A stretch of 27,824 nt of DNA. It comes from a virus. Shown here in pieces: positions 1-27,824 of this stretch. The stretch lies in IMG/VR virus record IMGVR_UViG_3300046536_000184, positions 1-27,824 of that record; one strand, written 5' to 3'. The translations under genes were made by a program, and so were the position numbers. How positions within the stretch are numbered: the stretch's first letter is position 1; each line of letters begins with the position of its first letter. Under the pieces are notes generated by a model, which made no database searches, was not told where the DNA came from, and saw only the letters and a program-made list of their open reading frames with translations.

Positions 1-31
1 CGTTTCCCTTTGATCTTTTTGAGATTGTACC

Positions 32-460
32 ATGCCACGCAGAACTGCTGAAGAGAAAGCGGCTTTGTTTTATCGCGCTGGCAGAAAGGCGCCAGCTCCG
101 CCGCGTGACTTGTCGACCCGTGCCAAGTTCATCTGGCGTTCGATCACGGCGTCGAAGCCCATCGACTGGTTTGGCGGCGGGGCGCTTGGGTTGCTTGCCG
201 ATCATTGTGAGACGCAGGCACGTTTGGAGGAGGTTTGGCGGCGGTTGCGAAGGTTTCCGGTGGGGTCGAAGGAAGGCCGCGAACTTGTGCTGACGGAGCT
301 GCGGCCGTTGCGGATCAACTACGCGATGTCGGCGCGGTTGCTGCGGCTGTCGGTGCAGGCCGAGGTCGCTCCGATGGAAGCGAAGCGTGACGAGGTGACG
401 AATGATCCCGGTGACGAACTGGTAGGAGGCGGCGCGGTGAAGCTCCGAGCGGTGGCATGA
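32..460 (+). CDS. Phage terminase small subunit, P27-like
   Basis: Likely the DNA-recognition subunit of the packaging motor, which binds phage DNA and hands it to the large terminase. The 142-residue product is basic and helical. It starts with a short charged N-terminus, then has a predicted helix-turn-helix-like segment around residues 25-60 and a helical middle around 60-110. The call rests on size, position directly before a clear large terminase, and resemblance to P27-type small terminases (an early PRDLSTRAK-x-W segment). The ATG at 32 has no strong Shine-Dalgarno site in the 31 bases visible upstream, so the start is not certain. The last codons overlap the next ATG by 4 bases (ATGA), so the two are probably translationally coupled. 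Confidence 0.72.
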   Translation: MPRRTAEEKAALFYRAGRKAPAPPRDLSTRAKFIWRSITASKPIDWFGGGALGLLADHCETQARLEEVWRRLRRFPVGSKEGRELVLTELRPLRINYAMSARLLRLSVQAEVAPMEAKRDEVTNDPGDELVGGGAVKLRAVA

Positions 461-618
461 TCATCGAAATCCTCTTCGTGGTGACGATGTTTTTGTGGTT
501 CCTGACAATCCTTCCGTTTCCGCCGCTGGCGCCGTTTGCGTCGACGAACGTGTTTTTGGCCTTTACGTCAGTGCTGCTGCTCGGCTTGTTCATCTTCCTG
601 CCGGGTTTGCGAGGATAA
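457..618 (+). CDS. Tiny two-helix membrane protein
   Basis: A 53-residue ORF begins at the ATGA overlap with the small terminase stop and ends 6 bases before the large terminase GTG. The product is almost all hydrophobic: one likely membrane helix at about residues 4-20 (IEILFVVTMFLWFLTILP), a proline-rich turn (PFPPLAPF), and a second helix at about 31-49. It ends in a short basic tail. Size and topology are holin-like, but position between the two terminase genes is not a usual place for a holin and no lysis gene adjoins it. I do not recognise a family. It could be a membrane protein of unknown use or, less likely, only a spacer between the coupled terminase genes. Confidence 0.55.
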   Translation: MIIEILFVVTMFLWFLTILPFPPLAPFASTNVFLAFTSVLLLGLFIFLPGLRG

Positions 619-624
619 CTGGCA

Positions 625-2136
625 GTGACACCCGACCGCGCCGATCGGGTTATCAGATTTATCGAGAAGTACCTGGTGACGCCCGAGGGCGCGCATGTCG
701 GCGAGCCGATCCGGCTGCGCGACTGGCAGAAGGCGATCATCCACCAGATCTACGACACGCCGACGCGCCAGGCGATCGTCAGCATGGGGCGCAAGAACGG
801 CAAGACGGCGCTCATTGCGATGCTGGTGGTGACGCACCTGGTCGGCCCGGAGGCCGAGCGCAACGCGCAGTTGTTCTCGTCGGCGCAGTCGCGGGACCAG
901 GCGTCGATCGTGTTTTCGTTGGCGGCGAAGATGGTGCGGATGTCGCGCGAGATGAGCGATCCGAACCTGGTGGTGGTGCGGGACTCGGCGAAGGAATTGT
1001 TCTCGCCGCTGACGGGATCGCGCTACAAGGCGCTGGCGGCGGATGCGAAGACGACGTTCGGGTTTAGTCCGGCCCTCGTCATTCACGACGAACTGGGCCA
1101 AGTGCGCGGGCCGAAGAGCGATCTTTACGACGCGCTTGAAACGGCGATGGGCGCGCACGAGCACCCGCTGTCGATCGTCATCTCGACACAGGCGCCGACC
1201 GCGGCTGACCTGTTGTCGCAACTAATCGACTATGCCAAGGCCGGCACCGATCCCTCGCAGAAGCTGATCCTGTTCGCGGCGGCCGAGGATGCGGCGCTCG
1301 ACGATCCCGACACCTGGCGGCAGGCCAACCCGGCGCTTGGCGACTTCCTCAACATCGGCGAGATCGAGAAGCTGGCTGAGAAGGCGAAGCGGATGCCGAG
1401 CTTCGAGTCGGCGTTCCGCAACCTGCACCTGAATCAGCGGGTGTCGGCGCTGGCGCAGCTCTTCTCGCTGTCGGTGTGGGAGGCCAATGGTGGCGAACCC
1501 GAGATGGAGGCCTTCGCTAACGGCCCGGTGTATGGCGGGCTCGACCTGTCGGGGCGGCAGGATCTGACGGCGCTGGTGCTGGTCGCCGAGGGTCCGCCGG
1601 GAACGTGGAACGTATGGCCGCATTTCTGGACGCCGGCCGACACGCTGCGCGACCGGGCACAACGCGACAAGGCGCCGTATGACACCTGGGCGCAGCAGGG
1701 ATTCATCACCGCGGTGCCGGGTGTGACCATCGATTACGGCTTTGTCGCACAACGCCTCGGCGAGATCTCGAAACGCTGCAACATCCGCTCGATCCGCTTT
1801 GACCGCTGGCGCATCGATGAGCTGAAGGCGGCGACCACGGCGATCGGCCTGAACCTGCCGCTGGAGGAGCACGGCCAAGGGTTCCGCGACATGGCACCGG
1901 CGCTGGATGCGCTGGAGACGGTGGCGCTGCAACAGCGCCTGCGGCACGGCATGCACCCGGTGATGACGATGTGCGCGGCCAATGCCACGGTGGTCACTGA
2001 CCCGGCCGGCAATCGGAAGCTGGAGAAGGCAAAGTCGTCGGGCCGTATCGACGGGATGCAGGCGCTGGCGATGGCAGTCAGTGCCGCCACGGTCAACACA
2101 CGGCTGCCGTTCAACGTCCGCGCACTGATCGGCTGA
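625..2136 (+). CDS. terL: Phage terminase large subunit (ATPase and nuclease)
   Basis: The motor and nuclease that cuts concatemeric phage DNA and pumps it into the prohead through the portal. The 503-residue product shows the N-terminal ATPase with Walker A at about residues 55-61 (GRKNGKT), Walker B at about 151-156 (LVIHDE) and a coupling motif at about 184-190 (VISTQA). The C-terminal RNase H-like nuclease follows, with the first acidic site in GGLDLSGRQDLTAL (about 304-317), another at IRFDRWRID (about 390-398) and a last acidic residue in RIDGMQALA near the end. It uses a GTG start at 625, six bases after the previous stop. The family resemblance is to the terminase_1/HK97-type large subunits. 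All expected motifs are present, so it should be functional. Confidence 0.95.
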   Translation: MTPDRADRVIRFIEKYLVTPEGAHVGEPIRLRDWQKAIIHQIYDTPTRQAIVSMGRKNGKTALIAMLVVTHLVGPEAERNAQLFSSAQSRDQASIVFSLAAKMVRMSREMSDPNLVVVRDSAKELFSPLTGSRYKALAADAKTTFGFSPALVIHDELGQVRGPKSDLYDALETAMGAHEHPLSIVISTQAPTAADLLSQLIDYAKAGTDPSQKLILFAAAEDAALDDPDTWRQANPALGDFLNIGEIEKLAEKAKRMPSFESAFRNLHLNQRVSALAQLFSLSVWEANGGEPEMEAFANGPVYGGLDLSGRQDLTALVLVAEGPPGTWNVWPHFWTPADTLRDRAQRDKAPYDTWAQQGFITAVPGVTIDYGFVAQRLGEISKRCNIRSIRFDRWRIDELKAATTAIGLNLPLEEHGQGFRDMAPALDALETVALQQRLRHGMHPVMTMCAANATVVTDPAGNRKLEKAKSSGRIDGMQALAMAVSAATVNTRLPFNVRALIG

Positions 2137-2143
2137 AAGGAGA
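2137..2143 (+). promoter_or_regulatory. Strong Shine-Dalgarno for the zinc-ribbon and capsid pair
   Basis: AAGGAGA lies right after the large terminase stop, with AGGAG 8 bases before the ATG at 2151. The following protease-capsid start at 2300 has no visible site of its own and overlaps the zinc-ribbon stop. This one site may therefore drive both genes by coupled translation. Confidence 0.6.
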
Positions 2144-2150
2144 CTTACGG

Positions 2151-2303
2151 ATGCAGACCTGCCCGCATTGCGGAGCGGAAAATTCCGCCGATTCCGCGAA
2201 CTGCTCAAACTGCGGCCAGCCGATGAAAGCGGACGAGCCGGATGACGCGGCCAGTTGGCCAGCCGCGCTGGTCGTGGCCGAATTGCTTCAGTCGGACCGA
2301 TGA
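2151..2303 (+). CDS. Small zinc-ribbon protein
   Basis: A 50-residue product starts with MQTCPHCGAENS and has a second pair in NCSNCGQ, giving a CxxC-x10-CxxC arrangement at residues 4, 7, 18 and 21. This is a classic short zinc ribbon of the zinc_ribbon_2 type. The rest (about 26-50) is an acidic linker and a short amphipathic helix. It has the best ribosome binding site in the area and ends in an ATGA overlap with the protease-capsid start. Whether it works as a protein (a scaffold, packaging or regulatory partner) or mainly as a leader that sets capsid translation is not shown by the sequence. The cysteine spacing is too regular to be chance. Confidence 0.72.
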   Translation: MQTCPHCGAENSADSANCSNCGQPMKADEPDDAASWPAALVVAELLQSDR

Positions 2304-4255
2304 TCCGCAAGAAGGAGAAAGCGGCGCCGCCGCCCGCCGGCGACCCGCAAGAGTTCGTCATGTCCGACGGCAGCGTCGACCGCATGGGCGACGTGATCGA
2401 CCCGGACGGCTGGCTGCTCGACAATTTCCGCAAGAACCCGGTGGCGCTGTTCGGCCACGATTCGAGCTTCCCGATCGGCAAGTGGTCCGATGTCGGCGTT
2501 CGCCGCGGCGCACTCACCGGACGGCTCGACCTCATGGACCCGGTCTCCGACCGGCAGCGCGAGATCAAGGCCGCGGTCGATGCCGGGGTGCTCCGCGCGG
2601 TCTCGGTCGGGTTTCATCCCAGCAAATACGAGCCGCTTGAAGGCTCCAAGAACGGTGGCCTGCACTTCCTCGAACAGGAACTCGTCGAGTGCTCGCTCGT
2701 CAGCGTGCCCGCTAACGCGAATGCCTTGGCGATTGCCAAGTCCATCGGACTATCCCGCGAGACGCAAAGCCTGATCTTCGGCGTGCCAGCCGAACCGGAT
2801 CAGCAAGGCTCCCCGCGGCCCATCGGCGTGCCAGCCGGATCAGACACCCTCATCCGAAAGCACAAACCGATGAACCAGCTCAGCGAACGCATCCAAGCCA
2901 AACAGACCGAACTCGTCGCCATGCGCGACCAGTTGACCAGCATCGACCCCGACGAATCGTCGAAGATGGACGATCTCACCCTGCGTATCGAGGAAGCGCA
3001 GAACCTTATCGCCACCTGGGAACGGGCCGAGAAGGCGCTCGGTGCCACGGCAAGCGAAGCCATCAACGTCCCGGCGGCCCGCACCACGGTCTACGCACCG
3101 AACCAGCCGCTGCCGGCAAGCGCACCCAAAACCTGGGCGCAGCCGAAAAAGAAGGAGGAGCCGGGATATCTGTACCTGCGCCACATGGCCTGCGTGGCGC
3201 TGTCGCACATCACCAAGAAGCCGATCGATGTGGTGATGCAGGAACGCTATGGAAGTTACGGCGATTTCGACGTTACCCGCGGGGTCAGCGACTGGTTTAT
3301 CCGCGCCGCCAGCGCGCCGGCAACGATCGGCGGCGCGGGCTGGGCCGACACCCTCGCCACCACGACATATGGCGAGTTCCTCGATCTGCTCTATCCCGGC
3401 TCGGTCTATGGGCCGCTGTCGTCCTACGGGTTCAGAGCAACCCTCGGGCGCTTTGCGGTGCTGTCGATGCCGACCCGTGTCACCACACCCACGGTGGCGG
3501 GCTCGTTCATCGCCGAGGGCGCGCCCATCCCGGTGCGGCAGGCGGCCTTCACGCCGATCACCATCGGCCTGAAAAAGATGGCGGTGATCACGTCGTACAC
3601 GCGGGAAATCGCCGAGCATTCCAACCCGCAGATTGAAGCCATCCTGCGCTCGCTGATCATGGAAGACACGCATATCGCCATCGACACGATCCTCTTGGAC
3701 GCGACGGCGGTGAGCGGCGTGCGACCAGCCGGATTGCGCAGTGGCGTTGCCGGCCTGACACCGACGGCCGGCGGCGGATTCACCGCGCTGGTCGGCGACA
3801 TCAAGCAGATGATCAACGTTCTGGCCTCCGCCAATTCGTTGCGTTCGCCGGTGTGGATCATGCACCCGTCGCAGACCAACTCGATCGGGCTGACGGCGAC
3901 CGCCAACGGCGTTTTCCCGTTCAAGCAGGAAATCGACGGCAAGATGCTGCAAGGCTACCCGGTGATCGTTTCGTCCACGCAGACCTCGGGGACGGTCATG
4001 CTGCTGGACGCCGCCGACTTCATGTCGGTGAGCGGAGACGACCCGCGCTTTGAGGTCAGCGACCAGGCGACGCTGCACTTCGAGGACACCACACCGCTGC
4101 AACTGACGACCGGCGCACAAGGCTCGGGTGTCGTCGCAACGCCGACGCGGTCCATGTACCAGACCGACAGCCTGGCGCTGCGCATGATCCTGCCGATGAA
4201 CTGGGCCATGCGCCGCAGCGGCGTGATCGCCTGGATCGCGGCGGTCACTTGGTAG
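2300..4255 (+). CDS. HK97-type prohead protease fused to major capsid protein
   Basis: One 651-residue polypeptide carries both the maturation protease and the capsid subunit. The protease half (about 18-150) is an S78/U35-type prohead protease: the likely catalytic His53 is in FGHDSSFPIG, Ser102 is in RAVSVGFHP, and the conserved ECSLVSVPANANA strand is at about 130-142. A linker with two GVPA segments (161-180) leads into a coiled coil at about 191-245, like the HK97 delta domain, which is normally cut off after assembly. The HK97-fold capsid domain fills about 290-651. The start chosen is the ATG at 2300, which overlaps the zinc-ribbon stop. A longer frame opens upstream but would overlap that gene deeply. 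An in-frame ATG at 2870, exactly where the delta-like region begins, could give a capsid-only product of 461 residues. Confidence 0.92.
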   Translation: MIRKKEKAAPPPAGDPQEFVMSDGSVDRMGDVIDPDGWLLDNFRKNPVALFGHDSSFPIGKWSDVGVRRGALTGRLDLMDPVSDRQREIKAAVDAGVLRAVSVGFHPSKYEPLEGSKNGGLHFLEQELVECSLVSVPANANALAIAKSIGLSRETQSLIFGVPAEPDQQGSPRPIGVPAGSDTLIRKHKPMNQLSERIQAKQTELVAMRDQLTSIDPDESSKMDDLTLRIEEAQNLIATWERAEKALGATASEAINVPAARTTVYAPNQPLPASAPKTWAQPKKKEEPGYLYLRHMACVALSHITKKPIDVVMQERYGSYGDFDVTRGVSDWFIRAASAPATIGGAGWADTLATTTYGEFLDLLYPGSVYGPLSSYGFRATLGRFAVLSMPTRVTTPTVAGSFIAEGAPIPVRQAAFTPITIGLKKMAVITSYTREIAEHSNPQIEAILRSLIMEDTHIAIDTILLDATAVSGVRPAGLRSGVAGLTPTAGGGFTALVGDIKQMINVLASANSLRSPVWIMHPSQTNSIGLTATANGVFPFKQEIDGKMLQGYPVIVSSTQTSGTVMLLDAADFMSVSGDDPRFEVSDQATLHFEDTTPLQLTTGAQGSGVVATPTRSMYQTDSLALRMILPMNWAMRRSGVIAWIAAVTW

Positions 4256-4324
4256 GACGACGGTACACCTGGCGCATTCCGGCGCAGTGGTTGCTGCGCC
4301 GGATCGTCACCAAAGGAGACGATG

Positions 4325-4822
4325 ATGCCGGAAGAGGATCTGAGCCCGTATCCGAGCCAGGCGGAACTCAACGAGATGGTGCTGGCCGCCGTCCTGACGG
4401 CGCCGCTGGGGGAGCCGAGGATCGTCGCACGCGACGGCGACGACCTCACCCCGGTGATGACCCAGGCACAAAATGATTTCGCCATGCTGGTCGCCTGCGG
4501 CCCGCCGCCGGAGTCGCTGCCGCCGATCAACATCGACGTTCCCAGCGTGCAGCCGCAGAGTGCTGCGCCCGGTGAAACGCTCACCTGCACGATGGGAAAC
4601 TGGACCGGCGAGCCGACCGCTTACGCCTACCAATGGCTGAGCGACGGCGAGAGCGAGCTTGGCACCGGCGACAGCTATACCGTGGTCGCGAGCGACAGCG
4701 GCACCAGCATCAGTTGCGTCGTCACCGCGACGAACGCCAATGGCTCGACCGCGGCGCCGCCATCGAATGCGGTCGCGGTGAATGGCAATGGCGCCACCCG
4801 CGGCCGCAGCCGCCGTGGCTGA
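4325..4822 (+). CDS. Ig-like domain protein, probable capsid decoration
   Basis: The 165-residue product has an unrecognised acidic N-terminal part (about 1-63) and a C-terminal Ig-like fold of about 90 residues. That domain shows the typical pattern of a cysteine strand in GETLTCTMGNW, the tryptophan strand YAYQWLSDG, a GDSYTVVASDSGTSISC strand and VTATNANGST. Such domains decorate phage heads and tails and are thought to bind surface sugars weakly. Its place between capsid and portal favours a head decoration role, as in Hoc-type proteins; this is inference. AGGAG at 4314-4318 is 6 bases from the ATG at 4325 and only 3 from the ATG at 4322, so I prefer 4325. The end overlaps the portal gene by up to 41 bases. 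Confidence 0.7.
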   Translation: MPEEDLSPYPSQAELNEMVLAAVLTAPLGEPRIVARDGDDLTPVMTQAQNDFAMLVACGPPPESLPPINIDVPSVQPQSAAPGETLTCTMGNWTGEPTAYAYQWLSDGESELGTGDSYTVVASDSGTSISCVVTATNANGSTAAPPSNAVAVNGNGATRGRSRRG

Positions 4823-6242
4823 ATCGACGGCGCTGGCGCGGGTGCTGTCGGCCGCCGGCCGCATCCTCCGCCCGCGCGCCAAGCAGCAGATCGGCAACGG
4901 CTACCTGCTGCCGCTCGGCGGCGGCATCATCCCCACCGACTGGCCGCTGAATTACTGGCAACTCGGCTATAACCCGCTGCCGGCCGGCGGCGGCGCGATC
5001 GTCTATGCCTGTGTCGCGGCCTATTCCCAAACGACGGCAATGTGTCCCGGCACGCACTGGCGCTCGACCGGCGATGGCGGCCGCGAGCGGGTGGCGAATT
5101 CGGCGCTCTCGCGCATCCTCAAGCGGCCGAACAGCTATCAGTCGATCAGCGACTTCCTGCTCAACCTCACCGGCGCGCTTTACGACACCGGCAACGCTTA
5201 TGCGTTGGCGCTGCGCAACAACCGCTACGAGGTCAGCGAGCTGCACCTGATGGATTCGCGGATCTCGGCACCGCACGTCGCGGTCGATGGCAGCGTCTAT
5301 TACAACGTCGCCGGCAACCCGATGGTCGAGGCCAGCATCCCGCACGATGCGCTGACCGCGGTTCCGGCGCGCGACGTGCTGCACATCCGGCTCGATACCC
5401 GCAACATGCGCTACCGGCCGCTGATCGGCGAGCCGCCGCTGGTCAACGCAATGACCGACATCGCCGCCTCGAATGCGATGGTGCAGCAGGCATTGGCCTT
5501 CACGGCCAACCAGGCGCGCCCGAGCGGGGTGCTGACGACCCCTGACCTCTTTGACGAAGCGCAGGTCGCCGCGACGCGGGCGCGCTGGGAAGAGGTCACC
5601 AGCGGCGCCGGCGCCGGCCGCACGCCGATCCTCACCGGCGGCCTCAAATGGGAGCAGACCGCAACCACCAGCCGCGACGCGCAACTCGCCGAAATGCTCC
5701 AGATCACCGACGGCCGTATCGCCTCGGTCTATCGCATACCGCTGGAGCTGCTCAGCTTGTTCACCGCCGGTGCGCCGCCCAAGGCCGCCTCGACCGAAAA
5801 CCTCATGCGCTTCTGGATCGCCTCGGGGCTCGGCTTCTGCCTCAACCATATCGAGGAAGCGGTCGGCAATTTCTTCGGCCTCGGCGGTTGGCCGGACGAA
5901 TACCTCGAACTCGACACCGCGGCGCTGGAGCGCAGCAACCTGAAAGACCGCATCGCGGCGCTGGCGCAAGGTGTCCAAGGCGGCATCTTCTCACCCAACG
6001 AGGCGCGCCGCCTGGAAGACCTGCCCGAGGCGGAAGACGGCGACGAGCCCAGGGTGCAGCAGCAGGTCGTGCCGCTCAGCGCCTGGTCGGCGACGCCGCC
6101 CGCGACCTCGGCGCCCGCCTCTGCACCGGCCGCACCGCCCGAGGATTCGCCTTCCGCAGACTCCGGGGATGTGCCGAATGCCAACCAGTTCGCCGCCAGC
6201 ATCCTGCGCGCCGCCAATGACCACAGCCGAACTCTTCACTGA
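4782..6242 (+). CDS. Phage portal protein, HK97 family
   Basis: Forms the ring at the special capsid vertex through which DNA enters and leaves, and on which the connector and tail are built. The 486-residue product carries HK97/SPP1-type portal features: [12 protein letters not shown] (about 110-121), a [16 protein letters not shown] segment (about 127-142), LHLMDSRIS (about 149-157), the [14 protein letters not shown] region (about 207-220), and a late [10 protein letters not shown]-like stretch. The C-terminus (about 425-486) is rich in Ala and Pro and is probably disordered. The start is uncertain: ATG 4782, ATG 4788 and GTG 4815 are all in frame and none has a strong Shine-Dalgarno site. 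It sits after the capsid gene, the reverse of the usual HK97 order. Confidence 0.9.
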
Positions 6243-6900
6243 CGGCTGGGCCGATGCGCTCGGCCAGGTGCTCGCCACCGAGCGCCGCGAGTGGCAACGC
6301 GAGCGCGAACTCGCCAGCGCCGAGCACCGCCGCATCGTCGCCGAGCTGCAAGCCGAGGTCGCCCAAATCAAGCTGCACCTGTTCGAGACGCTGCAGCAGA
6401 AACTTGCCGCTTTGCAGAATGGCCCGCCGGGGCCGCCAGGCGAGGCTGGAGCGCGGGGAGAGCCGGGGGAGGCTATCACGGGGCCGCCGGGGGAACAGGG
6501 CATCCCTGGGCCTCCTGGCGCGCCCGGTGAGGTCGGGCCGCCTGGGGAGAGGGGCGCCGACGCGCCGGTCGGCGAAGTTTGCGGGCTTTTTGACCGTGAA
6601 CGCGCGTACCGCAAGTTTGATCTCGTCACCTTCCACGGCTCGGAATGGCGGGCCCGGTGCGACGATCCGGGGGCGCTGCCCGGCGATGGCTGGGCGTTGT
6701 CGGGCCAGGTCGGTGGCCGTGGCAAGGCAGGAGAGCGGGGTGAGCGCGGACCCGCGGGGCCAGCCGCGCCGAGGCACGTCGATTGGGCTATTCAGGAATA
6801 CCGCGCCGCACCGATCTGGAGCGACGGATCGACCGGCCCGGTGCTCGACCTACGGTCCCTCTTCGAACTTTTCCATGGCGAGTCCAGCGGCCGGCGATGA
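6217..6900 (+). CDS. Collagen-like protein with N-terminal coiled coil
   Basis: The 227-residue product has three parts. A charged helix at about 15-67 ([15 protein letters not shown] and onward) is a probable trimeric coiled coil. A Gly-X-Y stretch at about 69-112 is almost all GPP, GEP, GEQ and GER triplets with one break near AIT, and a shorter one sits at about 167-183. Between and after them is a folded region with a CBM-like strand ([17 protein letters not shown], about 131-147) and PGDGWALSG. Such proteins occur in phages of alphaproteobacteria and likely form trimeric rods on the virion. The start is the ATG at 6217, overlapping the portal end by 26 bases; a longer frame to 5971 would run deep inside the portal gene. 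The Gly-X-Y stretch uses more GGG and CCT codons than its neighbours. Confidence 0.75.
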
Positions 6901-7523
6901 GAGCGCTCTTCACTACCGTCACCGTCCCGGCGTTGGTGCGCAGCCTTATCACCCTCGACGATCTGCGCGAGCAGCTGCGCATCAAGCCCAACGACACCGC
7001 CAACGACGGCTGGATGACCAAGGTCATCGCGCGCACCAGCACGCAGGCCGAGCAATACTGCAATCGGATCTTTGCCGTACAGACCTACGCCGAGACCTAC
7101 CGCGGCGGCGTCACCGGGCGGGACGGTGAGCCGCTCATTCTCGCCCAGGCGCCGGTCGACCCGGCGACGATCGCCATCACCATCGACGGTGCCGCGCTCG
7201 ATCCTGCCAACGATCTGGCGCTCGACCAGGATGCCGGCCTTGTTTACAGGATCACCACCCCGTACCTCTGGCAAAGCTCGACCTCGCTGGTGGTGACCTA
7301 CACCGCCGGCTTTGCCGAGATCCCCTACGACGTGCAGCAGGCGGTACTTGATCTCTGCACGATGGATAATGCCGGCCGCGGCCGCGACCCTATGCTGCGG
7401 GCTCAGGAATCCCCGGGACTTGGCCGCCAGGAGTTCTGGGTTGGTGGCATGCCCGGCGGCGCCACCATCCCGCAGGACATCGCGGGCGTGCTCGACGGTT
7501 ATCGGCGAGGACTCATCGGATGA
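6897..7523 (+). CDS. Head-tail connector protein, gp6-like
   Basis: The 208-residue product matches the pattern of HK97 gp6/gp15-type connector proteins, which dock below the portal and close the head. It has an early helical region ([19 protein letters not shown] and a helix with [12 protein letters not shown]), a central beta part ([19 protein letters not shown] and VVTYTAGF), and a helical end after [13 protein letters not shown]. The typical YTAGFxxIP-xx-V-x-A motif is clear at about 137-149. It starts with ATG overlapping the collagen-like gene's stop by 4 bases and stops in an overlap with the next gene, so it is part of the coupled head-completion block. The C-terminal tail [19 protein letters not shown] is typical of the group. 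Confidence 0.82.
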
Positions 7524-7990
7524 TGGCGCCGGTCTTCACCACCGAGGTCGACGACAGGCACATCAAGCTGATGTTCGATCGGTTGCCGATGGCGCTGAAG
7601 ACCAACCTGCGTGTCACAATCACCAGTCTAGTCAACGAATTGCTCGCCAAGGTCCGCGCCACCGAGCCGCATCGGACTGGCCGGCTGAATGCGGAGACGC
7701 GGAGTTTTGTCGACGAGCGCGAGAACGCCATCCTCGGTCGGGTGCGAATCCTCGGGCCGAGCGGTCGCGGCCACAACGTCGCCGCCGCTGCGCTTGAATA
7801 TGGCGCGCACCGGGGCTTTCCGGTGAAGGCTTACGAACGGCGCGGCGGCGTCGGCGTCAGGGGATACCGGCGGCAGGCCAACATTGCTGAACGACGCTTC
7901 CTGCGTGGCCCCGCGGAGGAGATGCGCGCCAAGATACTCGCTGAGCTTCAGCAGGCGGTCGACAAATCGCTGGCGGAAGTGCAGCGATGA
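7520..7990 (+). CDS. HK97 gp10-family neck or tail-completion protein
   Basis: The 156-residue product has the mark of the HK97 gp10 family, the ALEYGAH motif at about 92-98 after a TEPHRTGRL strand (about 49-57). These proteins act at the head-tail joint, where they help the tail attach and finish assembly. The first 45 residues are a helix with FDRLPMALKTNLRVTI, and the C-terminal 50 form a basic helix rich in Arg, Glu and Lys. Two ATGs (7520, 7523) are possible and both overlap the previous stop. The 3' end overlaps the tail-terminator ATG at 7987. Order and overlaps put it in the expected connector series. Confidence 0.8.
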   Translation: MMAPVFTTEVDDRHIKLMFDRLPMALKTNLRVTITSLVNELLAKVRATEPHRTGRLNAETRSFVDERENAILGRVRILGPSGRGHNVAAAALEYGAHRGFPVKAYERRGGVGVRGYRRQANIAERRFLRGPAEEMRAKILAELQQAVDKSLAEVQR

Positions 7991-8634
7991 ACCGCGAAAT
8001 TATCATGGGCGCGCTGTTCAGCAAGCTGACCTCGCCGCCGCTTGTCTACAACTTCACCGCCGACACCACGACCGGCGATATCGGGCTCGTCAATGTCAGC
8101 GATACGACCGGCCTCATGGTCGGCATGCCGGTGATCGGCGACGGACTGCCGGCGGATGCCACGATCGTGACGATCACCCCAGCGGTGACGATATCCCTGC
8201 CGGCCATCGCCGACCGCACCGCGTCTGCCTTAACACAAGGGTTTCAGACCGTGACACGGCGCCTGGCGGATCCCACCGCAGAACAGGACATGCCTGCGCT
8301 TTACCTTGTCGAGATCAGCGAGATGCACCCGCCGCGCGGCTCGAACGAGCCGGCGCTGATCGAACTGCACTGCGAAGCCTGGGTATATACGCGGGTCGGT
8401 GCTGATCAGAACGCCATCCCGGCTGCAACGCTCAATACCCTAATCGATGGCATCGAGACGGCGCTCTACCCGACCCCGACCGGCTTCCGGCAAAACCTCG
8501 GCGTCAACGGCGTGATGTATTGCCGGATAGAGGGCGAAGTTCAGAAAGACCCAGGCCACAACGGGCAGATTGCCGGCGCCGTGATCCCGCTGAAACTGGT
8601 TGTCGGCCAAAGCTCCGAAACCTACCTGCTCTAG
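7987..8634 (+). CDS. Tail terminator protein with an inserted domain
   Basis: Likely caps the tail tube at the head side and stops its growth. The parts that look like tail terminators are the N-terminal helix (EIIMGALFSKL, about 4-14) and the region from about 86 onward: TVTRRLADPTAEQDMPALYL, then EPALIELHCEAWVYTR, and NTLIDGIETALYP. Typical family members run straight from the first helix to the RRL strand. Here about 65 residues are inserted (roughly 20-85), carrying a beta-rich piece with TTGLMVGMPVIGDGLP and ATIVTITPAVTISL. That piece resembles segments of the hub protein at 12061. The ATG at 7987 overlaps the previous stop. The terminator call is inferred from context and sequence pattern, without a search. 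Confidence 0.7.
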   Translation: MNREIIMGALFSKLTSPPLVYNFTADTTTGDIGLVNVSDTTGLMVGMPVIGDGLPADATIVTITPAVTISLPAIADRTASALTQGFQTVTRRLADPTAEQDMPALYLVEISEMHPPRGSNEPALIELHCEAWVYTRVGADQNAIPAATLNTLIDGIETALYPTPTGFRQNLGVNGVMYCRIEGEVQKDPGHNGQIAGAVIPLKLVVGQSSETYLL

Positions 8635-8639
8635 GAGGA
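8633..8639 (+). promoter_or_regulatory. Very strong Shine-Dalgarno for the tail tube gene
   Basis: AGGAGGA overlaps the previous stop codon and lies 7 bases before the ATG at 8647. It is one of the best ribosome binding sites in the late operon, which fits a gene whose product is needed in many copies per tail. Confidence 0.65.
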
Positions 8640-8646
8640 ACAACCG

Positions 8647-9207
8647 ATGCAAGGAAGAGATACAGCCACACCGCTCGCCGCAACGCCGGGCACGCTCAAT
8701 GTGCTCGCTGCCAACCAACTCATCGGCAAAGTAAAATTTGTCGGTGCCAACGCCATAGGGCCGCAAATCACGATGGAACTCACCAACGTGATGTTCAGGC
8801 CGGCGAATATCGCCTACGGCATGATCCAGGACGAATGGGGGCAGCTCCAGGTCACCGGCGAAGTGCTGGTCGATCCCGTCACCGGCTTCTTTGGCACGAT
8901 CACACATCCCGATACGACGCTAACCTCGCCGCTGACAACGCTCTATTACATCGGCAAGGGCATCGTCTCAGTGCAGATTTTACAGGGGATCACGCCGCCT
9001 GACAGCGCCTACCGCGATGTCGGCAATGTGCCGGTGTTCGAGTTCACGCCCAACATCACTGTGCTGAGCCACTACAGCTCCAGGCTCGGCATCCGGTCCA
9101 AAGATTTGGAAGTAATCCACGAGAAACAGGCGACGCTGAACATGCATATGGACGAGTTCAGCTTTAAAAATCTCCAGTTGGCGTTTATGGCGACGGTCGG
9201 CCCCTGA
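8647..9207 (+). CDS. Major tail tube protein
   Basis: Likely the ring subunit that stacks to form the tail tube. The 186-residue product has an N-terminal strand region (KVKFVGANAIGPQITME), a long middle of beta strands, and an end typical of tube proteins: VLSHYSSRLGIRSKDL followed by a hairpin strand ATLNMHMDEFSFKN and a short final helix. Position between terminator and chaperone genes, a very strong ribosome binding site, and length all fit. It ends with TGATG, overlapping the next start by 1 base. The family call rests on this pattern and on gene order. Confidence 0.8.
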   Translation: MQGRDTATPLAATPGTLNVLAANQLIGKVKFVGANAIGPQITMELTNVMFRPANIAYGMIQDEWGQLQVTGEVLVDPVTGFFGTITHPDTTLTSPLTTLYYIGKGIVSVQILQGITPPDSAYRDVGNVPVFEFTPNITVLSHYSSRLGIRSKDLEVIHEKQATLNMHMDEFSFKNLQLAFMATVGP

Positions 9208-9668
9208 TGGTTTCGCTGGTCGACATCGTCCCGCAAAAGCGCAGCGTCACCATCGCCGCCGGCGATCTGGAGCTGCGCGGTCTTGGCCTGCGGCAGATAG
9301 CCTATTTGTTTCTGCAATTCCCCAGCCTGCGAAACGTCTTTACCCAGAACGCGCCCGAGGTCGACATCGCTGAGCTGATCACCCAGGCGCCCGACGCGGT
9401 CGGCACCATCATTGCCGAGGCGGCGGATCAACCCGAGGCCGCGGGAGCCATTGCCGATGGCAGCCTGCTCACGCCAGACGAGGTGCTCGACTGCCTGACG
9501 GCGGTCCGCGACCTTACCTTCCCGCGAGGTCTGAACCCTTTATTGGAACGCCTGGCCGGGTTCGTCGCACTCGGCCCGGCGCTCGGCCAATCTGGCGGGG
9601 ATCAGGCTATGAGTGCGCCGAGGGAGCAGAGCAGCTTATCGCCGCCGGTCATGATCGCCGCGGAGTAA
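9207..9668 (+). CDS. Tail assembly chaperone, first frame (G-like)
   Basis: The 153-residue product sits exactly where siphoviruses encode the chaperone that loads the tape measure protein during tail assembly. It has an N-terminal beta segment (SLVDIVPQKRSVTIAAGDLELRG cut to its visible pattern as a beta start), then RGLGLRQIAYLFLQFPSL and a helical body with LTPDEVLDCLTAV and LNPLLERLAGFVAL. The last 30 or so residues are low in structure and rich in Ser, Pro and Gln. A second frame, shifted by -1, continues at least from about 9600 to 9820 with good protein character, so a -1 frameshift fusion is likely, as in lambda G/GT. A CCCTTTA heptamer in the correct phase lies at 9536-9542. Confidence 0.75.
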   Translation: MVSLVDIVPQKRSVTIAAGDLELRGLGLRQIAYLFLQFPSLRNVFTQNAPEVDIAELITQAPDAVGTIIAEAADQPEAAGAIADGSLLTPDEVLDCLTAVRDLTFPRGLNPLLERLAGFVALGPALGQSGGDQAMSAPREQSSLSPPVMIAAE

Positions 9669-9820
9669 TGGAGATGACCCCGCGGGAATTGCAGGCATTC
9701 CTGTTTATCGCGCAGCGCCGCCGGCAACGCGAACTCAGCGAAGAATTGCACCTGAACACCCTTGCCGCTCGTGCCGACGAAAAGGCGATCCGCGCGCAAC
9801 TGAAGGAATGGGAGAAATAA
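9668..9820 (+). CDS. Tail assembly chaperone, second frame (T-like)
   Basis: A 50-residue frame opens at an ATG that overlaps the first-frame TAA (TAATG). It reads MEMTPRELQAFLFIAQRRR, then a charged helix with LHLNTLAARADEKAIRAQLK. The TPRELQAFL start and the LAARAD patch are typical of the downstream half of rhizobial tail chaperones. The same frame stays open upstream and, from about 9611, gives YECAEGAEQLIAAGHDRRG, which also looks like real protein. It may therefore be made both as a separate product from the ATG and as the C-terminal half of a -1 frameshift fusion with the preceding gene. Its stop is followed at once by the tape measure start. Confidence 0.66.
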   Translation: MEMTPRELQAFLFIAQRRRQRELSEELHLNTLAARADEKAIRAQLKEWEK

Positions 9821-11602
9821 TTGGTTCAGTCGAGCGGCGCCAATAATCTCACCATTGGCATTGGCGTTGACAGCTCCAAGCTGCCCGGTGAACTGGCGCG
9901 CGCTACTGCGATTTACCGCGACTGGCTGCGGCAGCTTAACGCTGCGGCGAAGCAAGAAATGTCGGCGGGCCGCACGCCTCTTGTTGACCAGCTATCGGCA
10001 GGAGCGGCAGCGGCGGCCGCCCAAATCGCCAAGCTAAAGCAGCAGCAACGCGATCTGCGCCAGGAGTCGAGCGAAGGCGCCACCAAGCTCACTGGGGATT
10101 TCAAGAGCCTGGCCAGTGGAATCGCGACGATTGTCGAAAGCTGGAAAGCCGTGCGGTTCGGGATCGCCGGTGCGGTGATTTTCGAAGCCATCAGGAAAAT
10201 CGGCGAGGCGGTGACGGATGTCACGAACAAGGTGACCCAGCTCAACAAGATAGCCGCGGCGACCGGCTTTGACACTTCGACGATCCAGGCTTTCGAGCAC
10301 ATTCTAAAGTCAACCGGGGGCGTCGCGGAGGATGCCGGCAAGATCCTGTTTGCCCTTAGTAGATCCTATGACGCCGCCCGCCTCGCGGCGGAACGTGCAG
10401 GACAGACGCTCGGCAGCGGGATGCAGATTCTGCGCGGCGGCGGGCCTGACCAGCAATCCGGCATGCAGGTCTTCAGGGGCGGCGAGCAGACGATGCGCCC
10501 TGGACCGCATATGGTCACAGTCCAGCGTGGCGCATCGGTTGTGGCGCCGCCCGAAATCAAAGACGCGACTTCTGCATACGACGCGCTCAACATCAAGGTC
10601 GCGCGGTACAACAATTCGCTGCAAGACCAGGACAAGCTGCTCGTCGATGTCGCCAAGGGACTCAAGGCATGGAAAGATGCCGGGCGTATCGATGTGGCAA
10701 CCGAGATCGGCACGCAACTGGTCGGCAAGAACTATCGCGAAATCGCCGCCGCGCTCGACGAGATCGCCAAGCCTGGCACCCTCGCGCGGATACGGGATCT
10801 GCAAAAGGCGACGGGGCAACTGATTAGCCCGGAAGACAAGAAGCTGGTCGACGACTACACCGAGGCGCATGAGGCGCTGACATCGCGAGCGGAGGGAGGC
10901 CAGACCCGCGGCGTGATGGGCGCGCTACCGGCCGTCACCGCGGCGGCGCAGAAGTCTGCCGACGCTCTGCAAGAGTTGAAGAAAACCCCACAAGAAATCG
11001 CCGACGCGTGGCAGCAGACCGGCGAGAGCATTACCGAAGGCTCGGACCGGGTCGTTGGCAATCTCAAACAGGCATGGGGTGATCTCGGCGCATGGTTCGA
11101 TAACCTCGGCGCCGGGATCGCCAATCGGTGGAATGCCCAGATGGGGACGATGGCAGCGCCGCCTGCCGGTGGTGGCGGCGGCGGCATTACCGGCGGCGAT
11201 AGCGCGCTCACCGAGGTGCCGTTCGGGATGGCTTCGGGCGGCTATGTGCGCGGACCTGGCAGCGGGACAAGCGACAGCATTGCCGCTAGGCTCTCTGCCG
11301 GCGAATTCGTTGTACGAGCGGCCGCGGTTCGCCGGCTCGGCCTTGGTTTCCTCTCCGGGCTCAACGGCTATGCCGCCGGCGGCCTCGTCGAGCGGCCGCC
11401 GTTGCGCTTCGCCGCCGGCGGCCTGGTGCCGTCCGCCGCTGGGGGCGGCCGTGCGGTGCATCTGCACCTCGGCGGCGGCTCCTTCGCGCTCTCAGGGCAC
11501 GGCAGCGTGGTCGATGCGTTGGTCAGCGCTGCGCACTCGCAGCAGATCCGCTCGGCCGGCGTCAAGCCGTCGTGGTTCGCGGCGCGTCCGGGCGGTCAAT
11601 GA
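9821..11602 (+). CDS. Tail tape measure protein
   Basis: Sets the length of the tail and is carried inside the tube. The 593-residue product begins with TTG directly after the previous TAA; GGAG at 9811-9814 is 6 bases upstream. It has helical N-terminal segments (about 25-90, with a Gln/Lys-rich coil), a hydrophobic segment at about 107-125 (ESWKAVRFGIAGAVIFEAI), a long helical middle, and a glycine-rich C-terminal end with GMASGGYVRGPGSGTSDSI, LSAGEFVV and AAGGL repeats, typical of rhizobial tape measures. It is short for the role, predicting a short tail of roughly 80-90 nm if the usual 1.5 angstrom per residue holds. A 14-residue near-repeat (SGMQILRGG, SGMQVFRGG) lies at about 199-221. 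Confidence 0.85.
   Translation: MVQSSGANNLTIGIGVDSSKLPGELARATAIYRDWLRQLNAAAKQEMSAGRTPLVDQLSAGAAAAAAQIAKLKQQQRDLRQESSEGATKLTGDFKSLASGIATIVESWKAVRFGIAGAVIFEAIRKIGEAVTDVTNKVTQLNKIAAATGFDTSTIQAFEHILKSTGGVAEDAGKILFALSRSYDAARLAAERAGQTLGSGMQILRGGGPDQQSGMQVFRGGEQTMRPGPHMVTVQRGASVVAPPEIKDATSAYDALNIKVARYNNSLQDQDKLLVDVAKGLKAWKDAGRIDVATEIGTQLVGKNYREIAAALDEIAKPGTLARIRDLQKATGQLISPEDKKLVDDYTEAHEALTSRAEGGQTRGVMGALPAVTAAAQKSADALQELKKTPQEIADAWQQTGESITEGSDRVVGNLKQAWGDLGAWFDNLGAGIANRWNAQMGTMAAPPAGGGGGGITGGDSALTEVPFGMASGGYVRGPGSGTSDSIAARLSAGEFVVRAAAVRRLGLGFLSGLNGYAAGGLVERPPLRFAAGGLVPSAAGGGRAVHLHLGGGSFALSGHGSVVDALVSAAHSQQIRSAGVKPSWFAARPGGQ
10415..10483 (+). repeat. Short in-frame near-duplication in tape measure gene
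   Basis: Codons for SGMQILRGG and SGMQVFRGG recur with a 14-residue period inside the tape measure gene. The two copies differ at several third positions, so the duplication is not very recent. The segment is glycine-rich and interrupts an otherwise helical region. Confidence 0.5.
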
Positions 11603-12060
11603 CGATCCCATACACGCAGCTCGATATCCGCTTCGATCTCTCTGCGGCGCCGCCCGGCGTCAATCCCTATTCCGCGCGTGGTCTGCGTGGCACGCTGGCG
11701 CCGATCGACCAGGCCAAGGGCGCCGACAAGCTGGCGCGCACCGTCAACGGCGGCCTCGTCGATCTCAGTGCGCCGCAGATGCGCAAATACCAGTTGACCA
11801 TCACCGGCAACGACCAGGCGCCACCCGCGCTCGACGGCTTGTGGGTCGGCATGGTCGTCGTCGTCAATTCGCTGGTCGAGATGGCGTACCTTACGGTTGG
11901 CGGCTCTGCTGGCAGACCGGCGGTTTCCGGCAGCGTCCGCACCGAGGACGCTTTCACCTACTACCGTCCGCAGTTCACCATGATGGTTGTCGACTCACAG
12001 ATCGAGCGCGAGGAATGGGAAGCCAACGTCCCGTGGTCGCTCTCGCTGGAAGAGATCTAG
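11599..12060 (+). CDS. Tail protein of unknown role, between tape measure and hub
   Basis: The 153-residue product starts at an ATG overlapping the tape measure stop by 4 bases and ends with TAG directly before the hub GTG. It reads as a mostly beta protein: YTQLDIRFDL, QLTITGNDQAPP, GLWVGMVVVVNSLVEM, AYLTVGG, then TYYRPQFTMMVV, and ends in WEANVPWSLSLEEI. In this place many siphoviruses have a distal tail or tip attachment protein. I recognise it as a repeated component of alphaproteobacterial phage tail clusters but cannot name a family. A tail-tip structural role is an inference from location only. Confidence 0.6.
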   Translation: MTIPYTQLDIRFDLSAAPPGVNPYSARGLRGTLAPIDQAKGADKLARTVNGGLVDLSAPQMRKYQLTITGNDQAPPALDGLWVGMVVVVNSLVEMAYLTVGGSAGRPAVSGSVRTEDAFTYYRPQFTMMVVDSQIEREEWEANVPWSLSLEEI

Positions 12061-14862
12061 GTGCCCGGCCCGATCTACTTCGCCTGGACTGGCGGCGCGA
12101 TCGTGGAGCAGCTCACCCTCGTCACCAACGGCACGACGCACGGCGTCTTGTTCGAGTTGGCGACGATTGTCGGCGACACCAACCCCGGCATCGCTCAGGT
12201 CATTAATGTCGCCAGCACCGACAACCTCCAGCAAGACGCCGGCTATCACGTCACCGGGCCGGGCCTCGACGCCTATTTTATTTACGACAACGCCACCACG
12301 CTGAGCGGCCTGCCGAATTCGCTAAATCTGACCTCCGCGCCGACATCGGGAGAGAGGTCGGGGGATTTCTCGACGACGAAAGCCGTGCCGATCGGGACCG
12401 TGCTCGGCACGGTGAGCCACGGCAGCAGCACGGTGGCGTTGGCCGCCGGCGATTTGCCGGCCGGGATCTACGGCATTCAAGGGATCGGTGTCGGCGAGAC
12501 CGACATTCCCATCGGCACCACCGATGGCACCTCACACACCACCGGCGGCGGGATAACGCTGATCGGCAGCGCCTATCTCAACTATGACGGCAGCGGGCAC
12601 GGCACGATGTACATCATCGCCGCGACCCCGCACACAAGCACGCGCATCGGCGACTTGCCACCACACCTGCTCGAGACGTTCACGACGTACAGCATCGCCT
12701 CTCAACCCGTCAGAGCCACGACCTCGGGCGAATTCCCGATGGTGATTAGCGGGTTCCCCGTCGAAGACCCGTTCAGCGTAACCGCTATCCCATCCGGCGC
12801 GCTGATGAGCCTCTCGCCGGGTCTCGTCTACAACATCACCGGCAACGGCATCCCGGTGGGCGCAACCTTCGTGGCGCCGAGCAGCGGCAGCTCGATCGAA
12901 CTCGACCTGGCTGCGACGGCGTCGGAGATCAATGCAATTCTGACGATCACTGGGCCACGCACGCCGACCGCGCCATTTGATCCCGCTGTCCATAACCGCT
13001 TTGACGAAGAGATCATCAGCTTTGACATCAGCCAGGACGAGGGCAGTTTTGCGACGCTTACCGCGCAGCTCAAAAATCCCGCCGTAGGCCTTCTGGCGCT
13101 CGGCAGATATCTCTGGTGCTGGTTGAGCTATGACCAGGCGTGGAACCCCGCCGGGAATACGCCGGATCTCGTGCCGCTCTTTAACGGGCGCCTGATCGGG
13201 GTGCCGAAGTTGCAAGCCGGCGAGATCGTCGAGCTCCAGTTCCTTGCCCGCCCGGACGACTTCAACGCCCAGAAACAGTCGTGGGCAACATCGCTGCAAG
13301 TGCCACCCTATTACGATCCGGTCTGGATCGCACGGCCGCCCAATCCCGACACGGTGCTAGAGACTTATTCCGCGTTGTGGCACATCGACCGCGTGAGCCT
13401 CGGGGTGTCGATCAGCGATATCCTCGACGGCGAGGACGGCATCATCGATATCGGCGAGGATATCTCCTTATATAACAATTTCAGCCTGTCCTATGGTCAG
13501 CCGCCTCTGGTCTCGACGATGGTGACCGGCACGGTCACCTGGGCGCAGCAGGCCGAAGGCAGGATCGACATTACCCAGCCGATCCTCAATGCGTTTAAGG
13601 ATCAGGGATCATATTACAAATGGGTCTTCCCGGTGACTTATTGGGGAACCGGCGGCGGCGGCCTCATCCAGACACTCTCCGGCAACGGTCTCAAATCGGA
13701 TTGGCCGAAGCCGGGAACAAGCATCGGCGGCGGCTGGTCGCTCAGCACGTTGCTCGACGGTGACGGCATCCCACTGTGCTACATCATCGATGCCGTCATG
13801 GACGGCCAGGTCAGCTACAACGTCACTTATGAAGCACAGACACCGCCAGCGAGCCAAGCGGGAAGCACGACCGAGCAAAGCAACGTCAATATATTTCTCC
13901 AGCCGACCAGCACCTTCGTCGCGCGCTTCCCGATGAACGTCTACAAGATTCGGATGGTGCTTGAGTACAGGGCAAATCGCAAACGCACCGAAGTCTTGAC
14001 GGCGGTAGTAACCGCGGGGGTTCAGCGCGAGCTATCCGATTCCGCCGAGAGCGACCACGAAACCATCAGCCTCAGTTCCGACTTTATCGATAAGGCCGTT
14101 GATCCTGACGGCAGCATACCGATCGGCAACGTCGCCTATCGCTCGTATTTCCAGACGGCCAGGGGCAATGTCTCGTTCGAGTACCTGCTGCTCGCAGCCA
14201 GGGCAAAGATGCGCGCCAGGGCACGGGCCGTCGACATTACCTTCGCGGTCCCCTGGCAGCAGGCTCTGGCGATTACGCTGCGGCACAACGTCCAGATCAG
14301 CGATCGCCGGCTGCCGGGCGGCGGCGCCCTCGGCAAGGTCAAGAGCTACAAGCTCAGTTGCGCCACCGGCGGCATCATGCTCGGGGAGTTCACCATCGGC
14401 TGCGCGATCGGCACCGGCGATCCGATCGCGCCACAAGCCGGGGTAAACTCATATGTCGAAGATGCCTATGTCGACGCCGGCTATCAGACGGTAACCGGGG
14501 CGCAGATCACGCTGAGTGAAACGGCAGACCTCGCCTATCAGACGCTCGACGACTTCGCCGTCATTGATGACGGCCTGGATCTCACGCGCCTGGTCGGAGC
14601 GCAGGCGGTGAACGAGTGCGTCGTCACCAACCTTTTTACCGAGCAATTGCCGGCGCTGCTTGCCTACAGCCAAACGACGACACCGACGAACGGCAATCCG
14701 CTCAAACTTATGGAGACCATGAAGACCACCGTCACGCTCGACCTAAAGCCGGTCCAGGGTTCTGAATTTTCAACGGCCTTCTTTCCGGCGGTGACGCCGC
14801 TGGTGTTGCCAAAGACGATCGATCTGTCCGCATCTACGCCGGGAGAACTGACCCATGCCTGA
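12061..14862 (+). CDS. Large tail hub or baseplate protein with N-terminal inserted modules
   Basis: The 933-residue product starts with GTG right after the previous TAG. It begins with PIYFAWTGG, then about 290 residues of beta-rich modules, and resumes with a part that looks like a tail hub: FDPAVHNRFDEEIISFDIS (about 306-324), LWCWLSYDQ (about 351-359), PLFNGRLIGVPKL, and ARPDDFNAQK with a PPYYDPVWI strand. The inserted part has about three related modules, with turns at about 64-75 (VTGPGLDAYFIY), 139-151 (IQGIGVGETDIPI) and 259-271 (ITGNGIPVGATFV). The rest (about 430-933) is an unrecognised mixture of beta and helical segments ending in a 3' overlap of 8 bases with the next gene. The hub call is based on placement and pattern, not a search. 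Confidence 0.62.
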   Translation: MPGPIYFAWTGGAIVEQLTLVTNGTTHGVLFELATIVGDTNPGIAQVINVASTDNLQQDAGYHVTGPGLDAYFIYDNATTLSGLPNSLNLTSAPTSGERSGDFSTTKAVPIGTVLGTVSHGSSTVALAAGDLPAGIYGIQGIGVGETDIPIGTTDGTSHTTGGGITLIGSAYLNYDGSGHGTMYIIAATPHTSTRIGDLPPHLLETFTTYSIASQPVRATTSGEFPMVISGFPVEDPFSVTAIPSGALMSLSPGLVYNITGNGIPVGATFVAPSSGSSIELDLAATASEINAILTITGPRTPTAPFDPAVHNRFDEEIISFDISQDEGSFATLTAQLKNPAVGLLALGRYLWCWLSYDQAWNPAGNTPDLVPLFNGRLIGVPKLQAGEIVELQFLARPDDFNAQKQSWATSLQVPPYYDPVWIARPPNPDTVLETYSALWHIDRVSLGVSISDILDGEDGIIDIGEDISLYNNFSLSYGQPPLVSTMVTGTVTWAQQAEGRIDITQPILNAFKDQGSYYKWVFPVTYWGTGGGGLIQTLSGNGLKSDWPKPGTSIGGGWSLSTLLDGDGIPLCYIIDAVMDGQVSYNVTYEAQTPPASQAGSTTEQSNVNIFLQPTSTFVARFPMNVYKIRMVLEYRANRKRTEVLTAVVTAGVQRELSDSAESDHETISLSSDFIDKAVDPDGSIPIGNVAYRSYFQTARGNVSFEYLLLAARAKMRARARAVDITFAVPWQQALAITLRHNVQISDRRLPGGGALGKVKSYKLSCATGGIMLGEFTIGCAIGTGDPIAPQAGVNSYVEDAYVDAGYQTVTGAQITLSETADLAYQTLDDFAVIDDGLDLTRLVGAQAVNECVVTNLFTEQLPALLAYSQTTTPTNGNPLKLMETMKTTVTLDLKPVQGSEFSTAFFPAVTPLVLPKTIDLSASTPGELTHA

Positions 14863-15313
14863 CGGTTTTGAATACATCGTCCGCCCCTATCAGTCGCCGA
14901 ACGCGAACGGCACAACGATCATCCCATCGACGCCGGCCATCAGCGCGCAGCGGGCAACCCTGACCTGGGGTTCGACGGCACAGATGCCGTTACCTGAAAT
15001 CGCTAATGTCAGCGTTGCCTGCTGTACCGAGGCGCTGAAGGAACAGGCACGCGTTAGCCAACCGATCCGGGTGTATCAGGACGGCGATCCGAATAGCGCG
15101 GCTTACGTCGATCTCGCGCGGCCGCACCAGATGACGCTACAGAAAAAAGACACCACGCAATGCCTGCCCGACGATTTCGACCAGATCTCGATTGTCGCCG
15201 CGTCATTGACCGCGTTTGACGCCGAAATGGACGCGCTGTTTGCGCCCTTCGATTCGACCGACCAGCACTGCAAGGCATCGTGGACGTTCACGCATGGGGC
15301 GCCGACGCCGTGA
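14855..15313 (+). CDS. Tail-tip protein of unknown function
   Basis: The 152-residue product overlaps the hub gene by 8 bases. It begins MPDGFEYIVRPYQSP, which recalls a short phage tail family with an opening strand GFEYIVRPYQSP, and continues with a region of alternating strands (ATLTWGST, RVYQDGD, VDLARPHQMTLQKKD) and the end FDQISIVAASLTAFD. Four cysteines occur (CCTE, TQCLP, QHCKA) without a clear metal motif. It ends in GTGA overlapping the next start. I do not recognise a function; the operon position suggests a tail-tip component. Confidence 0.55.
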   Translation: MPDGFEYIVRPYQSPNANGTTIIPSTPAISAQRATLTWGSTAQMPLPEIANVSVACCTEALKEQARVSQPIRVYQDGDPNSAAYVDLARPHQMTLQKKDTTQCLPDDFDQISIVAASLTAFDAEMDALFAPFDSTDQHCKASWTFTHGAPTP

Positions 15314-15501
15314 CAATAACCTGGACGCCCGGTCTCAAGCCGGCGTCATTTCGCGGCGACCCGCCGGATTACATCGAGTCCCCGGTCGAGCAGATCGTGA
15401 ATATCCACTGGGGCGGCCTGGCGGTGCACTTCGGCGCCAAGGACGGGCCGCCAAAGCCGAAGCCACCACCACCAGCGCCGGGAACAACCCGAACGCTATG
15501 A
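15310..15501 (+). CDS. Small proline-ended tail protein
   Basis: A 63-residue product with a GTG start that overlaps the previous TGA (GTGA) and a stop overlapping the next ATG (ATGA). It reads as one beta unit (TITWTPGLKPASF, IVNIHWGGLAVHFG) followed by a run of prolines and lysines (PPKPKPPPPAP). A longer frame upstream would run inside the preceding gene, so the GTG is preferred. It may be the N-terminal part of a protein that is fused to the next gene in relatives; both are tail-tip genes by position. No function can be assigned. Confidence 0.48.
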   Translation: MTITWTPGLKPASFRGDPPDYIESPVEQIVNIHWGGLAVHFGAKDGPPKPKPPPPAPGTTRTL

Positions 15502-16883
15502 GCTACCTGCAACTGGAGAACGGCATAACCGATTTCTCGAAGGCCGTGATCTCTCTATGGTTTCGCGTGCCGCAATCGTCGATCGACGCGAAGGCGGGAG
15601 AAGATCTACCGCCGCCTTACCCGGCCGTCCTGGGTTCGACGATTCCGCTGATGACCTTCGGGGTGCCGCAGACCAAAGCTATCTACCAAGGCGCGGGCGT
15701 GCTGGTGTCCACTTACCACTATGTGCCGGTTGACAGTTTCGGCAATCCCGCCGATACCAGCGTGCCGCCATTCGGCATTTTGGACAGTCCCTCCTTTGGG
15801 GTTGTCGGCCATGATCCGGTTGACCCCTCTTACATTGGGCTCGACATCTACACCGATGGTGACGAAAACGCAGTCAGCCTCAGTTTCAAGTTGCAAACCG
15901 CAGGGTTTGCCAATGCCGCGGGAAGAAACTTCAACCAAACTCATGTGGATCTTTACGATACGACCGCTCTCGTCGGCGATGTTCCGACGCTCATAATGAC
16001 ACCCGGCACAAGCTGGATGCCTGGCTTCCAGGGCGGTGGAGCGGCCTATACCCAGATAGTCGACACCTCCTACGCGCTGGCCGCGCAGCCCGAGTTTTTC
16101 CTCGTGCAGTCAACTATCCGCATCACCGCGAACCACTGGCACCACGTACTGCTGTCATTCGATCTCGACAACCCGTGTGAAACGCACGGGCCGGCCTTTG
16201 GCGTATTGGACGCGACGACGGCTGACGGCACCAATAGCTACTGCCGGTTTTGGTATGCTATCGACGATGTCAACTACGATGGCGTCACCAATGACATGGG
16301 TCCGTTCTTCGTCACTCATAGCGGCGATCCGAATGCAATCCTCACCCAAAGCAGCTACGCCGTGGCCGACTCGGTTACCAGTTATCCCTACAATTGCGGC
16401 GTCGCGCCGGCGACTTGCGCCGTGCCGCCTTCGGTGATCCCGGCGCACGGTGCCGAACTCGGCATCCCGGCATCCCCGTCCTATGTCGATCGCATATACC
16501 CGGTCGAGATGGCGGAGCTGCAAGTCTTCACCGGCGTAACGCTTGATACCAGTATCGTTGCAAACCGACGCGCCTTCATCACGGCGGCCGGCACGCCCGC
16601 CGATCCCCTGAAGAAACCGAACCCAACTCCGCCGCCGCCGGGCCCGCCGCCAATCAAGGGACCACAGGAGTTGCTCGGGAAAGAGGCGGACCTTTTGCTG
16701 CACGGCAGCGGCAATTGGATCAACGGAAAGAACACCGGCAAGGTGATCAAGCTAAACGACATCGGCAAACCGACCGCCGTGCCCGCCGAACAATTAGTCC
16801 CGACCGGATCGATCGTCTCCTATTCGCCCGACCCGAGCCTGCACGGCGCGCAGGTGCCCGCACCACCGCCGCCACCTCACTGA
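15498..16883 (+). CDS. LamG-like (concanavalin-fold) tail protein
   Basis: The 461-residue product has the look of a LamG or concanavalin A-like lectin domain: FSKAVISLWFRVP at the start, a central FLVQSTIRITANHWHHVLL strand, YCRFWYAIDDVNYDG and a late strand YPVEMAELQVFTGVTLD. Such domains in tail proteins bind host surface glycans. After about residue 375 come a proline-rich linker (PTPPPPGPPPIKGP) and a short C-terminal domain with LLLHGSGNWINGKNTGK and another proline run at the end. The start is the ATG at 15498 overlapping the previous stop. A receptor-binding or tip role is inferred from the fold and the position. Confidence 0.63.
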   Translation: MSYLQLENGITDFSKAVISLWFRVPQSSIDAKAGEDLPPPYPAVLGSTIPLMTFGVPQTKAIYQGAGVLVSTYHYVPVDSFGNPADTSVPPFGILDSPSFGVVGHDPVDPSYIGLDIYTDGDENAVSLSFKLQTAGFANAAGRNFNQTHVDLYDTTALVGDVPTLIMTPGTSWMPGFQGGGAAYTQIVDTSYALAAQPEFFLVQSTIRITANHWHHVLLSFDLDNPCETHGPAFGVLDATTADGTNSYCRFWYAIDDVNYDGVTNDMGPFFVTHSGDPNAILTQSSYAVADSVTSYPYNCGVAPATCAVPPSVIPAHGAELGIPASPSYVDRIYPVEMAELQVFTGVTLDTSIVANRRAFITAAGTPADPLKKPNPTPPPPGPPPIKGPQELLGKEADLLLHGSGNWINGKNTGKVIKLNDIGKPTAVPAEQLVPTGSIVSYSPDPSLHGAQVPAPPPPPH

Positions 16884-16896
16884 GATAAGGCCAGCA

Positions 16897-17874
16897 ATGG
16901 ACCCCATCGTCTTTCGCACGCTAGGGCCGTGGGGAGCGGGCAAGGGCGCCAACCTTGCGCCCGGCGAAGTCGACAGCAATTTCTGGGCGCTGGCGCAGGC
17001 GATCTTCGATCTACAAAACGACCCTGCGGTGCCGAACGGCATCGCCGCGATCACCGTGTCCGGCACTCAAATGACCATCACGCTGATGGATGGTCAGGTT
17101 CTCGGACCCTATACGCTGCCCGTGCTGACCTTCCGTTGGCGCGACGAGTGGCTGCCGGGGACGATTTATGCCGCGCTCGACGTGGTCAAGGTTACCAATC
17201 TCGGCATCTTTATGTGCCAGGTCAGCCACACCAGCGGCGCGACGTTCGACGGCAATCTGCTGATCGATGGAGCGGCAGCCTGGCTGCAATTATTCGGCTC
17301 GGTCGATGCGAGCCTCTCGGCGCTTCTGGATGTCCATCTGACCGACTTGCAGGACCGGGACTTCCTGCAATGGGTCGCAGCGGACAATGCGTGGGAAAAC
17401 ATCTCGCTCGGCGGCATCGACCTTATCGCGATCACGTCGCCGCAGCCGTTCGACACGCTCAGCTACAGCAGCAGCTCGGGCAAGTTCGAGAACCACCGGC
17501 CGAAATACGTCATCGGCGCCTATGTTCCGGGCACCATGACCGCCTCGCAAAACCTGCTGTTTCACAAGTTCTCGAATGCCGTCACCTTGCCGGCGAACCT
17601 TGGCGCCTGGCTCGGGCATACGAGCGAGGCGGGCGCGGCGGTCGCAGCCACGGCATCCACGGTCATCACGCTTGCACAGGCAGCCGCCGGTGCACCGACA
17701 ACCTTCGCCAATGTGGCGACAATCACCTTCGGCGCGGGCTCGGTGACCGGCTCCATGTCCATCCAGGCGGCCATCGGCTTCGCGCAGGGCGACATCCTGC
17801 GGATACGCGGGCCAGGATCGCCCGACTCGACCTTCGCCGATCTTCACCTAACCCTCGTGGGGTATGAGAGCTAA
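16897..17874 (+). CDS. Putative tail fibre protein
   Basis: The 325-residue product has the build of phage fibres seen in rhizobial phages: an N-terminal attachment part (FRTLGPWGAGKGAN), then WRDEWLPGTIYAALDVVKV with VSHTSGATF, a short beta linker (LSALLDVHLTDLQDRD), and a C-terminal region of regular strands (TASQNLLFHKFSNAVTLP, TASTVITLAQAAAG) that looks like a tip. AAGG is 8 bases before the ATG. The stop is followed after 3 bases by the next gene. Fibre proteins of this type recognise the host surface. No enzyme motif is visible. Confidence 0.6.
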   Translation: MDPIVFRTLGPWGAGKGANLAPGEVDSNFWALAQAIFDLQNDPAVPNGIAAITVSGTQMTITLMDGQVLGPYTLPVLTFRWRDEWLPGTIYAALDVVKVTNLGIFMCQVSHTSGATFDGNLLIDGAAAWLQLFGSVDASLSALLDVHLTDLQDRDFLQWVAADNAWENISLGGIDLIAITSPQPFDTLSYSSSSGKFENHRPKYVIGAYVPGTMTASQNLLFHKFSNAVTLPANLGAWLGHTSEAGAAVAATASTVITLAQAAAGAPTTFANVATITFGAGSVTGSMSIQAAIGFAQGDILRIRGPGSPDSTFADLHLTLVGYES

Positions 17875-17877
17875 GCC

Positions 17878-18537
17878 ATGACAGGATTTACCGACCGCAC
17901 CTCGCAGGGCATCTTGGCTCACATCGTCGGCAAGACGGCGCTCTACACGCTACCGACGGCCTATGTCGGCCTGTTCACCGCTGTCGGCACCGACACAGGA
18001 ACGGGCTTCACCGAGCCGACTGTCGGTGCCTATGCGCGGGTCGCCACGGCGGCGGCGGACTGGGCGGCGCCCTCGGGCTCGGCCCCATCGCAGATCAGCA
18101 ACGCCAACACCCTGACGTTCCCGACTGCGACCGCCGACTGGGGCAGCATCATCGGTTTCGGCCTCTACGACGCCGCTTCCACGGGCAACCTGCTCTGCTG
18201 GGATTTCTTCGGCGCTTACAACTGGCTCCCGGCCACAGTCAACGCCGCCTCGCCCGCGGTCATCACGTCACACGCTCACGGCTTCGTGGTCGCCGATCTG
18301 GTGGAATGGTCGATCGAATACGGCGGCGTCAATCCGACATTCTCTGCGAGCAGTTTCACCGGCGTCCTGGCGGTCGCGACGGCAAGCACCGACACCTTCA
18401 CCGTCACCAACGCGACCGTTGCGGTCAATACCAGCGCCACCGGCAACGGCATGGTGCGCAAGATCCTGCCGCAGTCCATCACCAACGGGTCGTCAGCGGC
18501 GTTCCCGGCGGGGTCGCTGATCATCCGCTCGTCGTAA
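17878..18537 (+). CDS. Tail fibre protein with inserted E1-FCCH-like module
   Basis: The 219-residue product starts with FTDRTSQGILAHIVGKTA and YTLPTAYVGLFTA, then TADWGSIIGFGLYDAA, a pattern common in small phage tail fibres that open with a trimer region. At about residues 117-196 a different module is inserted, with SPAVITSHAHGFVVADLVEW, a TDTFTVTNATVAV strand and an exit NGMVRKI. Its opening resembles the E1-FCCH-like beta modules often found in phage tail proteins. The C-terminal strand (SITNGSSAAFPAGSLIIR) completes the fibre part. The gene is 3 bases after the previous stop and uses ATG. The role is inferred as host recognition. Confidence 0.6.
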   Translation: MTGFTDRTSQGILAHIVGKTALYTLPTAYVGLFTAVGTDTGTGFTEPTVGAYARVATAAADWAAPSGSAPSQISNANTLTFPTATADWGSIIGFGLYDAASTGNLLCWDFFGAYNWLPATVNAASPAVITSHAHGFVVADLVEWSIEYGGVNPTFSASSFTGVLAVATASTDTFTVTNATVAVNTSATGNGMVRKILPQSITNGSSAAFPAGSLIIRSS

Positions 18538-18549
18538 AGGGGCGCCGCA

Positions 18550-20082
18550 ATGGCAGACTGGTTTGTGAGTAGCGCGGCCTACGCCGGGCTCACGGCGTTC
18601 GTGGCGAGCCACGCCTACAGCATCGGCGACATCGTCGTGCCGACCGCGCCCGCGCTCAAAGCCAAGTGGGTATTTAGGGTTACAACAGCGGGCACCAGCA
18701 GCACCGAGCCGACATGGCCGACCGCGAACAACGCGACGATCACGACAGGCGGCGCGACCTTTACCAACGTCACCGGGCAGAGCACCTACGGCTGGGGCGC
18801 GGCGGCGGGCGATCTCCCGACGCTGCTAGGCGCGGTTGGCACGTTCCGTTTTACGAGCGGCGACCGTCTGTTTGTTTCTAGCGATCACAGCGAGACGCAG
18901 ACAACCGCGGTGACTTATGGCAGTAGTACAGGTCCGTCCCAAACTTACGCTTCCGGCCAGATTTTGAGTGTCAACCGAGCGGGTAGCGTGCCACCAGTCG
19001 CCGCTGATCTGTTGGCGGGCGCCACCTGCACGGCCAGCGGGGTGAACCTGACTTTCGAGGCGGTGTTTCCAGTTTATCATTACGGCATCACATATGTCGC
19101 GGCGAACACCTTTGGAATATTCTTTAGCAATGCGGCGTCCAAGCCGATGTATTTCGACGCCTGCCAGTTCTATCTGAGCGGTGCGAATTCCAACCAGAGG
19201 CTCAACACCGGCGCGGCTTGCGCTATCTTACTTAACAACACCACATTGCGACTTTCCCATGTGAATCATGGATTTAGTTCTAGCAATGTCGGGCCGATGG
19301 AAGTGATCTGGCTCAACACGCCTGGCGCGATCATTGGCACGGCTCCCACCAATTTGTTCAGCACGGGATCAAATAATTACGTGTTGCTTATGACGTTGCG
19401 CGGTGTCGATCTCAGTGCCGTGACGGCGGGGCCTCTCGCAGTAAATGGCGGCGCCAAGGCGCCCTTCAAAATTCTAATGGACAGTTGCCGTATTGCCAGC
19501 GCGGTTGCCCGCTATACTCCGGGCAGCGTCACCATCAGTAACGATCTGATAGAACTCATCAATTGCTACGATGGCACGAACATCATCAACGAGAGCTACC
19601 AGCCGGCGGGGTCGGTGGTCACCGAGCGCACGATTACCTTGAGCGGCGGAGCCACCGACGACGTCGGCGTCTTCAGCCACAAGCTGGTCAGCAACACGAA
19701 CATCGACAAATACGTCCAGCCGCTTACCGGCTTCTGGATGGACCTGGAGAACACCGCGGTCGGATCGAGCAAGACGGCGACCGTCGAGATCATCAGCAGC
19801 TTGACGCTCAATAACGACGATGTCTCGCTGCTGCTCGAATATCAGGGCACGACGGGATCGAGCGTCGCCAGCTTTGCGAACACCTTGCCCGCCAACGTGC
19901 TGACCGCTAACGCCGCCGTGACGACCTCGACCGCGACGTGGAACAGCTCGCCGGCGACGCCGCAGAAGCAGAAGCTCGTCGTCACCTTCACGCCGCAGGT
20001 CGCCGGCCGGGTGCGCGGCCAGGTGCGGTTGGGGCGGGCCAGCACCACGGTCTATCTAAATCCGCTAATCACGATCGCCTGA
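18550..20082 (+). CDS. Beta-rich tail spike or fibre protein
   Basis: The 510-residue product begins with a carbohydrate-binding-like module (about 14-75, with FVASHAYSIGDIVVP and EPTWPTANNATIT) followed by a long body of short strands with Asn, Ser and Gly turns, as in a parallel beta-helix: FGIFFSNAASKPMYF, ACAILLNNTTLRLSH, GVDLSAVTAGPLAVNG, and TISNDLIELINCYDG. A C-terminal Ig-like strand region (QKLVVTFTPQVAGRVRG) ends it. No catalytic motif for a depolymerase is obvious, so it may be a spike that only binds or cuts polysaccharide. GGGGCG is upstream of the ATG. Substitution of a beta-helix call by search would settle it. Confidence 0.58.
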   Translation: MADWFVSSAAYAGLTAFVASHAYSIGDIVVPTAPALKAKWVFRVTTAGTSSTEPTWPTANNATITTGGATFTNVTGQSTYGWGAAAGDLPTLLGAVGTFRFTSGDRLFVSSDHSETQTTAVTYGSSTGPSQTYASGQILSVNRAGSVPPVAADLLAGATCTASGVNLTFEAVFPVYHYGITYVAANTFGIFFSNAASKPMYFDACQFYLSGANSNQRLNTGAACAILLNNTTLRLSHVNHGFSSSNVGPMEVIWLNTPGAIIGTAPTNLFSTGSNNYVLLMTLRGVDLSAVTAGPLAVNGGAKAPFKILMDSCRIASAVARYTPGSVTISNDLIELINCYDGTNIINESYQPAGSVVTERTITLSGGATDDVGVFSHKLVSNTNIDKYVQPLTGFWMDLENTAVGSSKTATVEIISSLTLNNDDVSLLLEYQGTTGSSVASFANTLPANVLTANAAVTTSTATWNSSPATPQKQKLVVTFTPQVAGRVRGQVRLGRASTTVYLNPLITIA

Positions 20083-20083
20083 T

Positions 20084-20770
20084 ATGGCGACCGGCGTCCT
20101 CTCCGGTTCCAGGGCGGGCGCCGGCTCTGCGGTATCGACCACCGTAGGCAGCGGCACATTCCAGATCGCCGGCGTCGGCACGGTCCAGACGCCGGTTGTG
20201 CATATCAGTCTCAGCGCTTCGCTCCGCGCTTCGTCGCAAGCTGCCGCCGCCCTTACCGTTACACTCCCGCCACCGTTGGCGTTGGCCTACGTCGTAAGCA
20301 CATCGAGGCCAGGCGCTGGCTCGACGGTTGCGACGCCTCCGCGGGTCGGGTCGCTATGGGATGCCGGCGCGAGCATCTGGGACGGGGGCTCAAGTCCGTG
20401 GGACCGAGCCGCGGGGATCGCCTATCACGTTCCTGGGATCGGTATCGTCGGGCGGGCGCTTCCGGGGGTTCCGCAAGTAACCCTCGGCGCCACGCTCACC
20501 GCGACAAGCCACGCAAGGGCAGCGCTGCCCGGCCTGCACATCACGCTCGCCGGGCAGATCGGGGCCACCTCCAGGGCGTCGGCGCGGCTGCCGAGCACGA
20601 TATCGCTGGCCGGGCGGATCACCGCACAGGCGAAGGCGCAGCTTGTGACGGCATCCACCCGTCCGGTGATGCAGGGCGCAATCCGCGGGACGAGCAGCGG
20701 CAGGGCGGCCGCGGTCGTCACGGCGCCCGGCACGCGCTCGAAGCAGACCGAGATTTCGATCATCACATAG
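20084..20770 (+). CDS. Repetitive Ala/Ser/Thr-rich tail protein
   Basis: The 228-residue product is low in complexity and made of a repeated unit of roughly 20 residues with the pattern I-x-L-A-G-x-I-x-A-T-S-x-A-x-A. Copies are at about 40-60, 131-150, 152-171, 173-192 and 196-213. In the middle a heptad of WD pairs (LWDAGAS, IWDGGSS, PWD) sits at 91-107. It starts one base after the previous stop and has no clear ribosome binding site, so coupled translation is likely. The sequence looks like a fibre shaft or a structural linker, or a membrane-proximal repeat; I do not recognise a family. The codons are ordinary for this operon, so it is probably not a frame artefact. Confidence 0.5.
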   Translation: MATGVLSGSRAGAGSAVSTTVGSGTFQIAGVGTVQTPVVHISLSASLRASSQAAAALTVTLPPPLALAYVVSTSRPGAGSTVATPPRVGSLWDAGASIWDGGSSPWDRAAGIAYHVPGIGIVGRALPGVPQVTLGATLTATSHARAALPGLHITLAGQIGATSRASARLPSTISLAGRITAQAKAQLVTASTRPVMQGAIRGTSSGRAAAVVTAPGTRSKQTEISIIT

Positions 20771-20783
20771 AGGGAGCGACGCG

Positions 20784-21773
20784 ATGGCATCCGCGATCGA
20801 CGCCACGAAGCCGGTTGCCGGCAGTCCGACGACGCAATCCGTCCGTGATAATTTCGCGACCGCGGCGTCGGAAATTACGGCGCTGCAAGCTGCCGCGACG
20901 AGCCTCGCGCCGCTCGCCAGCCCGACCTTTACCGGCGACCCAAAGGCACCGACGCCGGCGACTGCCGATAGCGACACCTCAATCGCCACCACGGCATATG
21001 TTCAAGCTCAGGGGTACGCCACCGCTGTTTCGATGACAGCCGCCGACAATCTTCGGGTGCTCAAGGCGGGCGACGCGATTAGCGGCGGGTTGACCGTGGC
21101 CGGCAATGTCGGCATCGGCACGACGACGCCGGGCGCCCCGCTGCATGTTGGCGCTACGGCGACAAGCGGCGGCGCCGAGACGCTGGCGGCGACCGGGATC
21201 GTCAGTATTCCGGCGGACACCTATGCGGGCCTGGTGGTGCAGCGGTCAGGCGTGGTCAATCCAGAAGTGTTAACTATTGGGGTCAATCAGGCGGGCCTAT
21301 ACGGCGAAATCCAGACGGCGCAGAACAGCGTTGCCGTCAACACGCTATACCTCAACCGGCAAGGCGGCGGCGTCCTCATCGGTAGCCCGGCCGGAGGTAG
21401 CAAGGGCACTGGCACCATCAATGCGACGCAGGTTTACGCGGCGGGCGTGCTGCTGACCAGCGATGCCGATCTGAAGACCGACATCGCGCCGCTGCCGTCC
21501 TGCCTGCCTTTGATCGCTGAGATTGAGCCGAAGTCTTTTCGCTGGAAGCCGCTGCCGGAACCAGATGGCGACATCCCCGGCGCGGGAAGCATGCCGCCAG
21601 GGTTCGCCGAGCGTCTCAATCGAGGGTTTCTCGCGCAGGACGTTGCCAAGGTTCTTGGCGGAAAGGCCGAGGATGGCGTCGATCTTGGCAGTATGGTCGC
21701 GGTGTTATGGGCCGCGGTGAAGGAGTTGAACGCCAAGGTTGATGCGCTGAGCGCTCCGAGCAAGGCGCGCTGA
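20784..21773 (+). CDS. Tail fibre with C-terminal S74 self-cleaving chaperone
   Basis: The 329-residue product has an N-terminal helical and collagen-poor shaft start (TQSVRDNFATAASEITALQA), a LASPTFTGDPKAPT linker and AYVQAQGYATA, then a central region with NVGIGTTTPGAPLHVG, a common fibre repeat. From about 225 it is a peptidase S74 intramolecular chaperone: SDADLKTDIAPL gives Ser226 and Lys231, five residues apart as in the catalytic Ser-Lys dyad of endosialidase tailspikes, and FLAQDVAKVLGGKAEDG and VLWAAVKELNAKVDAL complete the domain. The chaperone trimerises the fibre and is then cut off. AGAGGGAGCG precedes the ATG. Confidence 0.82.
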   Translation: MASAIDATKPVAGSPTTQSVRDNFATAASEITALQAAATSLAPLASPTFTGDPKAPTPATADSDTSIATTAYVQAQGYATAVSMTAADNLRVLKAGDAISGGLTVAGNVGIGTTTPGAPLHVGATATSGGAETLAATGIVSIPADTYAGLVVQRSGVVNPEVLTIGVNQAGLYGEIQTAQNSVAVNTLYLNRQGGGVLIGSPAGGSKGTGTINATQVYAAGVLLTSDADLKTDIAPLPSCLPLIAEIEPKSFRWKPLPEPDGDIPGAGSMPPGFAERLNRGFLAQDVAKVLGGKAEDGVDLGSMVAVLWAAVKELNAKVDALSAPSKAR

Positions 21774-21779
21774 CGGCGG

Positions 21780-22391
21780 ATGCCTGACGACCGGCCGTCC
21801 GGTCTTCTCGCCCAGGTTCTCGCTTATGTCGACCGCCCCTGGCGCGTCGTCGCCATCGTTGTGCTCTTCCTGGTCGGCGGCGCGGGATGGATCGTGTACG
21901 AGCAGCGCGACGAGCTGTTCGAGGCGTGGCTCACGCCCTCGGCGGTAGCGCTCAACACGGCGGCAGTCCCGGCGGCGCTCGAAAAGCTGGTCGAGGACTC
22001 GGACGCCGACCTCGTCCAGATTTGGAGCGTCGACCTCTCGGTGAACTCTCAGCGCTTCATCGCCGCCCGGCGGAAAGACGGCGAGCGCCCGGTGATCCCC
22101 GAGCCCCGCCGCCTGCCGCTGATCGTGCGGGCGACCGATCTGCAAGTGCTGGTCGACGTGATCAACGGGCACCCAGCGTGCGCGGACCTGACCCTCGCCG
22201 CGCCCTCGCCCGTGGTTCATCGCCTCGCCGAGAGGGGAATGCAGCGCGGCTGCGCGATCCCCATACCGCCGAACCCTGCCGCCTTCGTCGGCGTGATCTA
22301 TGTCGCATGGCTGAAGCCGCCCGATCGGAGCGCCGAGGAGGTCGCGGTCGGCGCGGCGCGCGAGATCGCGGCGACCCTGGTCAGGCGTTGA
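21780..22391 (+). CDS. Membrane-anchored protein of unknown function
   Basis: The 203-residue product has a single strong transmembrane helix at about 22-40 (RVVAIVVLFLVGGAGWIVY) after a short charged start, and then a soluble region of about 160 residues with strands and helices (LVQIWSVDLSVNSQRFIAA, VDVINGHPACADL, GCAIPIPPNPAAFVGVIYV). The second half has a layout faintly like a GAF fold. It is the last gene of the late operon, 6 bases after the S74 fibre, where lysis genes often lie. A holin-adjacent or superinfection role is possible but not shown. It ends 3 bases from the stop of the convergent secreted-protein gene. Confidence 0.58.
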   Translation: MPDDRPSGLLAQVLAYVDRPWRVVAIVVLFLVGGAGWIVYEQRDELFEAWLTPSAVALNTAAVPAALEKLVEDSDADLVQIWSVDLSVNSQRFIAARRKDGERPVIPEPRRLPLIVRATDLQVLVDVINGHPACADLTLAAPSPVVHRLAERGMQRGCAIPIPPNPAAFVGVIYVAWLKPPDRSAEEVAVGAAREIAATLVRR

Positions 22392-22394
22392 TAA

Positions 22395-22790
22395 TCACCG
22401 GACGAGCGAGCACGACGGCTCCCAGTGATTCTTTTGCCAATGATCCGGCCCGCAGACCTCGAACGCACCAGGCGGCCATCCTGTTTTCTGTGCCGTTCTG
22501 GCTCTCGCCCGCTCCCAAGCGGCCGCATCGAATGGGTAAAACGTTGGCTCGCGAGACACCGGGTCCGGTTCCGGCTTCGGCTGTTCCTTCTCGGTCGTCT
22601 GCGTGCTGCACGCGGCATCGATTCCGCCCGACGCGCAAATCTGTTTGGTTGTCGAGTAGGGCGTCTCATATGTCGAGCTGCACGCATACACTCCGCGATC
22701 CCAATAGCACCGCGTTTTGCCTGACTCGTCAGCGTGAGCGAGTCCGGGCACGGCGCAGATCGCCATCGCCGCAATCAATGTTCTCTTCAC
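22395..22790 (-). CDS. Secreted cysteine-rich protein
   Basis: A 131-residue product with a clear signal peptide: VKRTLIAAMAICAVPGLAHA, with a cut site after the AHA at residue 20. The mature part has six cysteines (positions 28, 37, 52, 61, 113 and 127), which could form three disulfides in the periplasm, a Pro/Lys/Glu-rich linker (KEQPKPEPDPV), and a C-terminal WPPGAFEVCGPDHWQ. GTG at 22790 is the likely start, with AAGGGAA upstream; a GTG at 22808 is less likely. I recognise no family. Placement between the late operon and the integrase module suggests a moron gene, for example acting on superinfection or the host envelope. The role is unknown. Confidence 0.6.
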   Translation of the reverse strand: MKRTLIAAMAICAVPGLAHADESGKTRCYWDRGVYACSSTYETPYSTTKQICASGGIDAACSTQTTEKEQPKPEPDPVSREPTFYPFDAAAWERARARTAQKTGWPPGAFEVCGPDHWQKNHWEPSCSLVR

Positions 22791-22800
22791 GTCGAAATTC

Positions 22801-22847
22801 CCTTGCACAAACGCCTTGCGGGGAAGCGCGCGGCAGCCCGTGCAAGG
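22801..22847 (-). promoter_or_regulatory. Candidate hairpin over the ribosome binding site of the secreted protein
   Basis: On the - strand mRNA, CCTTGCAC pairs with GTGCAAGG, and the second arm runs into the AAGGGAA that is the likely ribosome binding site for the GTG at 22790. A second GCAAGG in the loop could pair with the same CCTTGC, giving two exclusive structures. The idea that it controls translation is inferred from the sequence only. Confidence 0.35.
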
Positions 22848-22912
22848 AGACCGGGGGTTCGGGAGCTACCCTAGCCGCGCTCCCGATACTTGGCGGCTGG
22901 CGCCGCCGCCCG

Positions 22913-22941
22913 CTTGATAGACCCGGCCAAAAACTTGATAG
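22913..22941. repeat. Direct repeat CTTGATAG spaced 21 bp
   Basis: Two identical copies of CTTGATAG start 21 bases apart, that is two helical turns on the same face. They lie between the small acidic gene and the secreted protein gene. This could be a site for a DNA-binding protein, but eight bases twice is weak evidence alone. Confidence 0.35.
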
Positions 22942-22978
22942 TTAGCGCGCCGGGCTAGTAGCCACGATGTCGGCGCGG

Positions 22979-23251
22979 TCATTCGTAATCTTCCCAATCA
23001 GTGGCGATCTCGTACGCGAGGTCTTGGATGAACTCGTTCACCTCAACCAGCGGATCGCGTCCAACCTGGAAACGAAGTATCTGCTGCTCACTGACCCGGC
23101 GGGCGATGCGCTCGCGCTCAGCCGCGACTGCCTCGGCTCGGACGGCAGCGATAATCTCCGCGAGCCACTCCTCATCCATTTCATCAGGGTCGTTGGCGAG
23201 CAAGGCGCGTGCCCGATCCAAATCGTTCGCATGAACAACCGTGCTGGTCAT
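22979..23251 (-). CDS. Small acidic helical protein of unknown function
   Basis: The 90-residue product begins MTSTVVHANDLDRARALLAND, and then is nearly all helix: DEMDEEWLAEIIAAVRAEAV and AAERERIARRVSEQQ are an acidic and then a charged amphipathic helix, probably a coiled coil. The end is VNEFIQDLAYEIATDWEDYE. The ATG at 23251 has GAGG 8 bases upstream. An upstream frame reaches 23401 but passes through a long inverted repeat and has Arg/Pro-rich, non-protein-like sequence, so I reject it. No family is recognised; such proteins in phages often act as small regulators or host-takeover factors, but this is only a guess. Confidence 0.6.
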   Translation of the reverse strand: MTSTVVHANDLDRARALLANDPDEMDEEWLAEIIAAVRAEAVAAERERIARRVSEQQILRFQVGRDPLVEVNEFIQDLAYEIATDWEDYE

Positions 23252-23593
23252 GGCCGCATCCTCGGCAGATGATCCGGGTTCTCCGACCGGATCCGCGCCA
23301 CCTTCTCGGGCGGCACGACGTGGCAAGCGGCGCCGGGGGGTTGTCGGGCGGCCGTCATGGCGAGCGAACCATTGCGGAACGCTTCCCCACGGCCTCCCCA
23401 CAACTGTGGGGAATGTTCCGCGCGCGTTCGCGGTTTTCGGTGCCGATCCGTTGTGTTCTGCGCGATGCGCCGGGTGGCATTAAGTGATTGATCATTCTAA
23501 TAGTTTCTACCGTTTCCGGGGGTTGCCGTCAGTGTCCTGCGCGGGTATCGACAATTTCAACAAATAAGTTCTGGTGCCGGTTAAGCATTTGAT
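23252..23593. other. Non-coding region with a long dyad, candidate attachment or operator region
   Basis: No gene is convincing here. The right half (about 23440-23593) is lower in GC than the rest of the window. The left half holds the long inverted repeat at 23374-23421. Beyond the right edge, inside the zinc-finger gene, two phased TCCCCACAG copies share the same core. The interval separates the integrase and zinc-finger pair from the small acidic gene and is where a phage attachment site could lie; no tRNA-like sequence was recognised in it by eye. Confidence 0.5.
23374..23421. repeat. Long inverted repeat with TCCCCAC core
   Basis: The left arm (23374-23390) is GCGGAACGCTTCCCCAC and the right arm (23406-23421) is GTGGGGAATGTTCCGC. 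They pair over 7 plus 8 bases with a small internal mismatch, leaving a 15-base loop. The loop itself has TCCCCACA, which pairs with the right arm too, so CCCCACA-AC-TGTGGGG (23396-23411) is an alternative tight hairpin. Direct TCCCCAC copies start at 23384 and 23395, 11 bases apart. It is not followed by a T-run. Confidence 0.62.
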
Positions 23594-24010
23594 TTACCCA
23601 GCTTTCGCCGAAGTCTCCCCACAGATTCCCCACAGTTTAAGCTGTTCCAACGCCCACGCTCGCTCTTCCGGCGTGGCTTGTTTCATCAGGCGCGCAAACT
23701 TCGCCTGCCACCACGAAGTCGACGGGCGGCGCCGGAGCCTGCTTTCGGCGAGCAGACAGCCGCAGGATCTGGTCTTGCCGTATCTGACGTGATTTAGCTT
23801 AGCTTTATGCAGCTTTCCGCAATCGCACAGGAACTCCCAGGAGCCTGGGCTGGCATACCGTACCGCCACCAAACGCCCGAACCGCTGCCCGGCAATATCC
23901 TTGCGTAAGGGGCTCGGACCGCGCGGCTTCCCCTTCGGCCATCTCGGCAGGAATTGTGGCGGCGCATCGAACGCCTCTATCAGCTCCTGTACCTCAGTCC
24001 CTATTTTCAT
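23594..24010 (-). CDS. Small zinc-finger protein, SCGCL type, coupled to integrase
   Basis: The 138-residue product has the pattern of a DNA-binding zinc ribbon found next to homing and HNH-type nucleases: GQRFGRLVAVRYASPG (about 41-56), then WEFLCDCGKLHK and RSCGCLLAES. The four cysteines are at about 62, 64, 83 and 85 (CxC and CxC). The rest has a basic start (PKGKPRGPSPLRKD), an arginine-rich stretch and a C-terminal helix (TPEERAWALEQLKLW). No HNH, GIY-YIG or other nuclease motif is seen, so it appears to be the DNA-binding part alone. The ATG at 24010 overlaps the integrase stop by 4 bases and has a perfect GGAGG at 24016-24020, so it is cotranscribed with integrase. Confidence 0.68.
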   Translation of the reverse strand: MKIGTEVQELIEAFDAPPQFLPRWPKGKPRGPSPLRKDIAGQRFGRLVAVRYASPGSWEFLCDCGKLHKAKLNHVRYGKTRSCGCLLAESRLRRRPSTSWWQAKFARLMKQATPEERAWALEQLKLWGICGETSAKAG

Positions 24011-25020
24011 CGTTTCCTCCCCAGCCCTGCGAGTGCGTGGCGCACGGTGGCCTCGTCCACGCTCTGGTAGCGAACGCTCGACCGGGGATCGAGGTGATCC
24101 ATCACCTCCATGATAGTCCGCAGCCCGTTGCCCTCGGCGTTGAGCCAGCGCCCGACCGTGTGCCGCGCCATGTGCGGCGTGAACCGGACACCCAGCCGCT
24201 TCGCGTAGGGCATCAGCCACGCATAGACGTGGTTGCGCTTGCGCCACGGGAAGACGTACTCGCCGCGCTCGGCCAGCGGTATCGCGGCCAGCGCCTCGAA
24301 CACCTCGTCGTGCAGGGGCTTGTTGCGCCATTCCTGCCGCTTTTGCACCCACAGCTCGACGGTTCTCCGCGGTAGGTCGATCTTCTCCCAGCGGACACCG
24401 AGCGCCTCGGTGACGCGGTTCCCCTGGCGGAAGATCCACAAGAGGAACAGCCGCTCGTAGCTGCCCATCGGCTGCGAGTTGATCAGGGTTTCCGCGACCG
24501 CATCCGACACCGATCGCGTCTCGGGCTTCTTCCTGGCGAATTGCGAAATCTTCAGCCACTGACACCAGCCGTTGCGAGCGGCGTAGTGGAGGACCGCCGC
24601 CGCCGGGATGATCACCGCGTCGTTGCGGCTGCTCAGCGTCGTGTGCGAATACAGCTCGTTCGCGAGGTTGATCACGTCCTGCGCGCTGATGCTGGCGAGC
24701 GTCCTGTCGCCGAGCTGCGCCACCAGCTTCTCGATCTTGCGCTGAAGCGGCAGGTTCTGCGCCTGCGGGTCTTTCAGGTTCAGGTATTGCACAGCCGCTT
24801 GGCGGAACGTCGTGTTTTCTCCAGATCGAGGGATACGACTGGCCTCGTGCTCGGCCCAAAGCTCTCGTTCAGCTTGCTCCGCAGCTTGGCGTAGGAGCCG
24901 CGTCGGCGTACCGGACCCGAACTCGGTCGTGATCTCTCGGAGCTTTCCGGCGACTCGCCCTCGGAATATCCAGGTGCGATTTCCCTTGCGTTTGCCTGGA
25001 GCAACGAGGTTGAGCGACAT
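24007..25020 (-). CDS. int: Tyrosine recombinase, phage integrase
   Basis: Catalyses site-specific insertion and excision of the phage genome between attP and attB. The 337-residue product has an N-terminal arm-binding part, a SAM-like core-binding region at about 68-160 and a C-terminal catalytic domain. The catalytic set is visible: Arg202 in FRQGNRVTEAL, a likely Lys at 227 in VQKRQEWRNKPL, His283 and Arg286 in TPHMARHT, His309 in EVMDHLDP and Tyr318 in SSVRYQSV. The ATG at 25020 has GGAG 8 bases upstream; an in-frame extension to 25113 is possible but overlaps the HTH gene more. The stop overlaps the next ATG. All key residues are present, so it should be active. Confidence 0.93.
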   Translation of the reverse strand: MSLNLVAPGKRKGNRTWIFRGRVAGKLREITTEFGSGTPTRLLRQAAEQAERELWAEHEASRIPRSGENTTFRQAAVQYLNLKDPQAQNLPLQRKIEKLVAQLGDRTLASISAQDVINLANELYSHTTLSSRNDAVIIPAAAVLHYAARNGWCQWLKISQFARKKPETRSVSDAVAETLINSQPMGSYERLFLLWIFRQGNRVTEALGVRWEKIDLPRRTVELWVQKRQEWRNKPLHDEVFEALAAIPLAERGEYVFPWRKRNHVYAWLMPYAKRLGVRFTPHMARHTVGRWLNAEGNGLRTIMEVMDHLDPRSSVRYQSVDEATVRHALAGLGRKR

Positions 25021-25190
25021 CGGGTGTACTCCATAACTTGCGAAAATTCTTGTTCGGTCAGCACATAGGCGCGGCCCGGTCGCATCGGCGCGGAGCCGGT
25101 GCCGAGCATCCATTCAGCAATGCGTCGCTTTGCGGTGGCGGCAGAGACGCCCATGCGGGCCGCGATTTCCGGGACGGTAATGTGTGCCAT
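24780..25190 (-). CDS. Helix-turn-helix protein, excisionase-like
   Basis: The product starts AHITVPEIAARMGVSAATAK, a DNA-binding helix-turn-helix at about residues 4-25, then RRIAEWMLGTG and RAYVLTEQEFSQVMEYT, a short winged part typical of phage excisionases and MerR-like Xis proteins. ATG at 25190 is preferred, with GGA 8 bases before; the first in-frame ATG at 25202 has none. Only the first 57 or so codons look like real protein. The remaining 80 codons run inside the integrase gene in another frame and read as a Ser/Arg/Pro-rich shadow. The real protein may thus be shorter than the frame. TTGACT at 25216-25221 could be a -35 element but no good -10 is seen. Confidence 0.66.
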   Translation of the reverse strand: MAHITVPEIAARMGVSAATAKRRIAEWMLGTGSAPMRPGRAYVLTEQEFSQVMEYTRCRSTSLLQANAREIAPGYSEGESPESSERSRPSSGPVRRRGSYAKLRSKLNESFGPSTRPVVSLDLEKTRRSAKRLCNT

Positions 25191-25237
25191 TTGACGTTCC
25201 ATAAAATTAAACCTAAGTCAACGCGATCACCCAGCGG

Positions 25238-26914
25238 TTATGCCGCGACCCTTTCGCCGAGCGGTTCGAGCACGCCGCCGGCCAGCCAGAATGACGCCCC
25301 GAGCTCGGCCGCGGCGAGGTCTGGCAACTGCTCGCGGCGCGCGACGGTCATCGTCACAAGTGCGGGAATCTCGACCTCGGCGAGCAGCGCGAACAACTGC
25401 CCACGGCTCGGCGCGTCGAGGATGTCGGCGCCGTCGAGCACGACGAGGTTCGAGCCGTCGAGCTGCGCCATCGCGAGCGCCAGCACGGCGCGCACGCGGT
25501 ATTGCTCGGAGGTCGAGAGCAGGTTGTAGGGGCGATCCCCGTAGCCGATGTTGCCGGCGTCATCGATCCGCACGCCCTGCCATTTCGCCGCGTGGCAGAG
25601 ATTGCCGAGCTGGGCGTTGAAAACGTCGATCACCCGCGCGAGTTTCTTCGCCCGCAGCCCATCGGCGGCGAGCAGGGAGATCACGATCTCGTTGCCCTCG
25701 ACCAGCCGATGCAGCCGGTCGGCCTCGGCCTTGCTGCGATACTCGGCGAGGCGCTTCTCGGCCCGCTGGAGCTGCGCCTCGGCGGTCGCGATGTCGGTAC
25801 CGGCCTCGGTGGCGCGCGGCCAGTTAGCGATTCGTTCTCGGGCGTGCTCCGAAGCGACGACGGCGCGATCTGCCAAAGCCATTTGCTGGCGGGCTTCATT
25901 GAGATCGTCATAGGCGTGAGCCACCTTGCCGTCCGCTTCGGCGATCGCCATCCGACGTTTGTTCAACTCGGCACCGTCGAGCGGCCCGGTCGGCTTTTCG
26001 TAACGCGTCTCGACCAGCGAAACCCGGTTGATGAGGATCTGCTCGCCGCAGTGCGGACAGGGCACCAGATCCTGCTTGCCCGTCGGCGGCAGCGCCTGCC
26101 GCGCCTCCTGCGCCGTTCGGTGGGCCGCGGTGTATTCGTCGACCCTGGCCGTGACGCGGACGAGCACTTCCTGACGCGCGTCAACCAGATCGGCCTCCTC
26201 TTCGACCCGGCGGTGCTCGTCGGCGGATACCGCCTGCGCGCTCATCGCCCGATCGCGTTCGCGCTGCGCGTTGTGGAGGTAAGTGACCAGCTCCGATTCG
26301 TCGAGCTCGCCGAGGTCGGGTCGCCACGACGCCGCGACGCGGCTCCCGTAATTGGCGCCGGTACATTGCCGCCATTGTCCCTTGAGCTCGGCGCCCCGAT
26401 CGCGCCGGGCGGTGACCGCGCCATCCCAACCCGATTGCTCGATGAGCGGCCAGATCCGACTGAGCACCAGCTCGGGATCGAGACCGGCCTCGTCTAGTGC
26501 TGCTGCCAGATCCTCGCGCGTCGGGTCGGCGTGTAGGTACTCGGCGAGGACGCGGAGCCGGTCCTTCGCCACCATCGGAGGGGCGATCGTCTCAAGCCCC
26601 ACGGCATAGGCGCTCGCCACCGGCGGCGCCCCGTGGGTCGTCGCGCGGGCCGCCGGCCATTCGACCGTGCAGCTTCCCTCGGTGTTGCCGACCTCGACGG
26701 TGCCCGTGACGGCGCCGACGCGGACGAGCGCGCCGGCGGCGTTGGCGCGCAGGCCGGCGACGGGGAGCGCGTTGCCGCTCAGCGCGGCGCCGACAGCCTG
26801 GGCGATCGAGGTCTTACCGACAGCGTTCAAACCTCCAACCAGGGCAATAGGCGCGCACGTCAACCGCGCGTCGGCGCACCCCCGAAAATTACGAACGGCA
26901 ATGTCGATGGTCAT
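25238..26914 (-). CDS. Rad50/SbcC-like ATPase with zinc hook
   Basis: A 558-residue SMC-type ATPase, the kind that processes DNA ends with a partner nuclease. The N-terminal NTPase half has RNFRGCADARL and Walker A GLNAVGKTS (about 28-36). The middle is a charged coiled coil with a zinc hook CPHCGE at about 286-291 (CxxC), flanked by helices rich in Arg, Glu and Ala. The C-terminal half has the signature LLSTSEQYR (about 465-473) and Walker B LVVLDGADILD (about 490-500), and the final D-loop area. Here the residue after the Walker B Asp is Gly, where Glu is usual, so ATP turnover may differ. It is short for SbcC (over 1000 residues) and is like mini-SbcC proteins of phages. It overlaps the preceding small gene by 4 bases. 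Confidence 0.83.
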   Translation of the reverse strand: MTIDIAVRNFRGCADARLTCAPIALVGGLNAVGKTSIAQAVGAALSGNALPVAGLRANAAGALVRVGAVTGTVEVGNTEGSCTVEWPAARATTHGAPPVASAYAVGLETIAPPMVAKDRLRVLAEYLHADPTREDLAAALDEAGLDPELVLSRIWPLIEQSGWDGAVTARRDRGAELKGQWRQCTGANYGSRVAASWRPDLGELDESELVTYLHNAQRERDRAMSAQAVSADEHRRVEEEADLVDARQEVLVRVTARVDEYTAAHRTAQEARQALPPTGKQDLVPCPHCGEQILINRVSLVETRYEKPTGPLDGAELNKRRMAIAEADGKVAHAYDDLNEARQQMALADRAVVASEHARERIANWPRATEAGTDIATAEAQLQRAEKRLAEYRSKAEADRLHRLVEGNEIVISLLAADGLRAKKLARVIDVFNAQLGNLCHAAKWQGVRIDDAGNIGYGDRPYNLLSTSEQYRVRAVLALAMAQLDGSNLVVLDGADILDAPSRGQLFALLAEVEIPALVTMTVARREQLPDLAAAELGASFWLAGGVLEPLGERVAA

Positions 26915-27138
26915 TGTTCCTCGCTCACCAAAAAGCCGGAAGGACGCTTCAAAATTTCGATGAACGAATTAACGGCAATGTCGCGTTTTGACTCGTCCAG
27001 TTCGCCGATGACGCCTGCCGTGGCGTGCGCCATTGCGGTGAGCATTTGCGTCGTATTGAGCAACAATGCACCGCTGGCAAATAGGATGAACTCCGCGAGC
27101 TTTTCCTGGCGACGAGCAAGTGTCGACTCGGCGGACAT
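26911..27138 (-). CDS. Small helical protein of unknown function
   Basis: The 75-residue product starts MSAESTLARRQEKLAEF and is mostly helix, with a rather hydrophobic middle (FILFASGALLLNTTQMLTAM), then HATAGVIGELDESKRDIAV and a charged end. It sits between the upstream recombination gene and the ATPase, overlapping the latter ATG by 4 bases. GAGG is 7 bases before the ATG at 27138. The GTG at 27144 is too close to that site. I do not recognise it. It could assist one of its neighbours in DNA processing, judged only from operon position. Confidence 0.55.
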   Translation of the reverse strand: MSAESTLARRQEKLAEFILFASGALLLNTTQMLTAMAHATAGVIGELDESKRDIAVNSFIEILKRPSGFLVSEEQ

Positions 27139-27140
27139 CG

Positions 27141-27824
27141 TCACACCTCGAACTGGACTTGCCGGCGACCGGACGGCGGCGGCGCCGGCTGTTCCGGCGG
27201 CGGCTCGGGCTCGTTCCCGCTGGCAAGGGGAGCCGCTCGGTCAAGCGCTGCCTCGTCGACAAGGCCGCGGGTGCGGCGCTGGCGGCGCTGTGGCTGCGCC
27301 TGAGCCTCGGCCTCGGGCTGCGCCAACGCGACCGCCTCGAACCAATCGGCGGGTTCTGACATGCCGTCTTTCAGGCTGGTGTAGATCTTCCGCAGCATCA
27401 CGACCTGGGCGGGCCGGATCGCGTCGAGCCGGCGCTGGATGCGCGCCTCGATCTGTGGCTGGGTGATGCCGAGCTCGGCGAAGGTCTCGATCAGCTTCTT
27501 GATGCCCTCGGGCGTCACGTCTGCCCTGGCGTGCATCGTCCGCTCACACTGTTCGAGCGCGGCTTCGGTGACATCGCCTGGGATGACGGTCAGCAGGACC
27601 GCGCGCTTCCGCCGCTGCCCAAAGTTCGCGATCAGCTCGTAGATGTCGCGCTCGTCGGTGAGCAGGTAGCCGCCCTTTTTGGTATCCCGCCAGTGTCTGA
27701 TCTGAAACTGCCTTTCGTCGTAATAGCCCGACTCCAGATCCCAGGCGTAAGCGACGCACTCCGAATATTCGCCCGAGCGCGACAACTCCTTGATGCCGCT
27801 CGCGATGTTGCCCCAGCGCTGCGC
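27141..27824 (-). CDS. Possible single-strand annealing or recombination protein, 5' end missing
   Basis: The gene runs off the right edge of the window; 227 residues are visible. The frame is open to the edge, and the visible start includes RWGNIASGIKELSRSGEYSE. Motifs in the body include AYAWDLESGYYDERQF, IRHWRDTKKGGYLLTDERD and IYELIANFGQRRKRAVLL, then VIPGDVTEAALEQCERTM, AIRPAQVVMLRKIYTSLKDG, and a long Pro/Glu/Ala-rich C-terminal tail. I recall this pattern from phage proteins placed in recombination modules, which are probably single-strand annealing-like, but cannot verify it here. Its place beside a Rad50-like ATPase supports a recombination role. Its function should be held as tentative. 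Confidence 0.5.
   Translation of the reverse strand, partial: AQRWGNIASGIKELSRSGEYSECVAYAWDLESGYYDERQFQIRHWRDTKKGGYLLTDERDIYELIANFGQRRKRAVLLTVIPGDVTEAALEQCERTMHARADVTPEGIKKLIETFAELGITQPQIEARIQRRLDAIRPAQVVMLRKIYTSLKDGMSEPADWFEAVALAQPEAEAQAQPQRRQRRTRGLVDEAALDRAAPLASGNEPEPPPEQPAPPPSGRRQVQFEV

Follow-up and report, generated by a model that had tools for sequence, protein, structure and literature searches.

The window, a stretch of 27,824 nucleotides that covers positions 1 to 27,824 of the virus record IMGVR_UViG_3300046536_000184, contains a siphophage head-tail operon. The connector gene (start at 6783) lies upstream of the neck gene (start at 7520), which is followed by the tail terminator gene (7987..8634, plus strand, 215 aa) and, directly after it, by the gene for the major tail protein (MTP; 8647-9204, 186 aa). 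The terminator gene is thus found between the connector and neck genes and the MTP gene, as expected of a siphophage tail terminator. Further downstream, the tape measure gene is followed by an ORF of 162 aa and then by an ORF of 933 aa with a GTG start (12061..14862, plus strand), the putative tail hub/tip gene. Both genes for which an inserted beta-rich module had been predicted, the terminator gene and the putative hub gene, therefore lie where the original prediction had placed them. Two further ORFs should be noted: a 166-aa ORF (4322-4822), flanked by the capsid and portal genes, ends in an Ig/PKD-like domain, for which the PKD match (E 0.043) did not reach the cut-off, and a 309-aa ORF (5971-6900), the listed start of which falls within the final part of the portal ORF, encodes collagen-like GXY repeats.

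The assignment of the terminator is based on a match to PHROG 8150, which covers residues 83-206 only, and on the core of the AF2 model, which has the helix, four-stranded sheet and second helix of this fold and resembles the terminators lambda gpU, T5 p142 and those of R4C and monocin (Foldseek probability 1.0). Module T (residues 20-88; 8044..8250, plus strand) interrupts the chain in the loop that connects the first helix to the strand FQTVTRRL, in good agreement with the predicted interruption at about residues 20-85. Terminator relatives were collected from 43 IMG/VR loci, and all close relatives have kept this segment. It is present in 56/56 ORFs of the module-type terminator family, and its mean identity is higher than that of the terminator core (73% versus 66%). 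The more distant terminator of Brevundimonas phage Strzyga, which has 154 aa and is 35% identical in its core, and the terminators of about 150 aa of many phages whose tails are otherwise similar have no module T. Module-type terminators are always paired with one connector type, with at least 54% identity to the connector of the window, versus at most 39% for connectors that lie beside other terminators. A separate observation is that the connector and terminator genes (6783-8634) form a cassette that is exchanged among phages with near-identical hubs; for example, locus L012 has a hub that is 96% identical, a connector that is 31% identical and a module-free terminator.

Only its place in the gene order underlies the designation of the 933-aa ORF as a hub. 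It had no match in Pfam, NCBIfam or the PDB, and PHROGs yielded a single weak family of unknown function. Its core is conserved across more than 50 IMG/VR loci, and relatives were collected from 57 loci; a search of genome contigs with the hub alignment yielded no relatives, so that no host could be assigned. The conserved part begins with the left anchor PGPIYFAW (12064..12087, plus strand), which is common to the zero-, one- and three-module versions, and resumes at the right anchor FDPAVHNRFDEEI (12976..13014, plus strand), which in zero-module hubs follows six residues after the FAW/FAY strand. Between these anchors lie three modules, all on the plus strand: H1 (residues 33-108; 12157..12384; module HMM domain E 2.4e-17), the divergent H2 (residues 109-196; 12385..12648), which was missed by the pooled module HMM and recognized by hhalign to H1 and H3, mainly over its first half, and H3 (residues 222-299; 12724..12957; module HMM domain E 2.4e-22). 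The turns that had been listed for the three modules have the sequences VTGPGLDAYFIY (residues 64-75), IQGIGVGETDIPI (139-151) and ITGNGIPVGATFV (259-271).

Within the hub family, some members have only 6 residues separating the motifs PGPxYFAW and FDPxxHxRxDE, others have 89-90, and the majority have about 240-300. In the shortest form the two anchors are joined directly by the six-residue linker, and the 90-residue form retains one H3-type copy (L049, L053, L055 and L076); the 272-residue insert of L039 was counted as multi-module. The use of insert-free relatives for locating the junctions, as had been proposed, was successful. These comparisons also bear on the reading that each segment is part of the core fold of its protein and that the likeness is merely outward, which would explain why all close terminator relatives have kept the segment. 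The existence of module-free terminators, both in Strzyga and among those of about 150 aa, and of hubs with only a six-residue linker makes this reading so improbable that it can practically be set aside.

The structure predictions that had been suggested as a check gave a clear picture for the hub, and not for the terminator. The AlphaFold2 model of the hub N-terminus has a mean pLDDT of 84, with values of about 90 in the modules, which are nearly all-beta with five to seven strands each. The strand order is identical in H1 (strands at residues 33-40, 46-48, 61-66, 69-74 and 98-107), H2 (109-118, 124-127, 135-141, 146-150, 161-167, 170-175 and 180-196) and H3 (223-231, 239-241, 256-261, 269-271, 279-281 and 288-298). 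The terminator module could not be modelled with confidence (pLDDT below 50, shallow alignment), probably owing to an alignment that was too uniform. A Foldseek search with the whole model of the hub N-terminus retrieved no confident PDB fold match, and an Ig beta-sandwich is a candidate fold only.

The module can be described as a beta-rich unit of about 65-80 residues, present in one copy in the terminator and in three copies in the putative hub, with the pattern strand, GSxxLxNV, GLxxGMxVxGxGIPxGTTIxxI, TLSxxATA and closing strand. No model in Pfam or NCBIfam covers it, no member matched any Pfam family, including the Ig-like ones, and no PHROG that was found is equivalent to it; only parts of large families of virion structural proteins match. 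Among PDB sequences, neocarzinostatin (E 0.025) and also MPT63 (E 0.026) gave matches too weak to be used.

The relationship of the four segments was quantified by hhalign of the segment alignments, with 78 control windows from other tail and head genes of the same phages and with column shuffles as references. T and H1 scored 28.3, compared with maxima of 17.9 for the control windows (n=78) and 18.9 for the shuffles (n=100). Within the hub, the scores were 35.9 for H1-H3, 32.7 for H1-H2 and 24.2 for H2-H3, and the control-window maxima for the comparisons of H2 with H1 and H3 were 15.2-18.8. Over all pairs, the highest scores were 18.8 for control windows and 22.5 for column shuffles. The prediction of about three related modules in the hub was thereby confirmed, with H2 as a divergent member. 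T versus H3 (14.2; 19.0 in reverse) and T versus H2 (9.6) did not by themselves reach significance.

When a hub-only module profile was run on a set of about 16,700 six-frame ORFs, it matched 30 terminator ORFs with E < 0.1, six of them below 1e-3; the best match (E 8.5e-5) was located at the module. The terminator of the window itself gave a weak match (E 0.26) and the significant matches were to its relatives, and thus the link to the hub depends on these relatives. Besides those terminators, a truncated terminator and the MTP of locus L060 (E 1.6e-7) were the only non-hub ORFs with E < 1e-3. A match of the hub profile to residues 111-181 of a 329-aa protein of L010 turned out to be a false positive upon inspection.

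The segments are rich in Thr, Ala, Gly and Val and share a GxGIP-like turn, so that a chance or convergent likeness has to be considered, for which the biased composition and the lack of a direct match of T to H2 or H3 could be cited. This explanation is, however, very improbable: controls below 19 and shuffles below 23 stand against the scores for T-H1 and H1-H3, and the hub-only profile picked out terminator modules among all ORFs searched, with the L060 MTP as the sole outside match below 1e-3. The connection of T to the hub is supported by the T-H1 score, by the hub-only profiles that find terminators and by modules of third-party proteins that are matched by both profiles (see below). Judged from sequence profiles, T, H1, H2 and H3 are copies of one beta-rich module, and the profiles predict that the four segments share a fold.

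The module is not confined to the terminator and the hub. The L060 MTP carries a copy in the linker that joins its two halves, and within this phage group the module therefore occurs in three core tail genes. A Foldseek search of viral models with the hub model, the matches of which were taken as leads only, pointed to the tail collar protein ATI15737.1 of Bordetella phage PHB04, and this lead was confirmed by sequence (module HMM E 1.2e-11): the module breaks the Pfam Collar domain of this protein into two stretches. A tblastn search that started from the PHB04 module retrieved Prochlorococcus phage P-RSP2, Arthrobacter phage Jinkies, Pseudomonas phage SCYZ1 and Synechococcus phages, and the T-only and hub-only profiles each match the same segments of PHB04, P-RSP2, Jinkies and Synechococcus phage S-PM2, the latter only marginally in the case of the T-only profile (E 0.029). 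Searches of annotated phages by tblastn yielded no matches with single modules of the window type (T, H3-like and L060) or with a module consensus. In P-RSP2, a 243-aa ORF (L105:2704-3435) matches only the first approximately 120 of the 793 positions of the tail protein family PHROG 457 and then carries the module, and the tail gene may be split at this site.

An observation in its own right concerns the MTP, which in the window is circularly permuted relative to the MTPs of related phages. Residues 101-181 match residues 14-89 of the L021 protein (44%, E 1e-15) and residues 16-76 match residues 105-164 (41%, E 2e-11), in swapped order. The order of the window is shared by most close relatives, and the other order is found in L021, L022, L028-L030, L032, L033, L048, L060, L062, L063 and L066. 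In L060 (L060:2236-3024), the extra module sits where the chain ends fall in the permuted MTP of the window. No report of such a circular permutation of an MTP was found in the literature searched.

Taken together, virion proteins that are not homologous share the module, and each of them has relatives without it. The domain shuffling that had been proposed from the window is supported by module-free relatives of both genes and by the occurrence of the module in the L060 MTP and in fibre and virion proteins of unrelated phages. It is very probable that a self-contained module has been shuffled among different tail proteins by insertion into their loops. The terminator would have received a single insertion between the first helix and the first core strand, the hub would carry an array of three modules within a hairpin loop close to its N-terminus, and the modules would protrude from the tail as accessory domains.

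On a tree of the hub core, which is a quick tree with some long branches, the number of modules requires 4 changes and the terminator type 13. The one-module hub arose at least two times within three-module clades, and because this form is nested twice, H1 and H2 were most simply lost together on two occasions. The terminator type combines with every hub class and assorts independently of the number of hub modules; terminators with and without the module number 8 and 5 for zero-module hubs, 2 and 2 for one-module hubs, and 11 and 24 for multi-module hubs.

What the modules do may not be the same in both proteins. Decoration of the tail surface, as originally proposed, we only infer. The hub copies vary in number, as expected of decorations. 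H1 and H2 (mean identities across relatives 45% and 41%; H3, 60%) are much more variable than module T. An array that would face outward at the tail tip and make weak contacts with the cell surface is preferred for the hub, in view of its position, the variable copy number and the use of the module in a tail-collar protein, although we would give such an adhesive role slightly less than an even chance. The terminator copy is fixed, and its high conservation does not fit loose decoration. For this reason, we would place it close to the ring interface or the neck.

One might propose that the terminator module, and perhaps also the hub array, stabilizes subunit contacts or the neck instead of decorating the surface. 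The module interrupts the loop that follows helix 1, and the loop at residues 22-29 of T5 p142, taken as equivalent, belongs to the subunit interface (PMC11784142). In the R4C terminator, an insertion domain is found at this interface (PMC10276861), and the beta-sandwich inserted into the YSD1 MTP (domain2) packs against the adjacent subunit (PMC8718954). The higher conservation of T than of the core and the tie to one connector type point in the same direction. However, sister phages with otherwise similar tails have module-free terminators, the connector linkage may be mere gene neighbourhood, and the varying number of hub modules would be left unexplained, so that a stabilizing role in place of decoration appears possible at about one chance in three. 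For the terminator copy considered by itself, a structural role is as likely as decoration, given its identity values, its presence in all ORFs of the family and the complete connector linkage. A combination, in which one family has two mechanical jobs, namely locking the terminator ring or neck with a matching connector and forming a tip array of variable length at the hub, is conceivable, and we regard it as unlikely. The natural series of zero, one and three copies in one hub offers ready comparisons for the function of add-on domains.

Accessory beta-domains that are shuffled among phage structural proteins are already known (PMC10276861, PMC10684548, PMC6949934), and within the limited literature searched the module is an unnamed family of this kind. 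The significance lies in the identification of a portable beta-module in a terminator, a putative hub, an MTP and, in unrelated phages, tail-collar or other virion structural proteins. Ig-like accessory domains (Big_2, I-set and FN3), such as the C-terminal domain of lambda gpV and those of T5 pb6 and SPP1 gp17.1* (PMC8718954, PMC10276861), are likewise small beta domains that are shuffled among structural proteins as add-ons to a conserved core of virion proteins, where they are sometimes dispensable. Unlike them, the module has no Pfam match and only a candidate Ig fold, and its insertion sites are loops, one of them in the terminator.

Insertions into tail proteins, one of them into a terminator, are exemplified by domain2 of the YSD1 MTP, the insertion in the R4C terminator and the Dit insertions of R4C and RcGTA (PMC8718954, PMC10276861), and the inserted beta-sandwich of YSD1 stabilizes the tail tube ring (PMC8718954). 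These were not reported there as one family that recurs in several proteins of one phage, and the module has no sequence match or confident fold match in the PDB. The BACON repeats in tail proteins of crAss-like phages are, like the module, tandem small domains that evolve by duplication or transfer (PMC6949934), but they belong to another sequence family, as the module has no Pfam match, and the module resides in three core tail genes of this phage group. Further counterparts are the proteins of PHB04 (ATI15737.1), P-RSP2, Jinkies and S-PM2, which share the module by sequence although the carrier proteins and the phages are unrelated to this tail, and in ATI15737.1 the module is again an insertion, in this case inside a Collar domain.

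Follow-up and report, generated by a model that had tools for sequence, protein, structure and literature searches.

The DNA analysed here (the window) is an IMG/VR virus record, 27,824 bases long, that represents a soil phage. Structural genes follow the capsid gene on the plus strand, and a leftward gene set that includes a tyrosine integrase begins at about 22,395. No tRNA was found in the window. The genes referred to below are:

32-460, small terminase
625-2136, large terminase
2255-4255, capsid
24007-25113, minus strand, tyrosine integrase gene (PF00589, E 4e-20; phrog_1 integrase, E 3.3e-28)
24780-25202, minus strand, small helix-turn-helix (HTH) ORF that overlaps the integrase start (best, weak HTH match HTH_23, E 0.0004)

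The catalytic domain of the integrase is clear, and the sequence resembles solved XerC- and XerA-like recombinases as well as Gp33 (5vfz). An N-terminal arm-binding domain (PF13356, Arm-DNA-bind_3) was matched below threshold (E 0.11; 13 bits, cut-off 27). The structure model is weak (mean pLDDT 41.7), and translation may start further inside the ORF. The small HTH ORF matched the excisionase model TIGR01764 (excise) with an E value of 0.045, under that model's cut-off. Judged from such matches, it possibly encodes an excisionase or a regulator.

Several collections were searched for relatives of the integrase. None was found in a species-genome collection of 84,980 genomes, and no relative in the collections of phages and plasmids exceeded 60% identity. 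In 398 genomes from the Escherichia coli phylum, the best matches reached 29-32% identity and came from six genomes, and a distant search with alignment A2 gave one further locus (L016, 29% identity). Searching IMG/VR with the integrase returned four contigs at 86-95% identity (L004, L005, L006 and L007), which serve as the relatives in the comparisons below. Another IMG/VR record, IMGVR_UViG_3300046817_000471 (L100), shares 8667 bases with the window at 100% identity and stops short of the region of interest; from this identity, the same phage has been assembled more than once. The window (27141-27824) and three of the four relatives (at the starts of L012, L013 and L015) also end about 2.7-3.1 kb upstream of the integrase gene, near the same gene and in separate metagenomes. 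An assembly or trimming break common to these records may explain the shared contig end.

Beyond the 3' end of the integrase gene lie two clusters of the heptamer TCCCCAC, which a sequence-only reading of this DNA had proposed as possible arm sites in attP, the phage attachment site. The plus-strand copies start at 23384, 23395, 23616 and 23627, as that reading had it, and the 11-bp step is exact in both direct pairs. Its inverted copy had to be shifted by one base and occupies 23406-23412, not 23405-23412. The window holds seven copies of TCCCCAC, five of them within 23384-23633 and the other two at 4930 and 16929. Single copies are mildly in excess, with seven against a shuffle mean of 3.25 (5 of 100 shuffles reached seven). 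The double motif TCCCCACN4TCCCCAC occurs exactly twice. When two mismatches were allowed, shuffled sequences contained such pairs at a mean of 0.26, and 3 of 100 shuffles reached two pairs. Among 1000 first-order Markov sequences, none contained two exact pairs and none contained five copies inside 260 bp. It is the arrangement of the copies, and not the number of single copies, that is unusual.

The segment between the clusters is AT-rich, in agreement with the lower GC content noted earlier. Positions 23476-23600 have 44.8% GC compared with 64.2% window-wide, and a value this low was reached in 11 of 27,699 sliding windows of 125 bp. The right cluster does fall within the 3' part of an ORF (23594-24010, minus strand) that had been read as a zinc-finger gene; this ORF matches a PHROG annotated as HNH endonuclease (phrog_374, E 5.8e-15).

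The repeats lie in a conserved island of about 274 bp (23364-23637), which is 83-90% identical to L004, L005, L006 and L007 over 224-276 aligned bases. The island is found 3' of the integrase gene in all four relatives, and so in five of five phages when the window is counted. Conservation of the repeats near the integrases of relatives, on which the sequence-only reading had staked its proposal, was observed in all four contigs with identical spacing. These five phages are close relatives, and their conservation testifies for one lineage.

The surroundings of the island vary. The gap between the integrase gene and the island measures about 370 bases in the window, 1000 in L004, 500 in L005, 200 in L006 and 280 in L007. 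It holds the HNH-like ORF in the window, an ORF in L004 that is presumably a DNA methylase from its sequence, and short unrelated ORFs in the other three. Neighbours on the other side of the island also differ among the phages, and the borders of similarity to the relatives coincide with the arm repeats, or lie close to them, on both sides. Within 7-9 kb around each relative's integrase, all exact copies of the repeat lie inside the island. Searching viral contigs with the patterns of the two arms (P and P') returned the same four contigs only, and no attL or attR.

We considered whether the island could be coding sequence. One frame is open over 260 bp in three of the five phages, and ORFs on the integrase side extend into the island. 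Variable positions are spread over the three codon phases as 28/28/25, and because this shows no codon-phase bias, we rejected the island as a gene. A search for RNA families gave five matches with E values from 0.53 to 3.5, all far under their gathering scores, and blast of the island gave no match in phages.

The internal geometry of the island is fixed. Offsets refer to the integrase strand, and their zero point is the start of a 24-bp invariant run (23547-23570 in the window). The features, listed from the integrase side, are:

23364-23637, minus strand (integrase orientation), conserved non-coding island of about 274 bp, proposed attP
23627-23633, minus strand, GTGGGGA, putative distal P'-arm site, offset -63 in five of five phages
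23616-23622, minus strand, GTGGGGA, putative proximal P'-arm site, offset -52 in five of five phages
23582-23594, minus strand, IHF-type site AATCAAATGCTTA, offset -24 in five of five phages
23547-23570, minus strand, invariant 24-bp run AACTTATTTGTTGAAATTGTCGAT, 25% GC, best candidate for the attP core
23481-23493, minus strand, second IHF-like site GATCAATCACTTA with one or two consensus mismatches, offset +77 in five of five phages
23406-23412, plus strand, inverted extra copy, forming an 18-bp palindrome with 23395-23402
23395-23401, minus strand, GTGGGGA, putative proximal P-arm site, offset +169 in five of five phages
23384-23390, minus strand, GTGGGGA, putative distal P-arm site, offset +180 in five of five phages

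GTGGGRA sites thus stand at -63, -52, +169 and +180 in all five phages without an indel. Nineteen of the 20 arm copies are exactly GTGGGGA, and the remaining one, at +169 in L006, is GTGGGAA. The two pairs have the same orientation and a fixed distance of 232 bp, and the 4-base spacers inside the pairs vary among phages. The longest invariant run in alignment A1 is the 24-bp run (57 of 20,000 column shuffles reached 24), and the second longest, GTGGGGAGACTT, lies at the proximal P'-arm site. The site at -24 is a perfect match to the IHF consensus WATCAANNNNTTR. Only two matches to this consensus exist in the whole window, and differences between the phages at -24 are confined to its free (N) positions.

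We assigned the arms and the core from this geometry. The pair next to the integrase gene would correspond to P', because it is the pair with the perfect IHF site; in lambda, too, the arm with the IHF consensus faces the integrase gene. By lambda distances, the P' side puts the core at the invariant run; the P side would suit a position some 30 bp to the left of it. We prefer the invariant run, since a core that is shared with a single attB is expected not to vary, and one base at the alternative centre does vary (A, G or T). This run falls inside the interval 23440-23600 that had been predicted to hold the core. No convincing candidate for inverted core-type repeats was found.

The inverted copy raises the question of whether the clusters are operators. 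Under this explanation a phage or host regulator of the leftward genes would bind here, with the palindrome at 23395-23412 as its main site. The palindrome TCCCCACAACTGTGGGGA has no mismatch, and the next leftward ORF (MTAARQ start) begins a short distance from it. The inverted copy is present in the window, L005 and L007 (three of five phages), and L004 and L006, in which it is degraded, have lost the inverted half yet keep the direct pairs. The genes downstream vary among the phages, and an operator gives no reason for the conserved middle of the island. We therefore find it barely conceivable that the clusters serve as operators, and the inverted copy is probably accessory.

A replication origin was weighed as a second explanation. 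TCCCCA is a DnaA W-box of Caulobacter, described as a very weak site, and it is contained in every exact copy of the repeat (PMC4285127). The clusters would then be host DnaA sites and the AT-rich middle an unwinding element; an AT-rich middle with an IHF-type site is common at origins. An origin would be expected to have DnaA boxes close to the consensus TTATCCACA; with one mismatch allowed, the window contains a single such box, at 3852 and thus not near the island. An origin does not need a 24-bp invariant run outside the repeats, nor does it account for two pairs held in one orientation 232 bp apart. In addition, every contig in which the island was found encodes this integrase. Like the W-boxes of the Caulobacter oriC, the sites in the window contain the hexamer TCCCCA (PMC4285127); unlike that oriC, the window is without G-boxes or DnaA consensus boxes here, and its island is integrase-linked and has a non-repeat invariant core. 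An origin at this position is highly improbable. Slightly less far-fetched, though still a long shot, is that arm sites containing the W-box let host DnaA compete with the integrase, which would couple phage integration or excision to the replication cycle of the host.

These comparisons support the attP reading, in which the island and its repeats have been kept near the integrase gene at fixed spacing in four of four relatives. We consider it very likely that the TCCCCAC clusters are arm-type sites of an attP used by the tyrosine integrase at 24007-25113 in a lambda-like mechanism. A tyrosine integrase adjoins the island in all five phages. From their sequence, the repeats qualify as arm-type sites that flank the putative core on either side, and the IHF-type sites appear to lie between arms and core. 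The island would accordingly comprise two arm pairs (P and P'), the IHF sites, and a core that coincides with 23547-23570 or lies close to it. In this model the integrase would bind the arm pairs P' (23616-23633) and P (23384-23401) through its N-terminal domain. Bends introduced by IHF, or by another DNA-bending protein of this type, at 23582-23594 and probably also at 23481-23493 would allow arm-bound integrase to reach the core. Strand exchange with a host attB would then occur within the invariant run or close to it; we infer this step, because no attB was found and the integrase is absent from the genomes searched. The small HTH ORF might supply a directionality factor.

The sequence-only reading had allowed for excisionase sites as well as integrase arm sites. 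With the island still an attP, the TCCCCAC repeats could instead bind an excisionase (recombination directionality factor, RDF), a small HTH protein that binds cooperatively, bends DNA and favours excision. RDF sites are likewise direct repeats one helical turn apart, and the attP of phage 186 is described as carrying five of them at 10-11 bp (PMC7498355). A small HTH ORF with a weak excisionase match does lie over the integrase start in the window. The repeat pairs flank both sides of the core at fixed offsets in five of five phages, in contrast to lambda, where the Xis sites are all on one arm. An RDF array would be expected to hold at least three adjacent repeats on one arm; the island has two per side and no third tandem copy. 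The conserved unit of two also differs from the three adjacent operators that Apl is reported to need for efficient binding (PMC7498355). Because the pairs flank the core on both sides, we favour integrase arm sites and regard excisionase sites as unlikely.

We compared the proposed attP with described systems. The same plan is seen in the Cluster J mycobacteriophages (Omega, BAKA), in which attP lies 3' of the tyrosine integrase gene and direct-repeat arm pairs (about 10 bp) stand on both sides of a core that is identical among closely related phages (PMC3706429). The proposed attP of the window and its relatives shares these features. The arm sequence is TGCATAC... in the Cluster J account and TGTGGGGA here, the 44-bp Cluster J core matched a host tRNA gene whereas no host match was found here, and the gap between integrase and attP in our phages is variable and holds extra genes (PMC3706429). 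The lambda attP, for which the roles of arm sites, IHF sites and core-type sites are described, also has arm sites on both sides and IHF sites between arm and core (PMC4880445). The window differs from lambda in having two arm sites per side rather than two plus three, an unrelated arm sequence and no identified Xis or Fis sites. Like the window, the alphaproteobacterial element ICEMlSym-R7A from Mesorhizobium is described as having an attP of 283 bp with several integrase arm motifs; it is an ICE and not a phage, it has five arm sites with the consensus TGKTGGTATC, and its host and attB are known (PMC11963761). The kind of element in the window is therefore ordinary, with a plan that matches published attP sites, but its sequence is new and belongs to a phage group without a close relative in the phage and species-genome collections searched.

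Searches for attB in genomes and plasmids with the invariant run or the island middle did not find one, nor did a lysogen with mappable junctions come to light. An exact 18-mer from the invariant run had 30 hits in the 84,980 species genomes, mostly in Clostridia and none in a record titled Pseudomonadota; judging from the record titles, we took these hits as chance. When 23420-23610 was compared with 385 genomes by blast, 68 of them showed weak matches; the five core-overlapping loci that were inspected (L078, L081, L087, L088 and L095) lie in unrelated reading frames and were rejected as attB candidates. Blast of the island middle against plasmids found nothing. A 17-mer occurs in 23 stretches of viral contigs, four of which are the known relatives, and the surroundings of the other 19 match at background level (35 to 50 of 117 positions). 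A published core is described as sharing only 10 bp with its attB (PMC10865867), so the missing attB weighs little. The host may also be absent from the genomes sampled so far.

An integrase and proposed attP pair, with the arm consensus TGTGGGGA and a fixed geometry, is now available for this phage group. Provided that the core is right, identification of the host and construction of an integration vector become possible uses. In this group, attP also stands out as a constant island with exchangeable genes on either side.

The genes flanking the island in the relatives include those at 4023-5216 and 5555-7276 in L004 and at 3731-4321 in L006. From their sequences, we take these to be DNA methyltransferases and an orotate phosphoribosyltransferase. 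The attP thus seems to be placed between exchangeable genes. Further left of the island, a segment of 150 bp (22801-22950) is 90-95% conserved in L004, L006 and L007 and contains, at 22928, the only other perfect match to the IHF consensus in the window. A repeat of about 40 bp, ATGACCGCCGCCCGGCAAnnCCCCGGCGCCGCTTGCCACAG, forms the start of the ORF MTAARQxPGAACH and has its window copy at 23320-23361 on the minus strand. In the relatives it occurs at 5642 and 7270 in L012, at 6338 in L013 and at 3096, 3470 and 4452 in L014. A single relative has up to three copies. These lie to the left of attP, most of them where two genes meet, and could represent either a gene-start module that the phages share or a boundary at which exchangeable genes recombine.
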